Assembly: GCA_902540275.1 (NCBI GenBank)
Contig: CACBMB010000002.1
Location: forward strand, 62,001 to 126,000
DNA from: an uncultured Pelagibacteraceae bacterium
Lineage (GTDB): Bacteria > Pseudomonadota > Alphaproteobacteria > Pelagibacterales > Pelagibacteraceae
Reading direction: 5' to 3'
Length of the DNA: 64,000 bases
The notes beneath the pieces are model-generated. The model had not been told where the DNA came from. It ran no database searches and saw nothing but the letters and a program-made list of their open reading frames with translations. Below, one piece after another: positions 1 to 64,000 of this stretch. Both the position numbers and the translations under genes were made by a program. Every line of letters starts with the position of its first letter. The stretch's first letter is position 1.

Positions 1-496
1 ATCTCTCACCCTTTAACTCATATTTTTTTACAGTTTTTTTGGGTTCTTTTTTTTCTGTTTTCTTTTTTTTTGTTGTTAAATTATTTTTATAAAAACCTAG
101 CTCAGTTAATTTCGCATATATCTCAGCATCAGACCAATTTGAATTAATTGTAGATGATTTACCTTTTCCTTCATTAATACCATTTTTCCATTTAATAGTT
201 CTTCTCAATGCAAATTTTTTACATTTTTTTCCAGTAAGCTTTTCACAATGTTTTATGTCTTCATAAGCATTTCCAGATTTACAAACACCCTCTCCACAAG
301 TCCAATAGGTAGCGTCTGTTCCATCTAGTGTCACATAAAAATCAGAAGGTTTTTTGGTATATTTACCACGAATATATTTTATAAAATAATCAGCAATACT
401 TTTTGTCAATTGTAATTGACCTTCTCCATAAGGACCCGAATTTGCTTTTCCAGTTAAAATTAAACATAGAAAAATGACACCTAGGAATTTCTTCAT
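1..496 (-). CDS. Secreted hypothetical protein, 3' end cut by window edge
   Basis: The reading frame opens with ATG at 496 (MKKFLGVIFLCLILTGKANS) and stays open to the left edge, giving at least 165 residues. The first 20 residues look like a signal peptide. The body has four cysteines in two local pairs (WTCGEGVCKS and HCEKLTGKKC), which suggests disulfides in the periplasm. The C-terminal part visible here is rich in lysine. I do not recognise a family and propose no function. It lies on the presumed island side of the tRNA-Thr fragment at 583-635, so it may belong to an inserted element. Confidence 0.7.
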   Translation of the reverse strand, partial: MKKFLGVIFLCLILTGKANSGPYGEGQLQLTKSIADYFIKYIRGKYTKKPSDFYVTLDGTDATYWTCGEGVCKSGNAYEDIKHCEKLTGKKCKKFALRRTIKWKNGINEGKGKSSTINSNWSDAEIYAKLTELGFYKNNLTTKKKKTEKKEPKKTVKKYELKGER

Positions 497-509
497 TAAA
501 AATATTACC

Positions 510-561
510 ATTGTTGCTATATTGTTGCCAAGCTGAAAATATTTTAAAATTATTGTTGCTA
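510..561 (+). repeat. Three direct copies of ATTGTTGCYA beside a tRNA fragment
   Basis: ATTGTTGCTA (510-519), ATTGTTGCCA (521-530) and ATTGTTGCTA (552-561) lie in the same orientation with start-to-start spacings of 11 and 31 bp, close to one and three helical turns. They sit just upstream of the tRNA-Thr 3' fragment. Phased 10-bp direct repeats next to a tRNA-derived core are typical of the arm-type sites of tyrosine integrases, so I read them as a possible arm of an attachment site. That role is inferred; no integrase gene is in the window. Confidence 0.5.
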
Positions 562-582
562 ACAAATGTTTATTTAAACTTT

Positions 583-635
583 AGCAATTGATTTGTAATC
601 AATAGGTCCGCGGTTCGAATCCGTGCGGGGCACCA
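583..635 (+). pseudogene. 3' fragment of tRNA-Thr(TGT), probable att site
   Basis: The sequence shows the anticodon arm ATTGA-TTTGTAA-TCAAT (anticodon TGT), variable loop AGGTC, T-arm CGCGG-TTCGAAT-CCGTG and a 3' end finishing in ACCA. The acceptor 5' strand and D-arm are absent upstream: no TGCCCCG-like segment is found where it should be. The acceptor 3' strand before the discriminator A is CGGGGC, six nucleotides instead of seven. It is therefore a fragment, not a working tRNA. Duplicated tRNA 3' halves mark the distal end of elements integrated at tRNA genes, which would put the element to the left (positions below about 583) and the intact tRNA-Thr outside the window. Confidence 0.7.
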
Positions 636-2747
636 CTAAAAACTGTTACTTACAATTATATTCGCCCCATAATCAGGTATATCACTGAAAAAATTATATT
701 TGGATGAAATTTTTAAATCGAAGTTTTTTGTTTTTTTTGTAAATTCTAAATTAGTATTACTACTTTCATCTAGTTCTAACGCAATTTTAGTTTCATCAAT
801 TGGAACATATCCTAAAGATAAAAAAAACTCATTATAGTAACCTTCCCCGCTTGCACCAAATCTCTCAAAGTTTGTCACTATTGACCAACCAGTGACTGTA
901 GTTATATCTAATCCATATCCAATTCTATAATTATGTTTTGATTTATTATTTGCTTTATATTTATAAACAGTACTTTGACTGTTTAAATAATAAAATTCTG
1001 CATTAGAAGATGGACTTAAATCTCCCACATACTCTAATCTCCCATGATGGATTGTTTTTTTTTCTTTCTCCTTTTTTTCTTTATCAAACAGTACTCCAAT
1101 TGTTGCCATTGCATTCTTAATATTTTGTTCTTTGTAGATTAATGCATCACTTAAACTGTTACCTAAAGTAGTTTTTTCTCTGAAAGCTTTAAGTTTTGTA
1201 TATCCAAAGTCTAATTTGATACCAGGATTTAGATTTATTTCTCTATCATGTAATCTTTTTCCAAAATTAACTGACCCATAAATTTGTTGTCCTTCTCTAT
1301 TTCCTTTAAGAGTATTACCATAAGTAACTCTTGTATGGTCAGTATCTAATAAACTTAACCCAATAATCCCATCTGTAAAAAAATCATCTTCTCCAATTTT
1401 TGTTCCATAAAGAGCTAAACTATAAGAATCTGTATCTAGTCCTGTGCCTTGGCCACCAATATCAATATTATCATTTCCATATTGGAAAACATATCCATAC
1501 ATTACATCTCTATCTTCATCTTTAATCCTATCGGCACCAATTGAAATACCATATGTGTGAATATCTCTAGATGAAGTATCTATTGCATGTCTTTTACCCA
1601 GACTTACTCTACCCTCACTCCATTGAAACCAATCATCACTATTATAAGTTCTATCTTTTTCCTTTTTAAAAGTTTCTAAAGTGCTAACTAATTTTGCAAT
1701 TTTTTGATTTGTAAAATCAATTTCAGCATTCAAGTTTGTAAGATTATCTTTATTTTTATGTCTTCTTAACCATTCAGTTCTATGAAACACTGGAAGTATA
1801 TTATTCCTAATAATTCTTTTAGATAACTCCACGTTAGCTTCAATGATAGCTTTCACATCACCATTAGTTGATGCATCAAGACAAGTTATAGTTCCAGCAC
1901 AATCAAGATCATATTCATAAATTACATTATCATCTGAACTGCTTCCGTCATCTCCAGTAACATATAGTTTCGTAAAATTAGATGAAAATTTAAATCCTCG
2001 CATCTCACCTGTTTGTGAGCTAATAGAAAAAGTAGTCTCATGTGTAATTGTGCTTATATCCCATGCAGTGGGCAGTTTATATCTATTAATATCGTCTCCA
2101 CCATTACCACCTAAATACATAAATGTTCCATCAGAACTAAATTGTATATTTCTTAAATTATTTTCTTCACCTGTAAAAGAATTTGACTCTACTTTGTTAG
2201 TTGCACTCGATAAGTCCCATGGTGTTGGTAAATCAAATTGTTTGACTTTTCCATGGTCTCGTTGCGCGATATACACACGAGTACCATCAGATTTAAAAGC
2301 TAGAGCTCTTATCTGAACGTCATCAGAAATACTCAAGCTAGTATCATATGATATAGTTTGTGTATCCCAAGCAGTGGTAAGATTAAACTGTTCTACACCA
2401 ACCGAGCCTGAGTTACTATGAATTACATACATGACTTTTCCATCAGGTTTAAATTCTATTGCATGGGGCTTATCCATAGCAGCCCCTCCAGACACCAAAA
2501 GGTTAGTCTGAGAAGTTTTAGTTGCGGTGCTAATATCAAATGGAACGTTTAATGAATATTCAATAACTGTAGGAGTTGCATCATCAGACGTAACATATAC
2601 CCTTGTTCCATCTGGTTTAATAAAAATTCCTCTTAAATCATCAGTATCATCAGAAATATCTTTTGATTGTTTAAATTGTAAATCAGCAAAAGAATTAGAA
2701 AAAATTGTAAAAAAGAAAAATAAGACAAATAAAAACTTTTTCTTCAT
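636..2747 (-). CDS. Autotransporter with beta-propeller-like passenger domain
   Basis: A 703-residue outer-membrane protein. Residues 1-21 form a signal peptide ending SNSFA. Residues about 40-290 hold five repeats of roughly 50 residues, each with an F-x-x-DGT-x-(M/V)Y-V strand followed by a (P/A)(F/W)D(I/L)ST segment, as in seven-bladed or partial beta-propellers. A linker with WLRRH follows. The last 330 residues look like an autotransporter beta-barrel: alternating polar and hydrophobic strands, a YGYVFQYGND segment and a terminal phenylalanine. The passenger is probably exposed on the cell surface; its ligand is unknown. The stop codon directly abuts the CCA of the tRNA-Thr fragment. A paralogue with the same plan lies at 27997-30129. 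Confidence 0.8.
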   Translation of the reverse strand: MKKKFLFVLFFFFTIFSNSFADLQFKQSKDISDDTDDLRGIFIKPDGTRVYVTSDDATPTVIEYSLNVPFDISTATKTSQTNLLVSGGAAMDKPHAIEFKPDGKVMYVIHSNSGSVGVEQFNLTTAWDTQTISYDTSLSISDDVQIRALAFKSDGTRVYIAQRDHGKVKQFDLPTPWDLSSATNKVESNSFTGEENNLRNIQFSSDGTFMYLGGNGGDDINRYKLPTAWDISTITHETTFSISSQTGEMRGFKFSSNFTKLYVTGDDGSSSDDNVIYEYDLDCAGTITCLDASTNGDVKAIIEANVELSKRIIRNNILPVFHRTEWLRRHKNKDNLTNLNAEIDFTNQKIAKLVSTLETFKKEKDRTYNSDDWFQWSEGRVSLGKRHAIDTSSRDIHTYGISIGADRIKDEDRDVMYGYVFQYGNDNIDIGGQGTGLDTDSYSLALYGTKIGEDDFFTDGIIGLSLLDTDHTRVTYGNTLKGNREGQQIYGSVNFGKRLHDREINLNPGIKLDFGYTKLKAFREKTTLGNSLSDALIYKEQNIKNAMATIGVLFDKEKKEKEKKTIHHGRLEYVGDLSPSSNAEFYYLNSQSTVYKYKANNKSKHNYRIGYGLDITTVTGWSIVTNFERFGASGEGYYNEFFLSLGYVPIDETKIALELDESSNTNLEFTKKTKNFDLKISSKYNFFSDIPDYGANIIVSNSF

Positions 2748-2793
2748 TATCTATTAAAAATATTTATAATTTAACATTTTAGATAAAAACAAA

Positions 2794-3075
2794 TCATAAA
2801 TCGCATTGCTCTAAAATATACTGTGCAATAACATCATCGCTTTGTTCACCTGATTTAATGGCACATTTACAAGGTTTGCTAAAAAAAACTTTTTGTGCTT
2901 CACCTGCATCTATATCTAAACCAGGATCTTCATTCGAGCAATAATACTCAATTGCATAAAAAGCCACTTCATTTTGAGCTTTTGACATAAATCTATACAA
3001 TTGTTCTCTTGGCATTGAATATGAGATATTGCTAAAAAGAAGTATTGTTGAGAAAACAATTAAAAATTTTTTCAT
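2794..3075 (-). CDS. Small secreted cysteine-containing protein
   Basis: A 93-residue protein with an N-terminal signal peptide (MKKFLIVFSTILLFSNISYS) and four cysteines in the mature part (YYCSNED, KPCKC, EQCDL), so probably a small periplasmic disulfide-bonded protein. Its ATG overlaps the TGA of the upstream flavoenzyme gene by 4 nt (ATGA), which implies translational coupling and one transcript. I do not recognise a family. The coupling to an oxidoreductase is the only hint of its role. Confidence 0.7.
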   Translation of the reverse strand: MKKFLIVFSTILLFSNISYSMPREQLYRFMSKAQNEVAFYAIEYYCSNEDPGLDIDAGEAQKVFFSKPCKCAIKSGEQSDDVIAQYILEQCDL

Positions 3076-4376
3076 ATTTCAGATCTTGCTTTAATTCTTT
3101 CATAAATCAATCTTAATTTGACACCAGGATTTAACAAAGGATCTGGAGGCAACCAAGTGGGTTTGTTTTTTGACTCGATAATTCTAATTTCATCACTATT
3201 TTCATCACTAGCTTTAATAGCTATTTGTTCACCAAACAAAGTTCCAACTCCAATACCTGAACCGTTAAAACCTCCTGCTACAAAAATATTTCTATCTATT
3301 TTTTCAAAAATTTGAGAACTATTTCTAGTTCTAGAAACTATACCAGACCAAGTCGAATCAATAATATCATCAGGTAATTGAGGAAATCTTTTTTTAATAC
3401 CAATCTTTTGTTTAATAGATCTTTTTTTCAAATCAGATTGAGACATCTTAAATGGATTATGAACCTCTGCAGTATTTCTTATTAAAATTCTTCTATCTTT
3501 TGTCATTCTAATAGTGGCTCCCATTGGTCTTACTGGTAAAACACCCCATTCTTTCGGTTCACCAATAGATTTAAACTCCTCATCAGTTAAGGGTCTTGTC
3601 ATGCTAGCAGTTAAAGTAATTGGAAAATTATAATTTTTTTTAACTCCAAGTGATTTTAAAAATCCATTAGTAGCAAAAATAATTTTGTTTGTTTTAATTG
3701 TTCCATTCTTAAAATTACAATTAATTCTACCATTAATCTTTTTCCAATTTAATAATAAAGAATTTTCATAGAGCTCAACATTTTCTGGTAATGTATCAAT
3801 CATAGCTCTTACTAATTTTCCTGGATGTAACAAAATCCCCCCTTTTGTATGAAGCGCAATATTATAAAAATTGGTTCCTAATCTTTTTGTAAGATCTTTA
3901 TTAAATAACAATTTATGTTCAAAACCTAACTTAGATAAAGTTTCTGAAAAACTATCTAAGATATCTTTATCTTCAGGTTTTGACGAAGCAAAATATTTTC
4001 CACATTCGTTCCAATCACAGTCTACTTGGTATTCTTTAATAAATTTTTTAACTGCTTCAATTCCTAATTTATAAATATCGGTTTTTTTTTTATAATTTTC
4101 TAATTCTTTATTAGAGGTAAAACCGTCATTTAATGTTGTATCAACTAAATAACCAGAGTTTCTTGAACTTGCACCCTCACCTGCTAATTGAGCATCAACT
4201 ATTAAAATTTTTTGATTAGGAAAAAGTTGACCTAATTTTCTCGCGGCTGATAAACCTGTGTAACCAGCACCTATTATCAACCATTCACACTTTAAATCTG
4301 ATGAAAATATTTGAATATTATTTCTAAAACTTAAATCATTAACCCAACTACAGTTATTGTCATTTATTAAATTCAT
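3072..4376 (-). CDS. FAD-dependent amine/amino-acid oxidoreductase (DAO family)
   Basis: A 434-residue member of the DAO/GlpO flavoprotein family, close in plan to gamma-glutamylputrescine oxidase (PuuB-like). The FAD-binding Rossmann motif is at about residues 34-48 (LIIGAGYTGLSAARKLG). A second family feature, GEGASSRNSGYLVD, is near residue 68. The C-terminal FAD segment is VAGGFNGSGIGVGTLFGEQIA. By family it oxidises a primary or secondary amine such as a polyamine derivative, proline betaine or a similar substrate in the cytoplasm; the substrate cannot be told from sequence. Full length. The start is ATG at 4376, 10 nt after the upstream glycosyltransferase stop. Confidence 0.8.
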   Translation of the reverse strand: MNLINDNNCSWVNDLSFRNNIQIFSSDLKCEWLIIGAGYTGLSAARKLGQLFPNQKILIVDAQLAGEGASSRNSGYLVDTTLNDGFTSNKELENYKKKTDIYKLGIEAVKKFIKEYQVDCDWNECGKYFASSKPEDKDILDSFSETLSKLGFEHKLLFNKDLTKRLGTNFYNIALHTKGGILLHPGKLVRAMIDTLPENVELYENSLLLNWKKINGRINCNFKNGTIKTNKIIFATNGFLKSLGVKKNYNFPITLTASMTRPLTDEEFKSIGEPKEWGVLPVRPMGATIRMTKDRRILIRNTAEVHNPFKMSQSDLKKRSIKQKIGIKKRFPQLPDDIIDSTWSGIVSRTRNSSQIFEKIDRNIFVAGGFNGSGIGVGTLFGEQIAIKASDENSDEIRIIESKNKPTWLPPDPLLNPGVKLRLIYERIKARSEI

Positions 4377-4386
4377 TAGATCTAGT

Positions 4387-5091
4387 TTATCTTTTTAATC
4401 TCAATATAAAATAATAGATTAAAGAAATTATTATATGAAATAAAACTATAAAATTCATTTTACTTTTATTATTAAATCTATTTTTAAATATTATTTTTTG
4501 TTCGTAAATATTGAGCTTTCTTTTGGTAGAGTAAATAAGACTCATTAAGATTTTAAATCCATTGCCATAAATATAATCTTTATTTGATTTAAAAAAATTT
4601 TTTTTAAATATAAAAAAACCACTCATCGGATCAGAAATTTTTTTACCGAGTAAAAAATTAATCATTAATATTAGAAATTTTGAGGAGTAAAATCTGGTAA
4701 ATGATAAACCATATCTTTTTTTAAAATTTCTAGAACATACTAAAAAATCTAAATCATTTCTTGAAAAAATTTGACATATTTTTGGAAGATAATCGGGGTT
4801 ATGTTGTAAATCTCCATCCATTACTACTATATTTTCATATTTAGTTTTAGATACACCTAATATTATCGATTTAGATAAATCTCTATTTAGATTTTTTCTT
4901 ACAAAATAATTAAATCTTTTATTATTTAACTTTAATTTTTTTAGAATTTTTTTTGTGCCATCTTTAGAATTGTCATCAACTACAATAATTTCAAAAATAT
5001 ATTTTTTTAAAACTATAAATATTTTTTTAACCAAAATTTCTATATTATCAATCTCATTAAAAGTTGGAATTATTATTGAAAACTTATTCAT
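4387..5091 (-). CDS. Family 2 glycosyltransferase (DPM1-like)
   Basis: A 234-residue GT-A glycosyltransferase. The N-terminal nucleotide-binding strand is FSIIIPTFNEIDNIE, followed by VVDDNSKDGT and the metal-binding DxD-like MDGDLQHNPD at about residue 92. This pattern is typical of polyprenyl-phosphate mannose/glucose synthases. The C-terminal 25 residues are hydrophobic (FIVLFHIIISLIYYFIL), suggesting membrane association. It probably charges a lipid carrier with a sugar for the GT-C enzyme encoded divergently at 5163. The 68-bp divergent spacer would hold both promoters. Confidence 0.8.
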   Translation of the reverse strand: MNKFSIIIPTFNEIDNIEILVKKIFIVLKKYIFEIIVVDDNSKDGTKKILKKLKLNNKRFNYFVRKNLNRDLSKSIILGVSKTKYENIVVMDGDLQHNPDYLPKICQIFSRNDLDFLVCSRNFKKRYGLSFTRFYSSKFLILMINFLLGKKISDPMSGFFIFKKNFFKSNKDYIYGNGFKILMSLIYSTKRKLNIYEQKIIFKNRFNNKSKMNFIVLFHIIISLIYYFILRLKR

Positions 5092-5162
5092 TATAAATAT
5101 ACGAAACTATTTAATCCAATCTTTATATATCTGGTCAGCTTTATATTATATAATTCTTTGTG

Positions 5163-6605
5163 ATGAAAAAAATAATTTTCTATAAAAATAATCAATTTTA
5201 TCTATTTTTAATTATTACCATCTGTGCAATTTTTTTTCGATATTACAACTATAATCTTCAAGATTTTTGGTGGGATGAGTTAATGGAATTTTCTACTACT
5301 AATCCTGAATTAACTTTTAAAGAAACATTTTTAAGAGCACACAGTCTTACCCCTGGAACAAAATTATCATACGATTATGCAACTAATGCAAATTTTTATT
5401 TTTATATCTACAAATTTTTTTTAGGATTTTCGTACACACCTGGAACAGCAAGACTTATAACAGCTTCTATTGGACTTTTAGTTTTTTTTATATCAATTAT
5501 TATTTTTAAACAATTTATTGGAAAAAATTATATTCCTTTAAGTTTATTATTAGCGTCTAACTATTATTTAATAATTCAATCACAAGAATATAAATATAAT
5601 ATTTTTTTTTGTTTAATTTGCTTACTGTCTATTTATTCCTTCTTTTTGTGGATTAAGAAAACTAATACCAAAAAAGAAAAAACTCTTAAGATTTTTAGTT
5701 TTATATTTCTTTTATTAACTGTCTGGACTCATATATTTGGTTTTTTACTCTATCTAACTCAATTAATTGTTCTTTTTTTTAAAAAAAGAGATCTTTTTTT
5801 TAAGAATATTCAATATTTTATATTTTTACCATTAATTTATCTTTTCATAAATTTTCAACAATTAAAAAATTTTTTTAGTATTAAGGAATTTCCAGTCCCG
5901 CAAAAAAGTTTTGAATTTTTTTTTGATTATGATTTTAAATATTTTTTTGGATCAATTATAAGTGGAAAAATTTTCTTAGTAATTTTTGTCTTTCTTGTAA
6001 TCTACTCAATAAAAAAATTTAAAGATATGAAATTTGAGATTATATTTTTATATATTCTATTTTTCTTAACTTATTTTTTACCGTTAACATACTCTTTAAT
6101 TTCGAAACCAATTTTTCAAACAAGATATGTAATTTATATTATTCCAGTAATACTTTTTTTAATTGTTTTTTTAACAGATTTTTTAAAATCAAATTTAATG
6201 AGAAACAGTATATTAGCATTTTTAATTTTAATATCTTTTTCTAATTCATTTTACAGTTTATATATTTTGAAAAAAAATGATAAACCCCATGTAACAAAAA
6301 TTTTGTCTGAGATTAAAAATTACGATAATAATGAAATTATTATCGCTACCTCAAATGAATATTTCCTTAATTTTCTTAATAATAAAAAAAAATTTAGCAA
6401 ATTAGGTATAAAGTTTGTGTCTTGTGAAAAGACTAACCTGTTAAATGTAAAATTTTATTGGGAATTGTCTGTTTGGCACTATGATAGATTTGTTGATTGT
6501 CATAAAAAACTCAAACAACTCGGAATTGATAGTAGGGAAAGAAAAGTAATCGATACATTAGAAGAGCGATATACTAATGCAAAACTTGTATCGTTCATTG
6601 ATTAA
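5163..6605 (+). CDS. Polytopic GT-C glycosyltransferase (ArnT/PMT-like)
   Basis: About 480 residues with roughly ten or more membrane segments. After the first membrane helix comes the sequence LQDFWWDELMEF; the acidic WWDE pair in the first periplasmic loop is the catalytic hallmark of GT39/GT83-type enzymes that use polyprenyl-phosphate sugars. The C-terminal 110 residues form a soluble domain. The likely job is transfer of a lipid-linked sugar onto a glycan or lipid on the periplasmic side. A GTG at 5160 lies directly before the ATG at 5163; I prefer the ATG. It is flanked by two DPM1-like genes that could supply the lipid-linked donor. Acceptor unknown. Confidence 0.7.
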   Translation: MKKIIFYKNNQFYLFLIITICAIFFRYYNYNLQDFWWDELMEFSTTNPELTFKETFLRAHSLTPGTKLSYDYATNANFYFYIYKFFLGFSYTPGTARLITASIGLLVFFISIIIFKQFIGKNYIPLSLLLASNYYLIIQSQEYKYNIFFCLICLLSIYSFFLWIKKTNTKKEKTLKIFSFIFLLLTVWTHIFGFLLYLTQLIVLFFKKRDLFFKNIQYFIFLPLIYLFINFQQLKNFFSIKEFPVPQKSFEFFFDYDFKYFFGSIISGKIFLVIFVFLVIYSIKKFKDMKFEIIFLYILFFLTYFLPLTYSLISKPIFQTRYVIYIIPVILFLIVFLTDFLKSNLMRNSILAFLILISFSNSFYSLYILKKNDKPHVTKILSEIKNYDNNEIIIATSNEYFLNFLNNKKKFSKLGIKFVSCEKTNLLNVKFYWELSVWHYDRFVDCHKKLKQLGIDSRERKVIDTLEERYTNAKLVSFID

Positions 6606-7310
6606 TTAAATCTTAGTAACTCTAATTTTAATTAAACCTATAAAATTTCTTAAAATAATTCCTGGAAGGTCAATTATTTTGTAACCTGCGGTACCTTTTT
6701 CTCTTTTAAAATGATTAATAGGGACTTCTTTAAAATTCATTTTCATTTTTACACATACTCCAACAAATCCCCACCAAAAACCTTCACTCATTTTTTTTAA
6801 AAGATCTTTTGGAAGTTTCCTAAAATCATTTTTTTTACCTATTACAAAAGGACAACTTGGATCTTTTAGTTTTGAACCAAATAAAAAATCATGAAGTATT
6901 TTAAAAAGTTTGCTATAGATAATTCTGTTTAAAGGATCCCTTCTAGGATTTCTAAAACCAATTAAAAAAGTATTTTCTTCTGGAAAATTTTTTATGTTTT
7001 CAATAAGCGACTCAACTTTTATCTGATTATCACTATCAGTGCATAATATATAGTCACCTTCAGAAGCTTCTATTCCATCTATTACTGCCTTAGTATACCC
7101 CCTCCTAGTTTCTAAACTTAAATTTTTGATTTTATATTCTTTTTCTAAATCTTTAATTAGATTTTTGGTTCCATCCGTACTGCCATCCTCAACTAATACA
7201 AACTCATGTTCTAAATTATTCACAAATTTTAATTTATTATTCCATTCTTTGAGAGTTTTTTGTAAATTTTCAAATTCATTATGTATAGGAAATACTATAG
7301 AAATTTTCAT
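6606..7310 (-). CDS. Family 2 glycosyltransferase
   Basis: A 234-residue GT-A enzyme beginning ISIVFPIHNEFENL, then VEDGSTDGTK and the DxD-type TDSDNQI near residue 93. A conserved FREP-like segment (FRNPRRDPLNR) follows. It resembles polyprenol-phosphate sugar transferases without the extra C-terminal membrane anchor, although the last 30 residues contain a short hydrophobic stretch. Its stop abuts the stop of the convergent GT-C gene with no gap. Probably part of the same small surface-glycan set at 4387-7310. Confidence 0.75.
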   Translation of the reverse strand: MKISIVFPIHNEFENLQKTLKEWNNKLKFVNNLEHEFVLVEDGSTDGTKNLIKDLEKEYKIKNLSLETRRGYTKAVIDGIEASEGDYILCTDSDNQIKVESLIENIKNFPEENTFLIGFRNPRRDPLNRIIYSKLFKILHDFLFGSKLKDPSCPFVIGKKNDFRKLPKDLLKKMSEGFWWGFVGVCVKMKMNFKEVPINHFKREKGTAGYKIIDLPGIILRNFIGLIKIRVTKI

Positions 7311-7331
7311 AAAATATTAAAAAGTCGGAAA

Positions 7332-7351
7332 TTAAATAATTAATTATTTAA
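7332..7351. terminator. 20-bp perfect AT palindrome after xsc
   Basis: TTAAATAATTAATTATTTAA is a perfect 20-bp palindrome 5 bp past the xsc stop codon, in the 46-bp gap before the glycosyltransferase gene. It could form a weak hairpin at the transcript end, but it contains no G or C and has no strong U-tract on the xsc strand. The terminator role is a guess. Confidence 0.25.
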
Positions 7352-7356
7352 AAAAA

Positions 7357-9138
7357 TTAAACTAAAGAAGGCTGCTTCTTCATATCCTCTTTTTTAATGC
7401 CAGCAACTTTTACAGGCTTTTTCATTGCATCTCTTCTAAAAGGTTCTCCAAGTTCTTGATTAAGAATTACTTCAATAAATGTTGTAATACCTTTCTTTTG
7501 ATCTTCACAAGATTTTTTAATTGCTGTAGTTGTCTCTTCCATTGTTTTAACGGTAACTCCTTTCAAACCACATGCATCGGCTACTTTTGCATAGCTTAAT
7601 TCTGGATCTAGCTCTGTTCCAACAAAATTATTATCGAACCAAAGAGTCGTGTTTCTTTTTTCTGCACCCCATTGATAATTTCTAAAAATTACCATTGTAA
7701 TTGCTGGCCACTCTTCTCTTGCACAAGAACTCATCTCGTTCATGCTAATTCCAAATGCACCATCACCTGCAAAACCAATTACTGGAGTATTAGGACATCC
7801 AATCTTTGCTCCCAAGATTGATGGGAAACCATAACCACATGGTCCGAATAAACCTGGCGCTAAATATTTTCTAGGTTTTTCAAAAGTTGGATATGCATTT
7901 CCAATAGCACAATTATTTCCAATATCACTTGAAATAATTACATCTTCTGGCATACCAGCTTGAATTGCTCTCCACGCTTGTCTTGGTGACATTCTGTCTT
8001 TATCTCTCTCTCTTGCTTCCTTATTCCAAACCGTTCCTTCATCATCATCTTCATGGTCTAAACTAGATAATTTTTGTAACCATGCTGATTTTGTTTGATG
8101 AATTAAGTCTTTTCTTTTTTGTCTATCAGTATCTCCAGCAGTTGAAGATAATTTTTCTAAAATCTGAGACGCCACCAACTTCGCATCTCCACTTATACCG
8201 ACTGTAACTTTTTTTGTAAGACCAATTCTATCTGGATTCATATCAACCTGAATAATGCTTGCTTTCTTTGGCCAGTAATCAATTCCATATCCTGGAAGTG
8301 TAGAAAAAGGATTTAACCTTGTTCCTAAAGCTAAAACAACATCAGCTTTCGAAATAAGTTCCATTGCAGCTTTTGATCCATTATAACCTAATGGTCCAAC
8401 AGCTAATGGATGACTACCTGGAAAACTATCATTATGTTGATAACCAGAACAAACTGGCGAGTCTAATTTTTCTGCAAGTTTTTTAGTTTCGTCGATTGCA
8501 CCACCAATGACTACTCCTGCTCCTGATAAAATTACTGGGAACTTAGCATCTGATAAAAGTTTTGCAGCTTTGTTAATTGCTTCAGCTCCTCCGCCTTGTC
8601 TCTCTAGTCTTACAATTGGAGGTAAATCAATATCAATTACTTGTGTCCAATAATCTCTAGGTACATTTATTTGAGCAGGTGCTGAACCTCTAATAGCTTT
8701 TTCAATAACTCTATTTAAAACCTCTGCCATTCTTGATGGGTCTCTTACTTCTTCTTGATAACAAACCATATCTTTAAATAAGTTCATTTGCTCAACTTCT
8801 TGAAAACCACCTTGACCCATAGTTTTATTTGCAGCTTGAGGAGTAACTAATAATAAAGGAGTATGATTCCAATAAGCAGTTTTAATTGGAGTAACTAATC
8901 CAGTAATCCCAGGTCCATTTTGTGCAATGACCATTGACATTTTACCTGTAGATCTAGTGTAACCATCAGCTATTAATCCACCATTTGTTTCATGAGCAAC
9001 ATCCCAGAATGTAATTCCAGCATCTGGAAAAATATCTGATATAGGCATGAACGCAGATCCTATAATTCCAAAAGCATGTTCAATACCGTGCATTTGTAAA
9101 ACTTTTACAAAAGCTTCTTCTGTTGTCATTTTTGTCAT
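7357..9138 (-). CDS. xsc: Sulfoacetaldehyde acetyltransferase
   Basis: A 593-residue thiamine-diphosphate enzyme that converts sulfoacetaldehyde plus phosphate to acetyl phosphate and sulfite in the cytoplasm, the central desulfonation step for taurine and isethionate. The N-terminal PYR domain has GIIGSAFMPISDIFPD and the glutamate region AHETNGGLIADGY. The C-terminal PP domain carries the TPP-binding GDGAFGISMNE...N segment near residue 465. Length matches characterised Xsc. ATG at 9138 has AAAGG about 9 nt upstream, which supports it over the second Met. It is divergent to suyAB across a 114-bp regulatory gap, so C2 and C3 sulfonate pathways are co-located. Confidence 0.93.
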   Translation of the reverse strand: MTKMTTEEAFVKVLQMHGIEHAFGIIGSAFMPISDIFPDAGITFWDVAHETNGGLIADGYTRSTGKMSMVIAQNGPGITGLVTPIKTAYWNHTPLLLVTPQAANKTMGQGGFQEVEQMNLFKDMVCYQEEVRDPSRMAEVLNRVIEKAIRGSAPAQINVPRDYWTQVIDIDLPPIVRLERQGGGAEAINKAAKLLSDAKFPVILSGAGVVIGGAIDETKKLAEKLDSPVCSGYQHNDSFPGSHPLAVGPLGYNGSKAAMELISKADVVLALGTRLNPFSTLPGYGIDYWPKKASIIQVDMNPDRIGLTKKVTVGISGDAKLVASQILEKLSSTAGDTDRQKRKDLIHQTKSAWLQKLSSLDHEDDDEGTVWNKEARERDKDRMSPRQAWRAIQAGMPEDVIISSDIGNNCAIGNAYPTFEKPRKYLAPGLFGPCGYGFPSILGAKIGCPNTPVIGFAGDGAFGISMNEMSSCAREEWPAITMVIFRNYQWGAEKRNTTLWFDNNFVGTELDPELSYAKVADACGLKGVTVKTMEETTTAIKKSCEDQKKGITTFIEVILNQELGEPFRRDAMKKPVKVAGIKKEDMKKQPSLV

Positions 9139-9185
9139 TAATAGAACCTTTCTAAATTAGTAATGAATAATTTTTTAAAAACTAA

Positions 9186-9213
9186 TTGTTAATTTTTGCG
9201 ATTAATATATAAG
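9186..9213 (+). promoter_or_regulatory. Candidate promoter for suyAB
   Basis: In the xsc/suyA divergent spacer, TTGTTA (9186-9191) and TATAAG (9208-9213) are separated by 16 bp, about 40 bp before the suyA ATG. This fits a sigma-70-type promoter. In DNA this AT-rich such matches occur by chance, so confidence is modest. Confidence 0.4.
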
Positions 9214-9252
9214 ATTTTAGAAAATTCAAACAAACAAATCGACACTATATAT

Positions 9253-9537
9253 ATGGCAACAGATATAATAATCCACGACCAAAAAGACAACGTGGGTGTA
9301 GTTGTTATTGAAAAAATCACTCCAAAACAAGACTGTAAATGCTGGATTATGGAAAATGATACTTCTACAAACATTCAATCAATGGACGAAATCCCTTTAG
9401 GACATAAAATAGCTATGGTTGATCTTAAAGAAGGAGATACAATTCTTAAATATGGTCATGATATTGGTAAAGTTGTAAAATCAATAAAAAAAGGTGAACA
9501 TGTACACGTTCACAATGTTAAAACAAAGAAGTGGTAA
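9253..9537 (+). CDS. suyA: Sulfolactate sulfo-lyase, small (alpha) subunit
   Basis: A 94-residue SAF-domain protein of the UxaA/altronate-dehydratase N-terminal family. The start [18 protein letters not shown] and the glycine-rich [14 protein letters not shown] and [11 protein letters not shown] segments are characteristic. With SuyB it cleaves (2R)-3-sulfolactate to pyruvate and sulfite. An in-frame extension reaches back to 9196, but ATG at 9253 gives the normal family start. It is followed after 4 nt by suyB, and the pair next to xsc makes the sulfonate assignment much stronger than a generic altronate dehydratase call. Confidence 0.85.
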
Positions 9538-9541
9538 TGAT

Positions 9542-10708
9542 ATGGAAATTCCAAAAAGTTTTTTAGGCTACAAGAGAGAAAATGGAAGAGCAGGAACAAG
9601 AAACCATGTAATTATTCTTCCAGTAGACGATATATCAAATGCATGTGCTGAGGCAGTAGCAAATAATATTAAAGGTACAATAGCTCTTCCTCATTCATAT
9701 GGAAGGCTTCAATTTGGAGCAGATCTTGAATTACATTTTAGAACTATGATTGGAACTGGAAGTAATCCAAATGTTGCTGCAGTAATAGTAATAGGTATTG
9801 AGCCTAAGTGGACTAAAAAAATTGTTGATGGAATTGCTAAAACTGGAAAACCTGTTGAAGGATTTCACATTGAACGTACAGGTGATATTGGGACAGTAAT
9901 GAAAGCATCAAAAAAAGCTCAAGAGTTTGTTATGTGGGCATCGGAAAAACAAAGAGAGGAATGTCCTATTAGTGATTTATGGATCTCAGTAAAATGTGGA
10001 GAGTCTGATACAACATCAGGTTTAGCTGCTAATCCTACAGTAGGTAATTTGATGGATAAACTTGAACCATTGGGGGTTCATTTATGTTTTGGTGAAACTT
10101 CAGAACTTACTGGAGCTGAAAAAGTATGTGCAACTAGAGGAGCAACCAAAGAAGCCTCAGATAAATTTATGAAGACTTGGAATGCCTATAACGACTTTAT
10201 TTTAAAGGAAGCAACAGATGATCTTTCTGAAAGTCAACCAACTGCAGGAAATATCGCAGGTGGTTTAACTACTATTGAAGAAAAAGCATTTGGAAATTTT
10301 CAAAAAATTGGAAACTGTAAATTTGTTGATGTTTTAGAACCTGCAGAAGAGCCAAAAAAAGGAAAAGGCCTATATTTTATGGATACTTCTTCAGCAGCAG
10401 CAGAATGTGTAACTTTACAAGCTGCAGCTGGTTTTAATATTCATCTTTTTCCTACTGGCCAAGGAAACATTGTAGGTAATCCTATTGAACCAGTTATAAA
10501 ATTAACTGCAAACCCTCTGACAGTAAAAGGGATGGGTGAACACATTGATTGTGATGTCTCTAAAATTCTTTCACGAGAAATGAACATGTCTCAAGCTGGG
10601 GATAAACTTATTGAAACTACTTTAAAAGTTGCCAATGGAAGGTTGACTTGTGCTGAAGCCTTGGGTCATAGAGAGTTTGTAATGACCAAACTTTATAGAA
10701 GTGCTTAA
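9542..10708 (+). CDS. suyB: Sulfolactate sulfo-lyase, large (beta) subunit
   Basis: A 388-residue protein of the UxaA C-terminal/galactarate dehydratase family. It opens with [17 protein letters not shown], the family's signature RxxGRxGxRN region, and has [20 protein letters not shown] near residue 145, a conserved iron- and substrate-binding region with a cysteine. With SuyA it releases sulfite from sulfolactate, feeding pyruvate to central metabolism. An in-frame extension overlaps suyA from 9494, but ATG at 9542 directly follows the suyA stop and matches the family start. It converges with the sulfite exporter gene with a 4-bp gap. Confidence 0.85.
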
Positions 10709-10712
10709 ATAA

Positions 10713-11798
10713 TTATTTAGCTGGTTTCATAAAATATTTTTTTCGAAATTTAGAAATAGCTCTTCTAACAAAAGCAGCTCCAATTCCTAAAAAAACTGCA
10801 AACATAATTGAAAATAGTCCATAAAAGAATGGCATATCTTTTGAAAAATCTTTTATAAAACTTGAAAAGAAATTTAAATCTTGAGTTTCTGTTAAAGTTT
10901 TTCCATTTTTAATTTCCTCTGCAAAAAATGTGTCATAAGCAATCGCAATACCAACTATTAATAATAAAATTGCAAGCAATGCTTTTAAACCTGAACTATC
11001 AATTTGTTCTCCAACTTTTTGACCCACTTGAACTCCAATAATTGAACCAACTACTAGTAGTAAAACTAACATTAAATCTATTGAACCATAATTTATTGAA
11101 TGTAAAAATGTAACTATTACACTAACAAAGATTGTGACAAACAAAGATGTTCCTGGGACTAATCTTGTAGGCATCTTAATTATATAGATCATTGCAGGAA
11201 CTAAAATAAAAGCTCCACCAATCCCCATGATTGCAGCAATAAAACCAACAATTAATCCAATTATGATAGGTGTGAAAATACTTTCATATAACTTCGATTT
11301 TGGAAATCTCATTCTAAATGGAAGACCATGAATCCAATAATGAACATGTAATTTTTTTTTCTCTACAACATTTTTTTTTGCTTTGTCAATTTCGCCAAGA
11401 CTTTCTACCAACATTAATGTACCGATTATTGCTAAAATATACATATACGCTAAAGAAATAACTGTATCTATTTTACCTATACCTTTGAAATATGTGAAAG
11501 TATAAATACCAAGAGCGGTTCCAATCGAACCACCAATTACAATCATTAAGCCCATCTTGTAATCCAAAGTATTTTTTAACCAATGAGTAGTAGATCCTGA
11601 TACTGAAGTTGCTAAGATATTATTAGCTTCATTAGCAACAGCATATGCTGGAGGGACTCCCATAAAAATTAAAAATGGTGTCATTAAAAATCCTCCTCCT
11701 ACACCAAATAAACCTGAGAGAACTCCAACTATTGCGCTTAATAAAAGTATTTCTACTGGATTAATAAAAACTTGGGCTATAGGTAAAAAAACTTCCAT
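10713..11798 (-). CDS. tauE: TauE/SafE-family sulfite exporter
   Basis: A 361-residue inner-membrane permease of the TSUP (TauE/SafE) family with about eight to nine membrane segments and internal duplication: GVLSGLFGVGGGFLMTP near residue 25 and FIAAIMGIGGAFILVPAM near residue 187 are the paired family motifs. In sulfonate-degrading bacteria these proteins export sulfite or sulfoacetate. Here it lies between the sulfite-producing xsc/suyAB and the sulfite-oxidising aprBA, so sulfite export is the best reading. ATG at 11798. It is followed upstream by a tiny membrane gene on the same strand. Confidence 0.85.
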   Translation of the reverse strand: MEVFLPIAQVFINPVEILLLSAIVGVLSGLFGVGGGFLMTPFLIFMGVPPAYAVANEANNILATSVSGSTTHWLKNTLDYKMGLMIVIGGSIGTALGIYTFTYFKGIGKIDTVISLAYMYILAIIGTLMLVESLGEIDKAKKNVVEKKKLHVHYWIHGLPFRMRFPKSKLYESIFTPIIIGLIVGFIAAIMGIGGAFILVPAMIYIIKMPTRLVPGTSLFVTIFVSVIVTFLHSINYGSIDLMLVLLLVVGSIIGVQVGQKVGEQIDSSGLKALLAILLLIVGIAIAYDTFFAEEIKNGKTLTETQDLNFFSSFIKDFSKDMPFFYGLFSIMFAVFLGIGAAFVRRAISKFRKKYFMKPAK

Positions 11799-11825
11799 CT
11801 AAATAAAAAAACTCTTTTAAAAAAA

Positions 11826-11960
11826 TTACTTTATAGTCAAAAAAGTTCCAACTAAGATTACACCCCAACAAGCAGCAATTGCAGAAAAAATCCCAGTTTT
11901 TATTAAAGTTGTTTTTTTATCTTTTATATTTTGAGGAATTTTTATTTTTGAAAAGTGCAT
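11826..11960 (-). CDS. 44-residue single-span membrane protein
   Basis: Translating the minus strand of the gap between tauE and the NTF2-like gene gives a 44-codon frame from ATG 11960 to TAA 11826. It has a basic N-terminal tail (MHFSKIKIPQNIKDKKTTL) and one hydrophobic helix with Cys and Trp (FSAIAACWGVILVGTFLTI), ending in lysine. It lies 27 bp upstream of tauE on the same strand, so it could be a small subunit of the exporter or of the AprM complex. No family recognised. The positive-inside layout of tail and helix argues for a real gene. Confidence 0.6.
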   Translation of the reverse strand: MHFSKIKIPQNIKDKKTTLIKTGIFSAIAACWGVILVGTFLTIK

Positions 11961-12004
11961 CTATATCTTTCAATACACCTAGTGAAAAAATTGTCAAACT
12001 TTAA

Positions 12005-12355
12005 TTAATATATTGTAGCCCCAAAAATCTTGACTTCTCCATCCTCAATTCCAAGAACCAACCTGCCTAAAAACTCTCCTGGTATCTCTTTATTAGTTTG
12101 CTTAATCAATACAGTGATGTGCTCGCCCCTTCTCAATGTTCCAAATGGCTCATAGGTCTCTTTTAAGTTTGTTATGATTTTGTTGTTTGCCCATTGTTTG
12201 CCAAGCTCTACTTCATTAGCTCCAAACAACATTTGTGTAGAAAAATCTCTTGTGAAACCACCATAATCTTTCATATTTGAGGCTTTAACAAGATTTTCCC
12301 AAAAAGGTTTTGCTATTGCAAATATCTCCTCATCTGATTTTGCCAATAGGTCCAT
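12005..12355 (-). CDS. NTF2/SnoaL-like protein downstream of aprA
   Basis: A 116-residue protein with the composition of a cone-shaped NTF2-like fold: an N-terminal helix pair (EEIFAIAKPFWENLVKASNM) followed by strands (GEHITVLIKQ, GEFLGRLVLGIEDGEVKIFGATIY). It begins 17 nt after aprA on the same strand, so it is probably in the apr operon. The role is unknown; a small accessory to the APS reductase or to sulfite handling is possible but unproven. No catalytic residues can be assigned. Confidence 0.65.
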   Translation of the reverse strand: MDLLAKSDEEIFAIAKPFWENLVKASNMKDYGGFTRDFSTQMLFGANEVELGKQWANNKIITNLKETYEPFGTLRRGEHITVLIKQTNKEIPGEFLGRLVLGIEDGEVKIFGATIY

Positions 12356-12372
12356 GAAAGTAATTTAAATAA

Positions 12373-14232
12373 TTAGGATGCCTTCTTCTTTTCTTTTTCA
12401 TCAACAATATGATAAACTGGTACTTTTTCCATCGTAAACTTACCAGTTTTAGGATCACGTCTAGATACTGTTAAACAGTGCCAGTTATCATCATCGAGTT
12501 TCATATGATCACCTCTGTAATAATAACCCGGCCAACGAGTTTCTTCTCTAAATAATGTATGTTCAGTTACACACTGAGAAGTAAGGGCTCTATGTTTTAA
12601 TTCCCAAGCTCTCATTAATTGATGGTAATCTTCAGCGCCTACTTTTTCAAGGTCCTCCTGAAGCCAATCAAGTAATTCAAGAGCTCTTTTTAACATATTG
12701 CCATTAGTCATATAGTTTGAGGTGATACCACCGACATATTCATCCATAATTTTTTGAAGTCTTTGTAAACCTTGTATTGGAGAAATATAACTCGGAGAAA
12801 CAGTACCTCCAGTAATTTCATTTTGAGCAATAGTATAAGTGTCCAAAGGTTTATAAACAGCTTTTTTAAAATCATCACACTGTTTATCTGAAACATTTAT
12901 TCCATCAGCCTTTTTATCTTGAATATATTTAACAGCTGCTTTAGCAGCTAAACGGCCTTCAGTAAATGAACCTGATGAAAACTTATGTGCACTTCCACCA
13001 ACCGTGTCTCCTGCTCCAAAAAGTCCATCAATAGTTAACATTCTGTTATATCCCCAAAAATATTCTGGTGGAGATAAATCTTCTGGACCACTAACCCAAG
13101 CTCCAGAGCATGTAGCATGCGATCCCATTACATAAGGTTCAGACGTAGTTAACTCAGGATTTGTATATTTTGGATCAATGTTTTGTGAAGCCCAAACTAC
13201 AGCTTGTCCAACTGTCATACCTAAAAAATTTTCCCAACCTACAGTTTCTAAATGAGGATCTTGGAATGCTTCCTTTGTTACCATATGAATAGGTCCACCC
13301 CCTGCAGCAACTTCCTGAATAAACGCATGATTTCTTAAACATGTAGGAGTTGGATGATGATCGATATACTCTCCTACTAATTCTTTAGTTTGATCATACC
13401 ATTTTTTCTCATAGTTTTCACCGTTAGCATTTTGCGTATATGTTTTTAAATGTAAAAAGTATGCTCCAACAGGTCCGTAACCATCTTTAAATCTGCATAA
13501 TACAATTCTATTTTCCATTTGAGTCATTTTTGCACCAGCTGCAATAGGTAAAGCATACGCTGATCCATTGCTCCATGGTGCATACCAAGTTCTCCCCATA
13601 CCTTCACCAACAGCTCTAGGTTTAAAAATATGTGATGCTCCACCTGCTGCAACAATTACAGCTTTTGCTCTAAAAACGTGGAAATCTCCAGTTCTCATAT
13701 TAAAACCAACAGCTCCTCCAATTCTATTTTCTTTGGCCTCATCCATCAAAAGATGAGTGACCATTATTCTATTATAAATTTTGTCTGCAGATTTTTTTGC
13801 TGCTTCAGCAACAATTGGTTTATAGCTTTCACCATGAATCATGATTTGCCATTTACCTTCTCTTAAGTATCTTCCAGTTTTTTCATTTTTCATCATTGGA
13901 AGACCCCATTCATCAAACATGTGAACAGTTGAATCTACATGACGAGCCATGTCATATCCTAAATCTTCTCTAACCATTCCCATTAAATCATTTCTGGCAT
14001 ATCTTACATGGTCTTCAGGTTGATTTTCATCCCATTGCATGCCCATATAACAATTAATTGCATATAAACCTTGTGCGACTGCACCACTTCGATCAATGTT
14101 TGCTTTTTCAACACAAACAATTTTTAATTCTCTTCCCCAATGTCTGGCTTCAAATGTTGCTCCTGTGCCAGCCATTCCACCACCAACAACTAATACATCA
14201 CATTCTTCGTAATGTGTTTTGTGCTTAGCCAT
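12373..14232 (-). CDS. aprA: Adenylylsulfate (APS) reductase, alpha subunit
   Basis: A 619-residue flavoprotein of the fumarate reductase/AprA family. The FAD-binding motif is CDVLVVGGGMAGTGATFEA near residues 9-27, and the C-terminal block (TRWPGYYYRGDHMKLDDDNW, residues about 565-585) is diagnostic of AprA. In a sulfite-oxidising cell it joins sulfite and AMP to form APS and passes two electrons to the AprB clusters. The gene starts at an ATG overlapping the aprB stop by 1 nt (TAATG), so the two are translationally coupled. No sulfate adenylyltransferase gene lies in the window, so the ATP-yielding step must be elsewhere or absent. Confidence 0.95.
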   Translation of the reverse strand: MAKHKTHYEECDVLVVGGGMAGTGATFEARHWGRELKIVCVEKANIDRSGAVAQGLYAINCYMGMQWDENQPEDHVRYARNDLMGMVREDLGYDMARHVDSTVHMFDEWGLPMMKNEKTGRYLREGKWQIMIHGESYKPIVAEAAKKSADKIYNRIMVTHLLMDEAKENRIGGAVGFNMRTGDFHVFRAKAVIVAAGGASHIFKPRAVGEGMGRTWYAPWSNGSAYALPIAAGAKMTQMENRIVLCRFKDGYGPVGAYFLHLKTYTQNANGENYEKKWYDQTKELVGEYIDHHPTPTCLRNHAFIQEVAAGGGPIHMVTKEAFQDPHLETVGWENFLGMTVGQAVVWASQNIDPKYTNPELTTSEPYVMGSHATCSGAWVSGPEDLSPPEYFWGYNRMLTIDGLFGAGDTVGGSAHKFSSGSFTEGRLAAKAAVKYIQDKKADGINVSDKQCDDFKKAVYKPLDTYTIAQNEITGGTVSPSYISPIQGLQRLQKIMDEYVGGITSNYMTNGNMLKRALELLDWLQEDLEKVGAEDYHQLMRAWELKHRALTSQCVTEHTLFREETRWPGYYYRGDHMKLDDDNWHCLTVSRRDPKTGKFTMEKVPVYHIVDEKEKKKAS

Positions 14233-14702
14233 TAATAATAAACCCCTTTTTTAAAAGAATCTTTAGGTACTGATGGTAGTTCTTTTTTTGTATTTAAGCC
14301 CTCTGGCTCACTATATAATATTTGAGAATTTATTTCCCCTTGATTAGGCGTATCACCATCAGCAAGTTTAGGAATAAATTTACCCCAAGGTTTTGTTGTA
14401 ATCGGCGAGACAAAATTTTTCTCTGTTCCATTTCTAAATTTTATCTTCCAAGAAATGGTTCCTTTTTCTTCTTCTCTTCTAACTCTCACGCTGTGTCCCA
14501 TCGGAGCAAAATCGGCATAACCTCTCACATCAATCGCATGATTAGGACACGCTTTTACACACGAATAACATTCCCAACAAAAATTCGGTTCAATATTTTT
14601 TGCTCTTCTTATATTTTCATCAATGTGCATGATGTCTGATGGACATATATCCACACAATGACCACAACCATCACATCTTGTCATGTATACAAAAGTTGAC
14701 AT
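14232..14702 (-). CDS. aprB: Adenylylsulfate (APS) reductase, beta subunit
   Basis: A 156-residue iron-sulfur protein. Two [4Fe-4S] clusters are encoded near the N-terminus: RCDGCGHCVDICPSD (C9-C20 region) and CWECYSCVKACPNHAID (residues about 42-58). After the ferredoxin domain comes the AprB-specific tail that wraps round AprA (GTISWKIKFRNGTEKNF and later). It carries electrons from the AprA flavin towards the membrane. It lies 33 nt after aprM and overlaps aprA by 1 nt. Confidence 0.95.
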   Translation of the reverse strand: MSTFVYMTRCDGCGHCVDICPSDIMHIDENIRRAKNIEPNFCWECYSCVKACPNHAIDVRGYADFAPMGHSVRVRREEEKGTISWKIKFRNGTEKNFVSPITTKPWGKFIPKLADGDTPNQGEINSQILYSEPEGLNTKKELPSVPKDSFKKGVYY

Positions 14703-14735
14703 AATTTTTATTTTTCTCCTTTTTCTAATAACATA

Positions 14736-15530
14736 TTAATAATGTTTTGGCTCTTCTCTTTTTATACCTAGGCCAAATTGTTCAGGAGCATCAGCTGGTG
14801 GAGGTAAATTATCCCTAGATCCATCCGCCTCTGCTAAATTTTTTTGAATAGCTGCTCCTGGTTTATAAAACATGTGTGCAAATTTTGACCAATAAACACC
14901 TCCAAACAAAATCAAATTGGATGCAACAAATAAAGTTAAAAATAAATAAGATAAACCGGTTTGCCCATTAAATTGAGTAAATGACCAAGCTAACCCAAAA
15001 GTTGAACAGGCAAGTAATGCTAAAACAAATAAATCGGCTTTAATGATTCTATACCAAGGATGAGCCTCTGCAGATACATCAACCCTTAAAAAAAACCAAA
15101 ACCAATATCCTCCTAGGCAAGTTAGTATTGCTCCTGCATGCCAAATTATTGACCAAGTTTGAGAACTTGGTTTATCAGCACCTGTATAACAAAAAACTAA
15201 AATAGCTGAAGACACCCAAAATAAAATTGTTCCATACATTCCAAGAACATGTGCAAGTCTTCTTTTACCAAAACCTAATTCAGAAGTTGTACCAATATCA
15301 ACAACTGTTGTTTTAGCAATAACAGAAACTTTTTCTCCAACACCTAATTTTTTAGTTGCTGAAAGTTTTGCTTTTTTTGCATTATTTAGAAAATATGTAA
15401 GATTTTTATGATGTATCATTTGAATAATTGTTCCAACAGCAATCAATAAAATCATTGCAATAACAAAAGATTGCATTGCAAATGGTGAAATTGTTTCTGA
15501 TAAAATTGAAAAGGGATTATTACTTAACAT
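14736..15530 (-). CDS. aprM: APS reductase membrane anchor subunit
   Basis: A 264-residue inner-membrane protein with about five membrane helices and conserved histidines placed like heme b ligands of NarI/DsrM-type subunits (RLAHVLGMYG, IIWHAGAILTCLGGY, FAHMFYKPG). The C-terminal 40 residues are soluble and proline-rich. It is first in the aprMBA operon. In bacteria with AprM this protein is thought to link AprBA to the quinone pool in place of the QmoABC complex; that is known of the family, not shown by this sequence. Confidence 0.85.
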   Translation of the reverse strand: MLSNNPFSILSETISPFAMQSFVIAMILLIAVGTIIQMIHHKNLTYFLNNAKKAKLSATKKLGVGEKVSVIAKTTVVDIGTTSELGFGKRRLAHVLGMYGTILFWVSSAILVFCYTGADKPSSQTWSIIWHAGAILTCLGGYWFWFFLRVDVSAEAHPWYRIIKADLFVLALLACSTFGLAWSFTQFNGQTGLSYLFLTLFVASNLILFGGVYWSKFAHMFYKPGAAIQKNLAEADGSRDNLPPPADAPEQFGLGIKREEPKHY

Positions 15531-15577
15531 TTCCGCCTTTAGTTAATTTTGAATTAATTTTTTTATTTTTATATATA

Positions 15578-15612
15578 GTTGAATTAATAGTTCAACCTCA
15601 AACTCTGGTCAA
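15578..15612 (-). promoter_or_regulatory. Promoter with palindromic operator upstream of aprMBA
   Basis: On the minus strand TTGACC (15607-15612) and TATTAA (15584-15589) are separated by exactly 17 bp, a strong sigma-70-type match about 50 bp before the aprM ATG. A perfect inverted repeat GTTGAA-N7-TTCAAC (15578-15596) covers the -10 element. A repressor dimer bound there would block transcription of aprMBA and the genes behind it. The promoter and palindrome are seen; the regulator and signal (sulfite or a sulfonate) are inferred. Confidence 0.6.
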
Positions 15613-15630
15613 TTTGTCTTTAATAACAGC

Positions 15631-16029
15631 CTATTTCTTTCTTTTATAATATTGTTTATTAGGTATCACTGACCTAACTCCACCTTGAGGATTCTCAACA
15701 TCACCTTCTCTTCTAGGAATCAGATGAAAGTGACAATGTAATATGGACTGACCAGATGTTTTTCCAATATTTGTGCCTAGATTGAAACCCTTAACTGATT
15801 TATCTTTAAAAATTATTTCATCTTTAACAGTTTTTATTAATTCATCACATGCAATTAACTCATCTTTTGATAATTCAAAATAATCTTTAATATGTCTTTT
15901 TGGAATAATTAGACAATGAAAATCTGAGACTGGATATGAGTCGTAACTTGCATAAGCTAAATTATTTTCATGTGCACACCCACTCTCCTTAATGTTGCAA
16001 AATAAACAAGGGTTATTTGGATCTTTCAT
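15631..16029 (-). CDS. HIT-family nucleotide hydrolase/transferase
   Basis: A 132-residue HIT-domain protein. The catalytic histidine triad is HCHFHLIPRR near residue 98, and N-terminal CLFCNIKESGCAHEN has three cysteines and a histidine that could bind zinc as in Hint/GalT-like members. Family members cleave dinucleoside polyphosphates or nucleotide phosphoramidates. It is the last gene of the metC-MFS-pabBAC run, 4 nt after pabC. The exact substrate is not visible. Confidence 0.8.
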   Translation of the reverse strand: MKDPNNPCLFCNIKESGCAHENNLAYASYDSYPVSDFHCLIIPKRHIKDYFELSKDELIACDELIKTVKDEIIFKDKSVKGFNLGTNIGKTSGQSILHCHFHLIPRREGDVENPQGGVRSVIPNKQYYKRKK

Positions 16030-16033
16030 CTAT

Positions 16034-16807
16034 TCAAAATCTATAAGAGTCACATTTATTTATTACATTATTATAGTGCCTTAAAAGAATCTTAAATTTT
16101 CTTAAATTTTTTCTCTTCCATTTAATCTCTTTAATTCTTTTAACAGAGGTAACACCTTTTCCTGAACCAATTAATAAAATTTCATCGTATTTTTTTATAT
16201 CTTTTATCAAAATATCTTTTTTTATTATTTTCTTTATTTTGGTTTTAAAAAATTTATAGGTATTACCTTCATAATATCCTTTTTTTGGCGTAAAGATTTC
16301 TTCATCTTTTACGAATAATATATTTGAAGTTCCAGTTTCTAATATTTTATTATTAAACACTAGAGCTATATCTGATTTGGAGTTATTCATTTTAGACAAA
16401 TATGATAAGATTTTTTTATATTTAAGATTTTTGAATTGAGGTTTTTCTCTTTTTAATTTTACTAATTTTAGATCAAAATTTAATTTTGGTTTAAGTCTTT
16501 TTCTTAAAGATATTGAAATAACTTTTTTATTTATAGCAATTCTCAATAAATGATTATACTTTTTGTTTTTTGATAAATTATAGTTAATTATTTTTAAGAT
16601 ATCAGCTTTTAAATTTTTTTTTGTTATCTTATATTTTTTTAAGGATGAAATTAGATTTTTTAAATGATTGTTAAAAAATAAAATTTTTGCTGGTTTACCA
16701 AACAACCACATAGTTGTGAAAATTCCATGATCTCCCCAAAGATCTTGAAATTCAATCTGTTTTAAATCTTTAAGCTGATAAGATCTTTTTAATAAGTAAG
16801 TTGCCAT
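16034..16807 (-). CDS. pabC: Aminodeoxychorismate lyase-like class IV aminotransferase
   Basis: A 257-residue PLP enzyme of fold type IV. The early WGDHGIFTTMWLFG segment corresponds to the family's DxGxxxG(D/E) opening, and LETGTSNILFVKDEEI (about residue 155-170) is the conserved cofactor-binding E-x-(G/S)-x-(S/T)N motif. As third gene after pabB and pabA it should release pyruvate from 4-amino-4-deoxychorismate to give p-aminobenzoate for folate. Its ATG lies inside pabA, an overlap of 38 nt. A branched-chain aminotransferase role is less likely given the neighbours. Confidence 0.8.
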   Translation of the reverse strand: MATYLLKRSYQLKDLKQIEFQDLWGDHGIFTTMWLFGKPAKILFFNNHLKNLISSLKKYKITKKNLKADILKIINYNLSKNKKYNHLLRIAINKKVISISLRKRLKPKLNFDLKLVKLKREKPQFKNLKYKKILSYLSKMNNSKSDIALVFNNKILETGTSNILFVKDEEIFTPKKGYYEGNTYKFFKTKIKKIIKKDILIKDIKKYDEILLIGSGKGVTSVKRIKEIKWKRKNLRKFKILLRHYNNVINKCDSYRF

Positions 16808-17327
16808 TGATAGTTAAAAAAGATTCTGGGTGAAATTGAAATCCATATATTTTTTCTTTATTATTCTCAAAAGCCATTGCAACTTTTGAATTTATGCACC
16901 TCATAGTTATCTCAAAATTACTAGATTTAAAAGGTTCTTTTAATTTTAAAGAATGATATCTCCCAACTTTAAATATTTTTCCTTTTTTAAATAAAGATTT
17001 GTCATTGACGACTTTAATATTTGATTGAAAACCATGATAGATTCTCCTTTGTTCAACAATTTTTGCACCTTCACAAAATAAAATATGTTGAAATCCTAAA
17101 CAGATCCCTATTATCTTTTTTTTACCTTTATATTTTTTATAAATCTTTGAAGTAATTGGATAATTTTTTGGATTACCTGGTCCAGGTGAGAAAATTATTG
17201 TTGATGCTCGCTTAATTTTATTTTCGCTTACTTTATCATAGTTATCGCACTCAACTTTATCAAACAAAGCAAATTGATGAACCACATTGTGAGTAAAGGA
17301 GTCGTTATGGTCAATTACATAAATCAT
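16770..17327 (-). CDS. pabA: Para-aminobenzoate synthase glutamine amidotransferase
   Basis: A 185-residue class I amidotransferase. Visible features: the N-terminal VIDHNDSFTHNVVHQF, the oxyanion region SPGPGNPKNYP, the catalytic cysteine in GICLGFQHILF near residue 78, and the His/Glu pair FHPESF near residue 168. It supplies ammonia to PabB for aminodeoxychorismate synthesis. TrpG is the alternative, but the fusion-like order pabB-pabA-pabC favours folate. It overlaps pabB by 4 nt and pabC by 38 nt. Confidence 0.85.
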   Translation of the reverse strand: MIYVIDHNDSFTHNVVHQFALFDKVECDNYDKVSENKIKRASTIIFSPGPGNPKNYPITSKIYKKYKGKKKIIGICLGFQHILFCEGAKIVEQRRIYHGFQSNIKVVNDKSLFKKGKIFKVGRYHSLKLKEPFKSSNFEITMRCINSKVAMAFENNKEKIYGFQFHPESFLTINGNLLIKKILSA

Positions 17328-18475
17328 TTAAATAAATCTATTAACGCTTTAGCTTTAAGAAAATTCTCGTTAAACTCATGATTGGCATTACTATCGACGA
17401 CAACACCTGAGGCAACTGAAATTTCAGATATATTTTTAAAATTCAAAATTGAACGTATAATTATATTAAATCTCATATCACCATTGAATTTTATATAACC
17501 AAAACTTCCTGTATAAATATTTCTATTTTCTTTTTCTTGATTATTTAAAAGATTAAGCGTATTTATCTTTGGACACCCAATAACTGAACCACCTGGCATC
17601 ATTGCTTTAATTATTTCAAAATTATTTATATTTTTTTTTAATTTTCCCTTGATGAGACTTACATAATGAAAAAGATCTTTATATTCTTCAACAATTTTTT
17701 GTTGAGATAATTTTACAGTACCCACCTTGCAAATTCTTGATAAATCATTTCTTTCCATATCAACAATCATATTATGCTCTTTGGTTTCTTTTAAATTTTT
17801 TCTAAAATAATTTAATGCTTTTATTTTATTTAAGCGCTTTGTTTTTTTTACAGTCCCAGCTATTGGTTTTGTAGATATATCACTCCCCTTTTTTGTAATT
17901 AAAGTTTCTGGGGAACAGCTAATTATGGAATAATCATCATCTTTAATCATAAAAGCCTCTGGTGCTAGATTGGTATTAGATAACCTTGAAAAAAAATCTA
18001 ACGGATTTATTTTCGACTTTGTTTTATACTTAGTGCAAATTTTAATTTGGTATGTTTCACCACTTTTGATTTTTTTCTTAAATTTATTGAATATTTTTGT
18101 ATAATTTTTTCTATTAATATTTATTTTAAAGTTTCCTGATTTAAAATTTTCAAAATCATACATTAACTTGTTTCTAAGTTTAATCTTTTTTTCTGGTTTA
18201 TAAAAAATACCTTTGGGAAAGTTTAAATTCTTCTGTTTTGGGATTTTAACATCAATCAGATTATTTAATAACTCATATCCAAAAAAACCTATAAAAAGAT
18301 CAGTATCTTTTGATTTCTTTTTATATTTTTTTGTTAAAAAACTTTTTATATTTTTAATATTTAAAAAAATTTTTTTTGAAAAATTAGTATAAAGATCAAA
18401 TCCTTTTTGGGATTTATAAATGATATAAGGTTTCCCTGATTGGTCTATTTCTGTTAATCGATTTGATCTATTCAA
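17324..18475 (-). CDS. pabB: Aminodeoxychorismate synthase component I
   Basis: A 383-residue chorismate-binding enzyme. Signature segments are SCSPETLI, KPIAGTVKKTK (the catalytic IAGT block), EHNMIVDMERNDLSRICKVG and MMPGGSVIGCPKI, followed by the Mg-binding end YTGSFGYIKFNGDMRFNIIIRS. It aminates chorismate with ammonia from PabA. The N-terminal domain is shorter than in E. coli PabB (about 450 residues). The start is TTG at 18475, one base after the MFS gene stop; no better ATG is found before the conserved region. Confidence 0.87.
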   Translation of the reverse strand: MNRSNRLTEIDQSGKPYIIYKSQKGFDLYTNFSKKIFLNIKNIKSFLTKKYKKKSKDTDLFIGFFGYELLNNLIDVKIPKQKNLNFPKGIFYKPEKKIKLRNKLMYDFENFKSGNFKININRKNYTKIFNKFKKKIKSGETYQIKICTKYKTKSKINPLDFFSRLSNTNLAPEAFMIKDDDYSIISCSPETLITKKGSDISTKPIAGTVKKTKRLNKIKALNYFRKNLKETKEHNMIVDMERNDLSRICKVGTVKLSQQKIVEEYKDLFHYVSLIKGKLKKNINNFEIIKAMMPGGSVIGCPKINTLNLLNNQEKENRNIYTGSFGYIKFNGDMRFNIIIRSILNFKNISEISVASGVVVDSNANHEFNENFLKAKALIDLFK

Positions 18476-18476
18476 T

Positions 18477-19697
18477 TTATTCTGTTTTTAATCTCAAAAC
18501 TGGTTCTTCCTTAATTGGAAGATGTATTATTGCTGCGAATACAGATAAAGCAATTGCTAAATACCACGCATAATCATATGAGCCATATAGATCATGGAAC
18601 AAGCCTCCTAAATAAGCCCCAAAAAAAGATCCTATCTGGTGACTTAAAAAAACAATCCCATACAACATACCTAAATATTTTGTTCCAAACAGGTGCGCCA
18701 CAATTCCACTTGTTGCTGGGACAGTTGAAAGCCATAAAAATCCAAAGCTTGCTCCGAATAAAAATGCACTAATATTGGTTGCTGGTGTAAATATAAAGAG
18801 AATGATTGAAATACCTCTTAAAAAATAAATTGCACTAAGAATAATCTTTTTACTCATTTTTGCTGAGAGATATCCGCTTAATAGTGAACCAAAAATATTG
18901 AATAGACCAATTAAGGACAAGATAGCAGCTGCAGTCCAATCTTCTAAACCCCTATCTATAACGTATTTTGGTACATGAGTTCCGACTAAAGTAATATGAA
19001 AACCACAAACAAAAAAACCTGATACAAGTAAAATATAACTTTTTGTTTTGAAAGCTTCTGTTAAAGCTTCTTTAAACGATTGATCTGAAATTTTTTCTAC
19101 GCTTTCAGTTTCAGATGGTGATCTTACAAAATAAGCAGCAATCAAACCTATTATCAAAAATAAAGTAAATACAAATAAAGTATAATTCCAACCATACTCT
19201 TTTAAAGAATAAGTAGTAAAAATTGGTGAAAGAAAATATCCAAAAGATCCAATGGCAGTGACAATGCTCATTGCGATCGTTCTTGTTGATAAAGGAAAGT
19301 GTTTACCAACTACTGACATTGGAATACTTATTGCAGTACCTCCAAGGCCAATACCTATCAATAGACCCATATGAATTTGAAAAAAAATACCAGTATTTGG
19401 TCCTGTATATAAAAAATATATACCCAAGGTGTAAAATATGAATGCAGAAATTATAGCTACATGTCCACCATATTTATCAGCCATTGCTCCAAAAATTGGA
19501 CCTGTTAAACCCCACATTAACATTTGTATTCCAATTGCTAATCCAAATGCTGTATTACTAATATTTAAGCTTTCATTGAAATCAATGAAGAATAAACCAA
19601 AAACTTGTCTTACTCCTAAAGATATTAAAACTACAAAACATGCAGCAAATAAAGTTATAATTGCTGTTTTAGATTTAAAAAAATTTTCTGTAATCAT
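18477..19697 (-). CDS. Major facilitator superfamily transporter
   Basis: A 406-residue permease with about twelve membrane helices. The loop-2 MFS motif is GPIFGAMADKYGGHVA (about residue 65-80), and the second half repeats it as GYLSAKMSKKIIL. It resembles the OxlT/monocarboxylate-type subgroup. The substrate is not visible. ATG at 19697 overlaps the stop of the metC-like gene by 4 nt (ATGA), so both are cotranslated, which hints at uptake or export of a sulfur compound or organic acid. Confidence 0.8.
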   Translation of the reverse strand: MITENFFKSKTAIITLFAACFVVLISLGVRQVFGLFFIDFNESLNISNTAFGLAIGIQMLMWGLTGPIFGAMADKYGGHVAIISAFIFYTLGIYFLYTGPNTGIFFQIHMGLLIGIGLGGTAISIPMSVVGKHFPLSTRTIAMSIVTAIGSFGYFLSPIFTTYSLKEYGWNYTLFVFTLFLIIGLIAAYFVRSPSETESVEKISDQSFKEALTEAFKTKSYILLVSGFFVCGFHITLVGTHVPKYVIDRGLEDWTAAAILSLIGLFNIFGSLLSGYLSAKMSKKIILSAIYFLRGISIILFIFTPATNISAFLFGASFGFLWLSTVPATSGIVAHLFGTKYLGMLYGIVFLSHQIGSFFGAYLGGLFHDLYGSYDYAWYLAIALSVFAAIIHLPIKEEPVLRLKTE

Positions 19698-20869
19698 CTT
19701 AAATGTCTTAATGATTGTTTGATATCTGCAATTAAGTCATTAGGGTCTTCTAGACCAATATGTAATCTTACAAGATGTTCATCTTTTGCTAAATTCATAT
19801 ACTTTCTATTTCCAGTTTCTCTAAATTCCTGATGTAAAACTAAACTCTCAAAACCTCCCCAACTATATCCATAACCAAATAACCTCAACGAATTTACAAA
19901 TTTTCTAACAGAATTTATATTTTTTGATTTAATTTTTAATCCCATAAGTCCTGAAGCACCTGAGTAATATTTTTTCCACATTCTAAAGTTAAAAGAGTCT
20001 TTTTTATAAGGATATAGAAGTTTTATTTTTCTATTTTTTGACAAAAAAGCTGCAACTTTTTTTGCATTTTCACTATGTCTATCTAATCTAACATCTAAAG
20101 TTCTTAAGCCTCTAGTAATTAAATATGCATCATCTGGACCTAATCTTAAACCAGTAATTTTCTCAGCTATTTTAACTTTTGAAAAAACCTTTTTATTAAC
20201 AGCTAAACTTCCTCCCATTACATCAGAGTGTCCAGAGTAATATTTAGTTGCAGAAACAATTGACATATCAAAACCTAACTTAATTGGTTTTAAATAATAA
20301 GGTGTTCCCCATGTGTTATCTATAGCAGTAAAAATTTTATTTTTTCTTGCTATTGAAATAATTTTTCTTAAATCTTGAAAATCAAAAGTATTACTACCAG
20401 GATTTTCTACAAAAATTAATTTTGTTTTTTTGGTGATACTTTTTTCTAAGGTTTTTAAATCATGTGGATTATAAAAGATCGTTTTAATATTAAATTCTTT
20501 TAGATAATCTTTGGTTAAAATTCTGGTTGGACTATAAACAGGATCAGCAACTAACATTTCATCTCCTGGTCTAACGACACTAAAGATAGCTAAGAAAACA
20601 GAACCAAATCCAGTTGGTGTTGTAAAAACATGATAACTTTCCTCAAGTTTTGTTAAAATTTTTTGTAAAATATGCGTTGTTGAAGTTCCCTGTCTTCCAT
20701 AATCATAATGACCACCAGTTGGATTGTTTTGAGCTTTTGTTTGAGTCTTTCTGATATGCTTCATTGATTTAAATATAATCGTGGAAGCTCTAACGACTGG
20801 AGGATTAACAGACTGATTGTGGAAATCCTTAGCTGTATGTTTTAGAAATGTTTTAAAAGATTTTGACAT
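19694..20869 (-). CDS. metC: Cystathionine beta-lyase-like PLP enzyme
   Basis: A 391-residue Cys/Met-metabolism PLP enzyme (fold type I). The N-terminal VNPPVVRASTIIF and YDYGRQGTSTTHIL segments are family marks. The PLP lysine sits in SATKYYSGHSDVMGG near residue 195, and the aspartate in AIDNTWGTPYY. It should cleave cystathionine (or cysteine) to homocysteine or sulfide, pyruvate and ammonia. An upstream in-frame extension to 20965 exists, but ATG at 20869 (MSKSFKTFLKHTAKDF) fits the family start. First gene of an operon running to 15631. Confidence 0.85.
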   Translation of the reverse strand: MSKSFKTFLKHTAKDFHNQSVNPPVVRASTIIFKSMKHIRKTQTKAQNNPTGGHYDYGRQGTSTTHILQKILTKLEESYHVFTTPTGFGSVFLAIFSVVRPGDEMLVADPVYSPTRILTKDYLKEFNIKTIFYNPHDLKTLEKSITKKTKLIFVENPGSNTFDFQDLRKIISIARKNKIFTAIDNTWGTPYYLKPIKLGFDMSIVSATKYYSGHSDVMGGSLAVNKKVFSKVKIAEKITGLRLGPDDAYLITRGLRTLDVRLDRHSENAKKVAAFLSKNRKIKLLYPYKKDSFNFRMWKKYYSGASGLMGLKIKSKNINSVRKFVNSLRLFGYGYSWGGFESLVLHQEFRETGNRKYMNLAKDEHLVRLHIGLEDPNDLIADIKQSLRHLR

Positions 20870-20944
20870 AAATATTTGATAACTCTTCCGGACAATGCTA
20901 TATCCACCAAATAAGTCAATAAAATTGTAAAGGTTAAAAATATT

Positions 20945-21028
20945 ATGGGATACCCAAAGAAGCATAGAGGTCGAAGAAAAATGGGCTCTAAAAAAAGACG
21001 TGCTAGAAAAAAAAATAAGAAAAAATAA
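20945..21028 (+). CDS. 27-residue strongly basic peptide
   Basis: A short frame ATG 20945 to TAA 21028 encodes 27 residues, 16 of them Lys or Arg. It starts MGYPKKHRGRRK and ends in KKNKKK. Such composition is seen in tiny ribosome-associated or nucleic-acid-binding proteins. It lies in the divergent gap after metC and only 5 nt before the TTG start of the next membrane protein gene, so the two are probably cotranscribed. No family recognised. AT-rich DNA makes lysine runs cheap, but the nine arginine/glycine codons near its start (CGA, CGT, GGT, GGC, AGA) are unusual for intergenic DNA here. Confidence 0.55.
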   Translation: MGYPKKHRGRRKMGSKKRRARKKNKKK

Positions 21029-21033
21029 TTTTT

Positions 21034-21741
21034 TTGAAAGATATACTCAAAATAAGAAAATATAGTCTATACATTTTCTTCGTACCTTTAATTGCAGTCA
21101 ACATTTGTCTTTTAATAGTTATATATGGAGGAGAATTTTTAAAACATGGTGATGCTTTAGGAGCTCCCACGTTTCCATACATCGATGGAGAAACTTCAAT
21201 AAGTAGGACTGCAAGAGTTTTTCCTAGTTATCTTGTATTTAAGCCATGTATGATTTTTACTGGTATCATTCTGATAAATTATTGGAATGCAAATTACAGG
21301 CTCATTTCTCAATTAGATCCAATTAATAATTATAAAAAACACTTTAGATTTTATGGAGTAGCGTCGGCAATTTTTATAATACTTCATGCAATTTTTTTAG
21401 GTATCAAATTTGATATTGATATTTACAAATTTTTTAGAAGATTCATTTTATTAGCATTTATTTTTTTTGAACTTGCCGCTCAAGCAATACTTGTGAGAAA
21501 TCTTTATAAAATTAAAAATGATATTGAAAAATTGATTACAAAAAAAATTCTAAAAATAAAAATTATCTTAGTTGCAATTTTAGTAATTGTAGCATTTGCA
21601 TCTTTGCCAATTTTAGGATCCTCAAATTACGTTAATTTCAAACATGCTCTAGAGTGGAATTATTTAGTTGGGATTTTAACATTCTATTTGTTGAATTATT
21701 TTTTTTGGAGAAAAAATACTCAAAGTAATATTAGTCTATAA
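21034..21741 (+). CDS. Frag1/DRAM/Sfk1-like membrane protein
   Basis: A 235-residue membrane protein with about six helices. The segment [20 protein letters not shown] near residues 46-65 matches the conserved extracytoplasmic part of the Frag1/DRAM/Sfk1 (CWH43 N-terminal) family. The biochemical role of bacterial members is unknown; eukaryotic ones act in lipid-anchor or autophagy pathways. The start is TTG at 21034, since the first ATG is past two helices. Its end overlaps the convergent mnmA by 11 nt. Confidence 0.6.
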
Positions 21742-22852
21742 TCCATCCACCACCTAATACTTTAAAACCAAAATTATCTTGATTGTAAAATACGCAGGCT
21801 TGACCTGGAGAAATGCCATCTTCTGGAACTTTTAACTCCACATAAGCTTTTTCATTATTCTTTTCTACGTTAATTTTTGCTTTAAGAAGTTTTCCAGTGG
21901 ATCTTACTTTGACAAAAATTTCTTTCTCAAATTCTTTTTTATCTACTAAAAAATTCAACTTATTAAGAGTAATATCTTTTTTTCCAAGATTTTCTCTAGG
22001 TCCAACTATAATTTCATTTTTTTCTGAATTTATTTTTAAAACATACAAAGGTTCTTTATCAGAAACTTTTATACCTTTTCTTTGTCCAATGGTAAAATTG
22101 ACTATTCCATCATGAACACCAATTACTTTTCCATCAAGATCTTTTATATTCCCTTTTTTTAAGGAGTCTGGTCTAAATTTTTCTATTACCGAAACGTAAT
22201 CTCCATTTGGAACAAAGCATATATCTTGACTATCTGGTTTATCAGCAACATTTAATTCTAATTTTTTTGCTATTTTTCTTGTTTCATTTTTTAACATTCC
22301 ACCAAGAGGAAATCTTAAATAATCCAATTGTTCTCTCGATGTGTTGAATAAAAAATAACTTTGATCTCTATTTTCATCTATTGCACGATACATATTATTC
22401 TGACCGTTAGATGTGATATTCTTTACATAATGTCCTGTTATCAATGCATCAGCATTAAGATCTTTTGATACTTCAAATAAATCTGTAAATTTTACTGTTT
22501 GATTACATTGAACACATGGAATAGGAGTTTCTCCTTTTAAATAACTATCAACAAAGTTGTCTATTACACCTTGTTTAAATTTATTTTGATAATACAAAAT
22601 TTTATGTTCAATATTTAGCTTGTTAGCAACTCTTTTTGCATCCATGATATCTTGTCCTGAACAGCACTGTTTAGATGCAGCAACTTCTTTGCCATCATCA
22701 TAAAGCTTTAATGTTATACCAATAACATTATAACCTTCACTTTTCATAATGCCTGCAACAGTTGAGGAATCAACACCACCAGACATAGCAACAACAACTG
22801 TTGTATCAGATGGTTTTTTATTTAATCCTATAGAATTTAATTCTTTATTCAT
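21731..22852 (-). CDS. mnmA: tRNA-uridine 2-sulfurtransferase
   Basis: A 373-residue enzyme that thiolates U34 of tRNA for Lys, Glu and Gln. The PP-loop is [17 protein letters not shown] near residues 19-35. The catalytic cysteines are visible in [12 protein letters not shown] and in [12 protein letters not shown]. The C-terminal barrel ends with [11 protein letters not shown] and GGGWI. Length is normal. It uses ATP and a persulfide relay. Divergent from the DUF3553 gene with a 41-bp gap. Confidence 0.93.
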
Positions 22853-22893
22853 TTGGTGGTATTTATACTCATTTCTAATATAAGTTAAGTTAA

Positions 22894-23070
22894 ATGATTT
22901 TTGATTTTGAACCAGGTGACAAAGTAATAAATCCCTTAAATAAAGATTGGGGAATAGGTCAAGTTCAATCTATAATTAAAGGAAAAGTCACTGTTAATTT
23001 TCAAAATGTTGGAAAAAAAGTAATTAATGCAGAAAATATAGAATTAAAGAAAATATATGAATCAAATTGA
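22894..23070 (+). CDS. DUF3553 small protein
   Basis: A 58-residue frame found by hand between mnmA and the phosphatase gene. It reads [20 protein letters not shown], then [16 protein letters not shown] and [13 protein letters not shown], the typical beta-rich DUF3553 pattern common in Alphaproteobacteria (a small barrel reminiscent of CarD/RapA-type domains). Role unknown. Its stop lies 14 nt inside the next gene, implying cotranscription. Confidence 0.8.
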
Positions 23071-23830
23071 TATAGAAAAAGTTGTAAAAAATTTAATTGA
23101 TACTTTTATAAATGCTGGAAAAATTTCTATAGAATTAAGAAATCAAGGTCTAAAGAAAGAAATAAAATCAGATAACACTCCAGTGAGTAATGGTGATATA
23201 GAGGTAAATACTATCGTCACAAAAAAGATAAAAGAGCTGACTCCCAATATTCCCGTAGTATCTGAAGAAACTTCAGAAAATAAATCTGTAAGTGATTTGA
23301 AAGATTTTTGGTTAATTGATCCAATTGATGGAACTTATGATTATATTAATAATCTTGAGGAGTTTACTATTAATGCAGGATTAATTTTAAATAAAAGGCC
23401 TGCAGCCGGATTAATATATGCACCTGCTAAAAAAAGAATGTTTTATTCTTTTGGAGAAAACTCTTCTTATGAATTAATAAATAACAAACCAGTTAAACTA
23501 GAATGCTCAAATAATTTTGATAAAAATAATATTAAATTTGTTTCATATTCCAATAAGATTAAACCAGAAATAGAAAAGATTCACAAAAAACTAAATGTAA
23601 AAGAATGTTTTAAAATGAAAAGCTCACTTAAATTTTGTGTCATAGCAGCAGGAGAATTTGATGGATACGTAGCAGACCCAAGAGCATATGAATGGGACAT
23701 TGCTGCTGGACACGCAATTTTAAAACACGCTGGGGGCTCTGTTACAGATTTTGATAATAAAGAAATTCTATATGGAAAAAAAGATTACAAAAATCCAAGT
23801 TTAATTTTAAAAAGTAAAAATCTTTTATAA
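23057..23830 (+). CDS. cysQ: Inositol monophosphatase-family phosphatase, CysQ-like
   Basis: A 257-residue Mg-dependent phosphatase. Visible motifs: metal-binding VVSEETSE near residue 72, LIDPIDGTYDYINN near residue 92, and the C-terminal EWDIAAGHAILKHAGG near residue 215. This set is shared by inositol monophosphatases and 3'-phosphoadenosine 5'-phosphate (PAP) phosphatase; the YDYINNLEEFTIN form is closest to CysQ. It would remove PAP or an analogue in the cytoplasm. Overlaps DUF3553 by 14 nt and the next small gene by 1 nt. Confidence 0.78.
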   Translation: MNQIDIEKVVKNLIDTFINAGKISIELRNQGLKKEIKSDNTPVSNGDIEVNTIVTKKIKELTPNIPVVSEETSENKSVSDLKDFWLIDPIDGTYDYINNLEEFTINAGLILNKRPAAGLIYAPAKKRMFYSFGENSSYELINNKPVKLECSNNFDKNNIKFVSYSNKIKPEIEKIHKKLNVKECFKMKSSLKFCVIAAGEFDGYVADPRAYEWDIAAGHAILKHAGGSVTDFDNKEILYGKKDYKNPSLILKSKNLL

Positions 23831-23973
23831 TGGATGAGCAATTAAGAATTGTTTTGATAATCATAATATCAGTTTCAATTTTTGGTCTTTTGGTTTTTGT
23901 ATTTGTTAAAAACTATATAAAAAAAAAAATAGATTATTTAGTTGAGAAGAATAAAAAAGATAAATCAAAGTAA
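23830..23973 (+). CDS. 47-residue single-span membrane protein
   Basis: A short frame starts at ATG 23830, overlapping the phosphatase stop by 1 nt (TAATG), and ends TAA 23973. It has an N-terminal helix (IVLIIIISVSIFGLLVFVFV) and a basic cytoplasmic tail (KKKIDYLVEKNKKDKSK). The coupling to the gene before it and the clean N-out helix with lysine stop-transfer support it as real. No family recognised. Its 3' end overlaps recX on the other strand by 9 nt. Confidence 0.6.
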   Translation: MDEQLRIVLIIIISVSIFGLLVFVFVKNYIKKKIDYLVEKNKKDKSK

Positions 23974-24528
23974 CTTAATAATTTTTAAGTAATCTTCTTT
24001 ATCTATATCCATAATCTTTTTAGAAGTTTCAAAATCAAAACCATTTCTAGCTAAAAGAGAAATGTCTTTTTTATAAAATAAAGGTCTATTATCTTCTGTT
24101 CTTGCTGGCCCTATCCTTTTTTTTTTACAAAGCTTAATAGCAGAAAAAAAATCCTGATCAGAATTTTCATCGGTAATCTTATCTACAGTATCTTTAATAA
24201 ACTGACTATTTATTCCTTTAGAGATTAAATAATTTCTGATTTTGTTAATGGATTTTCCTCTTTGAACCATACTTTTGGCCTTGCTTTCAGAATAAAATTT
24301 ATCATTAATAAACTTACTTTTTTCTAAATCAGATAAAACCACATCGATTAAATTATTTAAATCTTGTTTTTTCACACTTGTATTTGAATTTTTTAGATAT
24401 TTTTTTAATAAATATGTTTTAAGTTGTTGTTTAGAAGGTGCATATTTTTCAACATAAGATAATGCAAAGTTTCTCATTTCTTCCACAGTTCCTTGTAATG
24501 TTTTTTTCTTATTTCTTATAGGAATCAT
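23965..24528 (-). CDS. recX: RecX-family regulatory protein
   Basis: A 187-residue helical protein with the three-helix repeat plan of RecX: LSYVEKYAPSKQQLKTYLLK, then LEKSKFINDKFYSESKAKS with GKSINKIRNYLISKGI, and the last repeat ARNGFDFETSKKIMDI. RecX inhibits RecA filaments. It is not next to recA here. ATG at 24528; the start region is separated by only 28 bp from the divergent ABA4-like gene. Confidence 0.75.
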   Translation of the reverse strand: MIPIRNKKKTLQGTVEEMRNFALSYVEKYAPSKQQLKTYLLKKYLKNSNTSVKKQDLNNLIDVVLSDLEKSKFINDKFYSESKAKSMVQRGKSINKIRNYLISKGINSQFIKDTVDKITDENSDQDFFSAIKLCKKKRIGPARTEDNRPLFYKKDISLLARNGFDFETSKKIMDIDKEDYLKIIKLL

Positions 24529-24556
24529 TAGTAGATTTAATATAATATATTTTCAA

Positions 24557-25030
24557 ATGATCGAAGAAATTTATAATTTTTTTACAATTGAAATGCTCTA
24601 CTACTGGGTGAATTTAGGTGTTCTTCCGTTTTGGTTAATACTTATATTTTTTCCACAATCTAATCTTTGTAGATTTTTTGTAACATCTATATTTCCAATA
24701 TTTATATTGAGCGGTGCATATATCTTTATTCTTTATAAAGCTTACCTCAATTCCTTTGGTTTTGAGGGAAATTTTTCTCTTTATCTAGGGATATCAGATT
24801 TGACAGACTTGTTTAATGATAACTACTTTCTTATGATGTTTTGGATACATTTTATATCTATTAATCTATTCACAGGTGGTTGGATTGTAAAAGACTCACA
24901 AAAATTTTCTATAAATAAAATTCTTTTAATAATTCCGCTCATTATAACATATCTAATAGGACCTTTAGGTTTATTTGTATATTGGTTGATAAGAATATTT
25001 CATTCCAAAAGTATAAATTTATATGATTAA
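24557..25030 (+). CDS. ABA4-like (DUF4281) membrane protein
   Basis: A 157-residue protein with four membrane helices. The segments GAYIFILYKAYL, FWIHFISINLFTGGWIVKDSQK and LIGPLGLFVYWLIR are the conserved marks of the ABA4-like family (plant ABA4 is needed for neoxanthin formation and related hydrolytic activity). The bacterial role is uncertain; a link to carotenoid or retinal metabolism is only a family-based idea. It overlaps the next gene by 8 nt. Confidence 0.75.
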   Translation: MIEEIYNFFTIEMLYYWVNLGVLPFWLILIFFPQSNLCRFFVTSIFPIFILSGAYIFILYKAYLNSFGFEGNFSLYLGISDLTDLFNDNYFLMMFWIHFISINLFTGGWIVKDSQKFSINKILLIIPLIITYLIGPLGLFVYWLIRIFHSKSINLYD

Positions 25031-25601
25031 GTTTATAGATTTTTACTTTGATTTTATTAGTCCATATTCTTTTTTAGCTTATAAAAAAATTAAATTATTA
25101 AAAGATATAAACATTAATTATAAACCAATATTGCTAGGTGGACTTCATAAACTTGGTGGAATAACAGCTCCAGCATTTAATGAACGCAAAATGAAAAATA
25201 TGAAAAATGATTGTGAAATAATTGCGAAAAAAAATGATATTCAGTTTATTTGGAACAACAAGTTTCCTTTAAATTCATTATCGTTAATGAGAGGGTATCT
25301 TGCAATTTCGGATGAATATAAAGAAAATTATTTTGATACTTGTTTCAATGCTTATTGGAGAGATAACATAGATATTTCTTTAGAAGAAAACTTAATTGAA
25401 ATATTGAATAAATGTAAAATAGATAAGGGTCTATTTTTTAACAAAATCAAAGACGAAAAAATAAAAAACCAACTTAAAGAATTAACAAATCTTGCTTTTG
25501 ATAAAGATGTATTTGGTGCACCAACTTTTATTGTTAATAATAAATTATTTTGGGGTCAAGATCGTTTGGATTATGCCTTAGATGAATATAACTCTATATA
25601 A
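25023..25601 (+). CDS. 2-hydroxychromene-2-carboxylate isomerase-like, DsbA fold
   Basis: A 192-residue thioredoxin-fold protein of the DsbA/GST-kappa family. It opens with FYFDFISPYSFLAYKKI, where the serine-proline in place of CxxC is the isomerase hallmark, and ends with the cis-proline region VFGAPTFIVNNKLFWGQDRLDY. Such enzymes use glutathione to isomerise aromatic intermediates, but many members act on unknown substrates. It overlaps the ABA4-like gene at its start and the rhodanese gene at its end (8 nt each). Confidence 0.8.
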   Translation: MIKFIDFYFDFISPYSFLAYKKIKLLKDININYKPILLGGLHKLGGITAPAFNERKMKNMKNDCEIIAKKNDIQFIWNNKFPLNSLSLMRGYLAISDEYKENYFDTCFNAYWRDNIDISLEENLIEILNKCKIDKGLFFNKIKDEKIKNQLKELTNLAFDKDVFGAPTFIVNNKLFWGQDRLDYALDEYNSI

Positions 25602-25977
25602 TTTTGAATTTACTTTGTTTAATCGATCCAAACCCACCATCTATATGAGATACTTTTTCAAATCCCATATCTTTTAATGTTTTTGCAGCTAATGCTGATC
25701 TTAAACCACCAGCACAAAATAAAACCATTTCTTTATTTAAATCTAGTTTCCCTTCTTTAAAATAAATACTTTCTGGATCTAACCAAAATTCGAGCATACC
25801 TCTCGGTATATGATTAGCACCTTGAACTTGACCTTCTTTTTGAAGCTCCCGAATATCTCTAATATCTATCAAATTACACTTATTATCACTTTGCATCTTA
25901 TATGCTTCATCTGTAGAAATTGTTTTAATTTGCTCAAGAGCTTCAGAAACTAGAGATTGAGATGATTTGATAGCCAT
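25594..25977 (-). CDS. Single-domain rhodanese-like protein
   Basis: A 127-residue rhodanese domain. The N-terminal CNLIDIRDIRELQKEGQVQG and the active-site loop VLFCAGGLRSALAA (Cys near residue 88) are plain. It can carry a persulfide from thiosulfate or another donor to an acceptor. Donor and acceptor are not visible; mnmA, which needs a persulfide relay, is nearby at 21731 but not in the same operon. Confidence 0.8.
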   Translation of the reverse strand: MAIKSSQSLVSEALEQIKTISTDEAYKMQSDNKCNLIDIRDIRELQKEGQVQGANHIPRGMLEFWLDPESIYFKEGKLDLNKEMVLFCAGGLRSALAAKTLKDMGFEKVSHIDGGFGSIKQSKFKII

Positions 25978-26016
25978 AATATTGTAGATATTAATATCAT
26001 AAATTTAAAAAAAAAA

Positions 26017-26985
26017 ATGAAAAAAATTTTTATTAAAATTTGTAAATTTTTAGGTTTTGAAATAATCGATCAAAATAATTTTAATTCTCCTACATTAGAT
26101 AAAGAACTTAATGAAGATCTTTCAATTTTAAATAAAAAATCAATAATTTTACCATTAGGAGAGGTAAAGATTTCAAGAAAAGTAAATTCTATTTTAATTA
26201 TTTTGAGAATGAATACTGATATTGAAATTTGGGATCAAAATAAAAGAAGACTTTTTGAAAAACCAAAAATTGAGTATTCAAGAAGATCAATAAACTCTTT
26301 AATTAAATCAATTAATTTTTGTAAAAAAAAATATCCAAGTTTAAAGGTTAAAACAATAATTGTAGATGATAATTCAAATGAGGATAATTTAAAAACAATT
26401 AAAAAATTGATTGGAAATAATAATATTGAAATAGTTAAATTAGACCATAATAAATATAAATCAGTAATTAAAGAGCAAAAAAATAATGAAACTTTCTCTA
26501 ACTTAGCAAGTTTATTGCAAAGTTTTGAGATTGGAAAAGAAAAAGGTGAGGATTTAATTTTCTTTGTAGAAGACGACTACCTTCATTTTGAACCAATGTT
26601 AGAGGAGATGATAGCATCTTATGAGAGAATATCTTCTCAAATTGAAAAGGATATTTTTATGTGTCCATCAGATTATCCATACCTATATATGACTAATGAA
26701 AAAACAAACATTCTTATTGGTAATAAAAGACATTGGAGAACTATCAACAAAAGTTTGTGTACATTTTTAACAAGTAAAAATCTTTTAGATAAATATTGGG
26801 AAAAATTAAATCAAAATTGTTTAGATCGGCATGATCCATTTGAAAAATATATTAATGAAATTTATGAAAAAGAAATTTGTATTTCTCCATTAAAGAGTCT
26901 ATCTCTTCACTTAACTAATGTTAATTCAAGCTACGGTCTTTCACCATTTATAAATTATAAAAAACTATGGGATGAAAATGAATGA
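26017..26985 (+). CDS. GT-A-like glycosyltransferase domain protein
   Basis: A 322-residue protein whose middle resembles a family 2 glycosyltransferase: VKTIIVDDNSNEDNLKTI (about residue 110-128) and the acidic LIFFVEDDYLHFEP (about residue 182), a DxD-like metal site. The first 60 residues are not alike. It has no membrane helix. It probably modifies a surface glycan. The start is an ATG just after a run of adenines. The gene ends 10 bp before the convergent nadK. Confidence 0.6.
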   Translation: MKKIFIKICKFLGFEIIDQNNFNSPTLDKELNEDLSILNKKSIILPLGEVKISRKVNSILIILRMNTDIEIWDQNKRRLFEKPKIEYSRRSINSLIKSINFCKKKYPSLKVKTIIVDDNSNEDNLKTIKKLIGNNNIEIVKLDHNKYKSVIKEQKNNETFSNLASLLQSFEIGKEKGEDLIFFVEDDYLHFEPMLEEMIASYERISSQIEKDIFMCPSDYPYLYMTNEKTNILIGNKRHWRTINKSLCTFLTSKNLLDKYWEKLNQNCLDRHDPFEKYINEIYEKEICISPLKSLSLHLTNVNSSYGLSPFINYKKLWDENE

Positions 26986-26994
26986 AAAAAAAAA

Positions 26995-27765
26995 TTAACT
27001 TGTTTCCTTTCTTAGCTGCTCTATTTTAATTTTTTTTTGTAAACTTCTACTTTGATCGTATAAAAGGTTAAATTTAATTTTTTTATTTGTCTTTATTATT
27101 ATTTTTTTTGCATTTCTTACCTCAGAATTATCTGCAACAGCACTAATTGGTCTTTTTTTTGGATTTAGATTTGAAATTATTATTCTTGATCTATCATTTA
27201 TGATTTTTCCCTTCCATCTTCTTGGTCTAAAAGGGCTGATAGGTACAATTGATAATTTATTTGAATCAAGACTTAATATAGGTCCATGTACAGAAAGATT
27301 ATAAGCAGTACTACCTGCAGGAGTTGAAACTAGTGCTCCATCAGAAATTAATTTTTTAATTATTTGTTTTGATCCATAAGTGATTGAAAGTGATGCTGCT
27401 TGTCTACTTTGTCTTAAAACCGAAACCTCATTTATGGCAATATATTTCTTGGTTTGATTTTTATTATTCTTAACAATCATTTCTAAAGGAGAGATGGTAA
27501 TCATCTTTGCTTTTTGTAAATTTCTTATAATTTTTCCTTTTGAAAATTTGTTCATTAGAAAACCGTAGTTTCCAGAGTTAATGCCATAATATGATTTATT
27601 ATTTCCTTTATTTTTTTTTAAGGTTTGAAGCATAAAACCATCACCACCTATAACTATTGATATTTTATGAAAATTAATTTTCGACTTATTCAATTTATTT
27701 AATAAGATTGATTTTATCTTTAATGATTTTTTGTTTTTATCGGCAATAATTTGAATTTTTTTCAT
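26995..27765 (-). CDS. nadK: NAD kinase
   Basis: A 256-residue kinase making NADP from NAD and ATP. The nucleotide motif is VIGGDGFMLQTLKK near residue 40 (GGDG), followed by GINSGNYGFL near residue 60, and the substrate segment SDGALVSTPAGSTAYNLSVHGPIL near residue 150. The frame is open upstream through the tRNA-Leu, but that extension would translate the tRNA, so I place the start at ATG 27765. The ATG is only 5 nt after the tRNA CCA end, with no Shine-Dalgarno sequence. Confidence 0.9.
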   Translation of the reverse strand: MKKIQIIADKNKKSLKIKSILLNKLNKSKINFHKISIVIGGDGFMLQTLKKNKGNNKSYYGINSGNYGFLMNKFSKGKIIRNLQKAKMITISPLEMIVKNNKNQTKKYIAINEVSVLRQSRQAASLSITYGSKQIIKKLISDGALVSTPAGSTAYNLSVHGPILSLDSNKLSIVPISPFRPRRWKGKIINDRSRIIISNLNPKKRPISAVADNSEVRNAKKIIIKTNKKIKFNLLYDQSRSLQKKIKIEQLRKETS

Positions 27766-27770
27766 TTTAG

Positions 27771-27856
27771 TGGTGCCCTCGGCCAGACTCGAACTGGCAC
27801 TCCGCAAGCGGCAAGGATTTTAAGTCCTTTGTGTCTACCAATTTCACCACGAGGGC
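27771..27856 (-). tRNA. tRNA-Leu (anticodon TAA)
   Basis: The minus strand folds as a complete class II tRNA. The acceptor stem pairs GCCCTCG with CGAGGGC, discriminator A, and CCA is encoded (27771-27773). The anticodon arm is AAGGA-CTTAAAA-TCCTT, giving anticodon TAA for leucine UUA codons. A long variable arm (TGCCGCTTGCGGAGT) and the T-arm GCCAG-TTCGAGT-CTGGC follow. It is immediately upstream of nadK on the same strand, so tRNA 3' processing would cut the nadK leader to a few nucleotides. Confidence 0.97.
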
Positions 27857-27930
27857 ATTAATGAATTTCATGAGTGTTTATGCCAATATTTATAATTGAA
27901 CAAGATGAATAAGTAAATTTTTTTTATTTT

Positions 27931-27960
27931 ATCTCCCCAGGTTCTAGTCTAGTTCTAGTT
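27931..27960 (+). repeat. 30-bp direct repeat, left copy
   Basis: Reads ATCTCCCCAG followed by GTTCTAGT-CTA-GTTCTAGT-T. The second copy at 30154-30183 differs at one position (29 of 30 identical), and the AT-rich bases just before also resemble each other. The pair brackets the autotransporter gene. The core is itself an 8-bp repeat (GTTCTAGT) with an 11-bp period. Confidence 0.85.
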
Positions 27961-27978
27961 ATCCCATATTATCCTATA
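27961..27978 (+). repeat. 18-bp inverted repeat, left copy
   Basis: ATCCCATATTATCCTATA directly follows the left direct repeat. Its reverse complement matches 30240-30257 at 16 of 18 positions, so the autotransporter gene is bracketed by inverted as well as direct repeats. Confidence 0.65.
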
Positions 27979-27996
27979 GAGTTTTGGTTAAATTTA

Positions 27997-30129
27997 CTAA
28001 AATGTATTTACAATTTCTAGGGTTGCACCATATTCAGGTATTTGACTCATCAAGCTATAATTCGAACTTATTCTGATATCGAAACCATTTAAATCTCTCT
28101 TATAACTCAAAGATGCTTTGTCATTATCTAAAGTCATAGCATATTCAATATTGTCTGTTGGTATATAACCAAATCCTAAATATAAAGTATCGCTATGAGC
28201 ATTATCACTTTGATTTCTCTCATAGATAGTCATTATGGAAAAACCATTATCGGTTACTAAATCAAATCCAATGTTTGCTCTTAAATTTTTAAAATCTTGA
28301 TCAATTGATTTTATATATTCTTTAGTTTCCGATAGGTAACGATAAGTAGCATCTGAAGACGGACTAAAATCTACTCCAAGTTCTAATCCACCATTTGGTT
28401 TAAACGTAAAAGAATTATAATCTAAAATATCACTTATGGTAAAACCAGCGGATATCATTCCAGTTTCAATTGTTTGAGCTTTGTAAACTAAAGCTGCAGG
28501 GCCTTTTTCTCTATATTTGGACAATTCTGTATAGCTTAAATCAATTCTTAAATTAGGAGTAATATCAAAATTTTCTTTTTTATATATTGATAAGTAATTT
28601 AGTGAACCAAATATTTGTGCACCATCTCTCTCTCCTGTTCTAGTGCTACCTCCCCCTTTTCTAACATGATCAGTCTTCAATGTACTCACTCCAAGAATAC
28701 CTTCAGTAAACTTTTCATCATCATGAGGAAAAGTTCCATAAACAGATAAACTAAAAGACTCAGTATCTAAATTAGTTCCAGATGTGCCAACATCGACTTC
28801 GTCATTACCAAATCTAAGAGCATAACCATATAATCTATTTTTGCTTATCTTTTTATCCATGCCAAGTGTAATACCTTTGGTATTAATTTTTTTAGATGAT
28901 GAAGTAGATGTATCTCCAGCTCTACCAATACTTACACTACCCTCACTCCAAAATGACCAATCATCTGATAATTTGTCTAGAACTTCATTTGTTTTATTTG
29001 ATATAGGAATAATGTTAGAAAGCGATGCCACCATTGAATTAGAAAAGTTTAATCTAATATTTTGGTTACTTAATTGATCATTGGTTCTATGTCTTCTTAA
29101 CCAATACATACGGTTAAGAACTGGGGTACTTGCTTGAATAGCAATTTGTTTTGCTGTTGCAGTTTGAGACTCGATTGAGCTTAAAATATCTTTACCCCCA
29201 TCAGAAGTAGTTATTGGATCATCACAAGCACCATCAATTACGCTCCAATTACAACTTAGGTTAAATTCATGAACTTTATTATTACTAGCATCCGAGGGAC
29301 TATCATCAATGATAAACATTTTACTTCCATCATTACTAAACACAACTTCTCTTGAATCTGCACTAACAGAACTTGTATCGAAGGTACCTTCAAGGGATCG
29401 AGTAGAAACATCATAAGGTGTAGTTAATTTAAACTGAGAAATCTTATGCAAATTTTTTACTAAATCTCCAATACCTCTAATGGTATACATTTTAGTACCA
29501 TCGTAATTAAAAGTAACTCCATCTATATAATTGTGAGTAGAACTTAGGTCTTCAGTATTAAGATGAGTAACTGTGGAGCTAAGATCAAATCCTGTGCTTA
29601 GTGAATATTCATGAATACGATGTTGGGAGTTATTTCCTGCACCAGCAATAATCATTCTGGTACCATCATTATTAAATGCAATTGAATTTGCTCTCTTTTC
29701 TTGACCAGAGATAAAATATTCGCCATCAAATGTAGCAGTTGAAACATCAAATGCAGTGCTTAGTGAGTAGTAATCTACTGACTTTCTACCAGCATGGTTA
29801 ACAATAAACATTTTTGTTCCATCGTTATTGAACACTACTTGTGTTGCTTGTGTATCACCACCTCTACTTACTCCAAAAGTGTTATTTACGATTGCCGTTG
29901 AAATGTCATATGGGGTAGTTAATATATGTTCGATAACTGCATCCGATGCTCCACCATTTACAGTATACATTTTTGTACCATCATTATTAAAGTTAAGTCC
30001 CAAATAAAAGGCGTTATCAAGTGATTTGCTTTGCACAAAGGTTGGCTCCGCAATAGCTTTAGAAAAAAATAAAGCTAAAAAAAATACAATGTAATGAATT
30101 TTATAAATATTTTTACAACAATTAATCAT
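27997..30129 (-). CDS. Autotransporter with beta-propeller-like passenger domain (second copy)
   Basis: A 710-residue paralogue of the protein at 636-2747. Signal peptide residues 1-27 end FSKAIA. Five repeats of about 50 residues follow, each built on FNNDGTKM(Y/F) plus (P/A)(Y/F)D(I/V)ST; the last ends in FNLSC as the first protein ends in YDLDC. A shared WLRRHRTNDQLSN linker leads to a C-terminal beta-barrel of about 310 residues with YGYALRFGND and terminal NTF (final Phe). The passenger is presumably surface-exposed. The gene sits 140 bp upstream of tRNA-Leu and is bracketed by the repeats at 27931-27978 and 30154-30285, so it may be a movable or exchangeable unit. Confidence 0.8.
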   Translation of the reverse strand: MINCCKNIYKIHYIVFFLALFFSKAIAEPTFVQSKSLDNAFYLGLNFNNDGTKMYTVNGGASDAVIEHILTTPYDISTAIVNNTFGVSRGGDTQATQVVFNNDGTKMFIVNHAGRKSVDYYSLSTAFDVSTATFDGEYFISGQEKRANSIAFNNDGTRMIIAGAGNNSQHRIHEYSLSTGFDLSSTVTHLNTEDLSSTHNYIDGVTFNYDGTKMYTIRGIGDLVKNLHKISQFKLTTPYDVSTRSLEGTFDTSSVSADSREVVFSNDGSKMFIIDDSPSDASNNKVHEFNLSCNWSVIDGACDDPITTSDGGKDILSSIESQTATAKQIAIQASTPVLNRMYWLRRHRTNDQLSNQNIRLNFSNSMVASLSNIIPISNKTNEVLDKLSDDWSFWSEGSVSIGRAGDTSTSSSKKINTKGITLGMDKKISKNRLYGYALRFGNDEVDVGTSGTNLDTESFSLSVYGTFPHDDEKFTEGILGVSTLKTDHVRKGGGSTRTGERDGAQIFGSLNYLSIYKKENFDITPNLRIDLSYTELSKYREKGPAALVYKAQTIETGMISAGFTISDILDYNSFTFKPNGGLELGVDFSPSSDATYRYLSETKEYIKSIDQDFKNLRANIGFDLVTDNGFSIMTIYERNQSDNAHSDTLYLGFGYIPTDNIEYAMTLDNDKASLSYKRDLNGFDIRISSNYSLMSQIPEYGATLEIVNTF

Positions 30130-30153
30130 TAGTAAATTTATTTTATTATATTT

Positions 30154-30183
30154 ATCTCACCAGGTTCTAGTCTAGTTCTAGTT
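30154..30183 (+). repeat. 30-bp direct repeat, right copy
   Basis: Reads ATCTCACCAG then GTTCTAGT-CTA-GTTCTAGT-T, matching 27931-27960 at 29 of 30 positions. It lies 24 bp upstream of the autotransporter ATG, so it also occupies the probable leader or promoter region of that gene. Confidence 0.85.
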
Positions 30184-30239
30184 TGACAAAATTTATTATT
30201 CATATTTTTCAATAAAAATAAATATAAGTTCTATAAAAG

Positions 30240-30285
30240 TGTAGGATTATATGGGATTTGAGACTGAATGAGACTATATGAGATC
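30240..30285 (+). repeat. Right inverted repeat plus phased TGAGAYY repeats
   Basis: TGTAGGATTATATGGGAT (30240-30257) is the inverted partner of 27961-27978. It is followed by TGAGACT (30259), TGAGACT (30269) and TGAGATC (30279), three copies at an exact 10-bp period. Phased short repeats next to an inverted repeat look like recombinase-binding arm sites. The 186-bp gap 30130-30315 holds no open reading frame worth reporting. Confidence 0.6.
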
Positions 30286-30315
30286 AGGTTAGTCACACTA
30301 AGGTATTTTTTATTT

Positions 30316-31950
30316 TTACTTATAATTTTTATTTGAAATAATATCAAAAATTAAAAATTTGACATGTTTTTTATTTGAAATATCTTGATTGCCAATCGGT
30401 GCTGAACCATACCATCCAATAAAATATTCAAAATTATCTATTTCTTTTTGCCTAGGTTCTGCAATTTTGTTTGAAATAATCATTAAAGGATTATTCACAA
30501 AATTATTATCCTTAATCCTGACAAAATTTTTTTGAAAAGCAAAGATAAAAGCAAAAATTAAAAAAAAATTTACAAGATAATTTTTTTTTTTGATTATTTG
30601 ATTATTAGATCTCAAAAAAGAAATTAAAAAAATCATTAAGGAAATTAACAAATGATGATTCATTCTTAACACTGGATTTTTAAAGAAATAGATAACTAAT
30701 GAAAAAATTACTATAAAAAAAAGAGAAATTCGTAAAATATCTAAATTTATGATTTGTTTTTTAAATGCACTATTTCTATATGTAAGATAAGTAGCTAAAA
30801 TTACTAAAAAAATTGTAAAAAAATATTCTAGTATTTCTATTTTTCCTCTTTCAAACGAGGTAGAGAACCAATTAAAATCTTTAATATAATCAAATTGACT
30901 AAGGTTCCCTGAATATGAATTCCATGATTTATTAATTAATTCACTCATAGATGAAAATTCAGATGAACCCAAATGATTAGACCATGACAAAAATTTTAAA
31001 CAAGTAAACTCTAAAGGAAAAATTAAACATCCAGAACTAAATATATTTTTAAGTAAAAAAATTAAAACTGGAATTATAATAAATATTAATTGATATTTTC
31101 TATTCATTATTTTTTTTCTATTTGTAAAAAAAATAAGAATAGAGATTGTTAAAATGGGTAAATATATTATTTTAATCGAAATAATGATAATAGATATCAA
31201 AAATAAAATGATAAAATTATTTATAAAATCTTTGTTTTTAAGAGTTATAAAAAATTTATAATAATAATAGATTAAAAAACAAAACAATAAAGTTGCTGGT
31301 CTATCAATTCCAAATTCTTTCAATCTTGTATATTTAATTAAAATAAATAATAAAATAGAAAATACTAGTTTATTAAAAAAACTGTCACTTTTTTTATTAA
31401 AATTTATTTCACTTAGAAATAATGACAAAATTAAAAATAAAATTAAACCGTTTAAGACATGAATATCAATCAATCTTGAATGGTCAAAATTAAAATACGA
31501 ATGACCTGTCAACCATAGAGATGTAGTACCGTACGCAGGATGTAAAAAACTATTCCCCCAAATTACTTTCATTTCATCTGAATTAGTAATAGAACCATAA
31601 TGATAATGCTCCAAATCATCTGAAAAATTACTTCCATAAATATTAGCTAACATTAATATTCCTACTAAAAAAATTATTTTCAAATTTACTTTTGCATTTC
31701 TAAAAAAAATTTTTTGGTTAAGAAATAGAAAAGCTAATGAAAAAAGGAAATTAATAATTATAACAATATCACTTAAAGGAACAAAAAAATTGATTAATGG
31801 AGAAATAATTAAAGTTAACAACAAACCTAGTAAACTTATTTCGTAAAAATTAAATTCAATTTTTGATTTTAATAATTTTTTCAAAAAAAATAAACCATTG
31901 GAGTAAATTATAAAAATGAATAAAAAACTGTGAAAAAAAACTGTACTCAA
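30316..31950 (-). CDS. Polytopic membrane protein of a glycan locus
   Basis: A 544-residue protein with about twelve membrane helices and an extracytoplasmic loop near residues 108-150 (NFSDDLEHYHYGSITNSDEM), where the acidic DDLEHYHYG resembles a GT-C-type active-site loop. The C-terminal 60 residues are soluble. A role as a membrane glycosyltransferase or polymerase of surface glycan is plausible from context only. The start is TTG at 31950, overlapping the stop of the upstream methyltransferase gene by 4 nt. A protein of similar plan is at 34385-36124. Confidence 0.6.
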   Translation of the reverse strand: MSTVFFHSFLFIFIIYSNGLFFLKKLLKSKIEFNFYEISLLGLLLTLIISPLINFFVPLSDIVIIINFLFSLAFLFLNQKIFFRNAKVNLKIIFLVGILMLANIYGSNFSDDLEHYHYGSITNSDEMKVIWGNSFLHPAYGTTSLWLTGHSYFNFDHSRLIDIHVLNGLILFLILSLFLSEINFNKKSDSFFNKLVFSILLFILIKYTRLKEFGIDRPATLLFCFLIYYYYKFFITLKNKDFINNFIILFLISIIIISIKIIYLPILTISILIFFTNRKKIMNRKYQLIFIIIPVLIFLLKNIFSSGCLIFPLEFTCLKFLSWSNHLGSSEFSSMSELINKSWNSYSGNLSQFDYIKDFNWFSTSFERGKIEILEYFFTIFLVILATYLTYRNSAFKKQIINLDILRISLFFIVIFSLVIYFFKNPVLRMNHHLLISLMIFLISFLRSNNQIIKKKNYLVNFFLIFAFIFAFQKNFVRIKDNNFVNNPLMIISNKIAEPRQKEIDNFEYFIGWYGSAPIGNQDISNKKHVKFLIFDIISNKNYK

Positions 31951-32624
31951 TTTTTATTTCCAATTAAAATTAAATTTGACTTAAATAAAAGAAAGTGAAT
32001 ACTTTTAATTGAAAAATTACTATGATCTAATTTTTTCATAATTAAAATTAAATCGTTGTGAGAAAGAAGGTTCAAATTTTCCTCCTTTGATAAAATTTTA
32101 AAACCAAGTAATGACAAAAATATTCTATGAATTTTTTTTGGTAACCAATGTAAAAAAGGAATTTTTGTATGAAAATCAATTGGGTGAAATCTATTGGGTG
32201 TTATAATTATAAAATATTTTTTACTTAAATTTATAATATTTTCGCACATTTTTACTTGATTTTCAAAACTTCCAACATGTTCTATTGTTGCATTCGAAAT
32301 TACTAAATCAGATTTAAATTCGTCTAAATCAGCCTCTAAAAAATTTTCAGTAATTGATTTTTGTAATTTTTTCCTAAAAAAATTTGAATCTATTTTTTGA
32401 TCTGTGATAGATTTATACAATTCAAAATTTTTTAAATTTCTGACAATAAAATTACTTGAGGGATTTTCTGTATCTTCGGTAGTGCCAATATCTAATACAT
32501 CTTTAAGATTTTTATCTTTTAGAAAATTATCAATAACTTTTAGAATTTCCTTTCTTTTTTTATGAGTAATTTTATCTATAAAAGATAAATGAAAGTTAGA
32601 ATAAATTTTATTTTTTGAGGACAT
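31947..32624 (-). CDS. SAM-dependent methyltransferase-like protein
   Basis: A 225-residue class I methyltransferase-like protein. Motif I appears as VLDIGTTEDTENPSSNF near residue 41, with an acidic insertion rather than the usual GxGxG. The post-strand segment LVISNATIEHVGSFENQ near residue 108 is the typical methyltransferase (ATIEHV) region. The substrate is probably a sugar or lipid in the surface glycan pathway. It sits 11 nt after the glycosyltransferase gene and overlaps the membrane protein gene. Confidence 0.65.
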   Translation of the reverse strand: MSSKNKIYSNFHLSFIDKITHKKRKEILKVIDNFLKDKNLKDVLDIGTTEDTENPSSNFIVRNLKNFELYKSITDQKIDSNFFRKKLQKSITENFLEADLDEFKSDLVISNATIEHVGSFENQVKMCENIINLSKKYFIIITPNRFHPIDFHTKIPFLHWLPKKIHRIFLSLLGFKILSKEENLNLLSHNDLILIMKKLDHSNFSIKSIHFLLFKSNLILIGNKN

Positions 32625-32635
32625 AATTTAATTCT

Positions 32636-33325
32636 TTAATTAAATAAATTATATTTAAAAATACATCTGATAGCACTAAAACCATCTTTCCAAGTAATTT
32701 TTTTTCCTTCATTATATTTTCTTCCAAAATATGAAATCCCAACCTCGTACAATCTTAAAGATCTTTTTGCAATTTTAGCTGTCACTTCTGGTTCAAAACC
32801 AAATCTATTCTCTTTGAGATCAATGTTTTTAATAATATCTGTTTTAAATGCTTTATATCCAACTTCCATATCGCTTAGGTTCAAATTAGTAAAAATATTT
32901 GAAAGTAAAGTTAAAATTTTATTTCCTACCGTATGCCAGAAATACAAAACTCTTTTTTTATCAGAACCAATAAACCTTGAACCATAAACTACATCTGCCA
33001 CACCAAGTTTAAATGGCTCTAAAAGTTTTTCATAATCTTTTGGATCATACTCTAAATCTGCATCTTGAATAATTAACACTTCCCCTGTTGCTGCCTCTAT
33101 TCCTTTTCTAATTGAATATCCTTTTCCATAATTATCATCATTTAAAATAAGTTTATGAATTTTATCTTTTAATTTTGTATCTATTATACTTCTGGAAGAA
33201 TCTGTTGAATAATCGTCTACAATAATGATTTCTAAATTTAAATCTTTTAAATCTAAAATTTTATTTATAATTTTTTCTATCGTTTTTTCCTCATTATAAC
33301 AGGGTATTAAAATACTTATTTTCAT
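32636..33325 (-). CDS. Family 2 glycosyltransferase (DPM1/DPG-like)
   Basis: A 229-residue GT-A enzyme with ISILIPCYNEEKTIEKI, VDDYSTDSSRSI and the metal site IQDADLEYDPKDYEKLL near residue 92. The GRKYNEGKKITWKDGFSAI segment near the end is typical of the group that makes polyprenyl-phosphate glucose or mannose. It likely charges a lipid carrier for the membrane proteins in this cluster. It is similar in plan to the 37814-38515 protein, and the two probably share a recent ancestor. Confidence 0.82.
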   Translation of the reverse strand: MKISILIPCYNEEKTIEKIINKILDLKDLNLEIIIVDDYSTDSSRSIIDTKLKDKIHKLILNDDNYGKGYSIRKGIEAATGEVLIIQDADLEYDPKDYEKLLEPFKLGVADVVYGSRFIGSDKKRVLYFWHTVGNKILTLLSNIFTNLNLSDMEVGYKAFKTDIIKNIDLKENRFGFEPEVTAKIAKRSLRLYEVGISYFGRKYNEGKKITWKDGFSAIRCIFKYNLFN

Positions 33326-33405
33326 TACAATTTTTATTTTTTACACTAAAATCTTGTTTACATTAAATATTAATTTATTAATGAGTTGTATTAGCATTAA
33401 TAAAA

Positions 33406-34383
33406 ATGAAAACAATATTAATATCTGGTGGAGGTGGCTATCTTGGTACTCAACTGTCCCAATTTCTTTTAAAAAAACATAAAGTAATTATTTTTGATAA
33501 ATTCTATTTTCCTTGGATTTTGAAAAATAAAAAAAAAATTAAAAATCACAATAATTTATCATTTATAAAAAAAAATATTTCTAGAGCTAAATTAAATGAT
33601 TTTAAAGATGTGGATATAGTTTGTGATCTTAATGGTATATCAAATGATCCTTCTTCTGAATTAAATCCAAAACATACTTGGAAACTTAATTTTAATGATC
33701 GTGTAAATTTTGCAAAACTATCTAAAAAAGCAAAGATTAAAAGATATATATTTAATTCAACATGCTCAGTTTATGGATTCAGTAATAAAAAAGTATTTGA
33801 GAGTGGAGCTAAGAGACCAATAAGCACTTATGCTAAAGCTAATTTGAAAGCAGAGAGTTTTATTTACAAAATGAGAGACAAAAATTTTAAAGTTAACTCC
33901 TTAAGAAACTCAACATTATTTGGATTTTCCAATTCAATGAGGCTTGATTTAGTAATCAATATTTTTGTTTTAAATATTCTAAAAAAAAAAGAAATTACAA
34001 TAGATGGAGATGGAAACCAATATAGACCATTTATTTCAGTAAATGATGTTTGTAAAATATATGATTTACTTATCGAAAATGATAAACTTCCATCGTTTAT
34101 ATCAAATATTGTTTCCTTTAATTCTAAAATTAAAGATATTGCTTTCAAAATATGTAAAATTTTGAAATCAAGTAAAAAGAATATAATATTTAAGAAAAGT
34201 TTTTCAGATAAAAGAAATTACAATGTTGGATCAAAAAATTTTAAGAAATTTTTTGGCCGAAAACTTAAATTTTCAAAATTCGAATTTGAAATAAAAAATC
34301 TAAGTAAAAATTTAAAAAAATATAAAATTAATTTTGATAAAAATACAATAAGAATGAAATTTTATAAAGACATCCTAAATTAA
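33406..34383 (+). CDS. NAD-dependent epimerase/dehydratase-like protein
   Basis: A 325-residue extended-SDR protein. The dinucleotide motif is ILISGGGGYLGTQLSQFL near residues 4-21, and FNSTCSVYGFS near residue 118 is the catalytic serine/threonine strand. The expected YxxxK reads YAKAN near residue 143 (STYAKANLKAE), with Asn in place of the catalytic Lys; a Lys lies two residues later and another two before. It probably acts on a nucleotide sugar. It starts a run of forward genes (33406-37817) with the membrane protein, cupin and C-methyltransferase. Confidence 0.78.
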   Translation: MKTILISGGGGYLGTQLSQFLLKKHKVIIFDKFYFPWILKNKKKIKNHNNLSFIKKNISRAKLNDFKDVDIVCDLNGISNDPSSELNPKHTWKLNFNDRVNFAKLSKKAKIKRYIFNSTCSVYGFSNKKVFESGAKRPISTYAKANLKAESFIYKMRDKNFKVNSLRNSTLFGFSNSMRLDLVINIFVLNILKKKEITIDGDGNQYRPFISVNDVCKIYDLLIENDKLPSFISNIVSFNSKIKDIAFKICKILKSSKKNIIFKKSFSDKRNYNVGSKNFKKFFGRKLKFSKFEFEIKNLSKNLKKYKINFDKNTIRMKFYKDILN

Positions 34384-34384
34384 C

Positions 34385-36124
34385 ATGTATGAAAATACTT
34401 TCAATCTTGGATTTTTAACAAATTTTCTTTTTGGTTTCATATTTATTTTTGTAAGTATTTTATTTTCAATCAAAATTTCTAAAAATGTTGCTATCAAAAA
34501 AATATTTTTTTTTGAGGAATTTCAGCCATTAATAATTTTTTTTTTAATATTCTCTTTGTATACATTAATTTTTAATTTAACTACTTTAATTAATTATTCA
34601 TTAATTTCTGAATTGTTTTTTTTAATATTTTTTTTAAAAATTATTTTTATATTTAAAAACTTAAGTGAGATTAAAAATATATTTAAATTTAATATAGATT
34701 TAGATGAAAAAATTATTTTTATAATTTTTTTTATTTTATTTTTGATATCTATTTTGCCATTATCTGATGCTGATAGTATATCTATCTATCAATACTTACC
34801 TACTGTAATTTTTAATAAAGGTTTAATAGATTTTAATTTACAACAAAATATTGAATTCACTTTATTATCAAATACTGAAATTATTCTTTTAATTTCATCA
34901 ATTTTAAAATCGGATAACTTTGGTTCTCAACTAAATTTATTAACTTTATTTTTTTTCTTGATTTTAAGCTTAAAGAATCATAAAAATTTTTTTCTTATAG
35001 TTCTCTCATCTCCTCTAATTATTTATTTGATATCCACTCAAAAGTTACAATTATTTTTTGGAATATTATTTCTCTTACTATTTATTATAGTGAATAAAAA
35101 TTTATTTTTCCAAAAAAAAAATTATCTAATATTTTTATTATTAATATTTTTTTATTCCTCTGGAAAACTTTCTTATATTTTGCTTACTATTCCTTTATTT
35201 ATTTATTTTTTTTATAACCATATAAAAAATTGGAAGATCATAATTTTATATTCATTCTGTTCTTTTGTTATAATTTATGTTCCATTATTAATTTTAAAAC
35301 AAATCTATTTTGGAAATATTTTAGCACCTTTTTTTGATAATATTTTAGGACAGAATTTAGACATTTATAAAGCTTTCACATATTCAATTCGAAGTTCAGA
35401 AGGTTGGTTAGATAATCCAAGAGACTTTTCACTTTATATAAGACCTTTTATCTCCTTTGATATATCAATATTATCAAGCTCCTTGGGTTTGGTTTTTTTG
35501 TTAATGCTTATTAATTTAAAATTACAAAAAGAGACAAAATTTATTCCAATTATTTTGATAATATTAATTCTTTTAACTGGTCAAATATTGCCGCGATATT
35601 ACTTTGAGGCATTTCTTTTATTAGCTTTTTTTTACAAACCACAAAAATCTGTAATTAAATTATTTATCTATTCGCAAGTTTTAGTTATTTTTTTGATATC
35701 AATAATATATGTTTATTTTGGATATATTAAGTTTGATGCTATCAAAAATAAATCGAAATATATGAATCAATTTTCTTATTCTTTCTACAATGCGCAACAA
35801 CATAAAAAAGATAATTTAGATGCAAATACTTTAGATTTTAGTTTGGATAGACATTCAATTTTTTTTAATAAAAATTTGTATTCTTTGAGATATTTAGATA
35901 TTTTAAATAAATATAATAATCAAAATTTTCAAAATTTAACTAAATTTATCGTAAATAATTCTATTAAATATTTGATTATTAATTCTTATGAAGAGATTCC
36001 AAACTGCTTAATTACAGAAGAAATTAAAGAAACTTATAGAAAAAAAGCAGTGAGAAACTTTTTACTAAAACCCAAAAAAAATCAGTACAAAATTATCGAA
36101 ATTAAGGATAATAAGTGTAATTAA
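34385..36124 (+). CDS. Large polytopic membrane protein of a glycan locus
   Basis: A 579-residue protein with about twelve or more membrane helices and a soluble C-terminal domain of about 110 residues. A loop near residue 125 reads LPLSDADSISIYQYLP, reminiscent of GT-C-type acidic loops. The plan matches the protein at 30316-31950. It begins 1 nt after the epimerase stop. I read it as a probable lipid-linked sugar transferase or glycan polymerase, but no family is certain. Confidence 0.6.
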   Translation: MYENTFNLGFLTNFLFGFIFIFVSILFSIKISKNVAIKKIFFFEEFQPLIIFFLIFSLYTLIFNLTTLINYSLISELFFLIFFLKIIFIFKNLSEIKNIFKFNIDLDEKIIFIIFFILFLISILPLSDADSISIYQYLPTVIFNKGLIDFNLQQNIEFTLLSNTEIILLISSILKSDNFGSQLNLLTLFFFLILSLKNHKNFFLIVLSSPLIIYLISTQKLQLFFGILFLLLFIIVNKNLFFQKKNYLIFLLLIFFYSSGKLSYILLTIPLFIYFFYNHIKNWKIIILYSFCSFVIIYVPLLILKQIYFGNILAPFFDNILGQNLDIYKAFTYSIRSSEGWLDNPRDFSLYIRPFISFDISILSSSLGLVFLLMLINLKLQKETKFIPIILIILILLTGQILPRYYFEAFLLLAFFYKPQKSVIKLFIYSQVLVIFLISIIYVYFGYIKFDAIKNKSKYMNQFSYSFYNAQQHKKDNLDANTLDFSLDRHSIFFNKNLYSLRYLDILNKYNNQNFQNLTKFIVNNSIKYLIINSYEEIPNCLITEEIKETYRKKAVRNFLLKPKKNQYKIIEIKDNKCN

Positions 36125-36135
36125 TAATTTTGAAA

Positions 36136-36140
36136 AGGAG
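36136..36140 (+). promoter_or_regulatory. Strong ribosome binding site (AGGAG)
   Basis: AGGAG, 10 nt before the cupin ATG, within AAAAGGAG. Clear Shine-Dalgarno sequences are rare in this window, and this one marks the start of the cupin gene firmly. Confidence 0.7.
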
Positions 36141-36150
36141 ATATTAAAAA

Positions 36151-36570
36151 ATGTGCGATTATAAAAAAGAATATTTAAATGCTGATCTGGTAGATCTAAA
36201 AGATAAATTTGGTGATAATAGAGGTTTTATACAACCACTCTGTGACTTAAACATGAAAAGTGCCTCTCTGATTTATACAAAACCTAATCAATGGAGAGCT
36301 AATCACTATCACAAAAAAGATTGGCATTTTATTTATGTTATCAAAGGTGAATTTGAATATTATTTTAAAAAAACTAATGTTGATGAAAAAATAAATAAAA
36401 AGATAGTAACAGAAGGTCAATTACTTTTTACTGGACCGATGATAGATCATGCGATGCTTTATACTAAAGAAACTGAAATTCTTGTTGTGAGTAAAAATCC
36501 AAGAGATCAAAAGACTTATGAAGAAGACACAGTTAGAATAGATTTTATGGATGATTCTAAAAGGTTTTAA
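36151..36570 (+). CDS. Cupin protein, WxcM/sugar-epimerase type
   Basis: A 139-residue cupin. The metal-binding first motif includes WRANHYHKKDWHFIYVIKGEFEYYF near residues 48-72, and the second is FTGPMIDHAMLYTKETEILVV. The opening VDLKDKFGDNRGFIQPLCD resembles dTDP-4-keto-sugar 3,5-epimerase-like or WxcM-type isomerases. It probably epimerises or isomerises a keto-deoxysugar nucleotide, which suits the C-methyltransferase that follows after 2 nt. Confidence 0.7.
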   Translation: MCDYKKEYLNADLVDLKDKFGDNRGFIQPLCDLNMKSASLIYTKPNQWRANHYHKKDWHFIYVIKGEFEYYFKKTNVDEKINKKIVTEGQLLFTGPMIDHAMLYTKETEILVVSKNPRDQKTYEEDTVRIDFMDDSKRF

Positions 36571-36572
36571 TT

Positions 36573-37817
36573 TTGAGAAAGAATTATGTAGTCAAAAAAA
36601 AATGTGTTCTTTGTCAAAGTAATAAACTCAAAAAAGTCTTAGATTTTAAAAAAACACCCCTTGCTAATTCCTATGTAAAATCACCAAGATCTAAAGAAAA
36701 TTTTTATCCATTGATTTGTCTACTTTGTTCTAATTGTAAACATCTTCAATTACAACATCTCATAAAACCAGAAGTCATGTTTGAAGATTACATGTATGTA
36801 AGTGGTACGTCACCTGTATTAGTTCAACATTTCAAAAATTATTTTAAAAAGATAAAAAAAACTTTTAAACTTGATAAATCAAAAGATAAAATTTTAGATA
36901 TAGCATGTAATGATGGAACATTTTTAAATTTTTTTGTTAAAGATAAATTTAAAAATGTTGTTGGAATAGAACCAGCAAAAAATTTAAGGTACTTAAATGA
37001 ATTAAAAAAAATTGATATCAATACTACTTTTTTTAATCATAAAAATAGTTTTTTTTTCAAAAAAAAATATAAAGAATTCAAAATCATTACTGCTAATAAT
37101 GTTTTTGCCCATGTTCCAAATTTAAAGGATTTTGCTTTAGGTGTTAAAAATATTTTGTCAAATGATGGGGTTTTTATATTTGAAGTTTCGTACTTAAAAG
37201 ATGTAATTAAAAAACTCACATTTGATACAATTTACCATGAACATATGTCTTATCACGCACTAAAACCTCTTATAAATTTTTTTAGATCAATCGATTTAGA
37301 GGTAATAGATTTTGATCTTATCGAAGCCCAAGGTGGATCCATTAGAGTATACGTTGGACATCAAGGAATGAAAGTAAAGAAAAATAAAATAAATAAACAA
37401 ATAAATATTGAGAAAAAATTTGGATTGTTTTCCAATCAAACATTTTTCAATTATTTTAAAAGAATAAATATTCAAAAAAATAAAATACAAAAAATAATTA
37501 GCAAAAATATTACAAAAGATAAAATTTTTATTGGATATGGGGCACCTGCGAAAGTTACAACTTTTTGTCATGTTTTTGAAATTGGCCGAGATAAAATTAA
37601 ATATATTGTAGATGACAATGATTTAAAACAAGGAAAATTTACTCCTGGTAAAAATATAAAGATTATCAAATTTAAAGAACTTAAAGATATAAATTTTGAC
37701 TTTATAATAATCTTAGCTTGGAACTTCTCAGAAGCAATAATAAAAAAATTAAAAAAAAATATTAAAAATAGAAAATATAAAATTATTGTTCCATTTCCAA
37801 TTCTAAAAATAATTTAA
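36573..37817 (+). CDS. Sugar C-methyltransferase (TylC3/NovU-like)
   Basis: A 414-residue three-domain methyltransferase. The N-terminal zinc domain has CVLCQSNK near residue 11 and CLLCSNCKHLQLQ near residue 49. The SAM domain has ILDIACNDGTFLNFF near residue 108. The catalytic region is TIYHEHMSYHAL near residue 223, and the C-terminal domain has IGYGAPAKVTTF. By family it C-methylates a dTDP-keto-sugar (as in branched deoxysugars). The start is TTG at 36573. With the epimerase and cupin it suggests a branched sugar in the surface glycan. Confidence 0.82.
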   Translation: MRKNYVVKKKCVLCQSNKLKKVLDFKKTPLANSYVKSPRSKENFYPLICLLCSNCKHLQLQHLIKPEVMFEDYMYVSGTSPVLVQHFKNYFKKIKKTFKLDKSKDKILDIACNDGTFLNFFVKDKFKNVVGIEPAKNLRYLNELKKIDINTTFFNHKNSFFFKKKYKEFKIITANNVFAHVPNLKDFALGVKNILSNDGVFIFEVSYLKDVIKKLTFDTIYHEHMSYHALKPLINFFRSIDLEVIDFDLIEAQGGSIRVYVGHQGMKVKKNKINKQINIEKKFGLFSNQTFFNYFKRINIQKNKIQKIISKNITKDKIFIGYGAPAKVTTFCHVFEIGRDKIKYIVDDNDLKQGKFTPGKNIKIIKFKELKDINFDFIIILAWNFSEAIIKKLKKNIKNRKYKIIVPFPILKII

Positions 37818-38515
37818 TTAAAACGATCAAGAATTATTCTTTTAAAAGCGTGTATTCCAACATCCCACGTACATTTTTTTCCGTCCTCATATGTTCTTGA
37901 TTTGTAATACACTGAACATTGTCCAATATTTTTAGTTTTTTTTATTGCCTGACATATAATACTAAAATCATATTCAAATTGATCAGCTCTTCCATCAATA
38001 TTTTTCCATAGATCTGATGTAAATAATCGATAGCAACATGCGCAATCTTTAATTGAAGTTCTATAAAGAATATTCATCAAAAGTGTAAGTGTATTTACTG
38101 CAAGTTCCCTAAAAAAAAAATAAGGATGTTTAATTGTTGTTTTCATAATTCTATGTCCAATAACGAAATCTTTTTTTTCATCTTCAGCGATTTTTAATAA
38201 TTTATTTATATCTTCAGGGTCATACTCAAGGTCAGCATCTTGAATTATAACATAATCACCTGTTACAAATTCTTTTGCAATTTTTTGTGAATCTCCTTTA
38301 CCCTTGTTTTCTTTTTTGTAATAAGTTTTAATAAACTTAAAGTCACTCTCATATTTTTCAATAATTTTAGCTGATCCATCTGTAGAATTATCATCAATTA
38401 TAATTATTTCTTTCTCAATATTATTATAAAGATTTAAATCTACTAATTTCTTTATAATTATTTCTAGTGTGTTAATTTCATTATAAACAGGAACAATAAT
38501 AGATAACTTTTTCAT
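37814..38515 (-). CDS. Family 2 glycosyltransferase (DPM1/DPG-like)
   Basis: A 233-residue GT-A enzyme: LSIIVPVYNEINTLEII, IDDNSTDGSAKII, metal site IQDADLEYDPEDINKLL near residue 91, and YKSRTYEDGKKCTWDVGIHA near the end. It resembles the 32636-33325 protein strongly in motif order. It has extra cysteines in the ACCYR region (residues about 160). It overlaps the end of the convergent C-methyltransferase by 4 nt. Its ATG is 2 bp from the ATG of the divergent oxidoreductase. Confidence 0.82.
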   Translation of the reverse strand: MKKLSIIVPVYNEINTLEIIIKKLVDLNLYNNIEKEIIIIDDNSTDGSAKIIEKYESDFKFIKTYYKKENKGKGDSQKIAKEFVTGDYVIIQDADLEYDPEDINKLLKIAEDEKKDFVIGHRIMKTTIKHPYFFFRELAVNTLTLLMNILYRTSIKDCACCYRLFTSDLWKNIDGRADQFEYDFSIICQAIKKTKNIGQCSVYYKSRTYEDGKKCTWDVGIHAFKRIILDRFN

Positions 38516-38517
38516 AA

Positions 38518-39375
38518 ATGAATTATCATCTTATAATAGGTTACGGGAAATGGTCAAAAAAAAACTTAAAGTACCTCAAAAATAAAAAAATTTTTGATAA
38601 GATAATTATAAAAAATAGAAAAAAATACTTCTTTTTTGATAAAAAAAAACCAATTCAAAATTTATTTAAAAACGAAATTTTAAAGAAAATTAAATCTGTT
38701 CATATTTGTACCCCTATTAATAATCACTTTAATCATTTAAAAAAATATAGTCATTTTGAAAAAACTATTGTTGAGAAACCTTTTTTAAAAAAAATAAGTG
38801 AATTAAATAAAATAAAAAAGATTTATAAAAATAGATTTTTTTGGGTAAATTATATTGATACATTTAGCCCATTAATAGATAAGATTAAAAAATCGTTAAA
38901 GAAAAGAAATATTAATCAAATAAATCTTAATTATTCAAAAATAAATAAATATTATAAATATAAGAATGAATTTGCACTTGAATGGTTGGATCATCCTCTT
39001 TCATTAATATTATTCTTTTTCAAAAAATTTCCTAAAATGAATATTGAAAAATGTATAATCCGAAAAAAAAGCAATTCTTATAATCAACAAATTATAATTA
39101 ACTATTCTTTTAGAGAATATAAAGTAAATATCAATTTAAATTGCTCCTCAAAAGTTCAAAGAAATTTTCAGATAATAAGAGAAAAAAATATTGAAACTTT
39201 TCATTTTTATAAGAACTCAATTTTTTTAAATAAAAAGAAAACTTTTAAATCTAAAAAAAATAGTTTTGATATTTTTTATAACTTACTTCAAAAAAAAAGG
39301 AGAAATGCTGCTCAAAATTTTGATTTTCATAAAAAAATAATTCAAGAAAGAAATAGGATTCTAAGTAGATTATAA
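38518..39375 (+). CDS. Gfo/Idh/MocA-like oxidoreductase
   Basis: A 285-residue protein. The N-terminal YHLIIGYGKWSKKNLKYL stands where the GxGxxG motif should be, but is changed; VHICTPINNHFNHLKKY near residue 61 and TIVEKPFLKK near residue 82 are the family's CTP and EKP motifs. It probably oxidises or reduces a nucleotide sugar. The protein is unusually lysine-rich and shorter than typical members (about 330-350), so substrate recognition may be altered. Confidence 0.65.
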   Translation: MNYHLIIGYGKWSKKNLKYLKNKKIFDKIIIKNRKKYFFFDKKKPIQNLFKNEILKKIKSVHICTPINNHFNHLKKYSHFEKTIVEKPFLKKISELNKIKKIYKNRFFWVNYIDTFSPLIDKIKKSLKKRNINQINLNYSKINKYYKYKNEFALEWLDHPLSLILFFFKKFPKMNIEKCIIRKKSNSYNQQIIINYSFREYKVNINLNCSSKVQRNFQIIREKNIETFHFYKNSIFLNKKKTFKSKKNSFDIFYNLLQKKRRNAAQNFDFHKKIIQERNRILSRL

Positions 39376-39393
39376 TATAATCTAACAATTCAC

Positions 39394-39792
39394 TTATTTT
39401 AAAGCCTTAAACAAATATCTTTTGTCTAGTTTGCAATCTTTATAACCTCTTTTAACAATATCTAAATAACGTTCTGTTGGATATTTAAATAAAGTTTTTC
39501 TTACCATTGTATACGTCATTACTTTTTTTCCATAATAATAGAAATAATATTTTGTATATAAAGTTGGATAATCTTCATAAATATCTAGTTTTTTTTCATC
39601 ACTTTTTGATATTTCAAATAATCCACCTGGAACAATAGAATTTTTTTTTCTTTCTATATCAGCCGCTCTATATTTGCTTCTAAAAGTTAATCTAAAATCT
39701 TTTAAGTTTATTTTTTTAATAAAGATACTGTCTTTACATCTACGCTTCATCTGAAAATGGTTTAGATTACTACCGTAAGCAAAGTAAAGCAT
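39394..39792 (-). CDS. Gamma-glutamylcyclotransferase-like (AIG2) protein
   Basis: A 132-residue protein beginning MLYFAYGSNLNHFQMKRRC, the YGSNL substrate-binding loop of the GGCT/AIG2 fold. The catalytic glutamate is probably in KLDIYEDYPTLYTKYYF near residue 70. Members form 5-oxoproline from gamma-glutamyl peptides. It begins directly after the cinA-like stop with no gap, so the two are cotranscribed. Confidence 0.75.
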   Translation of the reverse strand: MLYFAYGSNLNHFQMKRRCKDSIFIKKINLKDFRLTFRSKYRAADIERKKNSIVPGGLFEISKSDEKKLDIYEDYPTLYTKYYFYYYGKKVMTYTMVRKTLFKYPTERYLDIVKRGYKDCKLDKRYLFKALK

Positions 39793-40542
39793 TTATCTAT
39801 CTACAACTTCTATTTTTTTTTCATTAACAAATTCTAGAATTTGAGAATTGCAATCATCAATACTAGATTGATTTTCAGAACGCAAAACTATTGAAACTCC
39901 AAGCTTGCCAGCATGAAAGAAAGGGTAACTTCCAATTTCAACATCTTTATTTTTGTCTTGTACTTTTTTTAAAGAATTAGCAATTTCACTTTCAACTGTT
40001 CTTAAGCTAATTGTATTACTTAAAACAGGCTGTCCACCAATTATTCTATTCTTTAACCCCCCTAACATCGATTTTAAAATTGAAGGAACACCTGGTAAAC
40101 AAAAAACATTTTCAATACTAAAACCTGGTGCTCCACTTGTTGGATTCAAAATTAGTTGAGCATCCTTAGGCATCCATACCATTTTTTGTCTTCCCTCATT
40201 AAACTCTCCTGGTTTGTAATATGATTCTAGTATCTTAAATGCTTCTTTATGAATCTCATATTTTTTATCAAAAGCTTTTGCAACTGATTGTGCTGTAATG
40301 TCATCATGGGTAGGTCCGATTCCACCTGTGGTAAAAACATAGTCATACTTTTTTCTTAATAGATTTAAACTATCAATAATTATTTTTTCATCATCAGGAA
40401 CCACTCTTACTTCAACTAGTTTGACACCAATAGAGTTTAACCAATTAGCTAAAGTGCCGGTATTTGTATCTTGGGTTCTACCTGAGAGAATTTCATTTCC
40501 AATAATTAATATAGCGGCATTTACTTTTGTGTTCTTTGTCAT
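39793..40542 (-). CDS. cinA: CinA-type molybdopterin-binding domain protein
   Basis: A 249-residue protein of the COG1058 (MoCF) type: ILIIGNEILSGRTQDTNTG at the start, the nucleotide-binding VFTTGGIGPTHDDITAQSVAKAF near residue 68, and GAPGFSIENVFCLPGVP. It lacks the C-terminal NMN amidohydrolase domain of full CinA, so only the pyrophosphatase-like domain is present. ATG at 40542. Confidence 0.8.
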   Translation of the reverse strand: MTKNTKVNAAILIIGNEILSGRTQDTNTGTLANWLNSIGVKLVEVRVVPDDEKIIIDSLNLLRKKYDYVFTTGGIGPTHDDITAQSVAKAFDKKYEIHKEAFKILESYYKPGEFNEGRQKMVWMPKDAQLILNPTSGAPGFSIENVFCLPGVPSILKSMLGGLKNRIIGGQPVLSNTISLRTVESEIANSLKKVQDKNKDVEIGSYPFFHAGKLGVSIVLRSENQSSIDDCNSQILEFVNEKKIEVVDR

Positions 40543-40563
40543 TTTTATATGTATAATTTGAAT

Positions 40564-41262
40564 ATGGAATTTACCAAGTCTTTAATAAAAGGCAAATTAA
40601 TCAAAAGATATAAACGTTTTTTTGCTGATGTTAAAATAAATAAAGAAATTGTCACAGCTCATTGTCCAAACACTGGTTCAATGAAAGGTCTTTTAGATAA
40701 AGATAATGATGTTTATCTTCTTAAAAATGACGATCCTAAAAGAAAATTAAAGTATGGATTAGAGATAATTAAAGCTCGAAAAAACCTTGTTGGTGTAAAT
40801 ACTCACATGGCTAATAAGATTGTTAATCATGGTTTAAAAAATAATCTAATTCATGAGTTAAAAGACAATGAGAAAATTAAAGCTGAAGTTTTTTTCAATA
40901 AAGAAACAAGATTTGACTTCTTGTTAGAAAAAAAGAGACAAAAAAGCTTTGTAGAAGTAAAAAATGTAACACTTTTTAGGGATAAAAAAACTGCTGAATT
41001 TCCAGATGCAATTACCTCTCGAGGTTCAAAACATTTACTTACCCTTATTGATGCCATAAAAAAAGGATATAGAACCTACTTAATATTTTTAGTTCAAATA
41101 CAAAATATGAAGTACTTTAAAATAGCTAAAGATATTGATAATGAATATTATGAAAATTATCTTAAGGCAAAAAAAGCAGGTGTAAATTTTTTAGCTTACA
41201 GATGTAAAATAAGTTCAAAAGAAATATTTATTGATAAAAAAATTAAAATTATAAATGAGTAA
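40564..41262 (+). CDS. sfsA: SfsA-family nuclease
   Basis: A 232-residue SfsA protein. It begins MEFTKSLIKGKLIKRYKRF, the family opening, with VTAHCPNTGSMKGLLDKDN near residue 33, VEVKNVTLF near residue 134 and TSRGSKHLLTLIDAIKKGYR near residue 150. SfsA is a DNA/RNA-binding protein with an endonuclease-like fold. An in-frame ATG at 40549 gives five extra residues; I prefer 40564. Overlaps map by 8 nt. Confidence 0.88.
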   Translation: MEFTKSLIKGKLIKRYKRFFADVKINKEIVTAHCPNTGSMKGLLDKDNDVYLLKNDDPKRKLKYGLEIIKARKNLVGVNTHMANKIVNHGLKNNLIHELKDNEKIKAEVFFNKETRFDFLLEKKRQKSFVEVKNVTLFRDKKTAEFPDAITSRGSKHLLTLIDAIKKGYRTYLIFLVQIQNMKYFKIAKDIDNEYYENYLKAKKAGVNFLAYRCKISSKEIFIDKKIKIINE

Positions 41263-42028
41263 TTATTCAGAAAAATTTGAAAAAATGAGAATCGCAGGAA
41301 AACTTGCCGCTCAGACATTAGATATGTTAACTGACAATATTAAAGAAGGAATTTCTACCGCATATATAGATAAACTTGGATACGAATTTATTCGTGATAA
41401 CGGAGGATATTCTGCTCCATTGTACTATAGGGGTTTTAAAAAATCTTTGTGTACATCTTTAAATCACGTCGTTTGTCACGGTGTACCCTCTGAAGATAGA
41501 ATTTTAGAAGAAGGAGATGCAGTAAATGTAGATGTGACTGCAATTGTTAATGAACATTACGGCGATACAAGTAGAATGTTTTGTATTGGAGAGACTTCTG
41601 TAAAACTTAATAATCTTATTAACACTACTTATGAATCAATGATGAAAGCAATCAAGATTTTAAAACCAGGTATAAAGCTTGGAGATATTGGTCATGAAAT
41701 TCAATCTTATGTTGAAGAGAAAGGATTTTCTGTTGTGAAAGACTTTTGTGGTCATGGTATAAGTACAACATTCCATGAGCCACCAAATATATTACATTAC
41801 GGAAATAAAAATACTGGAAAAGAAATCACTCCAGGTATGACTTTTACAATTGAACCAATGATCAATGCCGGAAAATATGATGTTAAAATGCTTAATGATG
41901 GCTGGACTGCAGTTACAAAAGATAAATCTTTATCAGCACAATTTGAGCATACAATAGGAATTACAGAAAATGGTTATGAAATCTTTACAGAATCTGCTAA
42001 AGGTTATTCAAAGCCTCCATACTTATAA
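41255..42028 (+). CDS. map: Methionine aminopeptidase
   Basis: A 257-residue type I methionine aminopeptidase that removes N-terminal Met. Metal ligands are visible: Asp in NVDVTAIVNEHYGDTSRMF (about residues 91-109), His in FCGHGISTTFHEPP, Glu in FTIEPMINAG and Glu in SAQFEHTIGIT. Length is normal. It follows sfsA with 8-nt overlap and precedes purB by 3 nt, so it rides with the purine genes. Confidence 0.95.
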   Translation: MSNYSEKFEKMRIAGKLAAQTLDMLTDNIKEGISTAYIDKLGYEFIRDNGGYSAPLYYRGFKKSLCTSLNHVVCHGVPSEDRILEEGDAVNVDVTAIVNEHYGDTSRMFCIGETSVKLNNLINTTYESMMKAIKILKPGIKLGDIGHEIQSYVEEKGFSVVKDFCGHGISTTFHEPPNILHYGNKNTGKEITPGMTFTIEPMINAGKYDVKMLNDGWTAVTKDKSLSAQFEHTIGITENGYEIFTESAKGYSKPPYL

Positions 42029-42031
42029 TTA

Positions 42032-43324
42032 ATGATTAAAAGATACTCGAGAAAAGAACTCACTGATATTTGGTCAGAGGACAATAAATATAAAATTTGG
42101 CTTGATGTTGAAATAGCTGCAGCACAAGCAATGGAAAAACTTGGACAAATACCAAAGGGTGTATCTTCAATTGTCAGAAAAAAAGCAAAAATAAATGTAA
42201 AAAGAATTCATCAAATTGAAAGCCAAGTAAAACATGATGTAATTGCTTTTTTAACTTCTGTAACTGAAAGAGCTGGGATTAAAGCAAGATACCTACATCA
42301 AGGAATGACATCATCTGATGTACTAGATACAAGTTTGAACATTCAATTAGTTCAATCTGGAAAAATTCTTGTAAAAGATTTAGATCAAATACTTAAAGTT
42401 TTAAAAAGGCAAGCAAGAAAATATAAGTTTACACCTTGCATGGGTAGAAGTCATGGTATTCATGCAGAACCTATTACTTTTGGTTTAAAGCTTGCTTCTT
42501 TTTACGAAGAATTTAAAAGAAATAGAAAAAGATTAGTTGATGCAATTGATGAAGTTTCAACCTGTGCCATCTCGGGTGCTGTAGGAACTTTCGCAAATAT
42601 CAATCCCAATGTAGAAAAACATGTTGCCAAAAAACTAGGTTTAAAAGTTGAACCTATATCAACACAAGTAATTCCAAGAGATCGTCATGCATTTTATTTT
42701 TCAGTTTTAGGAATTATCGCTGGATCAATAGAAAGAGTTGCTACTGAAATTAGACATTTGCAAAGAACAGAAGTTTATGAACTTCAAGAGTACTTTTCAA
42801 AAAATCAAAAAGGTTCATCAGCAATGCCTCATAAAAAAAATCCTATTCTAAGCGAAAATCTTACTGGTCTTGCTAGAATGGTCAGAAGTGCGGTAACCCC
42901 TGCCCTAGAAAATATTGCCTTATGGCATGAGAGAGACATTTCGCATTCAAGTGTAGAGAGAAATATAGGACCAGATGCTAATATAACTCTCGATTTTGCA
43001 CTGGTTCGATTAGCTAACATACTCGATAATATGATTGTTTATCCAAAAAAAATGTTAGAAAATTTAAATTTAACTAAAGGACTTATTTTTTCACAAGAAC
43101 TAATGCTAGAGCTTACTAAGACAGGTTTAAGTAGAGAAAAATCTTACAAAATGGTTCAAACTTATGCAAAAAAATGTTTTGCAGAAAACTTAAATTTATT
43201 TGAAGTTATCCAATCTGATAAATATATAATGAGTAAAATAACACCAAAAAAATTAAGAACTATTTTTAGTTATTCTAAACATTTCAAAAGTGTAAATTTA
43301 ATTTTTAGAAGAGTGTTTAAATAA
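42032..43324 (+). CDS. purB: Adenylosuccinate lyase
   Basis: A 430-residue fumarase-fold lyase acting twice in purine synthesis (SAICAR to AICAR; adenylosuccinate to AMP). Signature [18 protein letters not shown] near residue 260 and [13 protein letters not shown] near residue 90 carry the catalytic Ser and His regions. It starts 3 nt after map and overlaps purC by 1 nt (TAATG). Confidence 0.95.
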
Positions 43325-44109
43325 TGAAAAAAGGAAAAAAATTATACGAAGGAAAAGCTAAGATTATTTATGCTACTCAAGATAAAAGTTTAGTAATTCA
43401 ATACTTTAAGGATGATGCAACTGCATTTAATAATCAAAAGAAAAGTACAATCGAGGGAAAAGGAGTTTTAAATAATAGAATTTCAGAACATATTCTTTCT
43501 AATCTATCTCAAATCGGTATTGAAAATCATTTAGTCAAACGACTTAATATGAGAGAACAAGTTATCAAGCTTGTAGAAATAATTCCAATAGAGTTCATAA
43601 CAAGAAATGTTGCTACAGGATCAATTACTAAAAGATTGGGTATTGAAGATGGAACAGTTCTAAAGGAACCATTAATTGAATATTGTTTGAAAGATGATGC
43701 TTTAGGAGATCCATTAATTGCTGAAGAACATATCTATGCTTTTGATTGGGCCAATAAAAAAGAAATAGAAAAAATTAAAAAGATGATTTTAAGAATAAAT
43801 GACTTCATGGTTGGCATGTTTAGAGGTATCGGAATTAAGCTAATTGATTTTAAATTAGAATTTGGAAGAATTAAGATTAATGGAAAAAATGAAATTATTT
43901 TAGCTGATGAAATTAGTCCTGATACTTGTAGATTATGGGACTCTGTTACTGATAAGAAGCTAGACAAAGATAGATTTAGAAAAGATTTGGGTGATTTAAT
44001 TCCAGCCTATACAGAGGTTGCAAAAAGATTAGGTATACTTCATGAACAATCAAATGTATCTGCGGTAAATATTACAAAATTATCTTCTGTAAAAAAGAAA
44101 AGAAAATGA
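43324..44109 (+). CDS. purC: SAICAR synthetase
   Basis: A 261-residue ATP-dependent ligase joining CAIR to aspartate. Marks: YEGKAKIIY at the start, [17 protein letters not shown] near residue 80 (signature), and [16 protein letters not shown] near residue 198. It overlaps purS by 4 nt (ATGA). Full length. Confidence 0.95.
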
Positions 44110-44348
44110 AAATATCTGCGATAATCACACTTAAAAAAGATGTTTTAGATCCTCAAGGTAAAGTTATCCAACAAGCATTAGATGGTATGGGATACAAGAA
44201 TGTTGATGAGGTAAGACAAGGAAAATATTTTGAAATTGAAGTGAAAGAAAATGATCCAAAAAAAGCAAAAGAAATTGTAGAAGATATGTGCAAAAAACTT
44301 TTAACCAACCTTGTTATAGAAAATTTTAAAATTATTGAAACACAATAA
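44106..44348 (+). CDS. purS: FGAM synthase subunit PurS
   Basis: An 80-residue small subunit, containing [20 protein letters not shown] and [12 protein letters not shown], the PurS signature. It bridges PurQ and the short PurL in formylglycinamidine synthase. Overlaps purC by 4 nt; purQ starts 3 nt after its stop. Confidence 0.93.
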
Positions 44349-44351
44349 TTA

Positions 44352-45035
44352 ATGAAATCAGCAGTAATTACTTTTCCAGGTTCAAATTGTGATAGAGATA
44401 TGGATATTGCTTTAAAAAAATTTGGTTTTAAGAATGAGATGGTTTGGCATGATGATAATGAATTACCTAAAAGTGATTTGATTGTTTTGCCTGGAGGATT
44501 TTCATATGGTGACTATTTAAGATGTGGAAGTATGGCATCTAAATCAAAAATTATGAATTCAGTTATTGAGTTTGCTAATTCTGGAGGATTAGTTATGGGA
44601 ATTTGTAATGGTTTTCAAATTCTAGTAGAAACTGGATTGTTACCAGGTGTTTTGCTTAGAAATAAATATTTAGAATTTATATGTAAAAATATATTTGTAA
44701 AAGTTGAAAATAATAATAACCCCTATTTTAAAAATCTTAATAAGAATATTTTAGAGCTACATATTGCACACAACGAGGGTAATTATTTCTGTACAGCTGA
44801 ACAATTAAAAGAAATCGAAGATAACAATCAAATAGCAATCTATTATTCTGATAAAGATGGAAAAACTGATGAAGAATTTAATCCAAATGGGTCTATGAAG
44901 AATATCGCTGGAATTTTCAATAAAAATAAGAATGTTTTAGGTATGATGCCACATCCTGAAAGAATGATTGATGAAAGTTTGTCAGGAGAAGATGGTTCTC
45001 TATTTTTCAAAAATTTAATTAATAATATTAAATGA
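44352..45035 (+). CDS. purQ: FGAM synthase glutaminase subunit PurQ
   Basis: A 227-residue class I glutamine amidotransferase: [14 protein letters not shown] at the start, the catalytic cysteine in [17 protein letters not shown] near residue 88, and the His-Glu pair GMMPHPERM near residue 200. It supplies ammonia to PurL. Overlaps purL by 4 nt. Confidence 0.95.
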
Positions 45036-47224
45036 TAGAAGTAAACGAAAAAATAGCTATAGAACATGGTTTAAAAAAAGATGAGTATAAAAAAATTTGT
45101 GATTTATTAAAAAGAACTCCTAACATAACTGAACTTGGGATATTTTCAGCTATGTGGAATGAACATTGTTCATATAAATCATCGAGACTTCACCTAAAAA
45201 AACTACCCACAAAAGGAAAAAAAGTTATTCAAGGTCCTGGAGAAAACGCTGGTGTTATAGATATAGAAGATGGCGATGCAATAGTATTTAAAATTGAAAG
45301 TCATAATCATCCATCTTTTATTGAACCCTATCAAGGAGCTGCAACTGGCGTAGGTGGAATAATGAGAGATGTTTTTACAATGGGGGCAAGACCTATTGCA
45401 AACTTGAATTCAATTCATTTTGGCTCACCCCAGCATAAAAAAACAAAAAATCTTTTAAGGGGTGTTGTTCATGGAATTGGTGGTTATGGAAATTGTATTG
45501 GAGTACCTACAATTGCTGGTCAAACATCTTTTGATAGCTCTTACAATGGCAATATTCTAGTAAATGCAATGACTCTAGGTTTGGTAAAAAAAAATAAAAT
45601 TTTTTATTCCAAAGCAGCAGGTATAGATAAACCAGTAATTTATGTTGGATCAAAGACTGGACGAGATGGAATTCATGGTGCGAGCATGGCTTCAGCAAGT
45701 TTTGATGAAAAAATAGAGGAAAAAAAACCCACAGTTCAAGTTGGAGATCCTTTTACAGAAAAACTTCTTTTAGAGGCGTGTTTGGAATTAATGGCTGGTG
45801 ACTCAATTATTGCAATTCAAGATATGGGTGCAGCTGGCCTCACATCATCTAGCATTGAGATGGCATCAAAAGGAAATCTAGGAATCGAATTAAATTTAAA
45901 CAAAGTGCCTTGTAGAGAAGGTAAAATGACACCTTATGAAATTATGCTCTCTGAAAGTCAAGAAAGGATGCTTATTGTTCTCGAAAATGGAAAAGAAGAA
46001 TTAGCAAAAAAAATATTTGATAAATGGAATTTGGACTTTGCAGTCATTGGAAAAACCACAAATACTAAAAATATAGAATTATTTTTTGACAATCAACAAG
46101 TAGCAAAAATACCAGTCAATACTCTTGTTGAGAATTCACCAATGTATGATCGAAAATGGAAGAAAGCTAAACTTCCAAAAAAAAATAAAATTAAAAAAGA
46201 AATTTTTAATAAATTAAAAATTAAAGATATTCTAAGTAAAATTTTATCTAATCCAAATGTTTGTAGCAAAGAGTGGATTTGGCAACAATATGATCATACT
46301 GTAATGGGTGATACAATTCAAAAACCTGGTGGTAATTCTGGAGTAGTAAGAGTTCATGAGACTGATAAAGCTGTAGCGGCTACAGTTGATTCTTCAGCTG
46401 TTTATTGCTGGGCACATCCACTTACCGGAGGAAAACAAGTTGTTTGTGAAAGTTGGAGAAATCTTATTTCTGTTGGTGCAACTCCAATAGCAATTACGAA
46501 TTGCCTTAATTTTGGAAGTCCGGAGAATGAAGATAACATGGGTGAATTTGTTGAATGTGTTCAAGGTATAGGAGAGGCATCTAAATTTTTAGAATTTCCA
46601 GTTGTTTCAGGAAATGTTTCTTTTTACAATCAAACAAAAGAAGTTGGAATTAAACCCACTCCCGCAATTGGTGGTGTAGGCCTTATCAAAAACTATAAAC
46701 AAATGATAACTATGGATTTTAAAGAAATTAATAATCTAGTTTTAATAATAGGTAAAACTGAAGGTCATATGGATCAAAGTTTATTTGCAAGAACTATTTT
46801 AGATGAAAAAAATGGACCTCCGCCTGAAATAAATCTTTTCAACGAAAAAAATAACGGTGAAACATTACTACAATTGATAAAAAATGATTTTATAAAAAGT
46901 GCTCACGATGTTTCTTTAGGAGGAATTATTACAGCTATAAGCAAAATGTGTATTAAAGGTAATAAGGGCTTTGAGTTTGAAAAACTGAATATCTTTATGA
47001 ATGAAATTGAATATCTATTCTCAGAAGATCAGGGAAGGTATATAATTGAAATTAATCCTTCTGATTTACAAAAAGTTAGTAAAATTTTGGAGAAGAATTC
47101 TGTTCATTTTGATGAATTAGGTAAAATTATTGATAAATATTTGATAATTAACCAAAAGACAAAAGTTACAATTGACGAATTAAAATCGTATAATACAAGT
47201 TGGTTAAAAGAATATATGAATTAA
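45032..47224 (+). CDS. purL: FGAM synthase large subunit PurL (short form)
   Basis: A 730-residue ATP-dependent synthetase of the short PurL type that works with separate PurS and PurQ. Marks: [17 protein letters not shown] near residue 40, [10 protein letters not shown] near residue 70, [21 protein letters not shown] near residue 90. Two AIRS-like halves are present. It completes the purBCSQL run. Confidence 0.95.
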
Positions 47225-47226
47225 CT

Positions 47227-47457
47227 ATGGCAATGAATCTAAAAGAAATTGAAAAATATATAAAGGAAGCATTTCCAGATGCATTAATTGAAATCCAAGA
47301 TCTTGCAGGTGATGGTAATCATTATTCTGCAACAGTAACTTCATCACAATTTTCAGGTAAATCTAAAATTGAACAACACAAAATGGTTTATAACTCTCTT
47401 AAAGGTAAAATGGGAAATGAATTACATGCTCTAGCAATTAAAACAAAGGAACAATAA
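47227..47457 (+). CDS. bolA: BolA-family protein
   Basis: A 76-residue BolA-like protein: LKEIEKYIKEAFPDALIEIQD, GDGNHYSATVTSSQFSGKSKIEQHKMV with the conserved histidines, and NELHALAIKTKE. It forms [2Fe-2S]-bridged heterodimers with CGFS glutaredoxins, and the next gene is exactly that partner (1-nt overlap). An in-frame upstream extension from 47200 overlaps purL; ATG 47227 is 2 nt after the purL stop. A further Met at 47233 is possible. Confidence 0.9.
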   Translation: MAMNLKEIEKYIKEAFPDALIEIQDLAGDGNHYSATVTSSQFSGKSKIEQHKMVYNSLKGKMGNELHALAIKTKEQ

Positions 47458-47789
47458 TGGATGATCAAACAAAAAATTCGATTCAAAATTATATAGATAA
47501 CAATGATGTCTGTTTATTCATGAAAGGTACACCAGACGCACCACAATGTGGTTTCTCAATGGCTGTCTCAAATATGCTAAAGATTTTAGAGGTAAATTTT
47601 AAAGGAATTAATGTATTGGAAGACCAATCTATGAGAGAAGGAATAAAAGTTTTTAGCGACTGGCCTACTATTCCACAACTTTATGTAAAAAAAGAATTTA
47701 TTGGTGGATGTGATATCGTCAAAGAAATGTATGAGAATGGAGAATTAAAAAAAGTATTTGATGATAAAGGTGTTAATTACAAAAAATAA
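47457..47789 (+). CDS. grxD: Monothiol glutaredoxin
   Basis: A 110-residue monothiol glutaredoxin with the FMKGTPDAPQCGFSMAV active site (CGFS near residue 31-34), WPTIPQLYVKKEFIGGCDI (cis-Pro and GSH-binding region) near residue 70. It binds a [2Fe-2S] cluster with BolA and serves iron-sulfur delivery. It converges with rpsD with a 2-bp gap. Confidence 0.94.
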   Translation: MDDQTKNSIQNYIDNNDVCLFMKGTPDAPQCGFSMAVSNMLKILEVNFKGINVLEDQSMREGIKVFSDWPTIPQLYVKKEFIGGCDIVKEMYENGELKKVFDDKGVNYKK

Positions 47790-47791
47790 TT

Positions 47792-48409
47792 TTATCTAGA
47801 ATAATATTCAATTACTAAATTTGGCTCCATAACGATTGGATATGGCACTTCTTCAAATTTTGGCACTCTAACAAATTTAAACTTTTTATTTTTTTCATCC
47901 ATCTGAATATACTCAGGTGTTTCTCTTTCTTTATTTGCTAGAGCTATATCAATAATTGCTAATTGTTTTGATTTATCTCTAATTTCAATTGTATCTTCCT
48001 CTCTTACTGAATAACTTGAAATATTAACTTTTTTTCCATTCACTTTAACATGGCCGTGATTAATTAATTGTCTTGCAGAAAATATAGTGGTTGCGAATTT
48101 TGCTCTATAAATAACCGCATCTAATCTTCTTTCCAATAAACCAATTAAATTTTCACTAGTATCTCCTTTAAGCATACTTGCTTTTTTATAAATATTTCTA
48201 AATTGTCTCTCATTTATATTACCATAATAAGCTTTTAATTTTTGTTTAGCTTGTAATTGAATTCCATAATCTGAAGGTTTTGAAGTTTTAGTCTGACCAT
48301 GCTGACCAGGACCATATGCTCTAGTATTAAATGGACTCTTTGGTCTGCCCCAAAGGTTTACTTTTAATCTTCTGTCTACTTTATGTTTAGAGTTTAATCT
48401 TTTTGTCAT
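47792..48409 (-). CDS. rpsD: 30S ribosomal protein S4
   Basis: A 205-residue S4. N-terminal [18 protein letters not shown], the S4 RNA-binding domain [23 protein letters not shown] followed by [15 protein letters not shown], and the C-terminal end [10 protein letters not shown] are diagnostic. It lacks the N-terminal zinc-finger cysteines, as in many alphaproteobacteria. It has a 40-bp leader gap to trmJ. Confidence 0.97.
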
Positions 48410-48449
48410 TTAATAGAGGGTCTTATAAACTTACTCATTATTTTGTCAA

Positions 48450-49163
48450 TCAACGTTTTTTACCTAAACTTGCAAATACTCCTGATAATATACGTGTTTC
48501 TTTGTCAGATAAGTCCATTTTGTAAAAAATATTTCTTAAGTTCTCAAGCATTTTGGGTCTCTTTTCTTTAGGCCTAAAAAAATTAATTTCATCTAAATTT
48601 TTAATACAAAGACTTAACATCGATTGTATTTCTTTTTTGCTTGCTGATTTAACTTTTTTCGATTTTTTAAATGGAGTACTTTTTAGTTTAATGATGCTAG
48701 CAACGTATTGCGCTATTATTATAAGACTATGAGATAAGTTAAGAGACTTAAAATCAGGATTGGTAGGTATTTGTAAAGTATAATTTGCGTAACTAATTTC
48801 ATTATTTGATAAACCTGATGCTTCTGAACCAAATAAAAAACCAACATTTTTATTAAAATTTATCTTTTTTAAATCCTCCAAATTGATGTGTTTTATATTT
48901 TTGTTTCTAAATCTTGCAGATGTAGCAATGACAATGTCAATTTTACTTAGAGCTTTATCCAGATTGTTATATTTTTTGCTTTGTTTAATAATGTCTTTTG
49001 CCCCGACAGATGTAGCTAAAATCTTATCGTTGGGGTAAATAGGTTTTGGATTCACTAATATTAATTTCTTAAAATTAAAGTTTTTAATAGCTCTAGCACA
49101 TGCACCAATATTTTCTGATAATTGAGGTTTGTGAAGAATAAAAGAGATGCTGTTTCTACTCAT
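48450..49163 (-). CDS. trmJ: SpoU-family tRNA/rRNA methyltransferase (TrmJ-like)
   Basis: A 237-residue SPOUT methyltransferase. The N-terminal ISFILHKPQLSENIGACARAI and the knot motifs VGFLFGSEASGLSNNEISY (about residue 104-122) and DFKSLNLSHSLIIIAQYVAS are clear. By family it 2'-O-methylates position 32 of tRNAs; the exact target is inferred. It abuts cimA with no gap. Confidence 0.85.
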   Translation of the reverse strand: MSRNSISFILHKPQLSENIGACARAIKNFNFKKLILVNPKPIYPNDKILATSVGAKDIIKQSKKYNNLDKALSKIDIVIATSARFRNKNIKHINLEDLKKINFNKNVGFLFGSEASGLSNNEISYANYTLQIPTNPDFKSLNLSHSLIIIAQYVASIIKLKSTPFKKSKKVKSASKKEIQSMLSLCIKNLDEINFFRPKEKRPKMLENLRNIFYKMDLSDKETRILSGVFASLGKKR

Positions 49164-50765
49164 TTACTTACTTGCAGGTGCATTATCTTTAAATAGTTTA
49201 TAATCTAAACTATCAATTAATGCTTTGAATGAAGCATCAATAATGTTTGTAGATACACCAATAGTAAACCAATTCTTCCCCTTTGAATCTGTGCTTTCAA
49301 TAGATACTCTTGTAACAGCTTCGGTTCCTGTGTTTAAAATTCTAACTTTATAATCAACTAGCTTTAAATCTTTTAAATATTTTGAATATTTAGCTAATCG
49401 ATCTACGTTTTGTCTAATAGCATTGTCTAAAGCATTTACAGGTCCATTACCCTCTCCTTCACACATAATTTTTTCTCCATCAACTTCTAATTGAGCTTTT
49501 GCAGATGAAACTATTTCTCCATATTTATTTTTTTTAACAGAAACGTCGTATTCATTAATTGAAATATATCGTGGTATTTCTCCAATAATTCTTCTAGCTA
49601 ACAATTCAAATGATGCATCAGCACCATCATAGCTATAACCGATAAATTCTCTATCTTTCACTTCATCTAATAATTTTTTAATTTTAGGATCGTTTTCCTC
49701 AATTTCAATTTTGATACTTTTTAATCTTGAAATGATATTGGATTTTCCAGATTGGTCTGACACAACAATATTTCTCGTATTACCAACTTCCTCTGGATTA
49801 ATGTGTTCATAAGTTTTGGGATCTTTTTGTACAGCAGATACATGTAATCCTCCTTTATGTGAAAATGCTGCAGCACCAACATATGGTAAATGTTGATTAG
49901 GTTTTCTATTTAAAATTTCGTCTAATAATCTTGAACATTCAGTAAGATTTTTTATATTTTTCGATTTTATGCCAATTTCAAATTGAGATGAAAAATCTTT
50001 TTTTAAAAAAAATGTTGGTATTAATGACATTAAATTTGCATTTCCACATCTTTCTCCTAATCCATTTATTGTCCCTTGAATTTGTCGAACTCCAGATAAT
50101 ACTGCTGCTAAAGAGTTAGCAACGGCATTCCCTGTATCGTTATGTGCATGAATTCCTAAATTTTTTCCTGGAACTACTTTTGTAACTTCACTCACTATTT
50201 GTGTAACTTCATGTGGAAGTGTTCCTCCATTTGTATCACAAAGAACAATCCATCTAGCACCCTGATCATAAGCAGCTTTGATACATGAAATAGCATACTT
50301 CGAATTTGCTTTATAACCATCAAAAAAATGTTCTGCATCAAACATAAATTCTTTTTTTGCTTTTATAAAATGTTTAGCACTCTCAGAAATATTATCTAAA
50401 TTTTCTTCATTCGTTATTCCTAAAGCTATATCAACATGAAAATCCCATGACTTACCTACCAAACATACGGCTGAAGTATTTGAGTTCATGATTGCTGACA
50501 AGCCAGTATCATTTTCTGCGCTTCTTCCAGATCTCTTCGTCATTCCAAATGATGTTAGCTTTGAATTTTTAAAATTATGTTTTTTTTGAAAAAACTCTGT
50601 ATCAGTTGGATTAGCACCAGGCCAACCACCTTCAATATAATCGACTCCAAGATTATCAAGCGCAGACGCAATTTTTTCTTTATCCTCAATGGAAAAATCT
50701 ACTCCTTGTGTTTGAGCACCATCTCTTAAAGTTGTATCAAAAATATATAATCTCTCTTTACTCAT
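49164..50765 (-). CDS. cimA: (R)-citramalate synthase
   Basis: A 533-residue DRE-TIM metallolyase/LeuA-family synthase with C-terminal regulatory domain. IFDTTLRDGAQTQGVDFSIE at the start, GGWPGANPTDTEFF near residue 43, and GIHAHNDTGNAVANS near residue 198 are marks of the citramalate synthase subgroup. It makes citramalate from acetyl-CoA and pyruvate for isoleucine synthesis without threonine deaminase. ATG overlaps cysS by 4 nt. Confidence 0.88.
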   Translation of the reverse strand: MSKERLYIFDTTLRDGAQTQGVDFSIEDKEKIASALDNLGVDYIEGGWPGANPTDTEFFQKKHNFKNSKLTSFGMTKRSGRSAENDTGLSAIMNSNTSAVCLVGKSWDFHVDIALGITNEENLDNISESAKHFIKAKKEFMFDAEHFFDGYKANSKYAISCIKAAYDQGARWIVLCDTNGGTLPHEVTQIVSEVTKVVPGKNLGIHAHNDTGNAVANSLAAVLSGVRQIQGTINGLGERCGNANLMSLIPTFFLKKDFSSQFEIGIKSKNIKNLTECSRLLDEILNRKPNQHLPYVGAAAFSHKGGLHVSAVQKDPKTYEHINPEEVGNTRNIVVSDQSGKSNIISRLKSIKIEIEENDPKIKKLLDEVKDREFIGYSYDGADASFELLARRIIGEIPRYISINEYDVSVKKNKYGEIVSSAKAQLEVDGEKIMCEGEGNGPVNALDNAIRQNVDRLAKYSKYLKDLKLVDYKVRILNTGTEAVTRVSIESTDSKGKNWFTIGVSTNIIDASFKALIDSLDYKLFKDNAPASK

Positions 50766-52105
50766 TTAAATTTCCACAGTGTTTTACCATCTTTGTCTTC
50801 TATTAAAACACCTTTATCTAAAAGTTCATCTCTAATTCTATCAGCTTCCTTATAATCTTTATCAGCTCTAGCTTTATTTCTTAAATCTATCTTATTATTT
50901 ATCTCAGACTCACTTATTGTAGCTTTATCTTGTTTATACTTTTCCCATTGATCTTTATCTTCATTAAAAAGACCAATAAATTTACATGCGGAAATGAATA
51001 ACTCTTTATTATTACCTTTGTTAGCTTGATCAAAAAGTTGATGTAAATTTGCTATATAGCCTGGAGTATTTAAATCATCATATAAAGGTTTTAAAATCTC
51101 TTCTGTCACTTGAACAGGATTTATTTCAGATGAATAAACCCGATACCACTTATCTAAAGTATTCTGACAATCATTAATTAATTTATCATTCCAATCTAGT
51201 GGCTGTTTATAATGTGCGCTCATTAAAGCCAGTCTAATAACTTGTCCACTTAACTTGTTCCTGAAATCTTTTATTTTTAATATATTTCCCTGAGACTTTG
51301 CCATTTTCTCATTGGACATTGTGATAAAAGCATTATGAACCCAATATTTTGCAAAAGATTTTGAATTATTAGCACATCTAGATTGAGCTATTTCGTTCTC
51401 ATGATGAGGAAATAATAAATCTATACCTCCACCATGTATATCAAACTCGTTTCCTAAAAATTTTTTTGACATTGAGGAACATTCTAAATGCCATCCTGGT
51501 CTTCCTTTTCCCCAAGGTGAGTCCCATGAAGGTTCGTCTTTATTTGATGGTTTCCATAATACAAAATCCTCTGAATTTTTTTTGTTTTCACTTACTTCTA
51601 CTCTAGATCCTGCTATTAAATCTTCTAACTTTTTGTTAGATAATTTACCATAATCAGAAAATTTTTTTACTTCAAAATAAACATGATTATTATTTTCATA
51701 AGCAAAACCTTTTTTTATTAAATCATTAATCATCTCAATCATTAAATCAATATGCTCAGTTGCTTTTGGCTGATGAGTGGGATCTTCACAATTCAAAAAA
51801 TTACAATCTTCAAAAAAACTAGATGTTACCTTTTCAGTCAACTCTTTTGTGGATATTTTTTGTTCTTGTGATGCCTTGATTATCTTATCATCAATATCCG
51901 TAATATTTCTAACGTAAGTTACTTTCGAAAAGTTATTTTTAAGTATTTTAAAAAGAATATCAAAAATTACTAATGGTCTGGCATTGCCAATATGTGGGTC
52001 ATCATAAACAGTTGGCCCACAAACATACATTCCAATATTTTTGCTTTCATTCGGAACAAATTGTTCTTTTTTATTGGTTAAATTATTTGTTAAAAAAATA
52101 TCCAT
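50762..52105 (-). CDS. cysS: Cysteinyl-tRNA synthetase
   Basis: A 447-residue class I synthetase. The first zinc cysteine is in MYVCGPTVYDDPHIGNARPL (HIGN near residue 40), the other ligands are in GWHLECSSMSKKF and HHENEIAQSRCANN, and the KMSKS loop reads KMAKSQGN near residue 269. It attaches Cys to tRNA-Cys. It is a bit shorter than E. coli CysRS (461). Confidence 0.95.
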   Translation of the reverse strand: MDIFLTNNLTNKKEQFVPNESKNIGMYVCGPTVYDDPHIGNARPLVIFDILFKILKNNFSKVTYVRNITDIDDKIIKASQEQKISTKELTEKVTSSFFEDCNFLNCEDPTHQPKATEHIDLMIEMINDLIKKGFAYENNNHVYFEVKKFSDYGKLSNKKLEDLIAGSRVEVSENKKNSEDFVLWKPSNKDEPSWDSPWGKGRPGWHLECSSMSKKFLGNEFDIHGGGIDLLFPHHENEIAQSRCANNSKSFAKYWVHNAFITMSNEKMAKSQGNILKIKDFRNKLSGQVIRLALMSAHYKQPLDWNDKLINDCQNTLDKWYRVYSSEINPVQVTEEILKPLYDDLNTPGYIANLHQLFDQANKGNNKELFISACKFIGLFNEDKDQWEKYKQDKATISESEINNKIDLRNKARADKDYKEADRIRDELLDKGVLIEDKDGKTLWKFK

Positions 52106-52156
52106 ATAAATTGATTAAGAAATATACCTTATTTAGTGATTTGTTAATCTAATTGA

Positions 52157-52894
52157 TTAACTAGGAATTTTGCATACTGGAATTGGCACCATTTTATGCA
52201 AATTTTGTTTTCTTATTTTTTCGTATTCTGCTTTATGAGGTGAGTCGGGATTAACCATGGCATCTTCTAAATCTTCATATTTAAAACCTAGTTGACCTTC
52301 GTCAGTTCTACCATCGTCCCAAAGACCATCGGTTGGAGGAGCATCAATTATTTCTTTTAAAATTCCTAATTCTTTTCCGAGCTCCCAAACTTCAGTTTTG
52401 TTACAATCTGCAATAGGTGAAATGTCTACTCCACCATCACCATATTTTGTATAAAAACCAACACCAAAATCTTCAACCTTATTGCCAGTTCCAACTACTA
52501 TTCCTTTATTAGCAGCTGCAACTTGATACACTGTCGCCATTCTTAGTCTTGCTCTAGAATTTGCAAATCCATGCTCATTATCAAATTTATTGAGTGTAGA
52601 AGAAAAAGAATCAAATAATTTATCTAAACTTAATGTATGAGCCTCAACATTTTGAAATTTTTCAACTAACCATTTTTGATGTTTCAAACTTAAATCATGT
52701 TGATTTTCTTTTTGTTTAATTGGCATTGATAGGACAATTGTTTTCAAACCTGTCATTGCGCTCAATGTGCTTGTTACTGAAGAGTCAATTCCTCCAGATA
52801 TTCCTATCACTAATGACTGTGCCCTATTCGGCATATGATCAACATAAGATTTGATCCAGTTGGATATATACTTTACTTTTTCAGAAGGACTCAT
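52157..52894 (-). CDS. nadE: NAD synthetase (ammonia-dependent)
   Basis: A 245-residue NadE without the glutaminase domain. The PP-loop is LVIGISGGIDSSVTSTLSAM near residues 27-46. Further marks are VVGTGNKVEDFGVGFYTKYGDGGVDISP (residues about 137-165) and the GQLGFKYEDLEDAM end region. It amidates deamido-NAD with ammonia. The window also has nadK. Confidence 0.93.
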   Translation of the reverse strand: MSPSEKVKYISNWIKSYVDHMPNRAQSLVIGISGGIDSSVTSTLSAMTGLKTIVLSMPIKQKENQHDLSLKHQKWLVEKFQNVEAHTLSLDKLFDSFSSTLNKFDNEHGFANSRARLRMATVYQVAAANKGIVVGTGNKVEDFGVGFYTKYGDGGVDISPIADCNKTEVWELGKELGILKEIIDAPPTDGLWDDGRTDEGQLGFKYEDLEDAMVNPDSPHKAEYEKIRKQNLHKMVPIPVCKIPS

Positions 52895-52932
52895 ACTTAA
52901 TATTTAATAACCTTGTGTGTTAAAGCAATGGC

Positions 52933-54312
52933 CTAAGATGCCGCTTGAATAGCATTTTTAGAATAGCTGCTATTCTTTTTTATCTCATCTGATATTAAAA
53001 ATGCCATTTCCAAAGCTTGATCTGAATTTAAACGAGGGTCGCAATGAGTATGGTATCTACTTGACAAATCTGCATCAGATATTTTTCTAGCTCCACCAGT
53101 ACATTCAGTCACATCTTGACCAGTCATTTCAACATGTAAACCACCAGCATATGTGCCCTCAGCTTGATGAACTGCAAAAACATTTTTAACTTCACTGACA
53201 ACATCATTGAAAGGCCTTGTTTTAAAACCAGTTGTTGATTTAATTGTATTTCCATGCATTGGATCACATGACCAGATAACATTTTGACCTGCTTTTTTAA
53301 TTCCTCTTATGAGCTTTGGTAAAAATTTTTCTACATTTTTATGACCAAATCTTGAAATCAAAGTTATTTTACCCTTTTCATTTTTAGGATTTAAAACTTC
53401 ACAAATTTTAGCAATCTCATCAGGTTTTGATGTTGGACCACATTTAATTCCAATTGGATTTTCAATTCCTTTACAAAATTCTACATGCCCACCATCTAAC
53501 TGTCTTGTTCTATCTCCAATCCAAACAAAATGTGCAGATGTATCGTGATGTTCCCCAGTAGTAGAGTCAACTCTTGTCATACTTTCTTCAAAAGGTAAAT
53601 GTAAAGCCTCATGTGAAGTCCAAAAATTTACAGTGTATAATCTGTTATTGAAATCTGAAGTTATTCCACAAGCTTCCATAAATGCTAAAGCATCAGCTAT
53701 TTTATCCTCTAACTCTTTAAACTTTTTAGCTTGAGGACTTTTCTTTATATAATCTAAATTCCACAAATGAACTTTATTTAAGTCTGCAAAACCACCTTTA
53801 GAAAAAGCTCTTAAAATATTTAAAGTTGAAGCTGATTGTGAGTAAGCTCTAAATAATCTTTTTGGATCAGGTATTCTTGCTTTTTCTGTAAAATCTATTC
53901 CATTAATATTGTCTCCCAAATAACTTGGTAGTTCTTTATCACCTTGTATCTCAGTAGGTGCACTTCTAGGTTTTGAAAATTGCCCAGCTATTCTTCCTAT
54001 TTTTACTACTGGTAAAGATGCTGAGTAAGTCAGGACTAAAGACATCTGCAATATAACTTTAAAAGTATCTCTTATTTTGTCAGGATGAAATTCGGCAAAA
54101 CTTTCTGCACAATCTCCTCCTTGTAATAAAAATGCTTTTCCGTCAACTACATCTGAAAGTTGTTGTTTCAAATGTCTAGTCTCTCCAGCAAATACAAGTG
54201 GTGGGAAAGTTTTAATTTTGTTTAAAACTTGATCCAACTCTTTTTTATCTGGATACTCCGGGACGTGCTTAACCGGATATTTTCTCCAACTGTTTACTTT
54301 CCAATTTTTCAT
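52933..54312 (-). CDS. aroG: DAHP synthase, class II (plant type)
   Basis: A 459-residue class II 3-deoxy-D-arabino-heptulosonate-7-phosphate synthase, first step of the shikimate path. Marks: WRKYPVKHVPEYPD at the start, LLQGGDCAESFAEF near residue 77 (metal-binding Cys), and WSCDPMHGNTIKSTTGFKTR near residue 345. ATG 54312 is used; an in-frame TTG lies two codons upstream at 54318. It is monocistronic-looking with 38-bp and 60-bp flanks. Confidence 0.94.
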   Translation of the reverse strand: MKNWKVNSWRKYPVKHVPEYPDKKELDQVLNKIKTFPPLVFAGETRHLKQQLSDVVDGKAFLLQGGDCAESFAEFHPDKIRDTFKVILQMSLVLTYSASLPVVKIGRIAGQFSKPRSAPTEIQGDKELPSYLGDNINGIDFTEKARIPDPKRLFRAYSQSASTLNILRAFSKGGFADLNKVHLWNLDYIKKSPQAKKFKELEDKIADALAFMEACGITSDFNNRLYTVNFWTSHEALHLPFEESMTRVDSTTGEHHDTSAHFVWIGDRTRQLDGGHVEFCKGIENPIGIKCGPTSKPDEIAKICEVLNPKNEKGKITLISRFGHKNVEKFLPKLIRGIKKAGQNVIWSCDPMHGNTIKSTTGFKTRPFNDVVSEVKNVFAVHQAEGTYAGGLHVEMTGQDVTECTGGARKISDADLSSRYHTHCDPRLNSDQALEMAFLISDEIKKNSSYSKNAIQAAS

Positions 54313-54372
54313 GTTCAACTCAAAATTGTTTTAACAGAGTTTTTTTGCAATTCAAGATACTTTAAATTATTT

Positions 54373-55185
54373 TTAAATTAAATGCTCTTTTAACACATAC
54401 CAAGCATCAAAAGCTGTGATTTTTCTAAAAATTCTCACATAATTATTGGCACTCATTAGTTCATCAATTTTTTTTTGATTAGCTGTAAAGTTATGTTCAA
54501 CAGTGAAAAAAATCGGTTTATATTTTTCAAAATCAAAACTTTCTAAAATTTCATACTCAGAACCTTCAGTATCTACAGATATATAAGAAGGTGCAATATC
54601 ATCAAATTCATTTTTTATTAAATCATTCAAAGAAATTGTATCAATTTTAATGTTTATAAATTCTTTATTTCTTAATTTTGAATTTACTGACATGCTCTCT
54701 TTGTCACTGTATCTAAAAGACTTAATTGTGGACAAAACACCATTTTTAGAACTTAAAAAATCTATTGTGTCCCCAGTCTTTTTCCAAATACATTTAGTAA
54801 TTATTTTTGTTTTAGGTCTATTCTTTTTTAAATTTTCATACCATTGAGGATCTGGTTCACCTAAAACACCTATCCAATTTGAATATTTTTCGAGTGAATA
54901 TGTATTTGATAAATCTATACCATTTGTTGCACCAAACTCTAAAAAAGTTTTTCTGTCCTCATTCTTTATTAGATAATCAGCAAATACATCTTGATATAAC
55001 TGAGATTTAAATGATTCATTTTTTTCTTTAAGTGAATTAATAAAATTAAATAAAAGATTTTTATCTTTTTCCTCAACTTCAAACATATTTAATTTAAAAG
55101 CTTTTTTAAGAATTTCAAAATGGTTTATCTTTTTTTCATCAGCGGTGAATTTTATCTGATGAAAGTTATATGCTTCTTTGCTCAA
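54373..55185 (-). CDS. FkbM-family methyltransferase
   Basis: A 270-residue SAM-dependent methyltransferase of the FkbM family: SQLYQDVFADYLI near residue 60, the SAM motif TFLEFGATNGIDLSNTYSLE near residue 79, and YISVDTEGSEYEILESFDFEKY near residue 202 (the IDxEGxE signature). It probably O-methylates a sugar or lipid. It begins TTG at 55185, 11 nt after glmS, so it is likely in the glmU-glmS unit. Confidence 0.82.
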   Translation of the reverse strand: MSKEAYNFHQIKFTADEKKINHFEILKKAFKLNMFEVEEKDKNLLFNFINSLKEKNESFKSQLYQDVFADYLIKNEDRKTFLEFGATNGIDLSNTYSLEKYSNWIGVLGEPDPQWYENLKKNRPKTKIITKCIWKKTGDTIDFLSSKNGVLSTIKSFRYSDKESMSVNSKLRNKEFINIKIDTISLNDLIKNEFDDIAPSYISVDTEGSEYEILESFDFEKYKPIFFTVEHNFTANQKKIDELMSANNYVRIFRKITAFDAWYVLKEHLI

Positions 55186-55195
55186 AATAAATTAG

Positions 55196-57016
55196 TTATT
55201 CTACTGTAACAGATTTTGCTAAATTTCTTGGCTTATCTATGTCAAAACCTTTTTTAAGAGCCGAATAGTAAGCGAGTTTTTGCAAAGGTATTGTTAAAAG
55301 AAAAGGCAAAAGATCTTCATTAGTGCTTTCAACTTCTATGGTCTCCCATATATTTTCTGATACAATTTCATCCTTGCTTTTATTAGTAACTAATAAAACT
55401 TTTGCTCCTCTTGCAATAACTTCCTGCATATTTGAAATTGTTTTTTTATAATAATTATCTCTTGGCGCTAACACTACTACAGGCATGCCCTCTTCTATTA
55501 ATGCTAACGGTCCATGTTTCATTTCACCTGCTGGGTAACCTTCTGCATGAATATAAGATAACTCTTTTAATTTTAAAGCACCCTCTAATGCTATAGGATA
55601 TGAAAATCCTCTTCCTAAAAACATAGAACCCTTAGCTTCATTGAATGTGTTAGAAATTGTTTGTATTTTGTTATCAGTTAAGAGTGTTTGCTCAACTAAT
55701 TTTGGTAATTTAATTAAATCTTTAAGTTTTTCTCTAAAAACCTCTTTTTTCAAATCTTTTCTCATCAAACCTAATTTTAAAGCTAAAACATACAAAATTA
55801 ATATTTGACCTAAAAAAGCTTTTGTAGATGCTACACCTATTTCTGTTCCACAATGAATTGGTAAAACAAATTCAGAATCTCTTGCAATTGAACTTTCTAT
55901 TACATTTACAACGGCACATGTTTTCATTCCCTTTTTTTTACATAAATCTAATGCAGCATAAGTGTCTGCAGTTTCTCCTGACTGAGAAACAAATATATAC
56001 AAGGTTTCTTTTTTGAATCGGTTTTTTCTATATCTAAATTCAGATGCAATATCTATATTTACATCCACTGATGTTAATTGTTCAAACCAATATTTAGCCA
56101 TTAAACAACTATGGTAAGCAGTGCCACAACCAATCAAGGTAATTGAGGAAATTTCATCTGTTTTCCAAGGAAAGTTAAAAATATTTATATCGTTGTTTGC
56201 TTTATCAATATATTCATTAATTCCATTTTTAAGTGTAATTGGTTGTTCTTCAATTTCTTTTGCCATAAAATGTTTATAATCACCTTTGTCATATTTTTCC
56301 TCGTTAGATGATAATTCTAAAACTTTCTTATTAATTTTATTTCCTTCTTCATCAAAAAACTCAACATAATCTTTTTTAATGACACAAAATTCACCATCAT
56401 TTAAGTATGTTATTTTATTGGTCATTGATTTTAGAGCGTATGAATCTGAGCCTAAATAATTTTCATTAGGACCATATCCTACTGCTAACGGTGAACCCCT
56501 TCTTGCACCTACAATTAAATCAGGTTGATCTTTAAATAAAATTCCTAGTGCAAAACTTCCATGAAGAGATTTTAAAGTTTTTTTGATTGAATTAACAATG
56601 TCATGAGTTTTTAGGTTTTCAGTAATTAAATGAACAATAACTTCTGTATCAGTTTGAGATTTAAACTTATGTCCCTTACCAACTAAAAATTTTTTTAATA
56701 GTGTTGAATTTTCAATTATCCCATTATGCACCACTGAAACATTTTGAGATGAATGAGGATGGGCATTAATGCTATTAGGCAAACCATGAGTTGCCCATCT
56801 AACATGCCCAATACCAATAGTACCTTCCATATTTTGAACTAGTAAATTTTTTTCAAGATTATCAACTCTTCCTTCTGTTTTAACTTCATTAATCTGATCA
56901 CCTGAAAGAGTTGCAATACCAGCAGAGTCGTAACCTCTATATTCTAATTTTTTCAATGAATTAATTATCGTGGATGAGACTGGTTTGCTGCTATTAATAC
57001 CTATTATTCCACACAT
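55196..57016 (-). CDS. glmS: Glutamine-fructose-6-phosphate aminotransferase
   Basis: A 606-residue enzyme making glucosamine-6-phosphate. N-terminal glutaminase with nucleophile Cys2 (MCGIIGINSSKP) and GHVRWATHGLPNSINAHPH near residue 72; two SIS sugar-isomerase domains (LIGCGTAYHSCLMAKYW, SQSGETADTYAAL, LGRGFSYPIALEGALKLKEL); terminal KSVTVE. It follows the half-length glmU by 3 nt. Confidence 0.96.
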   Translation of the reverse strand: MCGIIGINSSKPVSSTIINSLKKLEYRGYDSAGIATLSGDQINEVKTEGRVDNLEKNLLVQNMEGTIGIGHVRWATHGLPNSINAHPHSSQNVSVVHNGIIENSTLLKKFLVGKGHKFKSQTDTEVIVHLITENLKTHDIVNSIKKTLKSLHGSFALGILFKDQPDLIVGARRGSPLAVGYGPNENYLGSDSYALKSMTNKITYLNDGEFCVIKKDYVEFFDEEGNKINKKVLELSSNEEKYDKGDYKHFMAKEIEEQPITLKNGINEYIDKANNDINIFNFPWKTDEISSITLIGCGTAYHSCLMAKYWFEQLTSVDVNIDIASEFRYRKNRFKKETLYIFVSQSGETADTYAALDLCKKKGMKTCAVVNVIESSIARDSEFVLPIHCGTEIGVASTKAFLGQILILYVLALKLGLMRKDLKKEVFREKLKDLIKLPKLVEQTLLTDNKIQTISNTFNEAKGSMFLGRGFSYPIALEGALKLKELSYIHAEGYPAGEMKHGPLALIEEGMPVVVLAPRDNYYKKTISNMQEVIARGAKVLLVTNKSKDEIVSENIWETIEVESTNEDLLPFLLTIPLQKLAYYSALKKGFDIDKPRNLAKSVTVE

Positions 57017-57019
57017 AGT

Positions 57020-57643
57020 TTATTTATTTTTTCTTTTATAATTTTTTACTTCGATTTGTGAGCTTCTAGTTAAAGCTAGAGATTTTTTTCTTACATTTTT
57101 TGTAATCACAGATCCTGCTCCAATTATACTGTTTTCCTCAATAGTTAAAGGCGCTACCAAAGAAGAATTTGAGCCAATAAAAACATTGTCTTTAATTTTT
57201 GTTTTACTTTTTTTAACACCATCGTAGTTGCAAGTAATAGTACCTGCTCCAACATTTACTGATTTACCTATAATACTGTCGCCAATATATGTTAAATGAC
57301 TTACTTTAGATTTTTTACCAACAGTGCTTTTTTTTATTTCGACAAAATTTCCAACTTTTGATTCCTCTTTCAAAATAGTGCCTGGTCTTATTCGAGCATA
57401 AGGACCTATATCAACTTTATTTTCAACTTTGCAGTTTTCCAAATGAGAAAAAGATTTTATTGTTACATTGTTACCAATTTTTACTTTTGAGCCAAATACA
57501 ACATAAGGTTCAATAATTACATTCTTTCCAATTTTGGTATCTTTAGAGAAAAATATTGTTTCTGGTCCGACCATTTTAACACCTAATTTTAAGAATTTAT
57601 TTCTTAATCTATTTTGTGAATTTAAAATTTTAAATTGTTTCAT
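57020..57643 (-). CDS. glmU: GlmU acetyltransferase domain only
   Basis: A 207-residue left-handed beta-helix protein equal to the C-terminal half of GlmU (the full enzyme is about 450 residues). It has [13 protein letters not shown] near residue 82, the acetyltransferase core [25 protein letters not shown] with the catalytic His, and [13 protein letters not shown] near residue 140. It should acetylate glucosamine-1-phosphate using acetyl-CoA. The N-terminal uridyltransferase domain is absent, and no upstream frame could supply it (a divergent gene follows). The uridyl step must be encoded elsewhere or done by another protein. Confidence 0.85.
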
Positions 57644-57714
57644 CTATTAATTTATTTATATTAAGTATATATCTTTCTTAATTCACAAAATATTTCTTAA
57701 AAATACTTTTGAAC

Positions 57715-58398
57715 ATGAAACAAAAATTTACAATTCTGTTTGATTTAGACGGCACTTTAGTTGATACAGCCCCAGATTTAATGAGAGCACATAACCATGT
57801 GATGAAGCAATTTGGATATCCTACTAAATCAACTGATGAAATTAGAAACTTAGTAGGTCAAGGAGCTGGGGCTATGCTTGGTCGATCAATATGGGGTCAA
57901 GCTAAAAAAGAATTTGGTAAAATAGAAGATGAAAAAATTAAAAACCAAATGGTAAAAGAATTTGTGGATTTTTATGGAAAAAATATTGTGAAGGAAAGTA
58001 CATTGATCAGAGGAGTAAAAGAATTTTTAGTTTGGGCTAAAAATAAAAATATATCAATGGCAGTGTGTACAAATAAACAGGAGCATTTATCAATTGATCT
58101 ATTAAAGAAAATCGGGATCTATAATTTTTTTGAATATGTAGCAGGTCATAATACTTTTGATTATTGCAAACCCGATCCAAGACACCTGACTTCTGTAATT
58201 GAAATTTTAGATGGAGATATAAAAAAATCACTTATGATAGGAGATAGTGAAACTGATGCTAATGCAGCTAAAGCTGCTGGTATTCCAATTATTTTGCTTG
58301 AAGATGGATATACTGAAAAAAATACAACTGAAATTTACCACAATCACCTTGTAAAAGACTTTGTGGGTATTGAAAAAATAGTATCAAAATATCTTTAA
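57715..58398 (+). CDS. gph: Phosphoglycolate phosphatase-like HAD hydrolase
   Basis: A 227-residue HAD phosphatase. Motif I is FDLDGTLVDTAPDLMRAHN near residue 8, motif II is VCTNKQ near residue 120, and motif III with the acidic pair is MIGDSETDANAAKAAGIP near residue 176. The full set is typical of Gph, which removes 2-phosphoglycolate. A TTG two codons upstream (57709) is in frame, but ATG 57715 fits the family. Confidence 0.88.
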   Translation: MKQKFTILFDLDGTLVDTAPDLMRAHNHVMKQFGYPTKSTDEIRNLVGQGAGAMLGRSIWGQAKKEFGKIEDEKIKNQMVKEFVDFYGKNIVKESTLIRGVKEFLVWAKNKNISMAVCTNKQEHLSIDLLKKIGIYNFFEYVAGHNTFDYCKPDPRHLTSVIEILDGDIKKSLMIGDSETDANAAKAAGIPIILLEDGYTEKNTTEIYHNHLVKDFVGIEKIVSKYL

Positions 58399-58442
58399 TA
58401 TTGATTATTTTTTTTTAACTATTAAAAACAAATTCGTTAATT

Positions 58443-58447
58443 AGGAG
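58443..58447 (+). promoter_or_regulatory. Ribosome binding site for prpD (decides a TTG start)
   Basis: AGGAG lies 5 nt before the TTG at 58453, a near-perfect Shine-Dalgarno sequence that supports the TTG as the real start. No nearby ATG would keep the conserved N-terminal region. Confidence 0.6.
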
Positions 58448-58452
58448 TTATT

Positions 58453-59955
58453 TTGATATTACATAATGTAAAAGTTTATCCCTCTAAAATTCATTTACCT
58501 AAAAAAAAACAACTTGCATGGAAAATAGCTGAAGTTGCAAGTGATAATGCTAAATTAAATAAAGATGCCATTGAAATGGCAATAAACAGAATAATAGATA
58601 ATGCATCTGTTGCAATTGCGTCTTTAAATAGAAGGCCAGTAATTTCATCAAGAGAAATGGCTTTAAAACATTCTAGAAAAAATGGAGCAACAATCTTCGG
58701 CTTAAATAATAAATTAAAATTTGATTGTGAATGGGCGGCTTGGTCTAACGGAACAGCAGTTAGAGAACTCGATTTTCATGACACTTTTTTGGCAGCTGAT
58801 TACAGTCATCCAGGAGATAATATTCCTCCATTGATTAGTGTTGCTCAACAAAATAAAAAAAGTGGTTTAGATCTTTTAAGAGGAATTATAACAGCTTATG
58901 AAATTCAGGTTAACTTAGTTAAAGGAATTTGTTTACATAAACATAAAGTAGATCATATAGCTCACCTAGGACCAAGTGTTGCTGCTGGAATAGGCGCAAT
59001 GCTAAAACTTAACACCGAAACAATCTATCAAGCAGTTCAACAAGCACTACACACTACAATCTCAACAAGACAATCACGGAAAGGTGAAATTTCAAGTTGG
59101 AAAGCTTACGCGCCTGCACATGCTGGAAAGCTCGCAATCGAAGCTGTTGATAGAGTTATGCGAGGTGAAGGTGCTCCTAGTCCAATATATGAAGGTGAAG
59201 ATAGTGTTATTGCGAGAATTTTAGATGGCAAAAAAGCATTGTATAGAGTTCCATTACCAAAAAAAGGAGATTCAAAAAAAGCAATACTTGAAACTTATAC
59301 TAAAGAATACTCTGCAGAATATCAGTCTCAAGCATTAATTGATTTAGCAAAAAAACTTAAAAAGAAAATACAATCTTTGAGTCAGATAAAAAAAATTGAT
59401 ATTTATACTAGCCATCATACACATTATGTAATTGGTACTGGTGCTAATGATCCACAAAAAATGGATCCAAATGCAAGTAGAGAAACATTAGATCATTCTA
59501 TAATGTATATTTTTGCTGTTGCTTTAGAAGATGGTACTTGGCATCATTTGAAATCTTATTCAAAAGCTAGAGCAAAAAGAAAAAGCACTATTAGAATATG
59601 GAGATCAATAAAAACTCATGAGGATAAAAAATGGACTAAAAAATATCACGATCCTAACCCTAAAAAAAAGGCATTCGGTGCGAAAGTGGTAATAACTCTG
59701 AAAAATGGGAGAAAAATCATTGAAGAACAAGGTGTTGCTGACGCCCATCCATATGGTTTACGTCCATTTAAAAGAAAAGACTATATAGAAAAATTTTTAA
59801 CCTTAACAGAGAATATATTAAATAAAAAAGAGAGTGATAGATTTTTAGAGGTAGTCCAAAATTTAAAGAAACTAAAAAAAGGTCAATTAGATAAACTAAA
59901 TATTGAAGTTAAAAGAGGAAAACTTAAAAGAAATTTAAAAAAAGGAATTTTTTAA
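58453..59955 (+). CDS. prpD: 2-methylcitrate dehydratase
   Basis: A 500-residue MmgE/PrpD enzyme. Marks: [45 protein letters not shown] near residue 97, [20 protein letters not shown] near residue 158. It dehydrates 2-methylcitrate to 2-methylaconitate in propionyl-CoA disposal. It starts at TTG with a good ribosome site. It overlaps prpB by 1 nt. Confidence 0.92.
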
Positions 59956-60851
59956 TGCACTTTGTCGAAAAAAAACCTAACCAAAAAAGATTAGATTTTG
60001 TTGAAAAATTAAAATCAGACAAAATATTAAGAGTTCCTGGAGCTTACAACCCTTTAACTGCAAAATTAATTGAGGAAATTGGATACGATGCAGTTTATGT
60101 TTCTGGTGGAGTGATGGCTAATGATCTTGGTTTTCCAGATATTGGTTTAACAACATTACAAGATGTGAGTACTCGCTCATATTTAATTTCAAGAGTAACT
60201 AATCTTCCAACAATTGTTGATATAGATACTGGCTTTAAATCTTGTAAAGAAACAATTGAAACCTTCGAGGAATTCGGAATATCTGCTGTGCATATAGAAG
60301 ACCAAATAGAGAGAAAAAGATGCGGTCACCTAGATAATAAAGAATTAATTTCAAAGGATGCAATGGTTAAAAAAATTAAAGAATGTGTGGCCGCTAAGAA
60401 AGACGAAAATTTTAAAATTATTGCTAGATCTGATGCTAAGAGTGTAGAGGGAATTGAAAAAATGATTGATAGATGTAAGGCTTATATAGATGCTGGAGCC
60501 GAAATAATTTTTCCAGAGGCTTTAGAAAGTGAAAAAGATTTTGAAAAAGTAAGAAAAGAACTGTCATGCTACTTGCTAGCAAATATGACTGAATTTGGTA
60601 AATCTAAATTATTTAATTACAAAGAATTAGAAAAATTTGGGTACAATATTGTGATTTATCCTGTCACAACTCAAAGATTAGCCATGAAAAATGTTGAAGA
60701 TGGATTAAGAGACATTTATGCAAATGGACATCAAAATAACATTATAGATAAAATGCAAACTAGAAAAAGATTATATGAATTAGTAGACTATGAAAAATAT
60801 AATAGTTTAGATGAAAAAATTTATAATTTTGATACTGAAGGACACGAATAA
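59955..60851 (+). CDS. prpB: 2-methylisocitrate lyase
   Basis: A 298-residue isocitrate lyase-family enzyme: VPGAYNPLTAKLIEEIGYDAVYVSG at the start region, Mg-binding VDIDTGFKS near residue 90, and the catalytic loop QIERKRCGHLDNKEL (KRCGH, near residue 119). It splits 2-methylisocitrate to succinate and pyruvate. It overlaps both neighbours by 1 nt. Confidence 0.93.
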   Translation: MHFVEKKPNQKRLDFVEKLKSDKILRVPGAYNPLTAKLIEEIGYDAVYVSGGVMANDLGFPDIGLTTLQDVSTRSYLISRVTNLPTIVDIDTGFKSCKETIETFEEFGISAVHIEDQIERKRCGHLDNKELISKDAMVKKIKECVAAKKDENFKIIARSDAKSVEGIEKMIDRCKAYIDAGAEIIFPEALESEKDFEKVRKELSCYLLANMTEFGKSKLFNYKELEKFGYNIVIYPVTTQRLAMKNVEDGLRDIYANGHQNNIIDKMQTRKRLYELVDYEKYNSLDEKIYNFDTEGHE

Positions 60852-61975
60852 TGAGTGATGAAATTAAAAAAGGTTTACTTGGAATAGTGGTTGATGAAAC
60901 GGAAGTTTCAAAAGTAATGCCAGAAATTAATTCTTTAACTTATAGAGGTTATGCAGCGCAAGATTTGTGTGCTAAATGTAAATTTGAAGAAGTTGCGTAT
61001 TTAATTCTTAATGGTGAATTACCAAACAAAAAACAATTAAAAAATTTTGAAAAACAAGAGAGAAAAGAAAGAAAACTTTCTAAAACTTTGCTTGAAGATA
61101 TTAAAAAATTTCCGAAAAAAGCTCATCCAATGGATGTTGCAAGAACTGTTGTCAGTATCATGGGTCTAGAGGATAAAGAAACAAAAGATAATTCTCCAAA
61201 AGCAAATATGAGAAAAGTGATGAGAATTTTTGCAAAAACCCCTGTAGCTTTAGCTGCTTTTTATAGAGTTAGAAAAGGAAAAAAAATTATACCACCTAAA
61301 AATAATTTATCCTTTTCAGAAAATTTTTTTAATATGTGTTTCGGTAAAGTGCCAAATAAAGATATTGTGAAAGCATTTGATGTTTCTTTAATTTTGTATG
61401 CTGAACACAGTTTTAATGTTTCAACTTTTACTGCGAGAACGATCACTAGTAGCTTATCTGATATTCATGGTGCTATTACAGGAGCAATAGCAAGTCTTAA
61501 GGGCCCTCTTCATGGAGGAGCAAATGAAGAAGTAATGCATATGATGAATAAAATAAAAAAACCAGAAAATGCACTTAATTGGATAAATAAAGCGCTAGAT
61601 AATAAAGACGTAGTAATGGGATTTGGTCATAGAGTTTACAAAAGTGGAGATTCAAGAGTCCCTACAATGAGAGAATATTTTGGTAAAGTTGCTAAAATTA
61701 AAAAAGACAAGAAATTTGAAAAAATTTACGACATTGTTGAAAAAGTTATGATTGAAAGAAAAAATATTCATCCTAATGTAGATTACCCAACTGGCCCTAC
61801 TTATCATCTTATGGGTTTTGACACTGATTTTTTCACACCTATTTTTGTAATTTCAAGGATTACTGGTTGGTCAGCTCATATTATTGAACAACACGCTGCA
61901 AATAAATTAATTAGACCACTTGCTAGTTACAAAGGTAACCAACATAGAAAAGTTGTTCAATTAAACCAAAGATAA
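60851..61975 (+). CDS. prpC: 2-methylcitrate synthase
   Basis: A 374-residue citrate synthase-family enzyme. Catalytic residues sit in LYAEHSFNVSTFTARTITS near residue 177 (His), MGFGHRVYKSGDSRVPTMREYF near residue 257, and TDFFTPIFVISRITGWSAH (Asp) near residue 323. As prpDBC form one unit, it condenses propionyl-CoA with oxaloacetate. It converges with nrdB with no gap. Confidence 0.92.
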   Translation: MSDEIKKGLLGIVVDETEVSKVMPEINSLTYRGYAAQDLCAKCKFEEVAYLILNGELPNKKQLKNFEKQERKERKLSKTLLEDIKKFPKKAHPMDVARTVVSIMGLEDKETKDNSPKANMRKVMRIFAKTPVALAAFYRVRKGKKIIPPKNNLSFSENFFNMCFGKVPNKDIVKAFDVSLILYAEHSFNVSTFTARTITSSLSDIHGAITGAIASLKGPLHGGANEEVMHMMNKIKKPENALNWINKALDNKDVVMGFGHRVYKSGDSRVPTMREYFGKVAKIKKDKKFEKIYDIVEKVMIERKNIHPNVDYPTGPTYHLMGFDTDFFTPIFVISRITGWSAHIIEQHAANKLIRPLASYKGNQHRKVVQLNQR

Positions 61976-62992
61976 TTAACTAAAAGCTTCTGCCCAAGTT
62001 CCTTGTGTTGATGCCTTAGAATATTCTGTTGCACGTCCCTCAAAGAAGTTCATATGTTCAACAGCATTTAACATTGTATCTAACCAACCTAAAGGATTTT
62101 TTTGAACATCGTAAATAGGTTCTAGTCCTAACTGAACTAATCTTCTATTTCCAATAAATCTTATGTAATCTTTTACTTCCTTGGCAGTTAATCCTTGCAT
62201 TGGTCCCATTTCAAAAGCTAGATCAATAAAAGCGTCTTCATGCTCAATAATGGTTCTACAAGCTTCATATAACTCTTTTTTTAATTTTGGAGTCCAAATC
62301 TCAGGATTTTCTTTTATGAATTCTTTAAAAATCCTGATCATAGAATTACAGTGAAGAGTTTCATCACGAACAGACCAAGTAACGATCTGACCCATGCCTT
62401 TCATTTTATTATGTCTTGGAAAATTTAATAAAATTGCAAAACTTGCAAATAATTGTAAACCTTCAGTAAAAGCACTAAATACAGCTACAGTTTTTGCTAT
62501 ATCCTCTTTTGAATTTACATTAAAGCCTTGCATATAATCATACTTATCTTTCATTTCCTTATACTTCATGAATGCAGAATATTCCGACTCTGGCATACCA
62601 ATAGTATCTAATAAATGCGAATAGGCAGCGACATGTACTGTTTCCATAGCAGCAAAAGCTGTCATCATCATTAAAACTTCCGTTGGTTTGAAGACAGTTG
62701 TATAATGTCTTAAATAACAATTGTTAACTTCAACATCTGCTTGAGTAAAAAATCTAAATATTTGAGTTAGTAAGTTTTTTTCAGGTTGAGATAGATTTTT
62801 TTGCCAATCTCTAACATCATCGCCTAATGGTACTTCTTCTGGTAACCAATGAATTCTTTGTTGTGTTAACCACGCATCATAACACCATGGATATCTAAAC
62901 GGTTTATATACTGGGTTTTCAACTAATAGGCCCATTTTTTTTGGCTTTATAATCTCTTTTTTTTCAACTTTTATTTTTTCTGCTACTGACAT
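61976..62992 (-). CDS. nrdB: Ribonucleotide reductase, beta subunit
   Basis: A 338-residue class I small subunit. Di-iron ligands and the radical tyrosine lie in ADVEVNNCYLRHYT, FAAMETVHVAAYSHLLDTIG (Glu, His and the Tyr of the AAYSH segment) and SVRDETLHCNSMIRIF. An in-frame GTG at 63001 gives three extra residues, but ATG 62992 has AGGAG 8 nt upstream. It overlaps nrdA by 10 nt. The Tyr residue points to a Tyr-radical (class Ia-like) enzyme. Confidence 0.95.
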   Translation of the reverse strand: MSVAEKIKVEKKEIIKPKKMGLLVENPVYKPFRYPWCYDAWLTQQRIHWLPEEVPLGDDVRDWQKNLSQPEKNLLTQIFRFFTQADVEVNNCYLRHYTTVFKPTEVLMMMTAFAAMETVHVAAYSHLLDTIGMPESEYSAFMKYKEMKDKYDYMQGFNVNSKEDIAKTVAVFSAFTEGLQLFASFAILLNFPRHNKMKGMGQIVTWSVRDETLHCNSMIRIFKEFIKENPEIWTPKLKKELYEACRTIIEHEDAFIDLAFEMGPMQGLTAKEVKDYIRFIGNRRLVQLGLEPIYDVQKNPLGWLDTMLNAVEHMNFFEGRATEYSKASTQGTWAEAFS

Positions 62993-64000
62993 GATAAACA
63001 CTCCTCGTATTCTGGTTGTTCGTTTGATTGTTGGTTTTTAGACTTATAAACGTTAGCCGTAATATCTGTAGATTTTGCATCATTGATATTTTCAGCACGC
63101 TGAATTGATTTTGATCTGCAGTAATAAAGGCTTTTTAAACCTTTTTTCCAAGCATCAAAATGAATTTTATGTAATTCTTTTTTATGAACATCTGCTGGTA
63201 AAAATAAATTAACTGATTGAGCTTGAGATATAAATGGCGTTCTGTCACCACTTAATTCTATAATCCAGTTTTGATTTAATTCAAAAGCAGTTTTAAAAAC
63301 ATCTTTTTCTAAATCTGTTAAAAAATCCAAATGTGATACAGAGCCTTGATTTGTTGTAATAGTAGACCATGTTTCATCATCATTTTTACCATGACTTTCT
63401 AATATCTCCTCTAAATATCTATTTCTAACATTAAAGGATCCAGATAAAGTTTTATGAGTATAGCTATTTGCTGCTATCGGTTCTATGCCTGGTGAAGCAC
63501 CACCACAAATAATTGAAATTGATGCAGTGGGTGCAATAGCAGTTTTATTTGAAAACCTTTCTTTAAATCCATATTCAGCAGCATCAGGACAAGCTCCTCT
63601 TTCTTCAGCCAAATCTTTCGATGCTTGATTAACTTTTTCATGAATATTCTTAAAAATTTTTTTATTCCATGCCTTAGACATTACTGACTCAAGAGGAATT
63701 CTATTTTTTTGTAAAAAAGAGTGAAAGCCCATTACACCGAGGCCTACACTTCTCTCCCTTTCTGCTGAATACTTAGCATCTTTAAATTGATCGGGAGCTT
63801 TATTAATAAAATCAGATAAAACATTATCTAAAAATCTCATTACATCACTGATCATATTCTTGTCATCTTTCCACTCATCATATTTTTCAATATTCAAAGA
63901 TGATAAACAGCATACAGCTGTTCTGTCTTTTCCATCTTTATCAATTCCTGTTGGTAAAGTTATTTCGCTACATAGATTTGAAGTTTTTACTGTTAGGTTT
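62983..64000 (-). CDS. nrdA: Ribonucleotide reductase, alpha subunit, 5' end cut
   Basis: The frame continues through the right edge, so only the C-terminal 339 residues are here. Active-site residues visible in the edge segment are KTSNLCSEITLPTG (Asn, Cys and Glu) and RTAVCCLSSLN (second Cys). The barrel continues with GVMGFHSFLQK and YTHKTLSGSFNVRN, and the tail EYEECLSCQ carries the re-reducing Cys pair. It reduces nucleoside diphosphates with NrdB. Confidence 0.94.
   Translation of the reverse strand, partial: NLTVKTSNLCSEITLPTGIDKDGKDRTAVCCLSSLNIEKYDEWKDDKNMISDVMRFLDNVLSDFINKAPDQFKDAKYSAERERSVGLGVMGFHSFLQKNRIPLESVMSKAWNKKIFKNIHEKVNQASKDLAEERGACPDAAEYGFKERFSNKTAIAPTASISIICGGASPGIEPIAANSYTHKTLSGSFNVRNRYLEEILESHGKNDDETWSTITTNQGSVSHLDFLTDLEKDVFKTAFELNQNWIIELSGDRTPFISQAQSVNLFLPADVHKKELHKIHFDAWKKGLKSLYYCRSKSIQRAENINDAKSTDITANVYKSKNQQSNEQPEYEECLSCQ

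Follow-up and report, generated by a model that had tools for sequence, protein, structure and literature searches.

When sulfonates and other organosulfur compounds are degraded, sulfite is released inside cells. In a genome of an uncultured Pelagibacteraceae bacterium, a reading frame of only 44 codons (orf44) lies between a putative sulfite exporter gene and the genes of APS reductase, which raises the questions of whether such a short frame is a gene and with which of its neighbors the product might act. Disposal of sulfite in SAR11 has so far only been proposed: AprBA was suggested to act in sulfite detoxification, the rest of the sulfate pathway being absent (PMC5069961), and the main text of that paper contains 0 occurrences of tauE. 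A small membrane protein encoded in this locus is a concrete candidate for regulating sulfite export or oxidation in an abundant marine lineage.

Organization of the orf44 locus

The window, that is, the whole stretch of 64,000 nucleotides that was analyzed, is part of a 1.2-Mb genome (G000, 94% completeness). An earlier note on this DNA had described a 44-residue frame in a sulfite block, located between tauE and the apr genes and pointing in the same direction. The frame was found at 11826–11960 on the minus strand, the strand of tauE and aprBA, and it does lie between them, but its immediate upstream neighbor is orf116 and not aprA. The minus-strand gene order in the ORF listing of the window is aprM-aprB-aprA-orf116-orf44-tauE. 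The features of the region are the following.

7357–9138, near the orf44 locus: xsc, sulfoacetaldehyde acetyltransferase (family search)
9253–9537 and 9542–10708, plus strand: two genes resembling galactarate dehydratase, oriented convergently to tauE and beside xsc (family matches below cut-off)
10713..11798, minus strand: tauE, 361 aa, TauE/SafE family of sulfite exporters, the gene that directly follows orf44 (Pfam PF01925, E = 2.5e-45)
11826..11960, minus strand: orf44, ATG ORF of 44 codons, predicted single-span membrane protein MHFSKIKIPQNIKDKKTTLIKTGIFSAIAACWGVILVGTFLTIK, with orthologues, coding selection and one predicted helix
11970..11975, minus strand: −10-like hexamer TATTGA, 16 nt after TTGACA and 9 nt before the orf44 ATG
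11992..11997, minus strand: −35-like hexamer TTGACA, with its start 37 nt upstream of the orf44 ATG
12005..12355, minus strand: orf116, conserved, 116 aa, between aprA and orf44 (no Pfam or NCBIfam family match)
12373..14232, minus strand: aprA, APS reductase alpha subunit (TIGR02061, 990.8 bits, cut-off 641.75)
14232..14702, minus strand: aprB, APS reductase beta subunit (TIGR02060, 189.2 bits, cut-off 135.65)
14736..15530, minus strand: aprM-like gene for a membrane protein of 264 aa, which we take to be AprM (place before aprB; weak QmoC match below cut-off, E = 1.2e-4)

The galactarate-dehydratase-like pair is presumed here to encode, plausibly, the two subunits of a sulfolactate sulfo-lyase. 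Since the apr genes, tauE, xsc, and the dehydratase-like pair lie together, the region looks like a block of sulfite-producing and sulfite-handling genes. In both families included in this study, orf116 is found behind aprA, even in loci without tauE and orf44 (60–66% identity there), and its product is a strong candidate for a protein associated with Apr. In Alphaproteobacteria, TauE has proteins of PF09608 (Alph_Pro_TM) as neighbors; the C-terminal end of these proteins weakly resembles the C-terminal helix of the TauE in the window (residues 311–346; 10713–10870, minus strand; E = 2.1e-4, below cut-off), whereas orf44 has no match to PF09608. The TauE of the other family stops short of this helix.

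The conserved hexamer TTGACA upstream of orf44 is present in all of the 26 best-scoring upstream sequences out of 49, and lower-scoring members carry variants such as TTGCAT and TTGCAA. Among 75 loci with an intact orf44 just upstream of tauE (see below), it starts 36–38 nt before the ATG in 74 and 28 nt before it in one, where a different ATG was taken. Upstream stretches from 74 of the 75 loci (61 distinct) were aligned on TTGACA, which makes these six columns invariant by construction; the columns of a GGTGTA motif are also all at 1.0, and the sequence immediately upstream of the ATG is variable. A generic consensus promoter scan of the region gave no excess of hits (23 vs. a shuffle mean of 21.8) and did not list the orf44 element, so that a role of TTGACA/TATTGA as the orf44 promoter is suggested by its conservation. 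With the −10-like hexamer 9 nt from the ATG, the orf44 transcript would have almost no leader, and since the element lies before orf44 and orf44 closely upstream of tauE, the two genes probably share a transcript in most Pelagibacter genomes. In sister genera that carry orf44 (L168–L170), inspection by eye showed an element upstream of tauE and a weaker one upstream of orf44, and there the two genes appear to have separate elements.

Coding selection and predicted structure of ORF44

The orf44 frame is open in 30 out of 30 loci (L002–L031, including that of the window's own genome), and 28 of these share the order orf116-orf44-tauE; the exceptions are L026, with no tauE within reach, and L029, with no orf116. 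Of 80 Pelagibacterales tauE loci, 75 contain an intact orf44 just upstream of tauE, with a gap of 21–29 nt in 74 loci and 48 nt in one (these 80 loci and the other genome sets share genomes, and the counts are not independent). In four of the five remaining loci (L232, L250, L255, and L261 in genomes G721–G724) tauE does not directly follow orf44, and an open orf44 frame is kept behind orf116 on the same contig at a distance from tauE of 1.2 kb (G721), 28.2 kb (G722), 3.2 kb (G723), and 31.6 kb (G724); two of these four copies begin with GTG as read by eye. In the fifth locus, L242, orf44 is frameshifted by one base in its N-terminal part. Frameshifts or stops in the homologous position of relatives, which had been named as evidence against a gene, were found in only one of the 80 near relatives (L242) and, farther away, in the genome G276. 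The matches flagged with a stop in G224 and G233 proved to be intact because the stop precedes the ATG.

The intact copies of 135 nt (74 out of 75, 66 distinct) were used to compare the reading frames. The first, second, and third codon positions diverge on average by 0.145, 0.069, and 0.322, and the orf44 frame has a pN/pS of 0.32 overall, 0.48 in the N-terminal stretch, and 0.20 in residues 19–44, the helix half. The other two sense frames display values of 1.08 and 1.75 and the antisense frames 1.52, 0.38, and 1.40, the frame with the value of 0.38 being the one that shares the wobble column. Among more diverse copies (13 out of 21 of the 44-codon genes), pairwise dN/dS is mostly 0.1–0.5 and does not exceed 0.72, dS being saturated in one pair. 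The orf44 gene is a protein-coding gene under frame-specific purifying selection, as the ratio of synonymous to nonsynonymous changes, proposed earlier as a check, bears out. A length of only 44 codons is what an untranslated chance ORF might have, but orthologues are kept across genomes, and both the codon-position divergence and pN/pS contradict such an origin, which is rejected here as extremely improbable.

AlphaFold2 models ORF44 as one helix (residues 10–43) with a mean pLDDT of 77.0; the blocks that make up residues 21–40 average 90 and 92. Together with the orthologues this supports a conserved single-helix microprotein, and ORF44 is predicted to be a single-span membrane protein with one hydrophobic helix. 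Since the N-terminal part is rich in lysine, the topology is most likely N-in, C-out. Among 26 diverse members, M1 (partly through start choice), K21, W32, and T39 are invariant, and the consensus of the helix region is K-x-G-I..G-L-x-A-Y-W-G-V-I-L-x-G-T-F. Of the Cys-Trp pair that had been pointed out in the membrane span, only the tryptophan is thus a feature of the family: the residue preceding Trp32 is Tyr in 18 of the 26 members, Cys in five, Ala in two, and Thr in one, and the cysteine is invariant in the near clade only (66 out of 66 distinct copies).

A search with ORF44 of the window and the 26 members found no significant Pfam, NCBIfam, or PDB sequence match (the best family E-values were 0.016 for Pfam and 0.12 for NCBIfam, one member each), and ORF44 of the window matched none of the curated small-subunit profiles searched (AcrZ, KdpF, CydX, PetM, and others; 0 families). 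The protein is therefore uncatalogued with regard to these three databases, as had been supposed, and no description of orf44 was found in the titles and abstract openings of the open-access papers listed by literature searches. The GMSC catalogue is described as holding 965 million smORFs (PMC11364881), and orf44 may therefore be present there without a function. Overall, orf44 encodes a small conserved protein, predicted to be single-span, that is nameless in Pfam, NCBIfam, and PDB and is located within a transport and redox locus.

Distribution of orf44 relative to tauE and aprA

The distribution of orf44 was analyzed in an order sample of 297 genomes: 198 from the genus itself, 46 from its sister genera within the family, and 53 from another family. 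Some of these genomes are incomplete (as low as 53%), and single absences are therefore soft. Within the genus, an orf44 match was present at E ≤ 0.01 in 185 out of 198 genomes and at E ≤ 1.2e-6 in 182, the latter being strong sequence matches among the best places listed, with the neighborhoods opened for part of them. The three weak matches belong to G009 and G162, where the locus lacks orf44, and to G276, where a frameshifted remnant was found. Matches to tauE and to aprA were each found in 188 out of 198 genomes. All 182 genomes with a strong orf44 match contain tauE and 181 contain an aprA match, the contig of the remaining genome (G185) beginning inside the end of aprA as judged by eye. 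The 10 genus genomes without tauE contain no orf44 match, which says little on TauE alone because seven of them also lack aprA and three have a partial aprA match only.

Six genus genomes have a tauE match and no strong orf44 match. Two of these (G199 and G306) contain only a tauE fragment with the start missing, and three (G009, G162, and G219) contain a 44-nt gap between orf116 and tauE in place of orf44. The genome G017, which is outside the order sample, groups with the latter, and the G009/G017/G162/G219 clade has lost orf44. The sixth genome is G276 (L165), in which the frameshifted remnant lies beside an intact tauE with its own promoter-like element and is perhaps an intermediate of gene loss.

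Among the 46 genomes of sister genera, 18 contain aprA, all of these contain tauE, and four (G240, G247, G330, and G327) contain orf44 in the expected place. Two of the other 14 were opened (G116 and G133) and contain a 42-nt gap. No placed orf44 was found in the 26 same-family genomes that contain tauE and lack aprA; one of them, G118, has a weak match (E = 5.1e-4) that is not near its tauE, and its tauE locus lacks orf44. The other family contains tauE in 46 and aprA in 34 of its 53 genomes and orf44 in none, apart from one weak match in G147 (E = 0.0069), the tauE locus of which lacks orf44. A class sample of 385 genomes contained nothing convincing outside the genus among 16 outside-genus matches at E ≤ 0.1. 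The best of these (G597, E = 3.3e-5) is taken as chance because it overlaps a 106-aa ORF, presumably MazG-like, in a different frame; the remaining 15 have E ≥ 0.0056. Matches at E 0.05–0.1 to long frames (mostly 641 aa) in the orthologue search were likewise taken as chance. Since orf44 adjoins tauE, yet stays with orf116 when the two are split and has no placed copy in tauE genomes without apr, it appears to be tied to the combined apr and tauE locus, to apr as much as to tauE.

Candidate partners of ORF44

The reading we prefer, at somewhat less than an even chance, is that the orf44 product assists the TauE sulfite exporter, either as an accessory subunit or as a modulator. ORF44 would be a single-span inner-membrane protein and would act with TauE much as other small helices do that are packed against transporters in bacteria, and in Pelagibacter its gene would have its own promoter, a very short leader, and usually the first position in the tauE transcription unit; in this model, the binding to TauE is inferred, as are the topology, the promoter, and the common transcript. 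The short gap between the two genes in 75 out of 80 tauE loci points to TauE, as do the presence of tauE in all 182 orf44 genomes of the genus, the absence of orf44 from the 10 tauE-less ones, the promoter-like element seen by eye directly before tauE in opened genomes without orf44, and the genome G053, in which orf44 has remained with tauE at a site apart from the apr cluster, beside another gene (agmatinase-like, we assume). Against TauE speak the other DNA between the two genes in G721–G724, where orf44 stays behind orf116, the location of tauE on another contig than orf44 in G001, and the apparently separate elements of the two genes in sister genera. Furthermore, tauE is present and orf44 absent in the G009/G017/G162/G219 clade and in 14 out of 17 g8 genomes with both tauE and aprA, and tauE occurs without a placed orf44 in the 26 aprA-less genomes of the same family and 46 genomes of the other family. 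An AlphaFold2 model of a natural read-through frame (orf44, 10 codons, tauE; 35 rows) has block means of 26–35 for the orf44 part, vs. 77 for ORF44 alone, and an overall mean of 64.5 with a TauE part that is only moderate; it offers no support for docking and seems too weak to count strongly against TauE binding. A more specific version, in which ORF44 is the dedicated single-helix subunit of a two-component TauE+ORF44 exporter and helps to balance export against oxidation by AprBA, is rather unlikely; if true, this would to our knowledge be the first small subunit of the TauE/SafE transporter family.

A close rival to TauE is the APS reductase. Single-span subunits stabilize the membrane part of cytochrome complexes, and ORF44 could do so in a membrane-bound AprM/AprBA complex, a possibility that we regard as somewhat less likely than the TauE reading. 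The 181 aprA matches among the 182 orf44 genomes (G185 being cut by a contig end), the lack of a placed orf44 in all 26 same-family tauE-only genomes (with only the weak match in G118), and the position of orf44 behind orf116 in G721–G724 and G001, where other DNA splits the locus, are consistent with it. On the other hand, the upstream element of orf44 sets it apart from the apr genes, the 34 aprA genomes of the other family lack orf44, and the apr cluster of G053 has no orf44 beside it. The occurrence of a promoter-like element before orf44 copies that are far from tauE (L262, L265, and others; by eye) would fit a stand-alone small membrane protein, such as a modulator of the membrane or of sulfite stress that is present in the locus only for co-regulation; this is unlikely, given that strong matches in the order sample are found only in genomes with both tauE and aprA, again apart from the truncated G185. 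Finally, a short ORF located 21–29 nt before tauE in 74 out of 80 loci resembles a leader peptide, the translation of which would control tauE in cis. The amino acid conservation of the helix is strong, however, and this very improbable explanation is set aside because open, conserved copies survive at 1.2–31.6 kb from tauE in G721–G724.

Both kinds of partner have precedents. CydX and PetM are small single-span subunits of cytochrome complexes, and the KdpF gene is the first gene of kdpFABC. Like CydX and PetM, ORF44 would have a single span, and its locus contains the weakly QmoC-like membrane protein; in contrast, the matches to PetM are only sub-threshold and come from one of the 26 ORF44 members (Pfam, E = 0.2; NCBIfam, E = 0.12). 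KdpF has been called a membrane peptide (PMC5382158), and AcrZ, MgtS, and MgtU are described as small proteins that modulate transporters (PMC10710835). These four proteins resemble ORF44 in being shorter than 50 aa and near or acting on a transporter, as orf44 is near tauE, but ORF44 has no significant match in Pfam, NCBIfam, or PDB, its partner is a presumed one, and TauE belongs to a different transporter family. What the earlier note had observed is confirmed, and its interpretation is partly supported: a conserved single-helix microprotein in the sulfite block is borne out, and the tuning of a transporter or cytochrome complex is a candidate role that fits the location.

The divided loci display some further recurrent gene neighborhoods. 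The genes behind orf44 in G721–G724 are mostly sugar-epimerase-like as judged by eye, and such genes directly follow orf44 in L232, L114, L262, L264, and L265, as if islands of 1.2–31.6 kb had a site of insertion there, between orf44 and tauE. G296 and G724 are probably the same genome, because their coordinates are identical. Behind the apr cluster of G053 (L117, G053:C34), one gene that looks c-type cytochrome-like and one that looks thioredoxin-like by eye take the place of orf44-tauE.
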